Position numbers and translations under genes: made by a program. DNA of 64,000 nucleotides, from the NCBI RefSeq assembly GCF_036409155.1, contig NZ_JAZGLW010000001.1:3224001-3288000 (forward strand). The letters run 5' to 3'. The DNA is from Mycobacterium sp. 050128. GTDB taxonomy: Bacteria > Actinomycetota > Actinomycetes > Mycobacteriales > Mycobacteriaceae. The notes under the pieces are model-generated. The model saw only the letters and a list, made by a program, of their open reading frames with translations. It made no database searches and was not told the origin of the DNA. Shown piece by piece: positions 1 to 64,000 of the stretch (the first letter of the stretch is position 1; each line of letters starts with the position of its first letter).

Positions 1-584
1 CCAGCGGAGTTCAGTTGTTCTGGGAGGCGATCACCGTCCAGATGCGCGACCAGATCGAGGCCGCCGTCGGGATGCGGATCGCACCCTTCGTCCTGCCGCT
101 GGCGGTCACCATCTTCGTGTTCATCCTGATCTCCAACTGGCTGTCGGTGCTGCCGCTGCAGTACACCGACAAATCCGGGCGCACCACCGAGTTACTCAGT
201 TCGGCGGCCGCGGACATCAATTACGTTCTCGCGCTGGCTCTTTTCGTATTCGTCTGCTACCACGTGGCCGGAATCTGGCGCCGCGGCATCGTGGGGCACC
301 CGCTTGCGGTGCTCAAGGGTCACGTGGCGTTCCTGGCGCCGATCAACCTCGTCGAGGAACTCGCCAAGCCGATCTCGTTGTCGCTGCGACTTTTCGGCAA
401 CATCTTCGCCGGCGGCATTCTGGTCGCGCTGATCGCGCTCTTCCCGCCCTACATCATGTGGGCGCCCAACGCGATCTGGAAAGCGTTCGACCTGTTCGTC
501 GGCGCGATCCAGGCGTTCATCTTCTCGATCCTGACCATCCTGTACTTCAGCCAAGCCATGGAGATCGAGGATCACCATGACTGA
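1..584 (+). CDS. atpB: ATP synthase subunit a (partial, 5' end outside window)
   Basis: C-terminal 190 or so residues of the membrane subunit a of F1Fo ATP synthase, which forms the proton half-channels against the c-ring. The open frame runs in from base 3 with no start in the window, so roughly the first 55-60 residues are missing; the TTG at 15 is not a true start. Visible family features are several hydrophobic helices and the highly conserved [14 protein letters not shown] segment carrying the essential arginine, followed by the [23 protein letters not shown] helix region. It ends with an acidic/histidine tail (EDHHD). First gene here of the atpBEFHAGDC operon; 78 bp separate it from atpE. 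Confidence 0.97.
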
Positions 585-596
585 AGACCATCTTGA

Positions 597-914
<318 letters not shown>

Positions 915-920
915 TTCGCA

Positions 921-1433
921 GTGATGGGTGACGCGAGCCGCAGCGTTCTGGCGTCCAGCCAGTCAGTAGCCGAGGGAGGCAACAACTTCCTCGTCCCCAA
1001 CGGCACGTTCTTTTTCGTGCTGGCGATCTTCTTGATCGTGCTGGCCGTCATCGGCACGTTCGTCGTGCCGCCGGTCATGAAGGTGTTGCGCGAACGCGAC
1101 GCGATGGTCGCCAAGACCGCCACCGACACCAAGAAGGCGAACGAGCAGTTCGAGGCCGCGCAGGCCGACTACGAGAAGGCGATGAAAGAAGCCCGGGTGC
1201 AGGCGTCATCCTTCCGCGACAAAGCCCGCGCGGACGGCCGCAAGGTCGTTGACGACGCGCGCGCAGACGCCGAGCGGCAGGTGTTGGCGACGTTGCAGCA
1301 GGCCGGCGAGCAATTGAAGCGGGAAAGGGACGCCGTGGAACTGGATTTGCGTGCCAACGTGGCTACCATGTCGGCGACGTTGGCCAGTCGGATTCTCGGC
1401 GTCGACGTCACAACTTCCGCCGCGACAGGGTAA
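921..1433 (+). CDS. atpF: ATP synthase subunit b
   Basis: 170-residue peripheral-stalk subunit. One N-terminal membrane helix (about residues 28-52, [20 protein letters not shown]) is followed by a long charged helix rich in Ala, Glu, Lys and Arg typical of the b dimer. The tail reads [11 protein letters not shown], matching the mycobacterial protein. Start is GTG at 921 or the ATG immediately after at 924; the ATG gives the M. tuberculosis-like MG- start and I cannot separate the two. It lies seven bp before the fused b-delta gene, with which it forms the mycobacterial heterodimeric stalk. Confidence 0.96.
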
Positions 1434-1440
1434 CTAATCA

Positions 1441-2781
1441 ATGTCGACGTTTATTGGACAGCTGATCGGTTTCGCCGCCATCGTTTTCCTGGTGGTGCGT
1501 TATGTCGTGCCGCCGGTACGCAATTTGATGGCCGCTCGTCAGAACACGGTGCGCCAGCAATTGGAAGATTCGGCGGCGGCCGCCGAGCGGCTGACCGAGT
1601 CGACGACAGCCCATAGCAAGGCCGTGGAAGCCGCCAAGTCGGACGCCGAGCAGGTCGTCGAAGAGGCCAAGGTAGACGCGGGACGGATTGCCGAACAGCT
1701 ACAGGCCCAGGCCGAGATCGATGCGGAGCGGATCAAGGCACAGGGTGTGCGTCAGGCTGAGCTGTTGCGGGCCCAGCTGAGCCGTCAGCTAAGGCTGGAG
1801 CTCGGGCACGAATCTGTCCGCCAGGCAGAGGAATTGGTGCGCAACTACGTGGCCGACGCCCAGCAGCAAGCGTCCACGGTCGATCGCATTCTGGACGAGC
1901 TCGATGCCATGGCCCCCGCGGCGACTGATGTCAAGTACCCCTTGATGGCGAAGATGCGCTCGGCGAGTCGGCGTGCGCTGAAGAGCGTCACGGATCGATT
2001 CGAAGCCATCGCAAAGGATCTCGACACTCGCGGACTGGAAAAGCTGGCCGCTGAACTGGTTTCGGTAGCCAAGATGCTGAACGGCGAAATCGTCGTCACC
2101 CGGTATCTCACCCTGCCTTCCGAAGACGCCGCGCCCAGGGTCAGGTTGCTTGAGCGCCTGCTATCCGGCAAAGTCGCCGACACCACTTTTGAGGTGTTGA
2201 CAACCGCTGTCTCGCAACGGTGGTCCGCCAACTCGGATCTGGTCGAGGCCGTCGAACATGTGGCGCGGCAAGCGCTGTTGGAAGTCGCCGCGCGCGAGGA
2301 TCGGGTCGACGAGGTCGAAGACCAGTTGTTCCGGTTCGCCCGGATCCTTGAGGCGCAGCCGCGCCTTGCGGTCCTGCTTGGCGAGTACGGGGCTCCGGCG
2401 GAAGGCCGAGTCAGGTTGCTACGCAGCGTGCTCCAAAGCGCGACCGGCCAGAGCAATCGGATCACGAATTCACTGCTGGCCCAGACTATCGAGCTGTTGA
2501 GAGGTCAATCCGCCGACGACGCCGTGATGTTCTTGGCCGAAGCGGCGGTGGCACGCCGCAACGAGGTCGTCGCGCAGGTGACTGCGGCGGCCGAGCCCAC
2601 CGATGCTCAGCGCACCCGGCTGATCGAGGTGCTCAGCCGCATCTACGGGCACCCGGTGGCCGTCCAGCTGCAGACCGATGCGGCACTGCTGGGCGGGCTC
2701 CTGATCTCCGTGGGCGACGAGGTGATCGACGGGACGCTCTCGTCTCGCCTGACCGCGGCCGCGGCTCAACTGCCCGAATGA
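1441..2781 (+). CDS. atpFH: ATP synthase fused subunit b'-delta
   Basis: 446-residue fusion characteristic of mycobacteria and related actinobacteria. Residues 1-30 form a membrane helix ([22 protein letters not shown]), residues about 30-165 a b-like coiled coil, and residues about 170-446 the delta (OSCP) domain that caps the F1 head; the C-terminal delta signature is recognisable in [22 protein letters not shown]. It links the stator stalk to the alpha3beta3 crown. ATG start at 1441 follows atpF by 7 bp, so the two stalk genes are translated together. Confidence 0.97.
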
Positions 2782-2825
2782 TCACGAACTAGTCAGCAAT
2801 AACCGAAGTAGGAAGACGAAAAGCT

Positions 2826-4499
2826 ATGGCCGAGTTGACGATATCCGCTGCTGACATCCAGAGCGCGATCGAAGAGTATGTAGATTCCTTCACCTCCGAC
2901 ACCTCTCGCGAGGAGGTCGGCACCGTCATCGATGCCGGAGACGGCATCGCGCACGTCGAGGGTCTGCCGTCGGTGATGACCCAGGAGCTGCTCGAGTTCC
3001 CAGGCGGCGTCCTCGGGGTCGCCCTCAACCTCGATGAGCACAGTGTCGGCACGGTGATCCTCGGTGACTTCGAGAAGATCGAACAAGGCCAGCAGGTCAA
3101 GCGCACCAGCGAAGTCCTGTCCGTCCCCGTCGGCGACGCTTTTCTCGGGCGGGTGGTTAATCCGCTGGGCCAACCGATCGACGGCGGCGGCGACATCGAA
3201 GCCGAGACTCGTCGCGCGCTGGAACTGCAGGCGCCCTCGGTGGTGCAACGGCAGAGCGTCAGTGAGCCGCTGCAGACCGGGATCAAGGCCATCGACGCGA
3301 TGACACCGATCGGGCGTGGCCAGCGTCAGCTGATCATCGGCGACCGCAAGACCGGTAAGACCACGGTCTGCGTCGACACCATCCTCAACCAGCGGCAGAA
3401 CTGGGAGACGGGCGACGAGAAGAAGCAGGTGCGCTGCGTCTACGTGGCGATCGGCCAGAAGGGCACCACGATCGCGTCCGTGCGCCGCACGCTCGAAGAG
3501 GGCGGTGCGATGGACTACACCACCATCGTCGCGGCACCCGCCTCGGATGCGGCGGGCTTCAAATGGCTTGCGCCGTATGCCGGTTCGGCAATCGCTCAGC
3601 ACTGGATGTATCAGGGCAAGCACGTGCTCATCGTCTTCGACGACTTGACCAAGCAGGCCGAGGCGTACCGCGCGATCTCGCTGCTGCTGCGCCGCCCGCC
3701 GGGCCGCGAGGCATACCCCGGTGACGTCTTCTATCTGCACTCGCGGCTGTTGGAGCGATGCGGGAAGCTCTCCGACGAGCTCGGCGCCGGTTCGCTGACC
3801 GGTTTGCCGATCATCGAGACCAAGGCCAACGACATCTCGGCCTACATCCCCACCAACGTCATCTCGATCACCGACGGACAGTGCTTCTTAGAGACCGACC
3901 TGTTCAACCAGGGCGTCCGGCCCGCCATCAACGTCGGCGTCTCGGTGTCCCGAGTCGGTGGTGCGGCGCAGATCAAGGCCATGAAAGAGGTGGCAGGAAG
4001 CCTGCGTTTGGACCTGTCGCAGTACCGCGAATTGGAATCCTTCGCCGCCTTCGCCTCGGATTTGGACGCCACATCGAAGGCGCAGTTGGAGCGTGGCGCG
4101 CGGTTGGTCGAGCTGCTCAAGCAGCCGCAAAACCAGCCGTTGCCCGTCGAGGAGCAGGTGGTGTCCATGTTCCTGGGCACCGGTGGGCACGTGGACTCGG
4201 TGCCGGTCGAGGATGTCCGGCGATTCGAAACCGAACTGCTGGACCACATCCGGGGCTCCGAGGACAAGATCCTCGAAGAGATCCGCACCAGCAAGAAGCT
4301 CAGTGAGGAAAACGAGAAGGCCCTCACCGACGCCATCAACCACTTCAAGAAGGGCTTCGCGGCCACCGGCGGTGCTTCGGTGGTGCCCGACGAGCACGCC
4401 GAGGCCAAGGAAGACGACGACAAGGAATCGGTGAAGGTCAAAAAGGCGGAGCCCAAGAACAAGGACGCGAAGACAGAGTCCAAGAAGGACAAGAAGTAG
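2826..4499 (+). CDS. atpA: ATP synthase subunit alpha
   Basis: 557-residue non-catalytic nucleotide-binding subunit of F1. The Walker A motif GDRKTGKT lies at residues 172-179, and [13 protein letters not shown] carries the ATPase alpha/beta signature. A lysine/aspartate/glutamate-rich extension of about 40 residues follows the core fold at the C terminus ([20 protein letters not shown]...). This is the mycobacterium-specific extension known to suppress ATP hydrolysis by locking gamma; here it is slightly longer than in M. tuberculosis (549 aa, from memory). atpG starts 6 bp downstream. Confidence 0.98.
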
Positions 4500-4505
4500 C
4501 TAACC

Positions 4506-6901
<2,396 letters not shown>

Positions 6902-6930
6902 CCGCTGGCCGAGTCGAAAGGTGGTGTGAG

Positions 6931-7296
6931 ATGGCTGAATTGAACGTCGAGATCGTCGCCGTCGACCGCAAGATCTGGTCGGGGGAGGCGTCGTTCCTAT
7001 TCACCCGAACCACCGCCGGCGAGATCGGCATCCTGCCCCGCCATATTCCGTTGGTGGCCCAGTTGGTCGACGACGCAATGGTGCGCGTCGAGCGTGAGGG
7101 CGAAGACGATCTACGGGTCGCGGTGGATGGCGGGTTCTTATCGGTGACCGAGGAGAGCGTGACCATCCTCGCCGAATCCGCCGAGTTCGAATCTGAGATC
7201 GACGAGGCTTCCGCCAAGCAAGATTCCGAGTCCGACGACCCTCGCATTGCCGCGAGGGGCCGCGCGAGATTGCGCGCCGTCGGCGCGATCGACTAG
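6931..7296 (+). CDS. atpC: ATP synthase subunit epsilon
   Basis: 121-residue epsilon subunit. The N-terminal beta-sandwich ([43 protein letters not shown]) couples gamma to the c-ring. As in other mycobacteria, the C-terminal helical part is short and ends [22 protein letters not shown] ribosome site precedes ATG 6931. Last true ATP synthase gene of the operon; the next gene starts 16 bp later and is probably co-transcribed. Confidence 0.97.
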
Positions 7297-7312
7297 CGCC
7301 CAGGACAAGGCG

Positions 7313-7756
7313 ATGAGCGCGCCCATGGTTGGCATGGTCGTGCTCGTCGTCGTGTTGGGAGCTGCGGTTCTGGCGCTGAGTTATCGGCTGCTGAAACTCC
7401 GGCAGGGTGGAACAGCCGGCATCATGCGCGACATCCCGGCGGTCGGAGGTCACGGCTGGCGTCACGGCGTAATCCGTTATCGCGGCGGTGAAGCCGCGTT
7501 CTACCGGCTCTCCAGCGTCCGGCTCTGGCCGGATCGACGGCTATCCCGGCGCGGTGTGGAGATCGTCGCCCGGCGCGCGCCGCGCGGCGATGAGTTCGAC
7601 ATCATGACCGACGAGATCGTGGTGCTGGAACTACGCGATACCACCCAGGAGCGCAGGTCGGGTCACGAACTGGCGCTCGATCAGGGTGCGTTGACCGCGT
7701 TCTTGTCGTGGCTGGAGTCTCGCCCGTCACCGCGTGCACGGCGTCGCAGCGTCTGA
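7313..7756 (+). CDS. DUF2550 membrane protein (Rv1312 family)
   Basis: 147-residue protein with one N-terminal membrane segment (residues 5-24, MVGMVVLVVVLGAAVLALSY) and a basic cytoplasmic domain (GIMRDIPAVGGHGWRHGVIRYRGGEAAFYRL...). It matches the protein always found directly downstream of atpC in mycobacteria; function unknown. ATG 7313 was chosen over an upstream in-frame start at 7247 because it gives the conserved MSAPMVGM start and avoids overlapping atpC. Conserved position suggests co-expression with ATP synthase; a role in assembly is only a guess. Confidence 0.9.
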   Translation: MSAPMVGMVVLVVVLGAAVLALSYRLLKLRQGGTAGIMRDIPAVGGHGWRHGVIRYRGGEAAFYRLSSVRLWPDRRLSRRGVEIVARRAPRGDEFDIMTDEIVVLELRDTTQERRSGHELALDQGALTAFLSWLESRPSPRARRRSV

Positions 7757-7780
7757 CGAAAAGCCCAGCAGCTCAACCTG

Positions 7781-8353
7781 TCAGGCGCCGCCGCCCGGCT
7801 TCCACAGCACATCACCACTCGCGTTGGCCACCCGCGAGAGGATGAAGAGTAGGTCCGACAGCCGGTTCAGGTACTTCGCCGGCAGCACGTTGACTTCCTT
7901 AGGCGCGGAATCGACTGCAGCCCAAGCGGATCGCTCGGCCCGACGCACCACTGTGCGGGCGACGTGCAAGAGTGCCGACAATGGCGAACCTCCGGGCAGC
8001 ACAAAGGAATTCAGCGCCGGCAGGGGCTCGTTGTATTTGTCGCACCATCCTTCGAGCCGGTCGATATAGGACTGGGCGACTCGTAGCGGAGGATATTTCG
8101 GGTTTTCCACTACCGGGGTGGACAGGTCCGCCCCGGCGTCGAACAAGTCGTTTTGGATCTGACGCAGCACGTCCGCGAGTTCGGAATCAGGCTGCCCGAC
8201 GGCGATGGCGACGCCGATCGCGGAGTTGGCTTCGTCGCAATCCGCGTACGCGACCAGGCGAGGATCGTTCTTCGAGACGCGCGAGAAGTCGCTCAATCCC
8301 GTCGTTCCGTCGTCGCCGGTCCGGGTATAGATGCGGGTCAGATGTACTGCCAT
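7781..8353 (-). CDS. ATP:cob(I)alamin adenosyltransferase, PduO type (Rv1314c family)
   Basis: 190-residue enzyme that transfers the adenosyl group of ATP to cob(I)alamin, making coenzyme B12 for methylmalonyl-CoA mutase. The N-terminal ATP motif TRTGDDGTTGL is at residues 9-19, and the signature C-terminal helix VARTVVRRAERSAW with RLSDLLFILSRVAN is present. Start is ATG at 8353 (MAVHLTRIYTRTGDDG), matching the family length; further in-frame upstream sequence has no family similarity. Transcribed away from murA. It fits functionally with the methylmalonyl-CoA epimerase at 23064. Confidence 0.95.
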   Translation of the reverse strand: MAVHLTRIYTRTGDDGTTGLSDFSRVSKNDPRLVAYADCDEANSAIGVAIAVGQPDSELADVLRQIQNDLFDAGADLSTPVVENPKYPPLRVAQSYIDRLEGWCDKYNEPLPALNSFVLPGGSPLSALLHVARTVVRRAERSAWAAVDSAPKEVNVLPAKYLNRLSDLLFILSRVANASGDVLWKPGGGA

Positions 8354-8423
8354 GATCAAACCGTACCCGGCGACGTGAGTTAGCTGACTGACAAGCCGGT
8401 ACCCCTTCACTAGACTGACGCGG

Positions 8424-9677
8424 GTGGCTGAGCGATTCGTGGTAACCGGCGGCAATCGGTTGTCCGGCGAAGTCGCGGTAGGGGGCGCCAAGAACAGCGT
8501 GCTCAAGCTGATGGCCGCGACCCTGCTGGCCGAAGGCACCAGCACGATCACCAACTGCCCCGACATTCTCGATGTGCCGCTGATGGCCGAGGTCCTGCGT
8601 GGCCTGGGCGCCACCGTCGAACTCGACGGTGACGTCGCCCGGATCACCTCACCCGACGAACCCAAGTACGACGCGGACTTCGCCGCGGTGCGGCAGTTCC
8701 GCGCCTCGGTGTGCGTGCTGGGCCCGCTGGTCGGCCGATGCAAGCGGGCCAAGGTCGCGCTGCCCGGTGGCGATGCGATCGGATCGCGCCCGCTGGATAT
8801 GCATCAGGCGGGCCTGCGGCAACTGGGTGCGACCTGCAACATCGAGCACGGGTGTGTCGTCGCTCACGCAGATACATTGCGCGGCGCGGAGATTCAACTG
8901 GAATTCCCCTCGGTGGGTGCCACCGAGAACATCCTGATGGCCGCCGTGGTCGCCGAGGGTGTCACCACGATCCACAATGCCGCGCGGGAGCCCGACGTCG
9001 TCGACCTCTGCACGATGCTCAATCAGATGGGCGCGCAGATCGAGGGTGCGGGTTCGCCGACCATGACGATTACCGGGGTGCCGCGGCTTTATCCCACCGA
9101 GCACCGGGTGATCGGTGACCGCATCGTCGCCGCCACCTGGGGGATCGCCGCCGCGATCACCCGGGGCGACATCTCGATCAGCGGTATCGATCCCGCGCAT
9201 CTTCAGGTGGTGCTGCACAAACTGCATGACGCGGGTGCCACCGTCACCCAGACGGACACTAGTTTTCGCGTGACGCAGTACGAGCGCCCGAAGGCGATGA
9301 ACGTTGCGACGTTGCCGTTTCCCGGTTTTCCGACGGATCTGCAACCGATGGCGATCGCGCTGGCATCGATCGCCGACGGCACCTCGATGATCACGGAAAA
9401 CGTGTTCGAGGCGCGCTTCCGATTCGTCGAAGAAATGATCCGGCTGGGCGCCGACGCGCGCACCGACGGCCACCACGCCGTGGTGCGGGGCCTGCCGCAA
9501 CTTTCCAGCGCACCGGTCTGGTGTTCGGATATTCGGGCCGGTGCCGGCCTGGTGCTGGCCGGGCTCGTCGCCGACGGCGACACCGAGGTCCACGACGTCT
9601 TTCACATCGATCGCGGCTACCCATTGTTCGTCGAAAACCTGGCGATTTTGGGAGCGGAGATCGAGCGGGTACAGTAA
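8424..9677 (+). CDS. murA: UDP-N-acetylglucosamine 1-carboxyvinyltransferase
   Basis: 417-residue first committed enzyme of peptidoglycan synthesis, transferring enolpyruvate from PEP to UDP-GlcNAc. The catalytic loop reads [13 protein letters not shown] with Asp117 where most bacteria have Cys; this substitution explains the intrinsic fosfomycin resistance of mycobacteria. Other markers are [13 protein letters not shown] near the N terminus and the C-terminal [13 protein letters not shown] motif. GTG start at 8424. It is the gene directly upstream of the rRNA operon, as in other mycobacteria, and the rRNA promoters begin just beyond its stop. Confidence 0.98.
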
Positions 9678-9733
9678 CCAAAGTCAGTGCCCCACAGGCG
9701 CGGTCACCCCTCGAAGGAGACCGAGACCGGGGC

Positions 9734-9763
9734 TTGACTCCCTCGCCGGATTGGTACTAACCT
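9734..9763 (+). promoter_or_regulatory. rRNA operon promoter, distal copy
   Basis: TTGACT (9734-9739), 18-bp spacer, TAACCT (9758-9763). The sequence between is almost the same as in the proximal copy 79 bp downstream (CGCCGGATTGG versus TGCCGGATCTG), so the two look like a duplicated mycobacterial rrn P1 promoter. Placement is by comparison with the remembered M. tuberculosis rrn P1; no start site was measured. Confidence 0.75.
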
Positions 9764-9812
9764 GGCACGGCTGCCCTCCGCAGCGATCACCACGATCGCA
9801 AGAAATTGGGGG

Positions 9813-9842
9813 TTGACGCCTCTGCCGGATCTGTATTAAGCT
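9813..9842 (+). promoter_or_regulatory. rRNA operon promoter, proximal copy (P1/PCL1-like)
   Basis: TTGACG (9813-9818), 18-bp spacer, TAAGCT (9837-9842), followed by GGCAGGGTTGCCCCGAAGCGGGC, which matches the start of the M. tuberculosis rRNA leader downstream of P1. This is probably the main growth-rate-controlled promoter for 16S-23S-5S. Confidence 0.8.
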
Positions 9843-9881
9843 GGCAGGGTTGCCCCGAAGCGGGCGAAATAAGCAAGAGTG

Positions 9882-10056
9882 TTGTTTGAGAACTCAATAG
9901 TGTGTTTGGTGTTTTTGTTTGTTGTTGTTTTTTATGACCGCACCGTAAACACTCCCCGTGTGATGGGTGTGGTCGTTTTATTTTGATGCCAGTTTTTGGT
10001 GTCTTTTTGTTAGGTCAGATTTTCTCTGATTCGAATACACCTCGTTTATCGAGGAG
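9882..10056 (+). other. rRNA leader with antitermination and processing elements
   Basis: The leader contains the conserved mycobacterial element TTGTTTGAGAACTCAATAG (9882-9900, box-A-like). Bases 9895-9905 (CAATAGTGTGT) are complementary to 11685-11695 after the 16S gene, giving the RNase III stem that releases pre-16S. A second hairpin pairs 9936-9944 with 9966-9974. No protein-coding gene is present in the 379 bp between murA and the 16S gene. Confidence 0.7.
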
Positions 10057-14950
<4,894 letters not shown>

Positions 14951-15037
14951 AATCGCAACCACTATTCTTTTCGTGACTTTTAGTCGCGTCGAATACCACA
15001 CCCCCCACCAGAACACTTGAATGAAAAATAAATAGAG

Positions 15038-15152
15038 TTACGGCGGCCACAGCGACAGGGAAACGCCCGGTCCCATTCCGAACCCGGAAGCTAAGCCTGT
15101 CAGCGCCAATGATACTGCCCTATCGGGTGGAAAAGTAGGACACCGCCGAACA
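15038..15152 (+). rRNA. rrf: 5S ribosomal RNA
   Basis: About 115 nt, TTACGGCGGCCACAGCGACA...GACACCGCCGAACA, with the 5' TACGGCGG complementary to the 3' CCGCCG(A). Conserved loop CCGAACCCGGAAGCTAAG is present. Last gene of the rRNA operon; the terminator follows within 6 bp. Confidence 0.96.
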
Positions 15153-15157
15153 TACAC

Positions 15158-15187
15158 AAAAATGCCCCCTGCAAAGGGGGCATTTTT
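15158..15187 (+). terminator. Intrinsic terminator of the rRNA operon
   Basis: Twelve-base perfect stem AAAAATGCCCCC / GGGGGCATTTTT (15158-15169 and 15176-15187) with a 6-base loop TGCAAA. The stem is symmetrical enough to work on both strands, so it may also end transcription of ogt coming from the other side (ogt stops at 15198). Confidence 0.93.
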
Positions 15188-15197
15188 GCGTTTTCTT

Positions 15198-15689
15198 TTA
15201 GTCGAATAGCGTTAAAGTCGACCGCTGATTTTCCAATTCGAGCAATGTGCGCTTGCGGCCGAGCCCGCCGCCGAAGCCGGTCAGGCTGCCATTGGCGCCG
15301 ATGACGCGATGGCATGGTACGACGATCGCGATCGGATTGTGACCGTTGGCCAGTCCGACCGCACGTGCGGCGCCCGGGGCCCCGATCTGTTCGGCGATTT
15401 CTCCATACGAACGGGTCTCTCCATAGGGAACCGTCAGCAGCGCTTTCCAGACGCGGCGCTGAAATTCGGTGCCCCTCAGGTCGAGTTCAATGTCGAAAGT
15501 CGTGAGCTGGCCGGCGAAGTACGCCACTAATTGTTCGACGGCCGCGCCGAACGCTGCCGGATCTGGCGACCAGTCGGCGCGACCCGGTTCATAGGTCTGA
15601 TCGACCATCCGCAGATTGGTCAACACCGAGCCGTGGCCGGCCAGGGTCAGCAGCCCGATGGGGCTGTCGATGGTGCGGTACTGGATCAT
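15198..15689 (-). CDS. ogt: Methylated-DNA--protein-cysteine methyltransferase
   Basis: 163-residue suicide repair protein that removes O6-alkyl groups from guanine. The acceptor motif IVVPCHRVIG has the catalytic Cys, and the DNA-binding segment (AVGLANGHNPIA, arginine finger in GAARAVG) precedes it. The start ATG at 15689 overlaps the stop codon of the adaA-alkA gene in an ATGA, so both are translated from one message. An in-frame start further upstream would lie inside adaA-alkA and lacks similarity. Length equals the family norm. Confidence 0.96.
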   Translation of the reverse strand: MIQYRTIDSPIGLLTLAGHGSVLTNLRMVDQTYEPGRADWSPDPAAFGAAVEQLVAYFAGQLTTFDIELDLRGTEFQRRVWKALLTVPYGETRSYGEIAEQIGAPGAARAVGLANGHNPIAIVVPCHRVIGANGSLTGFGGGLGRKRTLLELENQRSTLTLFD

Positions 15690-17182
15690 GCGGCCTCCTG
15701 TGGCGGCCATTGGTTCACCGGGTGCTCGAGCGTGGTCCACAAATGCTGGGTGGCGTACGAGCGCCAGGGGCGCCAATGTGCGCTGTGCTCAATGAGTTTG
15801 CGTTGATTCGTCGGCAGGCCCAGCTGCTTGGCGGCGAGTTGGAGCCCAAGGTCGCTGACGGGAAACGCGTCCGGGTCGCCAAGGCCACGCATCGCTATCA
15901 CCTCGGCGGTCCACGGGCCCACCCCCGGCAGGGCCAGCAGCTGAGTACGTGCGCTGTCCCAATCGCTTCCGGCGTCCAGGACCACACTGCCATCGAGGAG
16001 CCCGGCGACCAGCGCCGTCATCGTCCGTTGTCGCGACTTGGGCACCGCCAGATGGATGGGATCGATCTCGGAGAGCTGCTCGATCGACGGGAAGGCATGC
16101 GTCAGTGCGCCCTCGGGATCGTGGACTGCCGGCCCGTACGCCCTGACCAACCGGCCGACGTGGGTGCGTGCGGCCTTGGTCGAGACCTGCTGACCGAGCA
16201 CCGCGCGCACCGCGAGTTCGGCCTCGTCGACCGCGCGCGGAATGCGTTGTCCCGGCGCCTTGGCCACGACGGGAGCCAGCAGCGGGTCGCGACTCAGGGT
16301 GTCCACGATCGCTTCCGGATCGGCGTCGAGGTCGAGCAGCCGCCGGCAGCGGGCGATCGCGGTCGTGAGATCGCGGAAGTCGTCGAGCACGAGCAGACAG
16401 CGGACGTGATCGACGGCCGGCGTCAGCGCGACCACGGCGTTGCCGGCCGGAAGCCGAAGGCTGCGCCGGTAGGCACCGTCGCGCACTTCCTCGCAGCCGG
16501 GAACGGCGCCCGCGGCCAGATGTCCGAAGACGCCCTCGTAGGCGAAGGGAGTGCGCACCGGCAGCCGAAGGCACACTGTCCCAGGCGAAGTCGCTCCGGC
16601 TCTCAAGGACCCTAACCGGGCCGCCGCGCGCTTGCGCAAGTCGGTCGGCGTGCTTTCGAACACCAGGCGCACGGTGTCGTTGAACTGGCGGATGCTGGAA
16701 AAGCCGGCGGCGAACGCCACATCGCCGAGCGGTAGGTCGGTCGTCTCGATCAACAGCCGGGCGGTCTGGCTTCGTTGCGCGCGCGCCAGCGCGAGCGGTC
16801 CGGCGCCGACCTCGGCCTGCAACAGCCGCTCCAGCTGCCGCGTCGTGTACCCAAGGTGGGCGGCCAGACCGCCCACTCCGTCGCGGTCCACCGTTCCGTC
16901 GGCGATGAGCCGCATGGCCCGTGCCACGACGTCGCCGCGCACATTCCATTCGGGCGACCCCGGCGAGGCGTCGGGGCGGCATCGTTTGCACGCGCGGAAA
17001 CCTGCCCGCTGCGCGGCCGCCGCGGTCGGATAAAAGCGCACGTTGCGCGCGAACGGCGGGCGCACCGGGCAGCTGGGCCGGCAGTAGATGCGGGTGGTAA
17101 GCACCGCGGTGACGAACCAGCCGTCGAACCGGGCGTCCTTGGACTGGACCGCCCGGTAACAGCGTTCGAAATCGTCGTGCAC
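15686..17182 (-). CDS. alkA: Fused Ada regulator / DNA-3-methyladenine glycosylase II
   Basis: 498-residue multi-domain protein as in M. tuberculosis Rv1317c. Residues about 1-75 are the Ada zinc domain with four cysteines (YCRPSCPVRPP, ACKRCRPD), which takes methyl groups from DNA phosphotriesters. Residues about 80-190 hold an AraC-type helix-turn-helix pair (LGYTTRQLERLLQAEVG; AFAAGFSSIRQFNDTVR). Residues about 200-490 are the AlkA glycosylase with the HhH-GPD motif (LLALPGVGPWTAEVIAMRGLGDPDAFPVSDLGL), the catalytic Asp in the last part. GTG at 17182 gives the MHDDFERC start; a longer start at 17212 is possible. Probably self-inducing with ogt in the adaptive response. Confidence 0.94.
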   Translation of the reverse strand: MHDDFERCYRAVQSKDARFDGWFVTAVLTTRIYCRPSCPVRPPFARNVRFYPTAAAAQRAGFRACKRCRPDASPGSPEWNVRGDVVARAMRLIADGTVDRDGVGGLAAHLGYTTRQLERLLQAEVGAGPLALARAQRSQTARLLIETTDLPLGDVAFAAGFSSIRQFNDTVRLVFESTPTDLRKRAAARLGSLRAGATSPGTVCLRLPVRTPFAYEGVFGHLAAGAVPGCEEVRDGAYRRSLRLPAGNAVVALTPAVDHVRCLLVLDDFRDLTTAIARCRRLLDLDADPEAIVDTLSRDPLLAPVVAKAPGQRIPRAVDEAELAVRAVLGQQVSTKAARTHVGRLVRAYGPAVHDPEGALTHAFPSIEQLSEIDPIHLAVPKSRQRTMTALVAGLLDGSVVLDAGSDWDSARTQLLALPGVGPWTAEVIAMRGLGDPDAFPVSDLGLQLAAKQLGLPTNQRKLIEHSAHWRPWRSYATQHLWTTLEHPVNQWPPQEAA

Positions 17183-17411
17183 GTTTCCACAGTTACACCA
17201 GCGGGCCGACAAGACTGGCGGAAAAGCGACATGATCGTGGAGCGGCGGTCAATGGGCCGGCTGACGGCCCCGATGAGGGTCGGGCCGCGATCGTCGATGG
17301 CGGACTTGACGGCCACCGCCAGACTCATCGCGTCCCAGCCATCGACCGCCTCGACTCCATCCCTTCGGCCACGCCAATTCAGTCGATATGTGGGTTGTCC
17401 ACATCGAACGG

Positions 17412-18281
17412 CTAAGCCGTCGCGGCGGATGCGATGAAATCCCGGGCGGCACGCGACAACGGCCGCGACGAGTCCCAGATCATCCCGATGTCGCGGTAGC
17501 CGTCCGCGTCGGCCAGGTGCAGTATGCAGACCCCGGGCGCATGCTCGCTGCCGTCGATCGGTGTCAGGCTGATGCCCAGGCCGGCGGCCACCAGCCCGGC
17601 GTTGGTGGTCAGGTTCGCCGATTCCAGGACGATGCGTGGCTGGAATTGTGCTGCGGCACAAAGCTCATCGAGCAGCTGTCGCATGCCGAATCCCGGATGC
17701 ATGGTGATGAACGGCTCGTCGGCGAGATCCGTCATCGACACCGCCGTCGCGCCCGACAGCCGATGGTCGCGGGGCACCGCGACGCCCAGGCGCTGACGAA
17801 ACAGGCTGCGCCAGGCCAAGGTTGGCCTCTGTGGTCGCGGCGATACCACCGCGACGTCGATATAGCCCTCCAACACGCGATCACTGATCGACTCGGCCGC
17901 GCCCTCCTCGAGCGAGAATGTCACGCGCGGCGACACCTCGGTGAACGCGGCGATCAACCGCGGCACGACGATCGATCCGAACGAACTCAAGAACCCCAGC
18001 CGGATCTCACCGGCCGCGGGGTTGCTCAGGTCCGCGATTTCGCGTCGGGCCGAATCGAGCTCCAACTGCGCCCGGCGCGCGTGCTGGTAGAAGATCCGGC
18101 CGTAGGTGCTCAGGGTGAGGCGGCGGCCGTGGCGATCGAATAGCTGCACCCCGAGCCGGCGTTCCAGGCGTGCCAGCATCCGCGTCAGCGTCGGCTGCGC
18201 GATATGCAGTTGTTGGGCCGCCGCCGTTACGTGTTGCAGCTCGGCAAGTGTGAGGAACCACTCGTAGTCGCCATCGGCCAT
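17412..18281 (-). CDS. LysR-family transcriptional regulator
   Basis: 289-residue LysR protein. The N-terminal winged helix-turn-helix is clear (residues about 5-62, FLTLAELQHVTAAAQQLHIAQ followed by PTLTRMLARLERRLG), and the remainder is a periplasmic-binding-like effector domain (EIRLGFLSSFG... IDVAVVSPRP...). ATG 18281 was preferred to the GTG at 18290. It is divergent from an MFS transporter with a perfect palindrome between them, the usual arrangement for LysR control of a neighbour; E. coli ynfL/ynfM is a similar pair. The pair is not at this place in M. tuberculosis, where alkA is followed by the adenylate cyclase genes. The 229 bp between it and alkA hold no gene I can support. Confidence 0.9.
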   Translation of the reverse strand: MADGDYEWFLTLAELQHVTAAAQQLHIAQPTLTRMLARLERRLGVQLFDRHGRRLTLSTYGRIFYQHARRAQLELDSARREIADLSNPAAGEIRLGFLSSFGSIVVPRLIAAFTEVSPRVTFSLEEGAAESISDRVLEGYIDVAVVSPRPQRPTLAWRSLFRQRLGVAVPRDHRLSGATAVSMTDLADEPFITMHPGFGMRQLLDELCAAAQFQPRIVLESANLTTNAGLVAAGLGISLTPIDGSEHAPGVCILHLADADGYRDIGMIWDSSRPLSRAARDFIASAATA

Positions 18282-18320
18282 GACTGCCACCTCTACTTAT
18301 GTCGCAACTGCATCATAATG

Positions 18321-18341
18321 TCGGAAATAATTCATTTCCGA
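18321..18341. promoter_or_regulatory. Perfect inverted repeat, probable LysR operator
   Basis: TCGGAAAT-AATTC-ATTTCCGA: eight-base arms with no mismatch and a 5-base AT-rich centre. It contains the T-N11-A core expected of LysR sites and sits 40 bp before the regulator start and 30 bp before the MFS start, in an AT-rich gap. Binding by the adjacent LysR protein is inferred. Confidence 0.7.
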
Positions 18342-18371
18342 TTGGGCTGGCCGGCGCGGACGATCATTTCT

Positions 18372-19598
18372 ATGCCCCAGCTCACCGCGACTCCCCGCGC
18401 GCACCAAGCCGGCAGCCGCGGCTACCGGCGTATCACCGCGGCGCTGGTCGGCGCCGGTCTGGCCAGTTTCGCCGCCATGTATTGCACTCAGGCGCTGCTT
18501 CCCGCGCTGTCGGCGTACTACAGGATCTCCCCGGCCACGTCGGCGCTGACGGTCTCGCTCACCACCGGAATGCTGGCCTTGTCCATCGTCCCGGCCAGCG
18601 TGCTCTCGGAACGGTATGGGCGAATCACCGTGATGCTGATCTCGGGGGTCGCCTCCAGCGTGATCGGGTTACTGCTGCCGTTCAGCCCCACGCTCGCTGT
18701 GCTGCTGGTCGGGCGGGCGGCCCAAGGCGTCGCGCTCGCCGGGATTCCCGCGGTCGCGATGGCGTTTCTGGCCGAGGAGGTGCACGCGTCGTCGCTGGGA
18801 TCGGCGATGGGGCGCTACATCGCCGGGACGACGATCGGTGGCTGCGCGGGACGGATCGTCCCGGCGCTGGTGCTCGAGGTCAGCAGCTGGCGGATCGCGC
18901 TGTTGGTGTGTTCGTTGACGACGTTGGCCGCGACGGTGGTATTCGCCTTGCTGGTGCCGAAGTCACAGTTCTTTGCCCCGAAGCCGGCGAGCCTCCGGGC
19001 GACCACCCAGAGTCTGCTGACACATCTGCGAAACCCATTGTTGCTGAAGCTTTTTGTCCTGGCTTTCACGCTGATGGGCGGATTCGTCACCGTGTACAAC
19101 TACCTCGGCTATCGGCTGGCGGCCGCGCCGTTGGAGTTGAAGCCGTCGGTGGTGGGCCTGCTGTTCCTGCTGTACCTGGTGGGCACCTGGACGTCGGTCG
19201 TGGCGGGACGGCTCGCCGATCGCCGGGGGCGCGTGCTCGTGCTGGGTGGCGCCCTGCCGATCACCGTGACGGGGCTGCTGATGACACTGCCCGATGCGCT
19301 GCCCGTGATCGTCGTCGGGACCGGCGTGTTCACCGGCGGGTTCTTCGCCGCGCACGCGGTGGCCAGCGGTTGGGTGGGGGCCGTGGCACGCCGCGATCGC
19401 GCCGAGGCCTCCGCGCTGTACCTGTTCAGCTACTACCTGGGCGGATCGGTGGCCGGGGCGGTGGGTGGGCTGGTCTACAGCGTGGGCGGCTGGCGGGCCA
19501 CCGTCTGGTTTGTGGGAACGCTGCTGATCCTCGCCCTGCTACTGGTGGCATCGTTGGTGAGAGCGGCTGTGCCGGTGCGAGTTCGCAGTCTTTCCTAG
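18372..19598 (+). CDS. Major facilitator superfamily transporter (YnfM-like)
   Basis: 408 residues with about twelve hydrophobic helices. The first-loop signature (SVLSERYGRITVM) and its repeat after the sixth helix (AGRLADRRGRVLVLGG) are both present, which is typical of MFS drug/solute:proton antiporters. The start MPQLTATPRAH at 18372 places the Shine-Dalgarno-poor leader after the palindrome; longer in-frame starts would run into the LysR gene. Substrate unknown. Its stop overlaps the stop of the convergent PIG-L gene by 3 bases. Confidence 0.9.
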   Translation: MPQLTATPRAHQAGSRGYRRITAALVGAGLASFAAMYCTQALLPALSAYYRISPATSALTVSLTTGMLALSIVPASVLSERYGRITVMLISGVASSVIGLLLPFSPTLAVLLVGRAAQGVALAGIPAVAMAFLAEEVHASSLGSAMGRYIAGTTIGGCAGRIVPALVLEVSSWRIALLVCSLTTLAATVVFALLVPKSQFFAPKPASLRATTQSLLTHLRNPLLLKLFVLAFTLMGGFVTVYNYLGYRLAAAPLELKPSVVGLLFLLYLVGTWTSVVAGRLADRRGRVLVLGGALPITVTGLLMTLPDALPVIVVGTGVFTGGFFAAHAVASGWVGAVARRDRAEASALYLFSYYLGGSVAGAVGGLVYSVGGWRATVWFVGTLLILALLLVASLVRAAVPVRVRSLS

Positions 19599-20371
19599 TG
19601 GTCGAAGATATCGCGGCGCACGGTCCCCGGGTGGGCGCCCGGATCGACGAACCATTCGTGGCTCATCATCAGTCCGAACACTTGCGGTGGCAACAGCATC
19701 ACCAGTCCGAACAAGCGCGCGTTGAGTCCGCCGCCGATCTGCGAGCGATGGGCGGCGAAGGCATCCCGCTTTTGCCGGGCGAACCGCCGCACGTCGATGC
19801 GGTGGGTGATCGTGGCTTGCGGCGCGTACGCGGTGCGCAGCGTGTCGGCATCGTATGGTGCCGGAAGTCGCAGCAAGCGAAGCACATTGGAGACGCGGCG
19901 CAGCAATTCGCGTGGCATCGTGACTTCGAGGACCCGCGGGGTCGCGGCCAACTCGGCGGCACGCTTGCCGACGTGATGGACCTGCACATGATCCCGGTGT
20001 CCGTATCCGCCGTTGGGCTGATAGCTCAGCAGCAGTTGTGCGTCCTCGTCGCGCAGGATGGTGGCCAGTCGCCGCGCCGCCGCTTCGACCTCGGCCCTCG
20101 CGAACCTGATCCGGCCGGGTGGATCGGGGTAGAAGATCGGCCCGTAGCCACTGTCGGCGTAGCCGAGGCACTCGACGCGGTGCACACCGAGAACGCTTGC
20201 ACTCGTCAGTAATTCATCCATTCGGGTGCCATCGTCCTCGTCGTTCACCCGTCCGTCGGTCGCGGTCACCAGGACTACCCGATGCCCCGCAGCCACCGCC
20301 GCGGCGAGCGTGCCGCCGGTGAGGACCACCTCGTCGTCTGGATGCGCGTGAAAGGCGACGAGGGTTGCCAC
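19595..20371 (-). CDS. PIG-L family N-acetyl-sugar deacetylase
   Basis: 258-residue zinc hydrolase of the GlcNAc-PI de-N-acetylase (MshB/Mca) family. The metal and catalytic motif is FHAHPDDE at residues 7-14 (His10, Asp12, Asp13), and the third ligand is in GYGHRDHVQVH. Family members act on N-acetylglucosamine or its conjugates, such as mycothiol precursors. It is shorter than typical MshB/Mca and has a different C-terminal half, so its substrate is not assigned. Transcribed in the same direction as the adenylate cyclase, which lies 12 bp upstream, so the two may share a message. Confidence 0.88.
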   Translation of the reverse strand: MATLVAFHAHPDDEVVLTGGTLAAAVAAGHRVVLVTATDGRVNDEDDGTRMDELLTSASVLGVHRVECLGYADSGYGPIFYPDPPGRIRFARAEVEAAARRLATILRDEDAQLLLSYQPNGGYGHRDHVQVHHVGKRAAELAATPRVLEVTMPRELLRRVSNVLRLLRLPAPYDADTLRTAYAPQATITHRIDVRRFARQKRDAFAAHRSQIGGGLNARLFGLVMLLPPQVFGLMMSHEWFVDPGAHPGTVRRDIFDH

Positions 20372-20383
20372 TGAACAGCTCCG

Positions 20384-22015
20384 CTACTCGCCGCGTCGGG
20401 GCGAGGCCAGCCGGGTGGGGTGATCGTGTCCACGCAGTGTCACAGTCTCACCCAAAGACCAACGGGCACTTTCGCTTTCGCTCGCACCGTGGACAGTGTC
20501 CGCGGTCGCCAACAATCTACCCGGGTGCGACTTGGCCAGCTCGCACAGCCGGGCCGCCTCGTTGACCGGTTCGCCGATCACGGTGTATTCGAACCGTTCC
20601 TTGGCTCCGACATTGCCCGCGACGACCTGGCCGGCTGCCACCCCGATACCGGCCTCGAGTTCGGATATTTCGTTGGTCAGCCGCTCGCAGATCGCGCGCG
20701 CCGCGGCCAGCGCCTCGTCTTCGGGACAGTCGAGGTGGTTTGGAGCGCCGAAGATGGCCAGCGACGCGTCGCCTTCGAACTTGTTGACCAGGCCGTGGTG
20801 TCGGTCGACTTCCTCGACGACGATCGCGAAGAACCGGTTGAGCAGCTGCACCACCTCGGTCGGGGGCTGACTGGTCACCAATTGCGTGGAGCCGACGATG
20901 TCGATGAACACGACCGCGACGTGGCGCTCTTCGCCGCCGAGTTTGGGTTTGTCACGCTCGGCGGCCAGAGCGACTTCCCTACCGACATGCCGGCCGAAGA
21001 GATCGCGTACGCGCTCGCGCTCGCGCAGGCCGTCGACCATGGAGTTGAAGCCGCGTTGCAGCTCGCCGAGTTCGGTGCCGTCGAACACCACCAGGTCACC
21101 CCGCAGGTCGCCCTGCTCGACGCGCTTGAGGGCCGCGCGCACCACCCGCACCGGTGTCGCCGTCAGCCAGGACAGGATCCACATCAGGATGAAGCCGAAG
21201 ATCAGCGTCGCGGTCGAGACGATCAGCACCGCGACGCTGAGTTGGGTCTCGGTCAGATTGCGCAGCACCAGCGCGAAGAACGCGATCAGCGCGATGCCGA
21301 GCACCGGCACGCCGGAACCGAGCAGCCACACGGTCAGCGTGCGGCCCATGATGCCCGGCGCCAGCCGCTGCGGTACGCGGCCGGCCTCCAAGGCCTGGGC
21401 GGCGACCGGTCGTAAGGCGAACTCGGTGAATAGATAGCACGCGGTGGCCACCAAAATGCCGCAGAAGCTCACCGAGAAGCCCACGATCGGGATGAACAGG
21501 CTGTTGACCAATCCGTAGAGCGTCGTCAGCAACGCGGTTCCGACGCCCCACAGCACCAGCACCCCCATCGCCAGCCAGAACGGGACCAGGAAGGTGTTGC
21601 GTTCGTCGTTGAGCGTGGGCGCGCGCTCCTCGATCGCCCACCGCAGCGCGGCCGTCGTCCGGTGGGTGATCCAGAAGGTGCCGAGCGCCAGCGCGACGGC
21701 GATGTATCCGGGCCCGACGGCCCAGGTGATCCAGCCCGGCGCGTCGGTAAAGATGCTGGGCGACGGGAGGGCGACGGCCAGCAGCAGCACCGCAACACCG
21801 ATCCCGATCAGGTTCGTCGCAAGGATGAAGGTGGTCAGGATGAGCTGAATGCGCACCCGCCGACGGGCCTGGCTCTCGCTCACCCGGCCGAGCAAAAAGG
21901 AACCGTAGGCGGGTGTCTCCTGCAACCGGCCGCTCTGACGGGTGACCCTTTCGAGCACCCGTCCCAAGCGTTGCGCCATGCTCTTGTTCGCCGACATGCT
22001 CTTTTTGGCCGACAT
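20384..22015 (-). CDS. Membrane class III adenylate cyclase with HAMP domain (Rv1318c-like)
   Basis: 543 residues. About six transmembrane helices span residues 55-285, a HAMP linker follows (TATPVRVVRAALKRVEQGDLRGDLVVFDGTELGELQRGFN), and residues about 350-520 are the class III cyclase domain. Metal-binding aspartates are in VFIDIVGST and in the NKFEGDASLAIFG segment, and the transition-state Asn and Arg lie in GEPVNEAARL. It makes cAMP in response to an unknown signal. M. tuberculosis has three tandem paralogues here (Rv1318c-Rv1320c); only one is present. The N terminus has a small internal repeat, MSAKKS-MSANKS-M. It is divergent from nucS, 36 bp away. Confidence 0.94.
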   Translation of the reverse strand: MSAKKSMSANKSMAQRLGRVLERVTRQSGRLQETPAYGSFLLGRVSESQARRRVRIQLILTTFILATNLIGIGVAVLLLAVALPSPSIFTDAPGWITWAVGPGYIAVALALGTFWITHRTTAALRWAIEERAPTLNDERNTFLVPFWLAMGVLVLWGVGTALLTTLYGLVNSLFIPIVGFSVSFCGILVATACYLFTEFALRPVAAQALEAGRVPQRLAPGIMGRTLTVWLLGSGVPVLGIALIAFFALVLRNLTETQLSVAVLIVSTATLIFGFILMWILSWLTATPVRVVRAALKRVEQGDLRGDLVVFDGTELGELQRGFNSMVDGLRERERVRDLFGRHVGREVALAAERDKPKLGGEERHVAVVFIDIVGSTQLVTSQPPTEVVQLLNRFFAIVVEEVDRHHGLVNKFEGDASLAIFGAPNHLDCPEDEALAAARAICERLTNEISELEAGIGVAAGQVVAGNVGAKERFEYTVIGEPVNEAARLCELAKSHPGRLLATADTVHGASESESARWSLGETVTLRGHDHPTRLASPRRGE

Positions 22016-22051
22016 GGTGGCGTCAGCCTAATTCGTTGACGACGCTCTAAG

Positions 22052-22732
22052 GTGAGTCGGGTGCGTCTAGTGATCGCCCAGTGCACCGTCGACTACGTTG
22101 GCCGGCTCACCGCACATCTGCCGTCGGCGCGCAGATTGTTGCTCTTCAAGGCGGATGGGTCGGTCAGCGTGCACGCCGACGACCGCGCCTACAAGCCGTT
22201 GAACTGGATGAGTCCGCCGTGCTGGTTGACCGAAGAGGTCATCGGCGAGGCGCCGGTATGGGTGGTGGAGAACAAGGCGGGCGAACAGCTGCGCATCACC
22301 GTCGAAGAGGTCGAGCACGACTCCAGCCACGATTTGGGCGTCGACCCCGGGCTGGTCAAGGACGGCGTCGAGGCGCATCTGCAGGCGCTGCTCGCCGAAC
22401 ACGTCCAGCTGCTGGGCGAGGGATATACGTTGGTGCGCCGCGAATACATGACGGCGATCGGCCCGGTCGATCTGTTGTGCCGTGACGCCCACGGTGGCTC
22501 GGTGGCCGTGGAGATCAAACGGCGCGGCGAGATCGACGGCGTGGAGCAGCTGACCCGCTACCTCGAATTGCTGAATCGCGACAGCGTGCTGGCTCCGGTC
22601 AAAGGCGTGTTCGCCGCGCAGCAGATTAAGCCTCAGGCGCGAACTTTAGCCACCGACCGCGGGATTCGTTGTCTCACATTGGATTACGACAGAATGCGGG
22701 GAATGGACAGCGACGAGTACCGGCTGTTCTGA
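22052..22732 (+). CDS. nucS: Endonuclease NucS, non-canonical mismatch repair
   Basis: 226 residues, closely matching the actinobacterial NucS/EndoMS that cuts both strands at mismatches and replaces MutS/MutL in mycobacteria. The C-terminal RecB-like nuclease motifs are intact: Glu in [18 protein letters not shown] with the active Asp, and [17 protein letters not shown] with Glu and Lys. The last residues (DEYRLF) form the tail that contacts the sliding clamp in relatives. GTG 22052 gives the usual length; GTG 22061 (MRLVIAQ) is an alternative with AAGGTGAG as ribosome site. Confidence 0.96.
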
Positions 22733-22755
22733 TTTGCCCGATTAGACTTGTCGGC

Positions 22756-23052
22756 ATGGCTCGGCGCCGCACCCCGCCCCGCCGGCAACAGCTGCCATCG
22801 CTGTCGCCGGCCCTGCGGCGGGTGGAAACCGGGCCCGACGGTGACGACTACGAAGTGCGCCCGATCGCGGCCGCGCGTGCGCTCAAGACCTACCGCTGCC
22901 CCGGCTGCGATCACGAAATCCGTTCCGGTACAGCACATCTGGTGGTGTGGCCGACCGACTCACCGCTGGGCGGGGTGGATGACCGTCGGCACTGGCACAC
23001 GCCGTGCTGGACGAATCGGGCAAAGCGCAGCCCGACGAGAAAGTGGTCGTGA
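22756..23052 (+). CDS. Small zinc-finger-like protein (Rv1322 family)
   Basis: 98-residue basic protein beginning MARRRTPPRRQQ. It contains CPGCDHEIRSGTAH and a later HWHTPCW, i.e. Cys-x2-Cys and His-x-His-x3-Cys, which suggests a zinc-binding fold. It is conserved across mycobacteria just after nucS (23 bp gap) and its function is unknown. ATG 22756 was chosen because the conserved start MARRR fits and an upstream in-frame start would overlap nucS. Confidence 0.88.
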   Translation: MARRRTPPRRQQLPSLSPALRRVETGPDGDDYEVRPIAAARALKTYRCPGCDHEIRSGTAHLVVWPTDSPLGGVDDRRHWHTPCWTNRAKRSPTRKWS

Positions 23053-23063
23053 AATAAGGGCGG

Positions 23064-23528
23064 CTAGGAAGCCGGCTCGACCAACTCCATCAGTACGCCG
23101 CCGGCGTCCTTGGGGTGGATGAAGTTGATCCGCGAGTTCGCTGTGCCGCGACGCGGGGCCTCGTAGACGAGCCGAACACCCTGCGACTCCAGGTGCTCGC
23201 AGAGAGCGTCCAAATCGCTGACTCGGATCGCCATCTGCTGGATGCCCGGTCCGCGCTTGTCCAGGAATTTGGCGATCGTCGAGGACTCGTCGATCGGGGC
23301 CATCAACTGGATCTGCGCCGTGCCGGGTTCGCCGTCCCGCACGGCGATCATGGCTTCGCGGATTCCCTGGTCCTCGTTGATTTCCTCGTGCACCAAGACC
23401 ATGCCGAGGGTGTCGTGGTACCAGGCGATGGCGGCATCGAGGTCGGCGACGGCGATGCCGACGTGATCGATCGCAGTCACCAACGAGGTGGCCAGGATCT
23501 GACGGGCGTCAACTTGATCGGTCGTCAT
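23064..23528 (-). CDS. mce: Methylmalonyl-CoA epimerase (Rv1322A family)
   Basis: 154-residue VOC-superfamily enzyme that interconverts (S)- and (R)-methylmalonyl-CoA in propionyl-CoA catabolism. Two betaalphabetabetabeta units are visible. Metal ligands are expected at His in AIDHVGIAVADL, at the Gln/Met strand IQLMAPID, and at the terminal Glu in LMELVEPAS; IQQMAIRVSDL carries the second repeat. ATG 23528 gives MTTDQVDARQ. It is convergent with the small zinc-finger gene and divergent from fadA4 (81 bp). Fits with the cobalamin adenosyltransferase in this window. Confidence 0.94.
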   Translation of the reverse strand: MTTDQVDARQILATSLVTAIDHVGIAVADLDAAIAWYHDTLGMVLVHEEINEDQGIREAMIAVRDGEPGTAQIQLMAPIDESSTIAKFLDKRGPGIQQMAIRVSDLDALCEHLESQGVRLVYEAPRRGTANSRINFIHPKDAGGVLMELVEPAS

Positions 23529-23609
23529 CACATAAAGGTAACCTGGCGGCAAAGATTGCGCTTCTCCGGGAGGCCGAACGGGCCGTCCATGCGTCGCTAG
23601 GAGGTTGTT

Positions 23610-24791
23610 ATGACGACATCGGTGATCGTTGCTGGAGCACGGACCCCGATCGGCAAGTTGATGGGCTCGCTGAAGGATTTCTCGGCCAGCGATTTGGGTG
23701 CGATCGCGATCTCCGGTGCGCTGGAGAAGGCCAACGTGCCCGCCTCCGCGGTGCAGTACGTGATCATGGGCCAGGTGTTGACCGCCGGCGCCGGCCAGAT
23801 GCCCGCCCGCCAGGCCGCGGTGGCTGCCGGCATCGGCTGGGACGTCCCGGCGCTGAGCATCAACAAGATGTGCCTGTCCGGCATCGACGCCATTGCACTG
23901 GCTGATCAGCTGATTCGGGCCGGGGAGTTCGACGTCGTGGTGGCCGGTGGCCAGGAGTCCATGACCAGGGCCCCGCACCTGCTGATGGACAGCCGTGCGG
24001 GCTACAAGTACGGCGACGTGACGGTGCTCGACCACATGGCCTACGACGGCCTGCACGACGTGTTCACCGACCAGCCGATGGGGGCGTTGACCGAGCAGCG
24101 CAACGACGTCGACAAGTTCACCCGCGCCGAGCAGGACGAGTTCGCTGCACGGTCGCATCAAAAGGCGGCCGCGGCGTGGAAGGACGGCGTCTTCACCGAC
24201 GAAGTGGTGCCGGTGAACATCCCGCAGCGCAAAGGCGATCCGTTGCAGTTCACCGAGGACGAGGGCATCCGGGCAAACACCACTGCCGAGTCGTTGGCCG
24301 GCCTGAAACCGGCCTTCCGCAGTGACGGCACCATCACCGCCGGCTCGGCGTCGCAGATCTCGGACGGGGCCGCCGCGGTCGTGGTGATGAGCAAGGACAA
24401 GGCGCAGGAGATGGGTCTGTCGTGGCTGGCGGAGATCGGCGCTCACGGAGTCGTGGCCGGGCCCGATTCGACGCTGCAGTCCCAGCCCGCCAATGCCATC
24501 AAGAAGGCACTCGGCCGCGAGGGCATCACGGCTGACCAGCTCGATGTGGTCGAGATCAACGAGGCGTTCTCGGCGGTGGCACTGGCTTCCACGCGTGAAC
24601 TCGGGATCGACCCCGAGATCGTCAACGTCAACGGCGGTGCGATCGCGGTGGGACATCCGATCGGCATGTCAGGCGCCCGGATCACGCTGCACGTGGCCCT
24701 GGAATTGGCGCGGCGCGGTTCGGGTTATGGCGTCGCGGCGCTGTGCGGCGCCGGGGGCCAGGGCGACGCACTGATTCTGCGGGCTGGCTAA
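23610..24791 (+). CDS. fadA4: Acetyl-CoA C-acetyltransferase
   Basis: 393-residue thiolase. The acyl-accepting cysteine is in [11 protein letters not shown] (about residue 92), the catalytic His in [15 protein letters not shown], and the second Cys in [12 protein letters not shown] at the C terminus. It condenses or cleaves acetyl-CoA/acetoacetyl-CoA. ATG 23610 with AGGAGG upstream. It matches M. tuberculosis FadA4 in sequence and position. Confidence 0.96.
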
Positions 24792-24970
24792 CCCAATGCT
24801 GACCACCGGTCAGCGTTGCTGGAAGCCCGGATTCGGTGCGCGTTGTGATGTTGCTCTCATGAGCCGACCAGGGACCTTGGTGGGGCCGACTTTCGGCCGG
24901 AATCGCCCGTGCGGGAGCCCCTACGCGACCGGGTGGATGGGTGGTCGGCGCGCATGACAGACTTGACGGC

Positions 24971-25885
24971 GTGACGCGTCCGAGATCCTCGATCGGGCCC
25001 GCCCTCGCCGGTGCGGTCGACCTGTCCGGTCTAAAGCAACGTGCCCAGCAGAGCCCTTCGGCCGCTGGTGCCGCGGGTCGGCCGACGCCGGCGGGGCCGG
25101 GGACCACCGAGGTCAATGAGGCCAATTTCGAAGCCGAGGTGCTGATCCGCTCGGACGAAGTGCCCGTGGTGGTCGCCCTGTGGTCGCCGCGCAGCGAGGC
25201 CTGCGTCGAGCTGGTCGACACGCTGTCCGGTCTGGCCGCCGCGGACGGTGGCAAATGGGCGCTGGCGACCGTCAACGTCGATGTGGCGCCACGGGTGGCC
25301 CAGATCTTCGGTGTCGAAGCCGTTCCCACCGTCGTGGCCCTGGCGGCCGGCCAGCCGCTGTCCAGCTTCCAAGGTTCGCAGCCCGCCGATCAGTTGCGCC
25401 GTTGGCTCGACCAGCTGCTGTCGGCGACGGCCGGAAAGCTCAAGGGCGCAACCGGTTCCGAGGACGAGGCCGAGGTCGACCCGGCCTTGGCCCAGGCTCG
25501 CCAGCAGCTGGAGGCCGGTGACTTCGAGGCGGCCAAGCAGTCCTACCAGGTGCTGCTGGACGCCAATCCGGACAGCGTCGAGGCCAAGGGTGCGATCCGT
25601 CAGATCGACTTCCTCACGCGCGCAACCACACAGCGTCCCGACGCGGTGACCGTCGCGGATGCCGCTCCGGGTGACATCGAGGCGGCCTTCGCGGCCGCGG
25701 ACGTGGAGATCCTCAACCAGGACGTCACCGCGGCATTCGAGCGCTTGACGGCGTTGGTACGCAGCACATCCGGCGATGAGCGCACCCGAGTCCGAACCCG
25801 GCTGATCGAGTTGTTCGAACTCTTCGATCCCGCCGATCCTGAGGTCATCGCCGGTCGTCGAAACCTCGCCAACGCGCTCTACTGA
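24971..25885 (+). CDS. Thioredoxin-fold and TPR protein (Rv1324 family, CnoX-like)
   Basis: 304 residues. Residues about 45-150 are a thioredoxin-like domain (VPVVVALWSPRSEACVELVDTL...), in which the usual CxxC is replaced by SPRSEAC, so redox activity is doubtful. Residues about 175-300 contain tetratricopeptide-like helices (ARQQLEAGDFEAAKQSYQVLLDANPDSVEAKGAIRQ). This layout is that of the CnoX/YbbN chaperone family. GTG 24971 (MTRPRSSIGPALAGAVDLSGLKQ). The 179 bp between fadA4 and this gene hold no supported gene. It abuts glgB tail-to-tail with no gap. Confidence 0.9.
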   Translation: MTRPRSSIGPALAGAVDLSGLKQRAQQSPSAAGAAGRPTPAGPGTTEVNEANFEAEVLIRSDEVPVVVALWSPRSEACVELVDTLSGLAAADGGKWALATVNVDVAPRVAQIFGVEAVPTVVALAAGQPLSSFQGSQPADQLRRWLDQLLSATAGKLKGATGSEDEAEVDPALAQARQQLEAGDFEAAKQSYQVLLDANPDSVEAKGAIRQIDFLTRATTQRPDAVTVADAAPGDIEAAFAAADVEILNQDVTAAFERLTALVRSTSGDERTRVRTRLIELFELFDPADPEVIAGRRNLANALY

Positions 25886-28081
25886 TTACTCGGGTTCCAG
25901 CCAAAGCGCCGACGTGGGCGGCAGCACCAGCAGCGCCGAGGCCGAACGACCATGCCAGGGGTCCTCGGTGGCGTCGACGCCGCCGAGATTGCCGATGCCG
26001 GACCCGTTGTAGTCCGTCGCGTCGGTGTTGAGCACCTCGCGCCAGCGACCGGCGCTGGGCAGGCCGAGTCGATAGCCGCTGTGCTCGGCGCCCGCGAAAT
26101 TGAACACGCACGCCATCACCGAGCCGTCCTTGCCGTACCGCAGGAAGCTCAACACGTTATTGCCGGAATCATTGGCGTCGATCCAGGAATAGCCCTCCGG
26201 CGTCGTGTCGCGACTCCACAGCGCCGGACGGTCGCGGTAGATGGCATTGATGTCGCGCACGAAACGCAGTATGCCGTTGGAGAATCCCTGCTCGTCGAGC
26301 TGCCACCAATCCAAACCGTTTTGCTCGGACCACTCAGCGCGCTGGCCGAATTCCTGTCCCATGAACAACAATTGCTTACCAGGGTGGGCCCACTGATAGG
26401 CGAGCAGGCTGCGCAGCCCGGCGGCCTTGACGTGGTTGTTGCCCGGCATGCGGCCCCACAGTGTGCCCTTGCCGTGCACCACCTCGTCGTGACTGAGCGG
26501 CAGCACGTAGTTCTCGCTGAACGCATACAGCATCGAGAAGGTCATCTCGTGGTGGTGGTAGCTGCGGTGGATCGGGTCGCGGCTGATGTAGTCGAGCGTG
26601 TCGTGCATCCAGCCCATGTTCCACTTCATCGAAAAGCCAAGGCCGCCAAGGTTGGTCGGCCGCGTTACGCCCGGCCACGATGTCGACTCCTCGGCGATCG
26701 TGACGATGCCCGGCGCGGCCTTGTGCGCCGTGGCGTTCATTTCCTGCAGGAACTGCACCGCTTCGAGGTTTTCTCGCCCGCCGTAGATGTTGGGGGTCCA
26801 GCCGCCCTCGGGCCGCGAGTAGTCCAGGTAGAGCATCGAGGCCACCGCGTCCACCCGCAGACCGTCGATGTGGTATTCCTCGAGCCAGTACAGGGCGTTG
26901 GCGACCAGGAAGTTGCGTACCTCGCGGCGACCGAAGTCGAATACGTAAGTGCCCCAGTCGAGTTGCTCACCGCGCTTGGGGTCGGAGTGCTCGTAGAGGG
27001 GAGTGCCGTCGAAGCGGCCCAGCGCCCATGCGTCCTTGGGGAAGTGCGCCGGAACCCAGTCCACGATCACGCCGATGCCGGCCTGGTGTAGGGCGTCGAC
27101 GAGCGCCCGGAAATCGTCGGGGGTGCCGAACCGCGATGTCGGCGCGTAGTACGACGTGACCTGATATCCCCACGATCCGGCGAAGGGGTGCTCGGCCACC
27201 GGCAGTAGCTCTACGTGGGTAAAGCCATGCTCCACAACGTAATCCGTCAGCTCGGTGGCGAGTTGGCGGTAGCTGAGTCCGGGCCGCCACGAGCCGAGAT
27301 GCACCTCGTAGGTGCTCATCGGTTCGAACACCGGGTTGCGCTGGGCGCGCTGCGTCATCCAGTCCGCGTCGGTCCAGGTGAACTCGCTCGTCGTCACCCG
27401 CGACGCGGTGTGCGGAGGCACCTCCGTGGCGAAGGCGAACGGATCGGCCCGTTCGGTGACGACGCCGTCGGCCCCGTGCACGCGGAACTTGTACAGGCCG
27501 TCCGTCGCGAACCCGGGCCAGAACAGCTCCCAGACCCCGGTGGAGCCCAGCGCCCGCATCGGAGCCTCGGTACCGGTCCAGCCGTTGAACTCGCCGATCA
27601 GGCTGATGCCCTTGGCGTTAGGCGCCCACACCGCGAACGACACACCGTCGACGACGCCGTCGGCCGTGGTGAAGGAGCGGGGGTGGGCACCGAGGACTTC
27701 CCAGAGTCGCTCGTGGCGGCCCTCGGAGAACAGGTGCAGGTCGACCTCGCCCAGCGTGGGCAGGAAGCGGTAAGCGTCGGCGGTCACGTGCGCGCCGGAA
27801 CCGTAGTCAACCTTGAGCCGGTAATCAATCAGGTTCGTGAACGGCAACGCGACGGCGAACAATCCGGCTTCGACGTGCTCCATTGCGAACTCGTCGGCAC
27901 CCACTAGCGCGACGACTTCCTGCGCATGCGGGCGGAAGGCCCGGATCACCGTGTGGTCGCCGTACTCGTGCGCGCCCAGGATGCTGTGCGGGTTGTGGTG
28001 GGTGCCGCTCACCAGCCGGCCCAAGTCGCCCGGGTCGGGCGCCAGGTGCGTTCTATCGGTTCGGCTCTCGGTTCGACTCAT
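25886..28081 (-). CDS. glgB: 1,4-alpha-glucan branching enzyme
   Basis: 731 residues, the same length as M. tuberculosis GlgB. It has N-terminal N1 and CBM48 domains (residues about 1-230), a GH13 catalytic barrel and a C-terminal beta domain. Catalytic Asp411 is in [10 protein letters not shown], Glu464 in TIAEESTSW, and the third Asp in [12 protein letters not shown]. It makes alpha-1,6 branches in glycogen and capsular glucan. ATG 28081; it follows glgE by 24 bp in the same direction, so glgE-glgB is an operon for alpha-glucan from maltose-1-phosphate. Confidence 0.97.
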
Positions 28082-28105
28082 GCTGGTATCCCCTTCCGGG
28101 CCCTC

Positions 28106-30202
28106 TTACCTCCTGCGCAGCAACGTGATTCGAGACTCCTGCGGGATGATTGGCATATTGATGATGTGGGCGACGGCCTGACCGGGATCGATGCGAATGA
28201 AATTAGACTGCCCCCACTGGAATTCCTGGCCGGTTATCTCATCGCGTACCCAAAACCGCTCATAGGGCTCCATACCCAATGCCGCCATGTCTAACCACAA
28301 GATGCCCTCTTCAGGGCCGAATGCGTTGAGCGTCACCACCACCAGCACACAGTCGCCGGTGGCCGGGTCGAACTTGCTGTAGGCCAGCAACGCGTCGTTG
28401 TCCACCCCGTGGAAGTAGATGGTGCGCAGCTGCGCAAGCGCGGGATGGACCCGGCGAATCGCGTTGAGCTGCTTGAGAAATGGTTCCAGCGACCGGCCCT
28501 CGGCGCGCGCCGCCGCGTAGTCGCGGGGCCGCAATTCGTACTTCTCCGAGTCGAGGTATTCCTCGCTGCCTTCGCGTACCGCGCGGTGCTCGAACAGCTC
28601 GTAGCCGGAGTAGACACCCCAAGCCGGACTCATGGTCGCGGCCAGCACCGCGCGGATGGCGAACATGCCCGGGCCGTTGTGCTGCAGTATCGCGTGCAGG
28701 ATGTCGGGCGTGTTCACGAACAGATTCGGCCGCCGGAAGTCCGCAAGAGCGGCGATGTCGTTGCCGAATTCGGTGAGTTCCCATTTGGCGGTGCGCCAGG
28801 TGAAGTAGCTGTAGGACTGGGTGAAGCCGAGCTTGGCCAGGCCGTACTGCCGGGCCGGCGGGGTGAAGGCCTCGGACAGGAACAGCACATCGGGGTCGGA
28901 GTCCTTGACCTGACCGATCAGCCACGCCCAGAAGTCGGGCGGCTTGGTGTGCGGATTGTCGACCCGAAAGAACTTGATGCCGTGGTCAACCCAGTGCCGG
29001 ACCACGCGCAACACTTCGTCGTAGAGCCCTGCGGGATCGTTGTCGAAATTGATCGGATAGATGTCCTGGTACTTCTTCGGCGGGTTCTCCGCGTAAGCGA
29101 TGGTGCCGTCCGGCAACTCGGTGAACCACCGCCGGTGTTCGCGCGCCCACGGGTGATCCGGGGCGCACTGCAGCGCCAGGTCCAAGGCGACTTCCATGCC
29201 CAGATCCCGGGCCGCGGCGACGAAATTGTCGAAGTCCTCGATCGTGCCCAGCTCCGGGTGAATCGCGTCGTGGCCGCCCTCGTCGCTACCGATTGCCCAG
29301 GGCGAGCCCACGTCGCCGGGAGCGGCGGTGGGGGAGTTGTTGCGCCCCTTGCGATGTACCTTGCCGATCGGATGGATCGGCGGCAGATACACGACGTCGA
29401 AGCCCATCTCGGCGATGCGCGGAAGGTCCGCGGCCGCCGTCGCGAACGTGCCGTGCACCGGTTTTCCGTCGGCGTCCCAGCCGCCGGTTGACCGCGGGAA
29501 CATCTCGTACCAGGAGCCGAAGCGGGCCAGTGGCCGGTCCACCCAGATGCCGTACTGCTCGCCACGGGTGACGATCTCCCGCAGCGGATAGGCGTCGAGG
29601 ATTTCCTCGATATCGGGCGCCAGCGCCAGCGCGGTGCGTGTCACCGGATCTCCCGGGGCTCGCAACGCCGCGGCGGCGGCCAGCAGCGGCTCACGAATCG
29701 TGCGCGGCACCCCGGTGGCGGCGCGCTCGAGCAAACCGGCGCCCACCAACAGGTCGTTGGACAGTTCCTTCTCACCCTGGCCGGCATCCAGCTTGGCCAG
29801 CAGACCGTGCCGCCAGGTGTGGATGGGGTCACCCCAGCCGTCCACACGATAGGTCCACAGCCCGACCCGGTCGGGCGTGAACTGACCATGGAACACATAA
29901 GGCTCGAGGCCCATCGTCATCGGCAGCTGCAGGGGCTTGACCCGCTCGCGCGGCTCGGCATCCAACGCAGGCAGCGGCTTCTCGGGGGCCTGTACCGCCG
30001 TCACCCGGCGCGTCTCGGTGACCTGCGGGTAGCGCGTCCCCAGGTAGCGGACTACCAGGGTGGCCGCGACTGCGTCGTGGCCTTCTCGCCACACCGCGGC
30101 GCTGACTGGGACCGTCTCACCGACCACCGCTTTGGCGGGGTACGCGCCGCAAGAAACGACGGGTGCGACGTTATCGATCTCGACGCGACCGGGCACCACC
30201 AC
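28106..30202 (-). CDS. glgE: Alpha-1,4-glucan:maltose-1-phosphate maltosyltransferase
   Basis: 698-residue GH13_3 enzyme that extends alpha-glucan with maltose from maltose-1-phosphate. Catalytic Asp415 is in [10 protein letters not shown] and Glu444 in [10 protein letters not shown]; the N-terminal beta-rich domain and helical insert (residues 130-200) are present. The start is one of three consecutive GTG codons (30202, 30199, 30196). Just upstream, another frame reads GTEWW, which I recall as part of the M. tuberculosis N terminus (TEWWVPGRVEI), so a one-base loss may have trimmed about ten residues. The gene is divergent from glgP, with 228 bp between. Confidence 0.95.
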
Positions 30203-30430
30203 TCCGTTCCGTCCGATTGGTTGCGGGCAAACCGCGGATTGTGCTGCGGCGCGGACTGCCTGCCGTCTGAAGAAACATCGTCTCGTGGGGAAATTTCATG
30301 TATTGGGGGAGCGTCTTTGCGGCCCCAGTTACTACCCGTACCCACCCTAGTGTCTGGTCACACACGACCGGTTGGCGGACGTCGAAGACTGACCCTGCGA
30401 GCCCGCCAATCCTAAGTAAGGTTGTCTTGC

Positions 30431-33046
30431 GTGAAAGCTCTCCGCCGCTTTACGGTCCGCGCCCACCTGCCCGAGCGGCTCGCCGCACTCGAACAGCTGT
30501 CCATCAATCTGCGATGGTCCTGGGACAAGGCAACGCAAGACTTGTTCGCGAGTATCGATCCGACGCTGTGGGTGAATTGCGGCAGCGATCCGGTGGCGCT
30601 GCTGGGTGCGGTCAACCCCGCCCGTCTCGACGAATTGGCGCTCGACGAGGGGTTTTTGCGCTGGCTCGACGAGCTGTCCGCCGACTTGAACGACTACCTG
30701 AGCCGCCCGCGGTGGTACCAGCAGCAGCAGGAAGCCGGTATCGCGATGCCGACCGGTATCGCGTATTTCTCGATGGAGTTCGGCGTCGCCGAGGTGCTGC
30801 CCAACTACTCGGGCGGCCTGGGCATCCTGGCCGGCGATCACCTCAAGTCCGCGTCCGATCTGGGCGTGCCGCTGATCGCCGTCGGCCTGTACTACCGCTC
30901 GGGGTACTTCCGGCAGTCGCTGAGCGCGGAAGGCTGGCAGAACGAGACCTACCCGTCGCTGGATCCGCACGGGCTTCCGCTGCGGCTGCTCACCGATGCC
31001 GCCGGGGATCCGGCGTTGGTCGAACTGACGCTGCCCGATTCCGCGCGCCTTTCCGCCCGGATCTGGGTGGCTCAGGTAGGCCGGGTTCCGCTGCTGCTGC
31101 TGGATTCCGACGTCCCCGAGAACGAGCACGAGCTGCGCAGCGTCACCGACCGGCTGTACGGCGGCGACCAGGAACACCGGATGCGCCAGGAGATCCTGGC
31201 CGGGATCGGCGGCGTGCGAGCGATCCGCGCGTTCACCGCGATCGAGGGCCTGCCCGCTCCCGAGGTGTTCCACATGAACGAGGGGCACGCCGGGTTCCTC
31301 GGCGTGGAGCGTATTCGCGAGCTGATCGCCGAGCAGGGGCTGGACTTCGACACCGCCCTGACGGTGGTGCGGTCGGCCACCGTGTTCACCACCCACACGC
31401 CGGTGCCAGCGGGTATCGACCGCTTCCCGGTCGAGATGGTGCGGCTGTACTTCGACGACCACTCCGACGAGGCTTCCGGCGATCGCACGCCCGCGTTGCT
31501 GCCGGGCGTGCCGATCGATCGGGTGCTCGCGCTCGGCGCCGAAGACGATGAGACCAAATTCAACATGGCGCACATGGGGCTGCGGCTCGCGCAACGCGCC
31601 AACGGTGTCTCGCTGCTGCACGGCCGCGTCAGCCGGGGCATGTTCAACGAACTCTGGCCGGGATTCGACCGCGCCGAGGTGCCGATCGGGTCGATCACCA
31701 ACGGCGTGCACGCCCGCACGTGGGCGGCGCCGCAATGGCTGCAGCTGGGCCGCGAGCTGGCCGGTCCGGACGACGCGGCGTTCAGCGATCCGGGGGTGTG
31801 GTTGCGGCTGCGGGAAGTCGACGCCGGTCATCTGTGGTGGATCCGCTCCCAACTGCGTGCGCTGCTGGTCGACGACGTCCGGCGGCGGTTGCGCCGCTCG
31901 TGGCTGGAGCGCGGTGCGCCGCATGCTGAATTAGGTTGGATCACAGAGGCTTTCGATCCGGACGTGCTCACCGTCGGCTTTGCTCGCCGGGTGCCGACGT
32001 ACAAGCGGTTGACGCTGATGCTGAGCGACCCCGACCGCCTCGAGCGCCTGCTGCTCAATGAGGATCGCCCGATTCAGCTGATCGTCGCCGGGAAGTCACA
32101 CCCGGCCGACGACGGGGGCAAGGCCTTGATTCAGCAGGTCGTGCGCTTCGCCGATCGGCCCGAGGTGCGCCACCGCATCGCGTTCCTGCCCGACTACGAC
32201 ATGTCCATGGCCCGGCTGCTGTACTGGGGCTGCGACGTCTGGCTGAACAACCCGCTGCGGCCCCTGGAGGCTTGCGGCACTTCGGGAATGAAGAGCGCGC
32301 TCAACGGCGGGTTGAACTTGTCCATCCGTGACGGCTGGTGGGACGAATGGTACGACGGCGAAAACGGTTGGGAGATACCGTCGGCAGACGGAGTGAGCGA
32401 CGAGGAGCGCCGCGACGAGCTGGAGTCCAGCGCCCTGTACGGCCTGCTCGAACAAGCAGTGGCGCCGAAGTTCTACGAGCGCAATGAACACGGGGTGCCG
32501 CCGCGCTGGATCGAAATGGTCCGGCACACCTTGCAAACGCTCGGGCCCAAGGTGCTCGCTTCCCGGATGGTGCGCGACTACGTCGAGCAGTACTACACGC
32601 CGGCGGCGCAGTCGCTGCGCAAGACCGTTGCCGACGCCGGCGAGGGCGCTTTCGGCGCCGCGCGTGAGCTGGCCGACTACCGGCGGCGTGCCGCGCAGGC
32701 GTGGCCGAAGGTCGCGATCACCGACGTCGATTCCACCGGTCTGCCCGACACTCCGGTGCTCGGCTCGAAGCTCACACTGACAGCGACTGTGCAGCTGGCC
32801 GGTCTGGCGCCCGACGAGGTCACCGTGGAGGCGATGGTGGGCCGCGTCGATTCCGGCGATGCACTGCTGGACCCGGTCACCGTCGAAATGTCCTACGCCG
32901 GAACGGCCGAAGGCGGCAACCAGGTCTTCACGACGACGACTTCATTGCCGGTGGCGGGGGCGGTCGGATACACCGTTCGGGTGCTGCCGTATCACCCGTT
33001 GCTCGCCGCCAGTGACGAGCTCGGCCTGGTCGCGCTCGCCGGTTAG
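30431..33046 (+). CDS. glgP: Glycogen (alpha-glucan) phosphorylase
   Basis: 871-residue GT35 phosphorylase that releases glucose-1-phosphate from alpha-glucan. The N-terminal part carries SPMEFG-type FSMEFGVAEVLPNYSGGLGILAGDHLKSASDLG, the PLP-binding lysine is in EACGTSGMKSALNGGLNLS, and the DUF3417-type N-terminal segment (LRWSWDKATQDLF) marks the long bacterial subfamily. GTG 30431 gives MKALRRFTVRAHLPERL. It is divergent from glgE-glgB, so synthesis and breakdown genes flank one intergenic control region (30203-30430). Its stop overlaps that of dinG. Confidence 0.96.
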   Translation: MKALRRFTVRAHLPERLAALEQLSINLRWSWDKATQDLFASIDPTLWVNCGSDPVALLGAVNPARLDELALDEGFLRWLDELSADLNDYLSRPRWYQQQQEAGIAMPTGIAYFSMEFGVAEVLPNYSGGLGILAGDHLKSASDLGVPLIAVGLYYRSGYFRQSLSAEGWQNETYPSLDPHGLPLRLLTDAAGDPALVELTLPDSARLSARIWVAQVGRVPLLLLDSDVPENEHELRSVTDRLYGGDQEHRMRQEILAGIGGVRAIRAFTAIEGLPAPEVFHMNEGHAGFLGVERIRELIAEQGLDFDTALTVVRSATVFTTHTPVPAGIDRFPVEMVRLYFDDHSDEASGDRTPALLPGVPIDRVLALGAEDDETKFNMAHMGLRLAQRANGVSLLHGRVSRGMFNELWPGFDRAEVPIGSITNGVHARTWAAPQWLQLGRELAGPDDAAFSDPGVWLRLREVDAGHLWWIRSQLRALLVDDVRRRLRRSWLERGAPHAELGWITEAFDPDVLTVGFARRVPTYKRLTLMLSDPDRLERLLLNEDRPIQLIVAGKSHPADDGGKALIQQVVRFADRPEVRHRIAFLPDYDMSMARLLYWGCDVWLNNPLRPLEACGTSGMKSALNGGLNLSIRDGWWDEWYDGENGWEIPSADGVSDEERRDELESSALYGLLEQAVAPKFYERNEHGVPPRWIEMVRHTLQTLGPKVLASRMVRDYVEQYYTPAAQSLRKTVADAGEGAFGAARELADYRRRAAQAWPKVAITDVDSTGLPDTPVLGSKLTLTATVQLAGLAPDEVTVEAMVGRVDSGDALLDPVTVEMSYAGTAEGGNQVFTTTTSLPVAGAVGYTVRVLPYHPLLAASDELGLVALAG

Positions 33047-35040
33047 GCGTCGGGCGCGGCGCGCAGGCGCTGCAAGGCGCCGCGGACCTGCTCGGCGTCG
33101 GTGGTCTGCCAAAACGGCGGCAGCGACGCGCGCAGGTAGCCGCCGTAGCCGGCGGTGACCATCCGCGAGTCGAGCACCGCCACCACTCCGCGGTCGGTGT
33201 CGCGGCGCAGCAGCCGTCCCGAGCCCTGCGCGAGCAGCAGCGCCGCATGATTGGCCGCGACGGCCATGAATCCGTTGCCGCCGCGAGCGGCCACCGCGCG
33301 CTGGCGGGCACCCAGCAGCGGGTCGTCGGGACGCGGGAAGGGGATGCGGTCGATCAGCACCAGCGACAGCGACGGCCCGGGCACGTCGACGCCCTGCCAT
33401 AGCGACAGCGTGCCGAACAGCGAGGTCTCGGGGTCGGCGCTGAATTGCTCGACCAACGCCGAGGTACTGTCGTCGCCCTGGCACAACACCGGCGTGGACA
33501 GCCGTTCGCGCATGGCATCGGCGGCGGCCCGGGCGGCGCGCATCGACGAGAACAGGCCCAGGGTGCGACCGCCGGCCGCGGTGATCAGTTCGGCGATCTC
33601 GTTCAGCTGCTCGGCCGAGCCGGTGCCGTCACGGCCGGGCGGCGGCAGATGTTTTGCCACGTAGAGGATTCCGGCCTTCGCGTGCTCAAACGGCGATCCG
33701 ACGTCGAGACCCCGCCAGGGTGGGCGATCCGTCGCGTCGTCGGGTCCGGTCTCGGTTCCTTTGAGGCCCCACGCCGAGGCCATCGCGTCGAAGGATCCAC
33801 CGATCGTCAGCGTGGCGGAGGTCAGCACCGTCGTCGACCGCGAGAACACATGGTTGCGCAGCAGGCCGGCCACCGTCAGCGGTGCCACCCGCAGCACGGG
33901 GCGCGTCGAGCCGCGGTTGTCCTCGTGGTCCAGCCACACCACCTCGGTGCGATCGGGGATCGCGGGCCCGAACGACGTCAGGATCCGCGACACGGTATCG
34001 GAGATCTCGCTGAGTGCCGCAACGGCTTCGGCGCGCGCCGCGGCCGCCTTGGCGTCGCTGGTGGTGTCGATGTCGGCGCGCGCGGCGCTGGCCACGTCGC
34101 GCAGTGCCCGCAGGTATGTCGCCAGCTCGTCGTCGAGGTGATCGATGCGCCCCGGCGTGGCGTCGTGGATCGCCGCGGCGAAGGTTGCGGTCGTCGCCTC
34201 CAGGCGTCCGACCAGTTCCGGGTTCACCAATCGGGTGATCCGCCGCGCGGCGACCCCGAGCGCGGCCGACGTCAACTCCGCGGTCGCCACCGACGTCACC
34301 CGGTCGACCAACTCGTGCGCCTCGTCGACCACCAACAGCGAATGTTCGGGCAGCACTGTCGATTCCGATACCGCGTCGATGGCCAGCAGGGCGTGATTGG
34401 TGACGACGACGTCGGCGACACCGGCGCGCCCGCGGGCACGCTCGGAGAAGCACTCGGAGCCGAACGGGCAGCGGGCCACCCCGAGGCATTCCCGCGCCGA
34501 GACGCTGACCTGCGACCAGGATCGGTCCGGCACACCGGGTTTGAGGTCGTCGCGGTCACCGGAATCCGTCGTCGAGGCCCAGGCGGTGAGCCGCTGCACG
34601 TCGCGCCCCAGGGCACTGGCCGCCATCGGATTGAACAGCTCCTCCTGGGGCCGACCCTCGTCGCCGTCGGGCTCTTCGGCGGAGCCGTTGTGAATCTTGT
34701 TCAGGCACAAATAATTTCGCCTTCCTTTGAGCAGCGCGAATTGCGGCGGGTGCGGCAGCGCGTCGGCAAGCGACTCGGCCAGCCGCGGCAGGTCGCGGTC
34801 CACGAGCTGGCGTTGCAGGGCGATCGTGGCCGTGGAAACCACGACCGGTTCCTCATCGGCGATCGCATGCACGATCGCCGGAATCAAGTACGCCAGCGAC
34901 TTGCCGGTCCCGGTGCCCGCCTGCACGGCGAGGTGCTCACCGGTTTCGAATGCGCGCGCGACCGCCGTGGCCATCTCCAGCTGGCCGCTGCGTTCGCTGC
35001 CGCCGAGCGCGGCCACGGCGATGGCCAGCAGCTCGGGCAC
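33043..35040 (-). CDS. dinG: DinG/XPD-family ATP-dependent DNA helicase
   Basis: 665-residue superfamily 2 helicase. Walker A is QAGTGTGKSLAY near residue 38, the DEAH box is LLVVDEAHELVD, and the 4Fe-4S cluster cysteines are in YLCLNK and ARECLGVARCPFGSECF. The C-terminal motif QGSGRLLRRDTDRG has the motif VI arginine. It unwinds 5' tails, D-loops and G-quadruplexes in relatives. The start is GTG 35040 (MPELLAIAVAALGG); there is no better start upstream in frame. Convergent with glgP (4-bp overlap). Confidence 0.95.
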   Translation of the reverse strand: MPELLAIAVAALGGSERSGQLEMATAVARAFETGEHLAVQAGTGTGKSLAYLIPAIVHAIADEEPVVVSTATIALQRQLVDRDLPRLAESLADALPHPPQFALLKGRRNYLCLNKIHNGSAEEPDGDEGRPQEELFNPMAASALGRDVQRLTAWASTTDSGDRDDLKPGVPDRSWSQVSVSARECLGVARCPFGSECFSERARGRAGVADVVVTNHALLAIDAVSESTVLPEHSLLVVDEAHELVDRVTSVATAELTSAALGVAARRITRLVNPELVGRLEATTATFAAAIHDATPGRIDHLDDELATYLRALRDVASAARADIDTTSDAKAAAARAEAVAALSEISDTVSRILTSFGPAIPDRTEVVWLDHEDNRGSTRPVLRVAPLTVAGLLRNHVFSRSTTVLTSATLTIGGSFDAMASAWGLKGTETGPDDATDRPPWRGLDVGSPFEHAKAGILYVAKHLPPPGRDGTGSAEQLNEIAELITAAGGRTLGLFSSMRAARAAADAMRERLSTPVLCQGDDSTSALVEQFSADPETSLFGTLSLWQGVDVPGPSLSLVLIDRIPFPRPDDPLLGARQRAVAARGGNGFMAVAANHAALLLAQGSGRLLRRDTDRGVVAVLDSRMVTAGYGGYLRASLPPFWQTTDAEQVRGALQRLRAAPDA

Positions 35041-35103
35041 AGAGAGGTCTGGCGTGATAACTCCCTTGGTTGCGCGCGGATTCGGCTAGCTCGACGGTAT
35101 CGA

Positions 35104-36411
35104 TCAGACCGGGATGCGCGTCGTCGGAATCGCCGGTTCACCGTCCGCCAATTTCAGGCCTTCCCAGGGCAGGCTGTGCAACCCGGATGCCACCAGGTCC
35201 CGGGCGGCGGCCAGGGCCACGCCGTCGGTACCCGCGACCACCTCGCCGCCGCGGACGAGCGGGGTGGTCAGTACCCGGAACGGTTCCGTGGTCGCCGGGG
35301 GCCGGCCGGCGGGGTGCACGATCTCTTCGATGATCGTGCCGGTCGGGCGGGACAGTCGCAGCGCTTCTTTGTGGCCACCCTGGGATTCCTTGTGGCTGCT
35401 GCGTTTTTGCACCGGTATGCCGTCGACTTCGACCAGCTTGTAGACCATGCCCGCGGTCGGGGCACCCGAGCCGGTCACCACCGAGGTGCCGGCGCCGTAG
35501 CTGTCCACCGGCTCGGCCCGCAGCGCGGCGATGGAGAACTCGTCGAGATCGCCGGACACGACGATGCGGGTGCGGGTGGCGCCCAGCCGGTCGAGCTGCT
35601 CGCGCACCTGGCGGGCCAGCACGCCGAGCTCGCCGGAGTCCAGTCGCACCGCGCCGAGCGCCGCGCCGGCGGCGGCCACGGCGTTGGTCACGCCGGTCGT
35701 CACGTCGTAGGTATCCACCAGCAGCGTGGTGTTCACGCCCAGCGCGTCGACCTGGGCCCGAAATGCCGCGAGCTCGTCGGGCCCACCCGCGCCGGTGTGC
35801 AGCATCGTGAACGCGTGCGCGGCGGTGCCCTCGGTGGGTACGCCGTAGCGACGCTCTGCTTCGAGGTTCGACGACGCGGCGAAACCGGCGATATAGGCCG
35901 CGCGGGCTGCGGCGACGGCGGACTGTTCGTGGGTTCGCCGCGATCCCATTTCGATCAGCGGGCGCCCGGCGGCCGCACTCACCATGCGTGCCGCCGCGGA
36001 GGCGATCGCCGTGTCGTGGTTGAAGATCGACAGCGCCAGCGTTTCGAGCAGCACGCATTCGGCGAAGCTGCCGCGCACCGACAGCACCGGCGAGCCCGGA
36101 AAGTAGAGCTCGCCTTCGGCGTAGCCGTCGATATCACCGGTGAACCGGAAATCGCGGAGATAACCCAAGGTCTCAGCGTCGAGGAATTGCGCCATCAGCT
36201 GGCACGCGTCGTCGTCGAACCTGAACTGTGGCAAGAGCTCCAGCAAACGGCCGGTGCCGGCGACCACGCCGTAGCGCCGACCCCCGGGAAGGCGGCGGGC
36301 GAACAGTTCGAACGTGGTCCGGCGCTCTGCCGTGCCGTCGCGCAGCGCCGCTGCCAGCATCGTCAGCTCGTACTTATCGATCAACAGCCCAGCTAAGGCC
36401 GGCTCGTTCAT
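35104..36411 (-). CDS. pncB: Nicotinate phosphoribosyltransferase
   Basis: 435-residue enzyme making nicotinate mononucleotide from nicotinic acid and PRPP in the NAD salvage pathway. Family features are the N-terminal TDKYELTM-like segment (LLIDKYELTMLAAAL), EMGSRRTHE, DTYDVTTGV and VRLDSGEL, and the loop SYGAGTSVVTGSGAPTAGMVYKLVE. ATG 36411 gives MNEPALAGLLIDKYELT; longer in-frame starts would cross the clpS start region. It is divergent from clpS (55 bp). Corresponds to M. tuberculosis pncB1 by position. Confidence 0.95.
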   Translation of the reverse strand: MNEPALAGLLIDKYELTMLAAALRDGTAERRTTFELFARRLPGGRRYGVVAGTGRLLELLPQFRFDDDACQLMAQFLDAETLGYLRDFRFTGDIDGYAEGELYFPGSPVLSVRGSFAECVLLETLALSIFNHDTAIASAAARMVSAAAGRPLIEMGSRRTHEQSAVAAARAAYIAGFAASSNLEAERRYGVPTEGTAAHAFTMLHTGAGGPDELAAFRAQVDALGVNTTLLVDTYDVTTGVTNAVAAAGAALGAVRLDSGELGVLARQVREQLDRLGATRTRIVVSGDLDEFSIAALRAEPVDSYGAGTSVVTGSGAPTAGMVYKLVEVDGIPVQKRSSHKESQGGHKEALRLSRPTGTIIEEIVHPAGRPPATTEPFRVLTTPLVRGGEVVAGTDGVALAAARDLVASGLHSLPWEGLKLADGEPAIPTTRIPV

Positions 36412-36466
36412 TCCGCAACGGTAACGGCTGGCGTCGGGGGGCCGGTCTCTCGGTATCCTGGAGGCC

Positions 36467-36772
36467 ATGGTTGCTGCGTCAGCGCCCACCAAGCCCGGCA
36501 CCACCGGGCAACGGGAGACCGCTCCCGTCGAGGTCACCGCCAGTCCCTGGGTCACCGTGGTGTGGGACGACCCGGTCAATTTGATGACCTACGTGACGTA
36601 TGTGTTCCAGAAATTGTTCGGCTACAGCGAGCCGCATGCCACCAAACTGATGCTGCAGGTGCATAACGAAGGCAAGGCAGTGGTGTCGGCGGGTAGTCGT
36701 GAGTCGATGGAAGTTGACGTGTCCAAGCTGCACGCCGCCGGTTTGTGGGCGACGCTGCAGCAGGACCGCTGA
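36467..36772 (+). CDS. clpS: ATP-dependent Clp protease adaptor
   Basis: 101-residue N-end-rule adaptor that delivers substrates to ClpC1P1P2. The conserved core [22 protein letters not shown] carries the N-degron-binding Asp/Asn, and [20 protein letters not shown] is the second signature with its binding His. The flexible N-terminal 25 residues are poorly conserved. It begins the + strand set clpS-DUF2017-P1 peptidase. Confidence 0.97.
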
Positions 36773-36798
36773 GATTCGAGGGGCATCCGGGATTTCCT

Positions 36799-37392
36799 GT
36801 GCGCAAATGGAAGCGGGTTGAGACCGCCGACGGTCCCCGTTTCCGGTCCTCATTGGCTCCGCACGAGGCGGAGCTGCTGAAGAATCTGGTGGGCGCGTTG
36901 ATCGGCTTGCTCGACGAGCGCGAATCCTCTTCGCCGCCAGACGAACTCGAGGAGATCACCGGCATCAAGACCGGAAATTCGGAGCCGCCGCGAGATCCGA
37001 CGCTGCGCCGGCTGCTGCCGGACTTCTTCCGGCCCGACGACGAGGACGCGTCGAGCATCGGGTCGCAAACACCCGAAGGCCTCAACTCCGCGCTGCGCAG
37101 TCTGCACGAGCCGGAGATTATCGACACCAAACGTGTTGCGGCACAGCAGTTGTTGCGCACAATTCCGGATAGCGGCGGACGGTTCGAGCTGAGCGAGGAC
37201 CAGGCCAACGCCTGGATCTCGGCCGTCAACGACATTCGGCTGGCGCTGGGAGTCATGCTCGAAATCGGGCCAAACGGGCCGGAACGGCTGCCGGCCGACC
37301 ATCCGATGGCCACCCACTTCGACGTCTACCAGTGGCTGACCGTGCTGCAGGAATACCTGGTGTTGGTGCTGATGGGACCGCGGTCATCTTGA
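36799..37392 (+). CDS. DUF2017 protein (Rv1332 family)
   Basis: 197-residue acidic protein always found between clpS and the P1 peptidase in mycobacteria. Recognisable segments are RKWKRVETADGPRFRSSLAPHEAELLKNL and FDVYQWLTVLQEYLVLVLMG. No catalytic motif is visible and its function is unknown; linkage to clpS suggests a role with Clp proteolysis, which is inference. GTG 36799 starts the conserved part. Confidence 0.88.
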   Translation: MRKWKRVETADGPRFRSSLAPHEAELLKNLVGALIGLLDERESSSPPDELEEITGIKTGNSEPPRDPTLRRLLPDFFRPDDEDASSIGSQTPEGLNSALRSLHEPEIIDTKRVAAQQLLRTIPDSGGRFELSEDQANAWISAVNDIRLALGVMLEIGPNGPERLPADHPMATHFDVYQWLTVLQEYLVLVLMGPRSS

Positions 37393-37402
37393 TGGGCGCC
37401 GG

Positions 37403-38431
37403 ATGAACGCGCTCACCGATGTCGGGGGCATCCGCGTCGGCCACTATCAGCGCCTGGATCCGGACGCGGCGTTAGGCGCCGGGTGGGCCAGCGGCGTGAC
37501 CGTCGTGTTGACCCCGCCGGGGACGGTCGGCGCGGTCGATTGCCGCGGCGGCGCGCCCGGCACCCGGGAGACCGATCTGCTGGACCCGGCCAACACGGTG
37601 CGGTTCGTCGACGCGGTCCTGCTGGCCGGCGGCAGCGCCTACGGTTTGGCGGCCGCCGACGGCGTGATGCGCTGGCTGGAGGAACACGAGCGCGGCGTGG
37701 CGATGAAGGGCGGACTGGTGCCCATCGTCCCGGGCGCGGTGATCTTCGACCTGCCGGTCGGAGGTTGGCATTGCCGGCCGACGGCGAAGTTCGGCTACGC
37801 GGCCTGCGAGGCCGCCGGCGCGACGGTGGCCGTCGGCACGGTCGGCGCCGGGGTGGGCGCGCGGGCGGGCGTGCTCAAGGGCGGCATCGGCACGGCGTCG
37901 ACGACGCTGCCGTCGGGCGTCACCGTCGGCGCGGTCGTCGCGGTCAATTCCGCCGGCGAGGTCGTCGACCGGACCACCGGCCTGCCGTGGATGGCGGATG
38001 CGATCAAGGAGTTCGCGTTGACGCCGCCGCCGCCCGACCAGATCGACGCGCTCGCGCAGCTGCCTTCGCCGCTGGAACCGCTGAACACGACGATCGCGGT
38101 GGTCGCGACCGACGCGGCGCTGAGCTCCGCGGGATGCCGGCGCGTCGCGATCGCCGCCCAGGACGGCCTGGCCCGCGCCATCCGCCCGGCGCACACCCCG
38201 CTGGACGGCGACACCGTGTTCGCGCTGGCGACCGGGGCGGTCGAGGTGCCCCCGCCGGCCGATGCGCCCGCGGCCATGTCGCCGGAGACGCGGCTGGTCA
38301 CCGAGGTGGGCGCGGCCGCGGCCGATTGCCTGGCCCGTGCGGTGCTGATCGGTGTGTTGTCGGCCGGGTCGGTCGCCGGAATACCGACCTACCGCGACGC
38401 CTTGCCCGGTGCGTTCCGGACAGGGAGCTGA
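37403..38431 (+). CDS. P1-family (DmpA/BapA-type) aminopeptidase (Rv1333 family)
   Basis: 342 residues. N-terminal NALTDVGGIRVGHYQRLD and LLAGGSAYGLAAADGVMRWLEE are hallmarks of the DmpA/L-aminopeptidase fold. These enzymes cut themselves to free a catalytic Ser or Thr at the start of the beta chain; the candidate is the Thr in LNTTIAVVATDAAL (about residue 228), inferred from the family. Substrate unknown. In M. tuberculosis the next genes are mec, cysO and cysM; here only their remains follow. Confidence 0.9.
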   Translation: MNALTDVGGIRVGHYQRLDPDAALGAGWASGVTVVLTPPGTVGAVDCRGGAPGTRETDLLDPANTVRFVDAVLLAGGSAYGLAAADGVMRWLEEHERGVAMKGGLVPIVPGAVIFDLPVGGWHCRPTAKFGYAACEAAGATVAVGTVGAGVGARAGVLKGGIGTASTTLPSGVTVGAVVAVNSAGEVVDRTTGLPWMADAIKEFALTPPPPDQIDALAQLPSPLEPLNTTIAVVATDAALSSAGCRRVAIAAQDGLARAIRPAHTPLDGDTVFALATGAVEVPPPADAPAAMSPETRLVTEVGAAAADCLARAVLIGVLSAGSVAGIPTYRDALPGAFRTGS

Positions 38432-38432
38432 C

Positions 38433-38571
38433 GTGTTGGTGATCCGCGCCGGCTCGCTGGACGCGGTCCGTCACACCCGCGAGCCGGTGGAGTCCGAGGG
38501 CATCGACCGGCGCCTATGCCGGTAGCCTGGATGATGCCGAGGACGCTCTGGAAGGGCAGTTATGGGCATGA
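38433..38571 (+). pseudogene. Deletion scar of mec-cysO-cysM
   Basis: Three pieces are joined in 139 bp. GTG 38433 starts VLVIRA, the opening of the Mec protease as I recall it from M. tuberculosis. It runs directly into SLDAVRHTREPVESEGI, which resembles an internal CysM segment (VDAVRRTRELVHTEGI), and then hits a stop at 38523. In another frame, 38506-38571 reads [19 protein letters not shown] and stop, nearly identical to the C terminus of CysM. So mec, cysO and most of cysM are lost by at least two deletions. The stop of the cysM tail still overlaps the rhomboid ATG at 38562, keeping the ancestral junction. The pathway lost is CysO thiocarboxylate-dependent cysteine synthesis. Confidence 0.85.
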
Positions 38572-39221
38572 GCCCGAGACAGCAACGCGTACCCGCTACA
38601 CGGAAAAAGCGGTCCGAGTGGGTGGTGGGCGGGGCCACCATCCTCACCTTTGTCGCGCTGCTCTACCTGATCGAACTGTTCGACCAACTGTCGCGGCATT
38701 CCCTGGACGCAAACGGCATCAGGCCGCTGGAAACCGACGGCCTGTGGGGGATCGTCTTCGCACCCGTGCTGCACGCCAACTGGCAGCACCTGATGGCAAA
38801 TACCGTTCCCCTGCTAGTGCTCGGATTTTTGATGACCCTGGCCGGGTTGTCCCGCTTCGTGTGGGCGACCGCGATCGTGTGGATCCTGGGCGGCTTCGGC
38901 ACCTGGCTGATCGGCAACTGGGGCAGCAACTGCGGGCCGACGGACCATATCGGGGCCTCCGGGCTGATCTTCGGCTGGCTGGCCTTTCTGCTGGTCTTCG
39001 GGATATTCGTGCGCCGGTTCGTCGACATCGTCATCGGCCTGGTGGTGCTGTTCATCTACGGTGGCGTGCTGCTCGGCGCGATGCCCGTGCTCGGTCAATG
39101 CGGCGGGGTGTCCTGGCAGGGCCACCTGTGTGGCGCCATCGCCGGCGTCGTCGCCGCGTATGTGTTGTCCGGTCCCGAACGTAAGGCCAGGGCGAAGCGA
39201 AAAGCCGGCACGCACTCATGA
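38562..39221 (+). CDS. Rhomboid-family intramembrane serine protease (Rv1337 family)
   Basis: 219 residues with six or so membrane helices. The catalytic Ser is in [16 protein letters not shown] (GxSG), the His in [17 protein letters not shown], and the conserved HxxxN of helix 2 is in [18 protein letters not shown]. Start is ATG 38562 or the in-frame ATG 38568. The N-terminal tail is about 20 residues shorter than in M. tuberculosis. Its start overlaps the residual cysM end, and its stop overlaps the murI start (ATGA). Confidence 0.94.
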
Positions 39222-40033
39222 GCTCGCGGTTAGCGCCCGTCGGGATCTTCGACTCCGGCGTCGGGGGACTGACGGTGGCCCGCGCGATCATCGACCAACT
39301 GCCGGACGAGGACATCGTCTACGTCGGTGACACCGGCAACGGCCCCTACGGCCCGCTCACCATTCCCGAGGTGCGCGCCCACGCCCTGGCCATCGGTGAC
39401 GATCTGGTCGGCCGCGGGGTGAAGGCGTTGGTGATCGCCTGCAACACCGCGTCGGCGGCCTGCCTGCGCGATGCCCGCGAACGCTACGACGTGCCCGTCG
39501 TCGAGGTGATCCTGCCGGCCGTGCGCCGCGCCGTGGCCACCACCCGCAACGGCCGCATCGGCGTGATCGGCACCCAGGCCACCATCACGTCGCACGCCTA
39601 CCAGGACGCGTTCGCCGCCGCCCGTGACACCGAGATCACCGCGGTGGCCTGCCCGCGCTTCGTCGACTTCGTCGAGCGCGGCGTGACGAGCGGGCGTCAG
39701 GTCCTGGGACTGGCCGAGGGATACCTGGAGCCGCTGCAACGCGCTCAGGTCGACACGCTGGTGCTGGGCTGCACGCACTACCCGCTGCTATCGGGGTTGA
39801 TTCAGCTGGCAATGGGCGAAAACGTGACGCTCGTTTCCAGCGCCGAGGAAACCGCCAAGGAAGTGCTCCGGGTGCTCACCGAACAGGATTTGCTGCGCCC
39901 GCATGACGCGCCGCCGGCGACGCGAGTCTTCGAAGCCACCGGCGACCCCGATGCCTTCACCAAACTGGCGGCGCGATTCCTGGGGCCCGCCGTCAGCGGC
40001 GTCCGGCCGGTGCACCGCTCGCCGATTGGCTAG
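39218..40033 (+). CDS. murI: Glutamate racemase
   Basis: 271-residue cofactor-independent racemase supplying D-glutamate for peptidoglycan. The two catalytic cysteines are in [10 protein letters not shown] and LGCTHYPLL, and the N-terminal [16 protein letters not shown] binds substrate. ATG 39218 overlaps the rhomboid stop. Length equals that of the M. tuberculosis enzyme. Confidence 0.97.
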
Positions 40034-40109
40034 CCGGCAGAAGATTCTCATCACATCAATCACGCGATGTTTTTCTCACGGCGCTTCCGGGCATGGCACA
40101 GTAGTGCCT

Positions 40110-40889
40110 GTGCGAATAACCGTGCTCGGCTGCTCGGGCAGCGTGGTCGGTCCGGACTCGCCAGCGTCGGGATATTTGCTTCGGGCTCCGGACACTCCGC
40201 CGCTGGTCCTGGACTTTGGCGGGGGTGTGCTCGGCGCCTTACAGCGCCACGCCGACCCGGCTTCCGTGCACGTGCTGTTGTCCCATCTGCATGCCGACCA
40301 TTGCCTGGATATGCCGGGGCTGTTCGTGTGGCGCCGCTACCACCCCTCGTCGCGTCCGCTCGGCAAGGCGATGTTGTACGGCCCCAGCGACACCTGGTCG
40401 CGGTTGGGCGCCGCGTCGTCGCCCTACGGCGGTGAAATCGACGACTGCTCGGACATATTCGACGTCCGTCACTGGGTCGACGGCGAGCCGGTCGAAGTCG
40501 GGGCACTGTCCGTGACACCACGCGTTGTCGCACATCCCACCGAGTCCTACGGCTTGCGGATCACCGATCCCAGCGGAGCGTCGTTCGTCTACAGCGGGGA
40601 CACCGGAGTCTGCGATCAGCTCGTCGAGCTGGCTCGCGACGCCGACGTGTTCCTGTGCGAGGCGTCCTGGACGCACGCGCCGGATCGCCCGCCCGACCTG
40701 CACCTGTCGGGCACCGAAGCCGGCCGGGTCGCGGCACAGGCCGGCGTCCGCGAGCTGCTGCTGACCCACATACCGCCGTGGACCTCGCGGGAGGACGTGA
40801 TCAGCGAGGCCAAGGCCGAGTTCGACGGTCCCGTGCACGCCGTGGTGTGCAACGAGACATTCGACGTTCGGCACTCCGAACGAGTCTGA
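40110..40889 (+). CDS. Metallo-beta-lactamase-fold phosphodiesterase (Rv1339 family)
   Basis: 259 residues. The metal-binding motif HLHADHCLD follows the first strands (ITVLGCSGSVVGPDSPASGYLL), and later ligands are in VAHPTESYGLRI, YSGDTGVCDQL and THIPPWTSRE. The M. tuberculosis homologue has been described as a cAMP phosphodiesterase. GTG 40110 (MRITVLGC) was chosen; GTG 40104 is equally possible. The adenylate cyclase at 20384 and a CRP-like site at 57205 are in the same window, but no direct link is shown. Confidence 0.9.
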   Translation: MRITVLGCSGSVVGPDSPASGYLLRAPDTPPLVLDFGGGVLGALQRHADPASVHVLLSHLHADHCLDMPGLFVWRRYHPSSRPLGKAMLYGPSDTWSRLGAASSPYGGEIDDCSDIFDVRHWVDGEPVEVGALSVTPRVVAHPTESYGLRITDPSGASFVYSGDTGVCDQLVELARDADVFLCEASWTHAPDRPPDLHLSGTEAGRVAAQAGVRELLLTHIPPWTSREDVISEAKAEFDGPVHAVVCNETFDVRHSERV

Positions 40890-40945
40890 TTCAGCCGACC
40901 TGCCTGCGTGACGGACCGGCGGGCCAGGGTGGCTAGGGTGATTGG

Positions 40946-41725
40946 GTGTCAAAACGAGAAGACGGTCGCAATGACGACGAGCTTCGCCCGGTGGTCATCA
41001 CGCGGGGCTTCACCGAGAATCCCGCGGGTTCGGTCCTGATCGGATTTGGTGGAACCAAAGTCCTGTGCACCGCGAGCGTCACCGAGGGAGTACCGCGCTG
41101 GCGCAAGGGGACTGGATTGGGCTGGCTGACCGCGGAGTACGCCATGCTGCCGTCGGCCACCCACACTCGCTCCGACCGGGAATCGGTGAAGGGCCGGCTG
41201 TCCGGGCGCACCCAGGAAATCAGTCGGCTGATCGGTCGATCGCTGCGCGCGTGCATCGATCTGGCGGCGTTGGGGGAGAACACGATCGCCGTCGATTGCG
41301 ATGTGCTGCAGGCCGACGGCGGTACCCGCACGGCGGCGATCACGGGTGCCTACGTGGCGCTGGCCGACGCGGTCACCTACCTGTCGGCGGCGGGCAAGCT
41401 GTCGGATCCGCGGCCGTTGTCGTGCGCGATCGCGGCGGTCAGCGTCGGTGTGGTCGACGGCAGGGTCCGCGTCGACCTGCCCTACGAGGAGGACTCGCGC
41501 GCCGAGGTCGACATGAACGTCGTCGCCACCGACACCGGAACCCTGGTCGAAATCCAGGGCACCGGCGAGGGTGCGACCTTCCCGCGCTCGACGCTGGACA
41601 AGCTGCTCGATATGGCGCTCGGCGCGTGCGACACACTGTTCGCCGCCCAGCGCGAGGCGCTGGAGTTGCCGTACCCGGGCGTGTTGCCCGAAGGCCCGAA
41701 CTCCCCGAAGGCGTTCGGCAGCTGA
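40946..41725 (+). CDS. rph: Ribonuclease PH
   Basis: 259-residue 3'-5' phosphorolytic exoribonuclease that trims tRNA 3' ends. Conserved stretches are [62 protein letters not shown] and the phosphate-binding/active-site [15 protein letters not shown] 40946. Its stop is followed 2 bp later by the GTG of rdgB. Confidence 0.97.
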
Positions 41726-41727
41726 CC

Positions 41728-42375
41728 GTGCCGGATGGTGACGACCCGCCGCGCCCGGCTTCGCCGCCCTTGCGATCGTCACGGCTGCTGGTCGCCAGCC
41801 GCAACCCCAAGAAGCTGGCCGAACTGCGCCGGGTGCTGGACGGCGCCGGCCTGTCGGAGCTCACGCTGGTGTCGCTCAACGACGTGGCGCCCTTCGACGA
41901 GGCGCCGGAAACCGGTGCGACGTTCGAGGACAACGCCTTGGCCAAGGCGCGAGATGCGTTCGCGGCCACCGGGTTAGCGACCGTCGCGGACGATTCCGGT
42001 CTGGAGGTGGCGGCGCTGCGTGGTATGCCCGGCGTGCTGTCGGCGCGTTGGGCGGGCGCTCACGGCGACGACGCCGCCAACACCGCGCTGCTGCTTGCCC
42101 AATTGCGTGATGTGCCCGACGAACGGCGTTCCGCGGCATTTGTGTCCGCTTGCGCGCTGGTGTCGGGCAGTGGCGAAGTCGTCGTCCGCGGCGAGTGGCC
42201 GGGCACGATCGCCCGCGAGCCGCGCGGCGACGGCGGCTTCGGCTACGACCCGGTGTTCATCCCGGTTGGCTTTGCGCGCACCGCGGCGGAATTGAGTCCC
42301 GCGGAGAAGGACGCGGCCTCGCATCGTGGTCGCGCGCTGGCGCTGTTGCTGCCCGCCCTGCGCGCGTTGGCCTGA
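41728..42375 (+). CDS. rdgB: dITP/XTP pyrophosphatase (RdgB/HAM1 family)
   Basis: 215 residues. It hydrolyses non-canonical purine nucleoside triphosphates to keep them out of DNA. Family motifs are LLVASRNPKKLAELRRVL, TFEDNALAKARDAF, ATVADDSGLEVAAL and GDGGFGYDPVFIP. GTG 41728 gives a 14-residue proline-rich lead; a TTG at 41770 would start right at the core. Lies 2 bp after rph, so the two are co-translated. Confidence 0.94.
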   Translation: MPDGDDPPRPASPPLRSSRLLVASRNPKKLAELRRVLDGAGLSELTLVSLNDVAPFDEAPETGATFEDNALAKARDAFAATGLATVADDSGLEVAALRGMPGVLSARWAGAHGDDAANTALLLAQLRDVPDERRSAAFVSACALVSGSGEVVVRGEWPGTIAREPRGDGGFGYDPVFIPVGFARTAAELSPAEKDAASHRGRALALLLPALRALA

Positions 42376-42386
42376 GCGCAGTCGGC

Positions 42387-42737
42387 CTACAACCCGAAGC
42401 GGGCCTTGATGTCCTTGGTCTGGAAGTGCTCGACGATGATGCCCAGCAGCGGGATGGTGCCCGCCAGCAGCACGCCGATGGTCTTGCCGATCGGCCAGCG
42501 GACCTTGATGGCCAGATTGAAAGCCGTTAGCACGTAAGCGAAATACACCCAGCCGTGCACGATCCCGATCCACCGGATCTCGTGGTGGAACACCAGATGG
42601 GAGACGATCTCGTAGCACAGTGCGATCAGCCACAGACCCGTCGTCCACGTCATGATCCGGTAGCCGAGCAGGGCGGGGCGGATGCGGTCGGCGGAGACGG
42701 CCGCGCTGGTTTCGGAGGGTGTCTCGGGCGTGGTCAT
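42387..42737 (-). CDS. DUF3817 membrane protein (Rv1342c family)
   Basis: 116 residues with three hydrophobic helices (IMTWTTGLWLIALCYEIV, IVHGWVYFAYVLTAFNLAI, VLLAGTIPLLGIIVEHF). It is a small conserved mycobacterial inner-membrane protein of unknown function. ATG 42737 overlaps the stop of the upstream lprD gene (ATGA). It ends 11 bp from the stop of rdgB on the other strand. Confidence 0.9.
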   Translation of the reverse strand: MTTPETPSETSAAVSADRIRPALLGYRIMTWTTGLWLIALCYEIVSHLVFHHEIRWIGIVHGWVYFAYVLTAFNLAIKVRWPIGKTIGVLLAGTIPLLGIIVEHFQTKDIKARFGL

Positions 42738-43129
42738 GCGGTGGTCCTCTTCTGCTTTTCGGCATCTTCGGCTGCGAGCTGGGCCAGGTAAGCGTTGTAC
42801 TCCCGCAAGGCGGGGTCGTCGTCGGACGGTTGCTCCGCGGGCGCGCGCCGCTCGGGCAGCAGCCCGGCCGGGATCTCGGTGACCGCCCCGTGGTTGCGTG
42901 GCTCCGGCGGTGCCTGTTCGTAGCGGACGAAGTTGCGGTACGCATAGACGCAGAACCACGCGAACAACGGCCACTGTAATGCGTAGCCGAGGTTTTGGAA
43001 CGTGCCCGACGGGGACTCGAAGCGTGTCCATTGCCACCAGCCCAAGGCCAGGCAGCCACCGGCCGCAACGATCGCCAAAGCGATCAGTGCGGGCCGATGA
43101 TGGCGCTTGCGACGGGCCTCACTGGACAC
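42734..43129 (-). CDS. lprD: Conserved membrane/lipoprotein LprD (Rv1343c family)
   Basis: 131 residues. The first hydrophobic segment (ALIALAIVAAGGCLALGWWQW) has a lipobox-like AAGGC, and the second is ALQWPLFAWFCVYAY. The hydrophilic tail is Pro/Glu rich. The GTG start 43129 (MSSEARRKRHHRPALI) gives the family length; an upstream in-frame start adds only basic sequence. Together with DUF3817 it forms a two-gene unit divergent from the iron-regulated mbtL. Confidence 0.87.
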   Translation of the reverse strand: MSSEARRKRHHRPALIALAIVAAGGCLALGWWQWTRFESPSGTFQNLGYALQWPLFAWFCVYAYRNFVRYEQAPPEPRNHGAVTEIPAGLLPERRAPAEQPSDDDPALREYNAYLAQLAAEDAEKQKRTTA

Positions 43130-43222
43130 CCCTCGACGGTACCGCGCGCTCTTGACGCCCCGTGACGGCAGCGCGGTGGGTTCGCTGAGCGGCCGATGTG
43201 GCGAAGCTCTCACCGCTCAATA

Positions 43223-43241
43223 AAAGGCTAGCCTTGCCTTA
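43223..43241 (+). promoter_or_regulatory. IdeR-like iron box upstream of mbtL
   Basis: AAAGGCTAGCCTTGCCTTA, 13 of 19 positions fitting the TTAGGTTAGGCTAACCTAA consensus, with a GGCTAGCC core palindrome. It ends 24 bp before the mbtL ATG, a position suited to repression by iron-loaded IdeR. Confidence 0.65.
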
Positions 43242-43265
43242 CTTGGGCGGGTAAGGTCCCTCGCC

Positions 43266-43514
43266 ATGGCCTCCTCTTCCGACGCGGTGACCACTGCGCT
43301 GCAAAGCATTCTGCGTGACGATCTCAACGTCGACATGGCCCGGGTTACGCCGGACGCCAGGCTGGTCGACGATGTCGGGTTGGATTCGGTGGCCTTTGCT
43401 GTAGGCATGGTCGCCATCGAAGAGCGGCTCGGCGTCGCGCTGTCCGAGGAAGAGCTACTGAACTGCGACACGGTCGGCGATCTGGACGCGGCGATCGCGG
43501 CGAAAACTTCGTAA
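43266..43514 (+). CDS. mbtL: Mycobactin acyl carrier protein
   Basis: 82-residue acyl carrier protein. The phosphopantetheine serine is in [13 protein letters not shown] (Ser41). It carries the fatty acyl chain that MbtM activates and MbtN desaturates, before MbtK moves it to the mycobactin hydroxylysine. ATG 43266; its TAA overlaps the ATG of mbtM (TAATG), indicating coupled translation. An IdeR-like box lies just upstream. Confidence 0.95.
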
Positions 43515-45087
43515 TGAGCGATCTCGCGGCGGCGATCACGCGGTCGATGCAGACCGCAACCTCCGAATTGGCTGTCTTCGACAAGGCGACATCGGACTGG
43601 AAGCGGATCCCGTGGCCGGAAGTGCACGGGTTAGCCGAAGGGGTCGCGGCCTGGCTCCTTGACCATGACCGACCCGCCGCGGTCGGTCTGGTCGGCGAGC
43701 CGACCGTGAGTTCATCGCCGCGATCCAGGGTTCGTGGCTGACCGGCGCGGCCATCTCGATCCTGCCGGGACCGGTCAGAGGCGCGCACTCGCAGCACTGG
43801 GCGGAGTCGACGCTGACCCGGTTTGCCGGCATCGGGGTGGGCGCTGTACTAAGCCACGGCCCGCACTTGGAAAGTCTGCGAGCGGCTGCGCGCGCGGGCA
43901 TCATCACCGACGACCTCGCCACCGCGGCGCGCACCAACCGCTCGGCTTCGGGCATCCCGCACGCCGACACGATTGGCCCGGCCATCCTGCAGGGCACGGC
44001 GGGATCGACCGGATCGCCCAAAACCGCGATGCTGTCGCCGGGTGCCGTGCTCAGCAACATGCGCGGTCTCGATCAGCGATTCACCTTCGACCCGTCCCGT
44101 GACGTTGTTTGCTCATGGCTGCCGCTGTTTCACGACATGGGGCTTACCTGCGTACTGGCCTCGACGCTGGCCGGGATGCCACTGTGGCTGTCTTCGCCGA
44201 CGGCGTTCTCCGCATCGCCGTTCGAGTGGCTGAAGTGGCTCTCGGAAAGCCGTGCGTCGATCACCGCCGCGCCCAACCTCGCCTACAACATCCTCGGCAT
44301 GTACGCGGCGCTGGTGTCCGACGTCGATCTCAGCGCCATGCGGGTCGCGATCAACGGGGGCGAACCGGTGGACTGCGACGGCTTTGCGCGGTTCGCAAAA
44401 GCCATGGCGCCGTTCGGGTTTGATGGTGGTGCGCTGGCGCCGTCGTACGGCCTTGCCGAGTCCACCTGCGCGGTCGCCCTGCCCGCGCCCGGTACCGGAT
44501 TGACCTTTGCCACGGTCTCGGACGACAGCGGTTCGGGCAAATACGCCGTGCTGGGAGAGGCGCTTGACGGAATGGACATCCGGGTCGTATCCAGCGATCG
44601 CTATGCCGGCACGGCCGACCGCGAGATCGGTGAGATCGAGATTCGCGGTACGTCGATGATGGATGGCTACCTGGGGCACCCGGCCATCGATCGCGAAGAC
44701 TGGTTTCCCACCGGCGATTTGGGCTTCTTCGACGACGGTGGCCTGGTCGTGTGTGGCCGGGCCAAGGAAATCATATCGATCGCGGGACGCAACATCTTCC
44801 CGACGGAGATCGAGCTGATCGCGGCACAAGTCCCCGGGGTGCGGGAGGGCTGCGTGGTCGCCCTGGGCACCGGCGAGCGGTCCGCTCGCCCCGGGCTGGT
44901 CGTCGCGGCCGAGTTCAAAGGTGATGACCAGACGCAGGCCCGCACCGAGGTGATCCAGCGCATCGCGTCGGTATGCGGAATCGTGCCGGCCGACGTGGTT
45001 TTCATGTCGCCGGGTTCGCTGCCGCGCACCTCGTCGGGCAAACTTCGCCGGCTGGAAGTGCGGCGAACCCTCGAGCTGGTGGACTGA
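43514..45087 (+). pseudogene. mbtM: Mycobactin fatty-acyl-AMP ligase, frameshifted
   Basis: Encodes the adenylating enzyme (FadD33) that loads the long acyl chain on MbtL. The first frame from ATG 43514 gives [15 protein letters not shown] through VGLVGEPTV (about 65 residues), then leaves frame and stops at 43741. From 43709 the next frame continues the protein exactly ([26 protein letters not shown]) to the stop at 45087. Reading GTGAG at 43706-43710 as GTGGAG restores one 525-residue chain of normal family length. The AMP motif [15 protein letters not shown] and the C-terminal lysine region [12 protein letters not shown] are in the downstream part. A shorter protein could start at 43837 but would lack the first 110 or so residues. 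Real mutation or base-calling error cannot be told from one sequence. Confidence 0.88.
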
Positions 45088-45088
45088 C

Positions 45089-46258
45089 GTGACCGCGACA
45101 GGCCAGACGGTTTTCGACGCCGACTACCGCGCGCTGCTTTCCGAGACGTTCGATCACCGCGTCACCGAGTGGACTTCTGAAGCCGAAGCACGGCAACGCT
45201 TTCCGCGCAAGATGATCGAGCATCTGGGAGCAAGCGGTGTCTTCAGCGCCAAGTGGACCGACCAGGTCCAACCCGACGTCGGCAAGCTCATCGAGCTTGC
45301 CCTGGCGCTGGGCCATCTGGCGTCGGCCGGTATCGGAGTGGGCGTCAGCCTGCACGACTCGGCCATCGCCGTGCTGCGCCGGTTCGGCAAATCGGACTAC
45401 CTGAAGGACGTCTGCGAAAAGGCGATTCGTGGCGAGGCCGTGCTATGCATCGGCGCCTCGGAAGAATCCGGCGGATCGGATCTGCAGATCGTTGAAACCG
45501 AGGTTCGCTCGCAGGACGGCGGTTTCGCGGTCCGTGGCGTCAAGAAGTTCGTCTCGCTGTCGCCGATCGCCGACCACATCATGGTCGTGGCGCGCAGCGT
45601 CGACCACGACTCGTCCAGCCGGCACGGCAACGTCGTCGTGGTGGCGGTGCCGACCACACATGTCAGCGTGCAGCAGCCCTACAACAAGGTGGGTGCCGGG
45701 CCGCTGGACACCGCGGCGGTCCACATCGATACCTGGGTCCCGGCCGATGCGATGGTCGCGCGGGCCGGCACCGGGCTGGCGGCCATCAGTTGGGGATTGG
45801 CGCACGAGCGCATGTCGATCGCCGGCCAGATCGCGGCGTCCTGCCAGCGGGTGATCGGAATTACCTTGGCCCGCATGATGAATCGGCGCCAATTCGGCAA
45901 CACCTTGTTCGAGCATCAGGCGTTGCGGCTACGGATGGCGGACCTGCAGGCGCGGGTCGACCAGCTGCGTTTCGCGCTGCACGGCATCGCCGCTGCGGGG
46001 CGGCTGGATCTGCGGGCGGCCGCGGGCATCAAGGTCACCGCGGCTCGCCTCGGCGAAGAAGTCATCGGCGAGTGCATGCACATCTTCGGCGGGTCCGGCT
46101 ATCTCGTCGACGAAACACCGCTGGGCCGGGTGTGGCGGGACATGAAGCTGGCCCGGGTCGGCGGTGGCACCGACGAAGTCCTCTGGGAATTGGTCGCGGC
46201 CGGCATGAAGGCCGACCACGTCGGCTACCAGGAGTGGGTCGCACGCTCCAACGCGTAG
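45089..46258 (+). CDS. mbtN: Mycobactin acyl-ACP dehydrogenase
   Basis: 389-residue acyl-CoA dehydrogenase-fold flavoprotein (FadE14) that puts the alpha,beta double bond into the mycobactin acyl tail on MbtL. Flavin-binding parts are [14 protein letters not shown] and VKKFVSLSP; the C-terminal half contains [22 protein letters not shown] and [24 protein letters not shown]. The usual C-terminal EGT is replaced by [15 protein letters not shown] 45089 follows the mbtM stop by 1 bp. Its end overlaps the convergent mbtK by 34 bp. Confidence 0.94.
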
Positions 46259-46857
46259 AGCACCATCCGCCGCTTCGGCGCGTCGTGCTCACCCAGCGAC
46301 CGGCATCCGACGTACTCGCACAGCCGGCGCACGGTGGTGTTGCGGTGATCCGGGTCGAACATCATCCGATCGCAGCGTGGTTCCTGTTCGAACACGCTGG
46401 CCACGATTCGCGGCAGCACCCGCGGGCCGAAGCCGCGATTGACCAATCTCAGATCCGCGATGGCCGCGTGTAGTCCGATGTCGTAGGGATGAGCGTCGTA
46501 ATGACGCGAAATCATATCCTTTGCTGCCCAATAGATCTCGAGGTAGGCGCACTCTTCGCCGCGCAGGGTGGCGATCAGCGGCAGCGAATAGGTTCCCTCG
46601 AGCTGTGCATCAAGGTGCTGGCGCCAGCGCGACACCGGCCAGTTGTACTCCCAGGTCTCGGCGAGATGAGGGCGATTCATCCACTCCGACACCATTTCTG
46701 CGTCGCCGCCGACCGCGGCGCGCATCTCGTATGGCGGGTCCAGCGCGGGGACCGGAAGCCGGCCAACGCGCTGGACCTCTTCGGAGAGATCCTTGCGCTC
46801 ACGCTTCAGTACCTGGGTCGACGAATCATCGGTCTGGGTGCTTGAGGCTCCGTTCAT
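46225..46857 (-). CDS. mbtK: Mycobactin lysine N-acyltransferase
   Basis: 210-residue GNAT-fold enzyme that transfers the acyl chain to the N6-hydroxylysine of mycobactin (M. tuberculosis Rv1347c). Conserved core includes [58 protein letters not shown], and the acyl-CoA-binding [26 protein letters not shown]. Its promoter region carries an IdeR-like box at 46892. The N-terminal 35 residues are variable. Confidence 0.95.
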
Positions 46858-46891
46858 CGTTTGCTGACCTTACCCGAGCCAGGTTTGGGGG

Positions 46892-46910
46892 TTAGGTTAG
46901 GCATGCCAAA
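46892..46910 (-). promoter_or_regulatory. IdeR-like iron box upstream of mbtK
   Basis: TTAGGTTAGGCATGCCAAA on the + strand, 15 of 19 positions as in the IdeR consensus with a perfect left half. It is 35 bp before the mbtK start on the minus strand. Confidence 0.75.
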
Positions 46911-46992
46911 TCACGTGTTCGTATTGATCGGCCAGGCCGCGGCCGGAGAGACGTCCGTAGGGGCGCCGGAGCGGTAGTATCGCTACGCCCAG

Positions 46993-47074
<82 letters not shown>

Positions 47075-47169
47075 CCCCGGCGTTCGTGCCGTCGTCCACG
47101 GATCGGCCAACCACGGCCTGATCTTGATTCCGTGACCAGCGGATCGCATCCCCGTCATTCAGCGAACAA

Positions 47170-47184
47170 GTGTTTAGTGAACAC
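47170..47184. promoter_or_regulatory. Inverted repeat upstream of reductase-desaturase pair
   Basis: GTGTT-TAGTG-AACAC, five-base perfect arms with a 5-base centre, 44 bp before the start of the reductase gene. It resembles operators of TetR-type repressors of desaturases; assignment is a guess. Confidence 0.4.
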
Positions 47185-47228
47185 CACAGCGGGTAGCCGA
47201 CGGAGAACCGTGCCTCAGCCGAGCCACG

Positions 47229-48386
47229 GTGATCCGAACAAAGACGTTGGGACGACGTATGGGATCTACGCTGCACAGCCTGACTCGCTGGAGCAAGGCG
47301 CCCGCCAAGGGCGTCACTGCTGCCAAGTCCTGGGTCAACGTGCCACGGGGATTAGCCGCCCGGGCGACGACTCCATTGCTGCCGGACGACTACCTCAAGC
47401 TGCTCAATCCCTTGTGGTCGGCGCGCGAACTGCGCGGCCTCATCGTCGACGTGCACCCGGAGACCGCGGATTCCGCGACCGTGACCATCAAACCTGGGTG
47501 GGGCTTCTCCGGGAAATACCGGCCGGGCCAGTACGTCGGCATCGGATTGCGGATCGACGGACGATGGCATTGGCGCTCATACTCGCTGACCTCAATTCCG
47601 CAGCGCGACAACAAGAACATCACGATCACCGTCAAGGCAACCCCCGAGGGCTTCCTATCCACGCACCTGGTCAACGGCGTGGAACCGGGCACCATCGTGC
47701 GGTTGGCGACTCCGAAGGGAGAGTTCGCACTGCCCGACCCGCCACCGGCGAAGATCCTGTTCGTCACGGCCGGCAGCGGGATCACACCGGTGATGGCGAT
47801 GTTGCGCACCCTGAAGTCCAGGGGCCACGGCGCCGACATTGTGCACCTGCACTCGGCACCGACGGCCGACGACGTGATTTTTCACGACGAACTGCGCGAG
47901 CTCGAGACCAATGAGCCCGGGTATCGACTTCACTTGCACCTCACCGAAACTGCGGGCCACCTCGACTTCAGCGAACTGACCGGCATCGTGGGTGACTGGA
48001 AGCAGCGCCCGACCTGGGCATGCGGGCCGCCCGCCCTGCTCGACACGGTCGAACGGGTCTGGAAGGACGCGGGTCGCGGCGACCAGCTGCATATGGAGCG
48101 TTTCACCATCGCCGCCACCGACAAAGGCGGCGAGGGCGGCACCGTCAACTTCTCGATATCCGACAAGACGATCGAAATCGATGGTGCCACATCTCTTTTG
48201 GAGGCAGGCGAGAAAGTAGGCATCCAGATGCCGTTCGGCTGCCGCATGGGCATCTGCCAAACCTGCGTGCTCCCACTGGAGGCGGGGCACGTGCGCGACT
48301 TCCGGTCCGGAACCGAACACGGCGCGGGCGACCGCATCCAGACGTGTATCTCGACGGCATCCGGCGACTGCACTCTCAAGATCTGA
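47229..48386 (+). CDS. Ferredoxin-NADP reductase-type electron donor for a desaturase (Rv3230c-like)
   Basis: 385 residues in three parts. FAD domain: [15 protein letters not shown] with the RxYS flavin motif. NAD(P)H domain: [17 protein letters not shown] and [11 protein letters not shown]-terminal 2Fe-2S plant-type ferredoxin: [13 protein letters not shown] and a final cysteine in IQTCIST. Such proteins pass electrons from NADPH to the membrane stearoyl-CoA Delta9 desaturase DesA3. GTG 47229 was taken; ATG 47259 (MGSTLHSL) is an alternative. The desaturase follows 11 bp later with its own strong ribosome site. In M. tuberculosis the related pair lies far away (Rv3229c-Rv3230c). Confidence 0.92.
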
Positions 48387-48397
48387 GGAGGAATTCG

Positions 48398-49630
48398 ATG
48401 GCTATTACCGACGTAACGCAATACGCACATCTCAGCGACGAGGACGTCGAGGCGCTCGGGCGCGAACTCGACGCGATCCGCGCCGATATCGAGGAGTCCC
48501 GCGGCGAGCGCGACGCCCGGTATATCCGGCGAGCCGTACAGCTGCAACGCGCCTTGGTGGTCGGCGCGCGGATCGTATTGATGGCCAGCAACAATCGGTA
48601 CGCCTGGGTTGCCGGGACGGCGATGCTGGGTACCGGCAAGATCATCGAGAACATGGAACTCGGCCACAACATCACGCACGGTCAGTGGGACTGGATGAAT
48701 GATCCGGAAATCCATTCGACCGAATGGGAATGGGACACGACCTCACCGAGCGTGCACTGGAAGAAGTCGCACAACTTCATCCACCACAAGTACACCAACA
48801 TCGTCGGCATGGACGACGATGTCGGTTACGGCATCATGCGGGTCACCCGCGACGAGCCCTGGGCGCGGTGGATGATCGGCAACCCGATCTACAACCTGCT
48901 GCTGGGCACGCTGTTCGAATGGGGTGTGGCGGCACACGGGCTGGAACTTTCCCGGGTCCGCAGACACGAGAAAACGTGGGCCGAAGTCCGCAAGGACCTG
49001 CGCATCATCCTCAAGAAGATCGGTAAGCAGGTCGGCAAGGACTACATCGTTTTTCCGGCGTTGGCCGGACGCAACTGGAAGCACACGCTGCGGGCCAACG
49101 CCGTCGCCAACCTGATCCGCAACTACTGGTCCTACATGGTGATCTTCTGCGGTCACTTCCCCGACGGCGCCGAGAAATTCACCAAAGAAGAGTTCGAGAA
49201 CGAGACGCAAGCGCAGTGGTACCTGCGCCAGATGTTGGGCTCGGCGAACTTCCATGCCGGGCCTGTGCTGGCGTTCATGAGTGGCAATTTGTGCTACCAG
49301 ATCGAGCACCATCTCTTTCCCGACCTGCCGAGCAATCGCTATGCGGAGATCTCGGTCCGAGTGCGCGAGCTGTGCGAGAAGTACGATCTGCCCTACACGA
49401 CGGGATCTCTTGGCCGGCAGTATTGGCAGTCGTTCTGGACGATCCTCAAACTCGCCCTGCCCGACAAGCTGCTCAACGGGACGCCCGACGATGCCCCGGA
49501 GACTCACTCGGAGTTGAAGTTCCGCGTACGTGAGGGGCTACGGGAAAGCTTCGTCGACCCCGCGACCGGCAAACGGCGGGGCCTGCGCACGGCGCTGCGC
49601 GAGCTACAGGCGGCCCGAGCCGCCGCCTGA
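48398..49630 (+). CDS. Membrane fatty acyl-CoA desaturase (DesA3-like)
   Basis: 410-residue di-iron membrane desaturase. All three histidine boxes are present: ELGHNITHGQ, KKSHNFIHHKYTN and CYQIEHHLFPDLPSNRY. The hydrophobic segments in between are short, and the N-terminal 60 residues are charged. It probably adds a cis double bond to a saturated acyl-CoA using electrons from the reductase gene before it. ATG 48398 with GAGGAGGAATTC upstream. It lies between the mycobactin tail genes and the carboxymycobactin importer, so a role in siderophore acyl-chain shape is possible but unproven; a general membrane role is equally likely. Confidence 0.93.
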   Translation: MAITDVTQYAHLSDEDVEALGRELDAIRADIEESRGERDARYIRRAVQLQRALVVGARIVLMASNNRYAWVAGTAMLGTGKIIENMELGHNITHGQWDWMNDPEIHSTEWEWDTTSPSVHWKKSHNFIHHKYTNIVGMDDDVGYGIMRVTRDEPWARWMIGNPIYNLLLGTLFEWGVAAHGLELSRVRRHEKTWAEVRKDLRIILKKIGKQVGKDYIVFPALAGRNWKHTLRANAVANLIRNYWSYMVIFCGHFPDGAEKFTKEEFENETQAQWYLRQMLGSANFHAGPVLAFMSGNLCYQIEHHLFPDLPSNRYAEISVRVRELCEKYDLPYTTGSLGRQYWQSFWTILKLALPDKLLNGTPDDAPETHSELKFRVREGLRESFVDPATGKRRGLRTALRELQAARAAA

Positions 49631-49691
49631 CGCGGGCTACGCTCCCGCGGCGTACCGGACGACCGGCCTCGACCGCCCTCCCGGCTTCAGC

Positions 49692-49710
49692 TATGGTAAG
49701 GCAACCCTTA
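49692..49710 (+). promoter_or_regulatory. IdeR-like iron box upstream of irtA
   Basis: TATGGTAAGGCAACCCTTA, about 16 of 19 positions fitting the degenerate IdeR consensus TWAGGTWAGSCTWACCTWA. It ends 39 bp before the irtA ATG. Confidence 0.75.
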
Positions 49711-49749
49711 GTTTGAGGTGAATCACGACCGGGGTGGAGAGGACGGCTG

Positions 49750-52371
49750 ATGGCCCGCGGGTTCCAGGGCGCGCTATTGCGCGGATTCGGCGCGCGCGAT
49801 CACGTCGCAATCGTGCTCGAAACCGTGCATATCGCACCGCATTTCGTGCGGGTCCGGATGGAGTCGGCAACCCTGTTCGACGACGTCGAGGCCGAGCCCG
49901 CCGCTTGGCTGCGGTTCTGGTTCCCCGACCCGGCCGGATCCGACACCGAGTTCCAGCGCGGCTACACGATCTCCGCGGCCGATGCCCCGACCGGCCGCTT
50001 CGCGATCGACGTCGTGCTGCACGAACCCGCCGGCCCGGCCTCGACGTGGGCGCGCACCGTCGCGCCCGGCACCACGATCGCGGTGATGTCGCTGATGGGC
50101 TCGTCGCGGTTCGACCCGCCCGAAGAGCAGCCGGCCGGTTACCTGCTGATCGGCGACTCGGCGTCGATCCCCGGGATGAACGGCATCGTCGCCACGATTC
50201 CCGACGACGTTCCGATCGAGATGTACCTCGAGCAGCACGACGACCACGACACGGCGATCCCGATCACGCAGCATCCCCGATTGCGGGTGCACTGGGTACC
50301 TCGACGGGACGAGAAATCGCTGGCCGACGCCATCGAGGACCGCGACTGGTCGAACTGGTATGCCTGGGCGACACCCGAGGCCACCACGCTGAAGGCCGTG
50401 CGCAAGCGACTGAAGGAAGCCTTCGGCTTTCCCAAGTCCGAGGTTCACGCGCAGGCGTACTGGAGCGCCGGGCGCGAAATGGGCACCACCCGCGGCGGCG
50501 ACGCGGAGATCACCTCGGCGTGCACCGACGAATCGACGCCGGAAAGCGTTGCGGCGCAGCCCGAGACAGCGCCGACCGCCGTTGACGAGGTGACCGTCCG
50601 GGCGAACCCCGGCAACTGGCGCGCTCAAGCCGCCGGCCGGTTGCTCGCGCCGCTGCGTTCGGCGCTGATCCTGTCCGGCGTGCTGCAGGCCGTGATCACA
50701 CTCGTGCAGCTCGCGCCGTTCGTGCTGCTGGTCGAGCTCGCCCGTCTCCTGGTGACCGGCGCCGGCGCGGCGCGATTGTGGGATGTGGGAATTGCCGCCG
50801 TCGTCCTGCTGGGTTTGGGCACGCTGCTGGGTGCCGCCCTCACCCTCTGGCTGCACGTGATCGACGCCCGGTTCGCCAGCGAACTGCGCTCGCGGTTGTT
50901 GGGCAAGATGTCGCGGCTGCCGCTGGGCTGGTTCACCTCCCGTGGGTCGGGCTCGATCAAGCAGCTGGTCACCGACGACACCCTGTCGCTGCACTATCTG
51001 GTCACGCACGCGATCCCGGACGCGGTCAATGCGATCGTCGCGCCGGTGGCGGTGCTGGTCTATCTGTTTGCCGTCGACTGGCGAGTGGCGCTGGTCTTGT
51101 TCGCGCCGGTGCTGGTCTATCTCGTGATGGCGTCGGCGCTCTCGATTCAATCGGGTCCGAAGATCGCGCAGTCGGCGCGCTGGGCCGAACGAATGACCTC
51201 CGAGGCCGGTGCTTACCTCGAGGGCCAGCCGGTGATCCGCGTGTTCGGTGGCGCGGCGGCGTCGAGCTTCCGGCGCCGGCTGGACGAGTACGTCGGATTC
51301 CTGGTGGCCTGGCAGCGCCCGCTGGCAGGCAAGAAAACCGCGATGGATCTAGCCACCCGCCCGTCCACCTTCCTGTGGCTGATCTCGGTGATCGGCACGC
51401 TGCTGGTCGTCACGCACCGGATGGATCCGGTCAACCTGCTGCCGTTCTTGTTGCTGGGCACCACCTTCGGTGTCCGGCTGCTCGGCATCGCCTACGGGCT
51501 CGGCGGCATTCGCACCGGAATGCTCGCCGCCCGACGCCTGCAAATCGCGCTCGACGAGCAAGACCTCGGGGTGACCGAGCAGCCGGGTGCGGTGGCCGGT
51601 GACACCGCGGACACCGTGGTGTTCGACCGCGTCGGCTTCAGTTATCGCCCCGGCGTTCCGGTGATCCAGGACGTATCGCTGGAGCTGCGCCCGGGAACGG
51701 TGACCGCGCTCGTCGGCCCGTCCGGATCCGGCAAGTCGACGCTGGCGGCTCTGCTGGCCCGGTTCCACGACGTGGATTACGGCGCGATACGTGTTGGTGG
51801 ACAAGACATTCGGTCGTTGACCGCCGATGAGCTCTACACCCGGGTCGGGTTCGTGCTGCAGGAGACTCAGCTGGTGCAGGGCACTGTCGCGGAAAACATC
51901 GCGCTGGCCGTCCCGGACGCCACCCTCGAACAGATCCAGGCCGCCGCCCGCGAGGCGCAGATCCATGACCGGATACTGCGGCTGCCGCAGGGCTACGACA
52001 CCATGCTGGGCGCGAATGCCGCACTCTCGGGCGGTGAGCGCCAACGCCTCACCATCGCCCGCGCGATCCTCGCCGACACCGGCGTCCTGATTCTCGACGA
52101 GGCCACCGCATTCGCCGATCCGGAGTCGGAATACCTTGTGCAGCAAGCACTTAACCGGCTAACCCAGGACCGGACCGTGTTGGTGATCGCGCACCGGCTG
52201 CACACCGTCACCCGGGCTGACCAGATCATCGTGCTCGATCACGGCCAGGTCGCCGAACGCGGCACCCACGAGGAGTTGCTCGGCGCCGACGGACGGTATC
52301 GCCGGTTGTGGGATACCGGTCAGGGCACTCCGGTGGTCGCGACCGGCGCGGCGCAGGAGGGCCGGCGATGA
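49750..52371 (+). CDS. irtA: Carboxymycobactin ABC importer subunit A with siderophore-reductase domain
   Basis: 873 residues. Residues about 10-260 are an FAD-binding siderophore-interacting domain ([37 protein letters not shown]) that reduces Fe(III)-carboxymycobactin. Residues about 300-575 are six membrane helices of the ABC exporter fold, and residues about 610-860 are the ATPase: Walker [10 protein letters not shown], signature LSGGERQRL, Walker [11 protein letters not shown]. It works as a heterodimer with IrtB. ATG 49750; the stop overlaps the irtB start (ATGA). An IdeR-like box is upstream. Confidence 0.96.
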
Positions 52372-54107
52372 TTCGCACCTGGATAAGCCTCGTTCCGCCG
52401 CACAGCCGTGCGAAGGTGACCGCCTACGGAATACTCGCGCTCGTCTCGGTCGTCGTGCGCGCTGTCGGCGCCGTCCTGCTCGTCCCGCTGGTGGGCGCAC
52501 TGTTCAGTGATACACCGCAGCGCGCGTTGGCGTGGCTTGGCTGGCTGACCGCCGCGACCGTGACCGGATGGATCGTCGACACCATGACCGCGCGCACCAG
52601 CTTCGCCTTGGGCTTCGCGGTACTCGACCATTCGCAGCACGACGTGGCCGATCGGCTTCCCGGCATCCGGCTGGACTGGTTCACCGCAGACAACACCGCG
52701 ACGGCGCGTCAGGCGATCGCGGCGACCGGCCCGGAACTGGTCGGCCTGGTGGTCAATCTGCTGACGCCGCTGACGACGTCGATTCTGCTGCCCGCGGTCA
52801 TCGGGCTGGCGCTGTTGCCCGTCTCGTGGCAGCTCGGTGTGGCGGCGCTGGCCGGTGTGCCGCTACTGCTTGGCGCGCTGTGGGCCTCGCTTCGGTTGAC
52901 GCGCCGCGCCGACGCGGCGGCCGGCGACGCCAATACCGCACTCACCGAACGGATCATCGAGTTCGCGCGGACCCAGCAGGCACTGCGGGCCGCGCGGCGG
53001 GTCGAGCCGGCCCGCAGCCTGGTGGGTTCCGCGCTGGCCGAGCAACACAGCGCCACGATGCGGCTGCTCGGCATGCAAATCCCGGGCCAGCTGCTGTTCA
53101 GCGTCGCCAGCCAGCTGGCCCTGATCGCGCTGGCGGGCGCCACCACGGCGCTGACCATGAACGGCACGCTCACCGCGGCGGAGGCGGTTGCCCTGATCGT
53201 CGTGATCGCCCGCTATCTGGAGCCGTTCAGCACCGTCAGCGAACTGGCACCCGCGCTGGAGAGCACCCGCGCCACCCTCGACCGCATCCGTCGCGTGCTC
53301 ACCGCACCCGCCGTGGCGGCGGGGGCCGCCGACTTGCCGGACGCCGTGGCCGCCCCGCGCATCCGTTTCGACGACGTCGCCTTCGGCTACGACGGCGCCA
53401 GCGCGCCGGTGCTGGACGGGGTCAGCTTCGCCTTGGAGCCCGCAACCACGACCGCGATCGTCGGGCCGTCGGGTTCCGGAAAGAGCACGATTCTGGCGCT
53501 GATCGCCGGGCTGCACCAACCGACCCGCGGCCGCGTCGTCATCGACGGTGCCGACGCCGCCACGCTGAACGCGCAGGCGCGCCGCGCGGTCAGCAGTGTC
53601 GTGTTCCAGCATCCGTACCTGTTCCACGGGACGATCCGCGACAACGTCCTGGCCGGCGACCCGACCGCGAGCGACGAGCAGTTCGGCCGCGCCGTCGCGC
53701 TGGCCCGGGTCGACGAGCTGATCGACCGGTTGCCCGACGGCGCCGACACCGTCGTCGGCGAGGCCGGCTCGGCGTTGTCCGGTGGCGAGCGGCAACGGGT
53801 CAGCATCGCGCGGGCGCTGCTGAAGGCCGCTCCCGTGCTGCTGGTCGACGAGGCGACCAGCGCCCTGGACACCGAGAACGAGGTTGCCGTGGTCGACGCC
53901 CTCACCGCCGATCCGCAGGCGCGCACCCGCGTGATCGTGGCCCATCGGCTGGCGAGCATCCGTCACGCCGATCGCGTGCTGTTCGTCGACAACGGGCGCG
54001 TGGCCGAGGACGGTTCGATCGACGAATTGCTGGCCGCGGGTGGCCGATTCAGCGAATTCTGGCGCCAGCAGCACGAGGCCGCCGACTGGCACATAGTCGC
54101 TGAGTAA
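52368..54107 (+). CDS. irtB: Carboxymycobactin ABC importer subunit B
   Basis: 579 residues: six-helix membrane domain (about 15-310) and nucleotide-binding domain (about 330-570) with Walker [13 protein letters not shown], signature [11 protein letters not shown] and Walker [13 protein letters not shown]. Partner of IrtA in iron import across the inner membrane. ATG 52368 overlaps the irtA stop; a longer in-frame start inside irtA is unlikely. Confidence 0.96.
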
Positions 54108-54198
54108 GTCGCCGATTAGGCCAGGGCGGGTGGCACTTGCCGTATGCCTTACAGTTGATCGGTCAGTCAGCTGGTTGGTCCTGGAGGCGTGGTTGCTT

Positions 54199-55275
54199 AT
54201 GAGTGCTGTGGTGTCGATTCCGCGGTACCCCGCCGATGTGACACCAGCATGGCTATCCGCAGCACTGAGCGAACGCCACGCACCGGTCGAGGTGTCTCAC
54301 GTCGACGTGGTGGCCATCGGCACCGGCCAGACCGGAGCGACCTATCGCGTGACGGCCCAATACGCCGCCGACCCTGGCGAGCTGCCACAGACTTTCGTGA
54401 TCAAGCTGCCCGCTCAAGACGACACCGTGCGCGACCGCGTCGTCATCGGGTACCGCAGCGAGTGCGCGTTCTACACCACGGTGGCAGACCGCGTGCAGGT
54501 GCCGACTCCGAGCTGCTTCTACTGCCAGATCACCGACGACGCCATGGAATACGCGCTGCTGCTGGCCGACCAGGCGCCCGCCGTGCAGGGAGACCAGATC
54601 GCGGGCTGCGGCGAGCAGGAGGCGCGGCTCTCGGTGCTGGCGCTGGCCGGCCTACACGGGCCCAGCTGGTGCGACCCGTTCTGGCTGGATCTGCACGGGC
54701 TGGCTTTTCCCCGCCCCGACGAGGCTGGGGCCCAGGGCCTCGGCGACGTGGCGAAGATGAGCGCCGACATCACCCTGGAAAAGCTGGGTGACCGGATGAG
54801 TGCGGAAGACCGCGAGACCTTCACCGCGACAATGGGTTTGGTGACTCCATGGCTGTCAGCCGAGCGGGATCGTTTTGCGCTGCTGCACGGTGACTACCGG
54901 CTCGACAACCTGCTGTTCGACCCCGCGCACACCCGGGTCAGCGTGGTCGACTGGCAGACCCTCGGCGTGGGTCTTCCAGCGCGCGATCTCGCGTATTTCA
55001 CGGCAACGAGCTTGAATTCGGAGTTGAGGTCGGAAATCGAGCAGGATCTCGTCGACGACTATCATCAAGCGCTGTCGGGCTACGGCGTCACCGGCTACGA
55101 CCGCGAAACATGTTGGCGGGATTACCGACTCGGGATGCCGCAGGCACTGCTGATCTCCGCCCTCGGATTCGCGTTCGCCACCTCCACCGAACGCGGTGAC
55201 GACATGGTGCTGGCCATGCTCAGCCGCGGCTGCCGGGCGGTGCGGGATCTGGGAACGCTGGAACTGCTCGGCTGA
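54199..55275 (+). CDS. Aminoglycoside phosphotransferase/ecdysteroid-kinase-like protein
   Basis: 358 residues. The kinase-like catalytic loop is LLHGDYRLDNLLFD (Brenner motif, with HGD and Asn) and the metal Asp is in VSVVDWQTLGVG. The N-terminal lobe has IGTGQTGATYRVTAQY and a lysine in FVIKLPAQ. Such proteins phosphorylate small molecules, and many mycobacterial copies sit among acyl-CoA genes with no known substrate. ATG 54199 chosen; in-frame upstream sequence from 54130 has no family similarity. It follows irtB by 91 bp, and its stop is 6 bp from the stop of the convergent FAAL gene. It is not in this place in M. tuberculosis. Confidence 0.88.
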   Translation: MSAVVSIPRYPADVTPAWLSAALSERHAPVEVSHVDVVAIGTGQTGATYRVTAQYAADPGELPQTFVIKLPAQDDTVRDRVVIGYRSECAFYTTVADRVQVPTPSCFYCQITDDAMEYALLLADQAPAVQGDQIAGCGEQEARLSVLALAGLHGPSWCDPFWLDLHGLAFPRPDEAGAQGLGDVAKMSADITLEKLGDRMSAEDRETFTATMGLVTPWLSAERDRFALLHGDYRLDNLLFDPAHTRVSVVDWQTLGVGLPARDLAYFTATSLNSELRSEIEQDLVDDYHQALSGYGVTGYDRETCWRDYRLGMPQALLISALGFAFATSTERGDDMVLAMLSRGCRAVRDLGTLELLG

Positions 55276-55281
55276 GCCCGG

Positions 55282-57132
55282 CTAGCGGTTGAATCGACCG
55301 TCGAGATACTCGGCCCGGCATGCGTTTCGGGCGAGTTTGCCGCTGGTGGTGCGGGGAATCGCGCCCGCGGCAACGAGTCGCAGGTCGGCCACCCGAACCT
55401 GATGCTCGCGTGCCACCGCTGCCCGCACGGCCGCGCCAATCGCCTCGGGATCCGCGCGTCCGACACCCGCGGCGCGTTCGGCGACGATGACAAGTTGCTC
55501 GGCCGAGCCACCGTTGGAAGCGTCGGAAGGCACCGCGAACGCCGCCACGTAGCCGGTCCGGATGGCCGGCGACGAATTGCTGACCGTGGTCTCGATGTCG
55601 TGCGGGTAGTGGTTGCGACCGTCGATGATGACGAGGTCCTTGATCCGTCCCGTCAGGTACAGGTCGCCGTCGATGTACACGCCGAGATCGCCGGTGGCCA
55701 GCCAGTAGCAGTTGTCCGGGGCGCCCTCGGCATGGCTGCCCAGCTCCAGCCGGGACTGCAGCTTGTTGCCGAACGTGCGCTGTGATTCTTCCTCGCGCCC
55801 GAAATAGCCGCGGGCGATGTTGTTGCCGTGCAGCCAGATTTCCCCGACGCCGTTGTCCGGCACCTCGGCACCGTCCGGGCTGGCGATCACCGCCCACAGG
55901 TCACGGAACGGCTGGCCGCAGGAGACGTAGGCGACCGCACCCTCGGCGTCCGGCTCGACGATCACAGCGTGCCCGGCGGCGAGTTGAGCACGGTCGAGGA
56001 ACACCCAGCGGGCCGCCGCGTCAAAGGGAGTACTTGCGACTCCCAGCGTGGCCTCCGCCATCCCGTAGGCCGGTTTGACCGCCGTCGCGGGCAGACCGAA
56101 CGGAGCGAACGCCTCGGTGAATTTCTCGATGGCCGAAATGGTCACCGGCTCGGAGCCGTTGAGCAGGCCGACCACGTTGTGCAGGTCGATGTCGGTGCCC
56201 TCGGGGGGCAGCCCGCGCTCGGCGGCCAACTCGAACGCGAAATTGGGCGCGGCCGCGAACGTCGGGCCGTTGGCGGCTTCGGCGCTCAGTTCTTTGATCC
56301 AGCGGAACGGTCGGCGCACGAAGGCCATCGGGTCCAGCAGCGTGAGGTATTCGCCACCGCACAACGCGGGGAACATGATCATGATCAGTCCCATGTCGTG
56401 GTACAGCGGCAACCAGCTCACGCTGTGGGTGTTTCGGTGCAGGTCCGCGGCCAGGATCATCTGCAGCACGTTGGTGCAGACGGCGCGATGCGTGACCTCC
56501 ACGCCGGCCGGACTGCGCGTGGACCCCGAGGTGTATTGGAGATACGCAGTGTCGTCGGTGGCGATTGTCGGCTCGGTGAACATCGCGGCGAGCGACGGCG
56601 GGATCGCGTCGACCGCGATCAATCGGGGCCGACCGACCACCGGATGCGCACGCAGCGACTCCCGGACAGACTCGGCCGCCGCGGTGGTCGTCAACACCAC
56701 GGCGGGCCGGGCGTCGGCCAGTACCGCCGTCAGCCGTTCGGTATGGCCGGCCAGGGTGGGGGCGAACAGCGGGACCGCGATGTTGCCGGCGTGGACCGCG
56801 GCGAAGAACGACGCCACATACTCGAGGCCCTGCGGCGCCAGGATCGCGACGCGGTCTCCGGGCTTGGCGACCTGCTGTAACCGGGCGCCGATCGAGCGGA
56901 CCTGAGTCCACAGCTCGTTCCAGCTCAGTTCGACGACGCGACCGTCCTGCTCTTTCGCGTAGTCGACGAAACGGTATGACGGACGGTCACCGAACGCTGC
57001 ACGGTTTTGGTCGAAGAACGAGGTGAGCGTCAACCCGTCCGGCAACACGATGGTGCCGTCAGCGGAGACGTAATCGTTTATGTCAGCCGCTAGTGGCGTA
57101 ACAGCATCTATCGACAGATGGGGCCGTCCCAT
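55282..57132 (-). CDS. Fatty acyl-AMP ligase (FAAL-type FadD)
   Basis: 616 residues of the adenylate-forming FadD32-like group that makes acyl-AMP for loading onto a carrier protein or CoA. The P-loop YTSGSTRSPAGV is at about residues 200-211, followed by VSWLPLYHDMGLI, KPAYGMAEATLGVAS, the ATP-binding WLATGDLGVYIDGDLYLTGRIKDLVIIDGRNHYPHDIE, and the catalytic lysine in PRTTSGKLARN. FAAL proteins differ from CoA ligases by an insertion after the N domain; length and wording here fit FAAL. No polyketide synthase is adjacent, which is unusual for a FAAL. The promoter region carries palindromes at 57205-57237. Confidence 0.9.
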   Translation of the reverse strand: MGRPHLSIDAVTPLAADINDYVSADGTIVLPDGLTLTSFFDQNRAAFGDRPSYRFVDYAKEQDGRVVELSWNELWTQVRSIGARLQQVAKPGDRVAILAPQGLEYVASFFAAVHAGNIAVPLFAPTLAGHTERLTAVLADARPAVVLTTTAAAESVRESLRAHPVVGRPRLIAVDAIPPSLAAMFTEPTIATDDTAYLQYTSGSTRSPAGVEVTHRAVCTNVLQMILAADLHRNTHSVSWLPLYHDMGLIMIMFPALCGGEYLTLLDPMAFVRRPFRWIKELSAEAANGPTFAAAPNFAFELAAERGLPPEGTDIDLHNVVGLLNGSEPVTISAIEKFTEAFAPFGLPATAVKPAYGMAEATLGVASTPFDAAARWVFLDRAQLAAGHAVIVEPDAEGAVAYVSCGQPFRDLWAVIASPDGAEVPDNGVGEIWLHGNNIARGYFGREEESQRTFGNKLQSRLELGSHAEGAPDNCYWLATGDLGVYIDGDLYLTGRIKDLVIIDGRNHYPHDIETTVSNSSPAIRTGYVAAFAVPSDASNGGSAEQLVIVAERAAGVGRADPEAIGAAVRAAVAREHQVRVADLRLVAAGAIPRTTSGKLARNACRAEYLDGRFNR

Positions 57133-57204
57133 GATGAGAGAATAAGAGAGTTACTTAGTCTTTGGTTCCACTGGGTGGGTGTGTCGTCCACGACGTTCAA
57201 TAAC

Positions 57205-57237
57205 GATGTGATGTACATCACATTACGGCGGCGTAAT
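57205..57237. promoter_or_regulatory. Two adjoining palindromes upstream of the FAAL gene (CRP-like site)
   Basis: 57205-57222 is an 18-bp perfect palindrome, ATGTGATGTACATCACAT, which contains TGTGA-N6-TCACA, the classic CRP half-site arrangement also used by mycobacterial Crp. Touching it, 57220-57226 CATTACG and 57231-57237 CGTAATG form a second perfect inverted repeat with a 4-base centre. They are 73-105 bp before the FAAL start. The 266-bp gap (57133-57398) holds no other feature I can support. Confidence 0.7.
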
Positions 57238-57398
57238 GACCAGCTCATTCGCGCGTCAGTTACCGGCCACATCTGCGGTTGTCGGATGAAAGACGTTGGC
57301 GCATTTCGTAGCTCGGGATGAGGTTGCAGCACCCGTGTCAGCGCGTTGGGCATCGTTCGTGAGCGCGGTGCCAAATTCCGCGCGCGCCGGGCGACGCG

Positions 57399-58220
57399 TC
57401 AGTATTGGCTCGACCCCTGATCCACCCGGATCTGGGCCGCGGTGACTTTGCGCGACTCGTCGCTGGCCAGCCAGCAGACGGCGTCGGCGATCTCTTCCGG
57501 TTCGGCGACCCAGTCGGGCAGAAACGGCGTCAGGACGTGCGCCAGCTGGGGGTTGGTTTCCATCGCCCTGGCCACTGCCTCGACCATGTCGCCGGAGCCC
57601 ATCTGGGTGTTCACCGGGCCGGGGTGGACGCTGTTGACGCGGATCGAGTGCTTGCCCAATTCGGCCGCGAAGGCCCGGGCCAGCCCGGTGACGGCGTGCT
57701 TGCTGGCGGTGTAGTGCACCATGAACGGTTGCTGCTTTGCCCCGGCCGCCGAGCTGATCAGAATGATCGAGCCGCCGCGCCCGCCTTCGATGATCTTGTC
57801 CGCGCCGGCCATCACGGTGTTCCAGGTGCCCGTCACGTTGATGTCCAGCACGTGGCCGAAGTCTTCGGACGTGATCTCGTTCCACGGCTGCGGGGCCGCG
57901 ACCCCGGCGTTGGCCACGATGATGTCCAGTCGTCCGAATGCGGCGACGCCGTCGTCGACGGCCTTGCGCAGCGCTTCCAGGTCGCGGGTGTCGACAACCG
58001 AGGCGAGGATGCGACGGTTGGTTTGCTCAACCAGGCGAACGGTTTCGGTCAGGTCCTCTTCCGTCGCCGGGTCGTAGGGAACGCAGGACGGCAGCTTGCC
58101 GGCGATGTCGACGGCGATGATGTCGGCGCCCTCCTGAGCCATGCGCACCGCGTGGGCGCGGCCCTGGCCGCGCGCGGCTCCGGTGATGAAGGCGACGCGC
58201 CCCTCGAGCTTGCCTGCCAT
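57399..58220 (-). CDS. Short-chain dehydrogenase, mycofactocin-associated type
   Basis: 273-residue SDR. The dinucleotide motif is TGAARGQG (residues 14-21), the active site is S-(x)12-YTASK, and NAG is in IIVANAGVA. It has the insertion after the second beta strand (PYDPATEEDLTETVRLVEQTNRRI) typical of mycofactocin-dependent SDRs, which hold NAD tightly and pass electrons to mycofactocin. It oxidises an alcohol or hydroxyacyl substrate, identity unknown. ATG 58220 overlaps the stop of the upstream acyl-CoA dehydrogenase (TAATG), so they form an operon. Confidence 0.9.
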   Translation of the reverse strand: MAGKLEGRVAFITGAARGQGRAHAVRMAQEGADIIAVDIAGKLPSCVPYDPATEEDLTETVRLVEQTNRRILASVVDTRDLEALRKAVDDGVAAFGRLDIIVANAGVAAPQPWNEITSEDFGHVLDINVTGTWNTVMAGADKIIEGGRGGSIILISSAAGAKQQPFMVHYTASKHAVTGLARAFAAELGKHSIRVNSVHPGPVNTQMGSGDMVEAVARAMETNPQLAHVLTPFLPDWVAEPEEIADAVCWLASDESRKVTAAQIRVDQGSSQY

Positions 58221-59410
58221 TAACGCTCCTTCTTCGTGGCTCGTTGCGCCGCCTTGACCAGGTTCGAACCGATGATCAGACGCTGAATCTCACTGGTGCC
58301 CTCGTACAGTCGCAGCAGCCGCACGTCGCGGTAGATGCGTTCGACGGCAACGCCACGCATATAACCACTGCCGCCGTGAATCTGCACCGCGAGATCGGCT
58401 ACCCTGCCTGCCATTTCGGTGCAGAAAAGCTTTGCCGTCGACGGCGCCACCCGGCGGTCCTCGTCGGTCACCCACAGCCGCGCGGCTTCGCGGACCAACG
58501 CGCGGCCGGCCATCACCTCGGTCTGTTGGTCGGCGAGCATCGCCTGCACCAACTGGAAGCTGCCGATCGGCTCACCGCCCTGCGTCGCGGTGGCTGCGTA
58601 AGCGACGGACTCGTCGAGCGCACGCGTCGCGGCGCCGACCGCCAGCGCGGCGATGTGGACCCGGCCCCGCGCCAGCGAAGTCATCGCTGCCCGATAGCCC
58701 ACGTCTTCGCTGCCACCGACGAGCGCATCGGATCCCACCCGGACGTCGGTGAAGTTGACGTCGGCCGTCCACGCGCCTTCCTGGCCCATCTTGGCGTCCT
58801 TGACGCCCACCTCGACGCCCGCGGTGTCCGCGGGAACCAAGAAGACCGCGATCCCCGGGCCCTGGTCGTCGGCGGGGCGGCTGCGCGCGAACACCACGAA
58901 CAGATCGGCGACGGGCGCATTGGTGATGAAGCGCTTCTGGCCGGAGATCACCCAATCTTCATTGTCTCGACGGGCTTTGGTGCGCAAGCCGGCCGGGTTG
59001 GATCCAGCGCCGGGTTCGGTCAGTGCGAACGAGGCGACGACGTCGCCGGAGGCTATCGATTCCAGCCAGCGGGATTTCTGTTCTTCGGTGCCGAACCCAA
59101 CCAACACTTGCCCGGCGATGCCGTTGTTGGTGCCGAACATCGAACGCAGGGCCAGCGAGGTGTAGCCCAGCTCCATCGCGAGCTCGACGTCTTGCATCAG
59201 GTTGAGGCCAAGACCGCCCCACTCCTGGGGAATCGCGTAGCCGAACAGGCCCATCTTCTTGGCCTCATCGCGCAGTTCGTCGGGGACGCGATCCTCGTCG
59301 AGGATCTCCTGTTCGCGGGGAACGACGGCGGTGCGCACGAATTGCCTTGTCTGAGCGAGGATCTCGCGAAAGTCATCGTCGCTGACTTCCGCGGATTCGG
59401 CGATGGACAT
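58220..59410 (-). CDS. Acyl-CoA dehydrogenase
   Basis: 396 residues (ATG 59410; a GTG at 59419 is also possible). Flavin-binding segments are SFALTEPGAGSNPAGL and WVISGQKRFITNA, and the C terminus carries the family signature IYRDVRLLRLYEGTSEIQRLIIG with the catalytic Glu region. It introduces the trans-2 double bond in an acyl-CoA. First gene of the minus-strand pair with the SDR; its start faces the fabG2 operon across a 121-bp region with a large dyad. Confidence 0.93.
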   Translation of the reverse strand: MSIAESAEVSDDDFREILAQTRQFVRTAVVPREQEILDEDRVPDELRDEAKKMGLFGYAIPQEWGGLGLNLMQDVELAMELGYTSLALRSMFGTNNGIAGQVLVGFGTEEQKSRWLESIASGDVVASFALTEPGAGSNPAGLRTKARRDNEDWVISGQKRFITNAPVADLFVVFARSRPADDQGPGIAVFLVPADTAGVEVGVKDAKMGQEGAWTADVNFTDVRVGSDALVGGSEDVGYRAAMTSLARGRVHIAALAVGAATRALDESVAYAATATQGGEPIGSFQLVQAMLADQQTEVMAGRALVREAARLWVTDEDRRVAPSTAKLFCTEMAGRVADLAVQIHGGSGYMRGVAVERIYRDVRLLRLYEGTSEIQRLIIGSNLVKAAQRATKKER

Positions 59411-59432
59411 TGGCGTCACACTCCTCTCCCGA

Positions 59433-59497
59433 GCCGGGACACCCCGGTCCAGGGCAGAATCCTATATCAAATATGATATTTGCCTGGACCGTGCCCG
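59433..59497. promoter_or_regulatory. Nested dyad between divergent acyl-CoA operons
   Basis: The centre is AT-rich in an otherwise GC-rich gap: ATATCA-AATA-TGATAT (59464-59479), overlapping CAAATAT-G-ATATTTG (59468-59482). Around it are outer arms CGGTCCAGGGCA (59445-59456) and TGCCTGGACCG (59481-59491), complementary apart from one extra G, and then CCGGG-CAC / GTGCCCGG further out. It is a probable operator controlling both operons, perhaps by the GntR protein whose gene starts at 63901; that link is inferred. Confidence 0.7.
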
Positions 59498-59531
59498 GTG
59501 GTGGCGAAAACAGTGAAGGATGTGGATCCCG

Positions 59532-60272
59532 ATGTCGTTGTTGACAGGTCAGACGGCGGTAATCACAGGCGGAGCGCAGGGACTGGGTCTGGCCATCGCG
59601 GAGCGGTTTGTGGCCGAGGGCGCGCGCGTGGTGCTCGGCGACGTCAACCTCGAGGAGACCCAGGTCGTGGCCAAGCAGCTGGGCGGTGACGAGGTCGCCG
59701 TCGCGGTGCGATGCGACGTCACGCAATCGTCCGACGTCGAGGCCCTGATCCAGACCGCGGTGCAACATTTCGGCGGTCTGGACATCATGGTCAACAACGC
59801 CGGTATCACCCGCGACGCCACCATGCGCAAGATGACCGAGGAGCAGTTCGATCAGGTCATCAATGTGCATCTGAAGGGGACCTGGAACGGCACGCGACTG
59901 GCCGCGGCGATCATGCGGGAAAACAAGCGGGGCGCGATCATCAACATGTCTTCGGTGTCGGGGAAGGTCGGCATGGTCGGCCAGACCAACTACTCGGCGG
60001 CCAAGGCCGGCATTGTCGGCATGACCAAGGCGGCCGCCAAGGAGTTGGCCTACCTGGGTGTGCGGGTGAACGCCATTGCTCCGGGTTTGATCCGTTCCGC
60101 CATGACAGAGGCTATGCCGCAACGTATTTGGGACTCGAAGGTCGCCGAGGTACCGATGGGTCGGGCCGGCGAGCCCAGTGAGGTCGCCAGCGTGGCGCTG
60201 TTCCTGGCATCCGACCTGTCGTCGTATATGACCGGCACCGTCATGGAAATCACCGGTGGCCGGCACCTATGA
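59532..60272 (+). CDS. fabG2: 3-oxoacyl-reductase / SDR
   Basis: 246-residue classical SDR nearly identical to M. tuberculosis Rv1350. TGGAQGLG binds NAD(P), NNAG is in [12 protein letters not shown], and the active site is [21 protein letters not shown]. It reduces a 3-oxoacyl or oxidises a 3-hydroxyacyl thioester. ATG 59532 gives the conserved [14 protein letters not shown]. The stop overlaps the thiolase start (ATGA). In M. tuberculosis fabG2 follows irtB directly; here 5.4 kb separate them. Confidence 0.93.
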
Positions 60273-61480
60273 GTGCCGAGGTCGTCATCTGCGAGCCCGT
60301 CCGCACGCCGATCGGCCGCTACGGCGGAATGTTCAAGTCTCTCAGCGCCGTTGACCTCGGGGTCACCGCGCTCCAAGGACTGCTGGAGCGGACCGGGTTG
60401 GCGCCCGATGCCGTGCAGGACGTGATCCTTGGTCACTGCTATCCCAACAGCGATGCGCCCGCGATCGGGCGGGTGGTGGCGTTGGACGCCGGCTTGCCGG
60501 CCACGGTGCCCGGCATGCAGGTGGACCGTCGCTGTGGGTCGGGCCTGCAGGCCGTCATTCAGGCCTGCCTGCAGGTGGGCGCCGGCGACCATGAGCTCGT
60601 CGTCGCCGGGGGATGCGAAAGCATGAGCAATGTCGCCTTCTACTCCACCGACATGCGTTGGGGCGCCCGCAACGGGGTCCAGGTGCACGACGGACTGGCG
60701 CGCGGGCGCACCACCGCCGGTGGCCGTTACTACCCGGTTGCGGGTGGGATGCTCGAGACCGCGGAGAACCTGCGCCGCCAGTACGGCATTTCACGCCAGG
60801 AACAGGACGAGCTTGCGGTGCGGTCGCATCAGCGCGCCGTCGCCGCGCAGAAGGACGGCGTCCTGGTCGACGAGATCGTCCCGGTAGCGGTTCCCGCCCG
60901 CGGCGGCGAGGAAGTCATCGACACCGACGAGCATCCCCGCGCCGACACCTCGGTCGAGTCGCTGAGCAAGCTCAAACCGGTTCTGCTGAAGGATGATCCG
61001 GAGGCGACGGTCACGGCCGGCAACGCCAGCGGGCAGAACGACGCGGCATCGATGTGTGTGGTGACCACGCGGGAGAAGGCAGACGAGTACGGCCTGACAC
61101 CCCTGGTCCGCATGGTGTCGTGGGGCGTGGCCGGGGTGGCGCCCAACATCATGGGGATCGGCCCGGTGCCCGCCACCGAGGCCGCGCTGGCCAAGGCCGG
61201 CTTGCAACTGTCCGACATCGATCTCATCGAACTCAACGAGGCTTTTGCCGCCCAAGCCCTTGCGGTGACGCGCGAATGGAAGTTCGGCACCGCCGATTTC
61301 GACCGAACCAATGTGCACGGCTCCGGAATCTCGCTGGGCCATCCGGTCGGCGCGACCGGCGGGCGAATGCTCGCCACCTTGGCGCGTGAGCTCAACCGTC
61401 GCCAGGCGCGCTATGGGCTGGAGACCATGTGCATCGGTGGCGGCCAAGGGCTGGCCGCGATATTCGAACGGGTCAGCTAG
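60269..61480 (+). CDS. Acetyl-CoA acyltransferase (thiolase)
   Basis: 403 residues. Catalytic Cys is in [16 protein letters not shown] (about residue 89), His in [17 protein letters not shown], and the second Cys in [15 protein letters not shown]. It probably performs the last thiolytic step of a beta-oxidation sequence with fabG2 and the two dehydrogenases. ATG 60269 overlaps the fabG2 stop; the CoA transferase starts 2 bp after its stop. Confidence 0.94.
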
Positions 61481-61482
61481 CG

Positions 61483-62682
61483 ATGAACGCCCCCGGGTTG
61501 CCGCTGGCCGGCCTCACCGTGGTCGAGGTGTCCAGTTTCGTCGCCGCGCCATTGTGTGGCATGACGCTGAGTCAGCTTGGCGCAGAGGTGATTCGCGTCG
61601 ATCCGATCGGCGGCGCTTCCGACGTCCAGCGCTGGCCACTGTCGTCGGACGGCACCTCGATCTATTGGACCGGCCTGAACAAGGGAAAGCGTTCGGCCAC
61701 CATCGATATGCGTTCGCCCGAGGGGCAGGAGCTGGTTGCTCGGCTGATCACCGAGGGGGACGGGATCGTGGTGACCAATGCCGCCGGCCTGTCCTGGCTG
61801 AGCCATGATGTGCTGGCAGCCAAGCGATCCGACGTGATCCACGTTCAGCTGCTCGGGCGTGGTGACGGCTCCACCGGGGTGGATTACACCGTGAACGCGG
61901 GCATCGGCTACCCGCTCGTCACGGGCCCGGCCGATCAGGCCGGTCCGATCAATCACGTGTTGCCGGCCTGGGATGTGTGCTGCGGACTGTACGCCGCGCT
62001 GACGGTCGTCACGGCCGTCCGCCGTCGCGAGCAGTCCGGGGCCGGGGCGCGGATCACCCTGGCGCTGGAGGATGTCGCCCTGGCCACCGCCGCGAATCTC
62101 GGCTTGTTGACCGAACCGCAAGTCAACGGGACGCAGCGCGAGCGGCTGGGCAATGCCATCTACGGTCAGTACGGGCAGGACTTCACCAGCTGTGACGGGG
62201 CCCGGTTCATGGTTGTCCTGTTGACCGGGAGGCACTTTCGCGACCTGCTCACGGTCACGGGCACCGGCGCCGCGGTGTCCGCACTCGCCGAGGCGCTGGG
62301 GGTGGATTTCGGGTCCGAGGGCGATCGTTACCGATACCGGGACGTGTTGTCCGGCCTGTTCGCCACCTGGTTCGCCGACCATACCGCCGACGAAATCACC
62401 GCCGCGCTGTCGGACACCACGGTGTTGTTCGAGCGCTACCGCACCTTCGCCGAGGTTGCGGCCGGACCGAAAGTCACTGCCAATCCCTTGTTTTCGCATC
62501 TGCGGCAACCGGGTCTGGGCGACTACCTGGCACCGGGCCTGCCGGCCGCTTTCGACGGTGCGCATCCGGGCCCCGCGGCCGCGCCCGCCCTGGGGCAAGA
62601 CACCGCCGACGTCCTGCGGGGCCTGGGCCTGAGCACCGCCGACATCGAGCGCCTCACCAACGCGAACACCATCGCCTGCTGA
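61483..62682 (+). CDS. CaiB/BaiF (class III) CoA transferase
   Basis: 399 residues. N-terminal LPLAGLTVVEVSSFVAAPLCGMTLSQLGAEVIRVD and WTGLNKGKRSATIDMRSPEG are class III signatures; the acyl-accepting aspartate is expected in VLPAWDVCCGLYAAL. It moves CoA between carboxylic acids, activating a substrate without ATP. ATG 61483. In the fabG2-thiolase-CoA transferase-dehydrogenase operon it could supply the CoA ester that is then oxidised. Confidence 0.92.
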   Translation: MNAPGLPLAGLTVVEVSSFVAAPLCGMTLSQLGAEVIRVDPIGGASDVQRWPLSSDGTSIYWTGLNKGKRSATIDMRSPEGQELVARLITEGDGIVVTNAAGLSWLSHDVLAAKRSDVIHVQLLGRGDGSTGVDYTVNAGIGYPLVTGPADQAGPINHVLPAWDVCCGLYAALTVVTAVRRREQSGAGARITLALEDVALATAANLGLLTEPQVNGTQRERLGNAIYGQYGQDFTSCDGARFMVVLLTGRHFRDLLTVTGTGAAVSALAEALGVDFGSEGDRYRYRDVLSGLFATWFADHTADEITAALSDTTVLFERYRTFAEVAAGPKVTANPLFSHLRQPGLGDYLAPGLPAAFDGAHPGPAAAPALGQDTADVLRGLGLSTADIERLTNANTIAC

Positions 62683-62702
62683 GCCGGAAGGAACTACAGC
62701 AC

Positions 62703-63896
62703 ATGACCAAGCTCGCCCAAACCCTCGGGCTGACCGAATTCCAAACCGAGATCATCGCCGCGGTGCGCCAATTCGTTGAGAAAGAAGTCATCCCCAACGC
62801 GGCCGAACTCGAACGCACCGACACCTACCCGCAGCACATCGTCGACCAGATGCGCGAGATGGGCCTGTTCGGACTGATGATTCCCCAGGAGTACTGCGGG
62901 CTGGGGGAGTCGCTGCTGACCTATGCGCTGTGCGTCGAGGAGCTGGCGCGCGGCTGGATGAGCGTGTCCGGGGTGCTCAACACCCACTTCATCGTGGCGT
63001 ACATGCTGCGCCAGCACGGCACCGACGAGCAGAAGCAGCGGTTCCTGCCCCGGATGGCGGCCGGCGACACCCGCGGTGCGTTTTCGATGTCGGAGCCGGA
63101 GCTGGGTTCTGATGTTGCGGCGATCCGCACCCGGGCCCGTCGCGACGCCGATGGCACGTACACCATCAACGGCCAGAAGATGTGGCTGACCAACGGTGCC
63201 ACCTCCACACTGGTGGCGGTTCTGGTGCGCACCGACGAAGGCTCGGACAAACCACACCGCAACCTGACCGCTTTCCTGGTCGAGAAGCCGGTCGGCTTCG
63301 GTGAAGTCGTTGCAGGCCTGCACATTCCGGGCAAGATCGACAAGCTTGGCTACAAGGGCATCGAAACCACCGAGATGATCTTCGACGGTTACCGGGCCAG
63401 CGCCGACGATGTGCTCGGGGGCGCCGCCGGGCAGGGCTTCTTCCAGATGATGGACGGCATCGAGGTCGGCCGGGTCAACGTGTCGGCACGCGCGTGTGGC
63501 GTCGGACTGCGTGCCTTCGAGCTCGCGGTGCGCTACGCCCAACAGCGCCAGACGTTCGGAAAGCCGATCGCCGAGCACCAGGCCATCGCGTTTCAGCTTG
63601 CCGAGATGGCGACCAAAGTCGAAGCGGCACATCTGATGATGGTCAACGCGGCGCGGCTGAAGGATTCGGGCGAGCGCAACGACGTCGCTGCCGGCATGGC
63701 CAAGTACCTGTGCAGTGAGTACTGCACCGAGGTCACCCAACAAAGCTTCCGGATCCACGGTGGCTACGGCTATTCCAAGGAATATGAGATCGAGCGGTTG
63801 ATGCGCGACGCGCCGTTCCTGCTGATCGGCGAGGGAACCAGCGAGATCCAGAAGAACATCATCAGCAAGCGATTGCTCGCGGAATACCAGGTCTAG
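62703..63896 (+). CDS. Acyl-CoA dehydrogenase
   Basis: 397 residues. N-terminal helical domain, then FAD parts FSMSEPELGSDVAAIRT and INGQKMWLTNG, and C-terminal IERLMRDAPFLLIGEGTSEIQKNIISKRLL with the catalytic Glu region. It is distinct in sequence from the dehydrogenase at 58220, so the two likely differ in substrate. ATG 62703 with GGAAGGAAC upstream. Four bp separate it from the GntR gene. Confidence 0.94.
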   Translation: MTKLAQTLGLTEFQTEIIAAVRQFVEKEVIPNAAELERTDTYPQHIVDQMREMGLFGLMIPQEYCGLGESLLTYALCVEELARGWMSVSGVLNTHFIVAYMLRQHGTDEQKQRFLPRMAAGDTRGAFSMSEPELGSDVAAIRTRARRDADGTYTINGQKMWLTNGATSTLVAVLVRTDEGSDKPHRNLTAFLVEKPVGFGEVVAGLHIPGKIDKLGYKGIETTEMIFDGYRASADDVLGGAAGQGFFQMMDGIEVGRVNVSARACGVGLRAFELAVRYAQQRQTFGKPIAEHQAIAFQLAEMATKVEAAHLMMVNAARLKDSGERNDVAAGMAKYLCSEYCTEVTQQSFRIHGGYGYSKEYEIERLMRDAPFLLIGEGTSEIQKNIISKRLLAEYQV

Positions 63897-63900
63897 CCAG

Positions 63901-64000
63901 ATGAGCGTTCCGGATTTCGCTGCGCGGCCTCAACTTTCCGAGGACGTCGCGCGGATTATCCGTGGGCGGATATTCGACGGCGTCTATACCGCGGGGTCGT
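63901..64000 (+). CDS. GntR-family regulator (partial, 3' end outside window)
   Basis: First 33 residues only (MSVPDFAARPQLSEDVARII...GVYTAGS). The LSEDVARIIRGRIFDG part matches the start of the GntR winged-helix domain, where the first helix precedes the L/P-G-x-L-PSE motif now outside the window. Being last in the fabG2 operon it is a natural candidate for autoregulation at the dyad near 59468. Confidence 0.75.
   Translation, partial: MSVPDFAARPQLSEDVARIIRGRIFDGVYTAGS

Follow-up and report, generated by a model that had tools for sequence, protein, structure and literature searches.

The mec-cysO-cysM operon encodes the JAMM hydrolase Mec, the sulfur carrier CysO and the cysteine synthase CysM. 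In M. tuberculosis, these genes are Rv1334-Rv1336. Excerpts of PMC4803200 give this Rv gene order in part and describe the upstream operon of M. tuberculosis as a direct SigH target, and excerpts of PMC11361707 discuss CysM as a drug target in M. tuberculosis and its route as a defense against oxidative stress. The absence of the operon in the M. avium complex (MAC) is already published: by the Figure 1 legend of PMC2989971, MAC has no cysM upstream of rhomboid, and the same paper reports a cysM pseudogene in M. leprae; Table 3 of PMC3227635 gives M. avium 104 without cysO and applies the name cysM there to MAV_0444. Across the titles and abstract openings returned by a literature search, we found no description of recurrent loss of the operon, of its scar, of an embedded promoter or of CysO without CysM, and the titles and abstract openings on Rv1337 included none recognizably about its promoter.

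Here, we analyzed one stretch of 64,000 nucleotides (the window; C1:3224001-3288000) from the assembly of Mycobacterium sp. 050128 (6.73 Mb, 52 contigs). Its nearest named relative by rhomboid is M. ahvazicum (98%), of the M. simiae complex.

A scar of mec-cysO-cysM precedes the rhomboid gene

Three plus-strand genes frame the locus: a peptidase family S58 gene (37403..38431; PF03576, E 1.3e-66), which we take to hold the Rv1333-like position; an Rv1337-like rhomboid protease gene (38562..39221; PF01694, E 7.9e-26), with a match in 198/198 congeners; and the glutamate racemase gene murI (39218..40033; PF01177, E 2.1e-19), which overlaps the rhomboid stop. Only 130 nt (38432-38561) separate the stop of the S58 gene from the rhomboid ATG at 38562. 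Relatives carry the same flanks, S58 peptidase on one side and rhomboid-murI on the other, around an intact operon, which places this interval where a remnant of that operon is expected.

Aligned with related mycobacteria, the interval and the first bases of rhomboid resolve into three plus-strand pieces that match mec and cysM of M. triplex, as the original prediction had read them, with the reading frames it gave. The mec 5' end comes first (38433..38451), with its GTG start, codons 1-6 and one further base (mec bases 1-19); positions 38402-38451 are identical to the M. triplex peptidase 3' end and mec 5' end at 45/50 sites in an ungapped alignment. An internal piece of cysM (GSLDAVRHTREPVESEGI; 38450..38504) follows, which is 50/55 identical to cysM of M. 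triplex, sp. 1100029.7 and M. montefiorense and 49/55 identical to that of M. genavense. The last piece is the cysM 3' end including its stop (38503..38571; 68/69 to M. triplex), which overlaps the rhomboid start. Judged from the alignment ends, the pieces meet in 2-nt overlaps, CG at 38450..38451 and TC at 38503..38504; hence, 19, 55 and 69 nt of mec and cysM are left, with overlaps of 2 and 2 nt.

We found that the whole M. triplex operon DNA, used as query, matches the strain's own genome twice (40 of 270 first-look candidates scored), both times in the scar (E 4e-14 for the internal piece and E 2.7e-25 for the 3' end). The 55-nt piece scores 45 against the operon, and the best score among 500 codon-shuffled operons is 26. 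Hence, a mec-cysO-cysM operon has been lost here, and these 130 nt are its scar. Sized against M. triplex, from the match coordinates and the mec start, the stretches removed are about 1,406 nt (~1.4 kb) and about 125 nt, and two such deletions would have left the mec start, the internal cysM piece and the cysM tail. The M. ahvazicum scar, read by eye, lacks the internal piece; there, the mec start runs directly into a decayed cysM tail that is longer than that of the window.

The scar also creates a chimeric 30-codon reading frame (VLVIRAGSLDAVRHTREPVESEGIDRRLCR; 38433..38525, plus strand), as read from the sequence, which probably has no function; its TAG stop is part of the -10-like element described below.

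Upstream of the scar, a SigH-like promoter (GGAATA-N16-CACGTT) lies in the peptidase 3' end of M. triplex, M. genavense, M. montefiorense and sp. 1100029.7. The same site in the window (38378-38403) has CGCCTT as its -10 half, and M. ahvazicum has GGAGTA as its -35 half; it looks as though this putative promoter had decayed once the operon was gone. The strict pattern GGAA-N17-21-SGTT in the peptidase 3' end occurs in 6/34 intact, 6/77 lost and 0/7 mec-cysO-only loci, and so gives no genus-wide signal.

The genome retains the O-acetylserine route

The strain's genome gave 0 matches to CysO, in a search that matched 127/198 congeners, and 0 matches to Mec, both in a first search and in a repeat that included M. 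triplex as a positive control. With all candidates scored, it has no CysM ortholog: apart from the 24-residue remnant, every match is a paralog with no more than 41% identity. Hence, the genome does not encode the full set of a CysO with C-terminal GG, Mec and CysM. The original prediction had allowed for a copy elsewhere; a relocated operon is rejected by these whole-genome searches for CysO, Mec and CysM, together with the confinement of the operon DNA matches to the scar.

We found CysE (C6:9020-9505) over its cut-off and adjoining CysK, which is also over its cut-off. Hence, the O-acetylserine route is present in this genome, in line with the original suggestion that the strain lost the CysO route and relies on O-acetylserine, and cysteine would be made via CysE-CysK, possibly aided by Cbs. 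The genome has eight PALP-family matches, seven of which were scanned, the eighth being a short piece at a contig end. Besides CysK, the scan returned a Cbs-like and a Cds1-like protein, both fragments that scored below cut-off, as well as threonine ammonia-lyase, ThrC, TrpB and one serine/threonine dehydratase-like piece. Two PALP pieces at contig ends (G000:C18:10819-11538 and G000:C7:161642-161806) cover complementary profile ranges (50-295 and 5-61) and may be the halves of one dehydratase gene split by an assembly break.

The operon appears to have been lost repeatedly in Mycobacterium

With 11 first-look candidates scored per genome, CysM (E 1e-90 or better) was found in 119/198 sampled congeners and in none of the other 79/198. 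CysO was found in 127/198, including all 119 genomes with CysM, so that no genome has CysM without CysO. The eight genomes with CysO and no CysM are five mec-cysO-only genomes, two with leprae-type relics and one fragmented genome. Around rhomboid, 118 distinct loci (80 named loci, the best 80 of 241 found, 40 hand-chosen loci and the window, minus 3 duplicates, and so not a random sample) comprise 34 with all three genes, 75 with none, 7 with mec-cysO only and 2 leprae-type relics.

Trees were built for 113 of these taxa, after removal of five short loci (L095, L105, L110, L130 and L162), from nine flanking genes and from the upstream and downstream genes apart. We found 19-20 cysM losses in these flanking-gene trees if regain is disallowed and 16-17 with sister losses merged and every node below 0.9 collapsed, counts that come from a single genomic region with some weak deep nodes; Fitch parsimony with regain allowed gives 15-18 changes. 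For the 34 taxa with an intact operon, the tree of the operon itself recovers most tip groups of the flanking-gene tree, and this broad agreement is what vertical descent would predict. The window and M. ahvazicum cluster with two species that retain the operon, M. genavense and M. triplex. The extent and internal content of the scars vary by lineage, even between the window and M. ahvazicum, and the CysM residues kept are 287-320 in one congener (G110) and 289-320 in another (G132).

These results suggest that the operon was lost separately about 16-20 times in the genus, a recurrence that the original prediction had missed. A private, recent loss in this strain is rejected by the 79/198 congeners without CysM and by these separate losses. 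We propose that the operon has been lost repeatedly because the O-acetylserine route makes it dispensable.

Three further observations concern the state of the locus elsewhere. In M. genavense, cysM (L060, G076:C1:455448-456405) is spread over two frames, one with residues 1-123 and one with residues 122-320, which looks like the onset of decay or else reflects a sequencing error. The cysM-less site of one congener (G195, L163) holds a reverse-strand O-methyltransferase gene of ~1 kb (PF00891, E 9.7e-40) between peptidase and rhomboid. Outside the genus, the distribution is also patchy, with CysM orthologs (E 1e-90) in 28/61 genomes sampled across the family; these 28 include one congener.

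A promoter-like element is conserved in the cysM tail

According to excerpts of PMC3898074, mycobacterial SigA-type promoters have a TANNNT -10 element, frequently with a CGN extension, and starts within genes are common; PMC10653884, in excerpt, reports that coding sequence is depleted of TANNNT and that the motif can initiate transcription within genes. We found such a motif on the plus strand of the cysM tail at 38520-38528 (CGGTAGCCT), a TANNNT preceded by CGN. On the strength of that consensus and of its conservation in relatives, we predict this site (38520..38528; CGNTANNNT, CGG-TAGCCT) to be the -10 promoter element of rhomboid-murI. Farther downstream on the same strand lies a Shine-Dalgarno-like GGAAGGG of rhomboid (38550..38556), read from the sequence.

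Among intact cysM genes, CGNTANNNT / TANNNT lies 16 codons from the end in 29/31, and TANNNT occurs in at most 3/31 at any other cysM position. These 31 genes come from 33 intact loci, two of which (L090 and L129) gave no frame under the filter; M. genavense, because of its frameshift, and both leprae-type loci had been set aside before that. The wobble base of the element's glycine codon is T in 29/31 genes, whose fourfold wobble bases are T in 6.4% of cases overall. Of the 168 fourfold columns, this one ranks first as an outlier, followed by that of the last cysM codon, which overlaps the rhomboid start.

The motif is also kept where cysM is gone and, with it, the need to encode protein. We found GGTANNNT in 67/82 loci lacking cysM, relative to 4.4% in shuffles of the same stretches, a count that overstates independence since the 82 loci are related. 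Counted by loss group, at least one member keeps GGTANNNT in 13/17, with L095, L105, L110, L130 and L162 assigned to groups by name or likeness and not by tree. The groups without it are the Mycolicibacter-like clade (0/11), two single congeners (G030 and G175) and MAG R9_38, which still has GCTAGCCT; M. helveticum also lacks GGTANNNT, within the large MAC group. Substitutions in the kept elements fall at N positions only (TAGCCT, TAACCT, TACCCT and TACGCT). The element is absent in 15/82 loci, including 11/11 of the Mycolicibacter-like clade, where the peptidase and rhomboid genes nearly abut. Hence, the element is not indispensable everywhere.

In the scrofulaceum group, GGTAACCT is present in 13/13 members, 14-20 nt before the aligned start, and in several members the interval has shrunk to GGTAACCTGCAGCTATG, which would be the layout of a leaderless promoter. 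Per base, CCGGTAGCCT is the best conserved block of the cysM-less loci (0.82-0.92), followed by GGAAGGG (0.74-0.82) and by the upstream bases at 0.24-0.77, a drop that in part merely mirrors the deletion endpoints. These figures come from a local alignment to the typed-in tail, averaged over a split of our own into 26 groups, with 11/82 low-scoring loci left out.

Elsewhere in the family, 17/26 cysM genes of other genera have TANNNT at the same place and 9/26 do not, and GGT is used at the element's glycine codon in 18/26 vs. 9/26 at a nearby glycine codon; these 26 come from 29 loci, with one mis-extracted locus (L195) and two divergent copies (L222 and L223) left out. Hence, the element may be older than the genus Mycobacterium.

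CysO and Mec persist without CysM

The mec-cysO-only state occurs in 7 loci. Five of the sampled genomes are of this kind, and with all candidates scored, their best match to CysM is a paralog at 40-41%. Losses of cysM only have left at least three scars, those of the M. gordonae group, of sp. 1423905.2 (G010) and of M. simiae, in a comparison in which the scar of MAG maxbin118 was misread. The C-terminal GG of CysO is kept in 6/7 of these loci; the exception is MAG AWTP1-6 (G047), in which the stop after GG is lost and six extra residues are added to the CysO end. The Mec HSH...D motif is kept in all six mec-cysO-only loci examined.

Without CysM, CysO is still under purifying selection, no looser than in species that have CysM: we found a dN/dS of 0.03-0.13 (9 pairs, those of M. 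simiae including branches that predate cysM loss) vs. 0.07-0.35 in 8 pairs of intact species. Three M. gordonae-group pairs give 0.03-0.05, with 2.0-4.5 nonsynonymous vs. 18.0-26.5 synonymous differences in cysO; since these pairs have one common scar, their divergence probably postdates the loss of cysM. Mec is somewhat relaxed, at 0.13-0.25 without CysM vs. 0.07-0.15 in intact species.

Whether these values reflect a function of CysO and Mec independent of CysM is, in our judgment, evenly balanced. If they do, the CysO thiocarboxylate may feed another acceptor, or CysO may be a ubiquitin-like modifier that Mec removes. Against the curated NCBIfam cut-offs for the SAMP and desampylase families, the M. 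triplex proteins fell short, with CysO at 53.2 of 60 (SAMP1) and Mec at 71.3 of 130 (desampylase).

Discussion

The 52 contigs of this assembly raise the thought that an intact operon was collapsed in it; we reject this as virtually impossible, since the junction is internal to a contig of 3.6 Mb, the search with operon DNA found no further piece in the genome, and the same place is empty in many other assemblies, among them that of the sister M. ahvazicum and several in a single contig. It is also very improbable that small repeats at the joints, coding for GSLDA and GSLDD, guided the deletion, as the original prediction had ventured. Both coding stretches do lie in the scar, but recombination between repeats would have removed one copy, whereas both are retained, and the joints are the 2-nt CG and TC overlaps elsewhere, which neither stretch spans; the joint positions thus contradict this idea, and we rejected it. 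As for the history of the genus, there might have been one or a few early losses, with the scattered intact operons regained by homologous recombination. Intact and empty species are closely interleaved in the trees, parsimony that allows regain needs 15-18 changes vs. 19-20 losses, and the mosaic rhomboid of M. triplex indicates that recombination happens at the locus: over its first 120 aligned residues this protein (L123, 6001-6666) matches that of the window at 111/120 and over the remainder at 67/105, which suggests recombination inside the gene. We nevertheless consider regain unlikely, because most tip groups of the 34 intact taxa are shared between the operon and flanking trees and because the remnants vary by lineage, with different CysM residues left in G110 and G132 and an extra internal piece in the window.

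The tail itself might be kept solely for the rhomboid ribosome-binding site that overlaps the cysM stop, the -10-like motif being incidental, and the fair conservation of GGAAGGG in empty loci is consistent with this. However, the best conserved block sits about 30 nt upstream of GGAAGGG, the scrofulaceum group lacks the GGAAGGG stretch yet has the -10-like motif, and no other fourfold column of cysM stands out as strongly as the glycine wobble T; we therefore hold the ribosome-binding site as sole cause to be improbable, to about the same degree as regain. Retention of the tail could still partly reflect the ribosome-binding site, or the mechanics of deletion, instead of the -10 element. The suggestion that cysM and rhomboid may be co-transcribed, made in the excerpted text of PMC2989971, also counts against an embedded promoter.

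Taken as a whole, the explanation that we favor, in which the operon was lost, the loss recurred across the genus, and the cysM tail was spared as promoter and ribosome-binding site of rhomboid-murI, is in our view quite likely correct. The last codons of cysM would double as promoter, with CGNTANNNT as the -10 element from which transcription would start, and as ribosome-binding site. Surviving deletions would usually end upstream of the element, and we propose that they stop short of the tail because it holds the downstream promoter and ribosome-binding site, so that selection for rhomboid-murI expression would set the deletion limit. The glutamate racemase gene murI is needed for growth, and a promoter at the cysM tail would make the expression of rhomboid-murI independent of the upstream operon and its stress control. 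Hence, the third piece of the scar was probably spared for the downstream promoter and ribosome-binding site, a point that the original prediction had overlooked. The comparison of loci at the sequence level gives good support to a pattern in which the operon is lost again and again while a promoter-like tail is spared.

These results indicate that a large part of the genus lives without CysM, despite the interest in it as a drug target, and the many natural losses are a ready comparison for the purpose of the CysO route. The lineages with CysO and Mec that lack CysM make a CysM-independent function of CysO directly testable. The spared tail suggests that the end codons of a gene can act as the promoter of the next, and that gene loss may uncover regulatory DNA concealed in coding sequence.

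Among known systems, mec-cysO-cysM of M. tuberculosis (Rv1334-Rv1336) has the gene order and flanks of the intact relatives, and the scar pieces align to mec and cysM; in the window, by comparison, the genes are absent and only remnants are left. The putative -10 element CGG-TAGCCT of the window fits the consensus of mycobacterial SigA-type promoters. In M. leprae, the same operon has decayed to the pseudogenes ML1168-ML1170, which are long degenerate genes, whereas the window has a clean deletion. The M. avium complex has an empty site upstream of rhomboid, as in the window; the papers on that complex cover few species, whereas here the comparison of loci points to about 16-20 losses, which left scars of different kinds and spared a promoter-like element.
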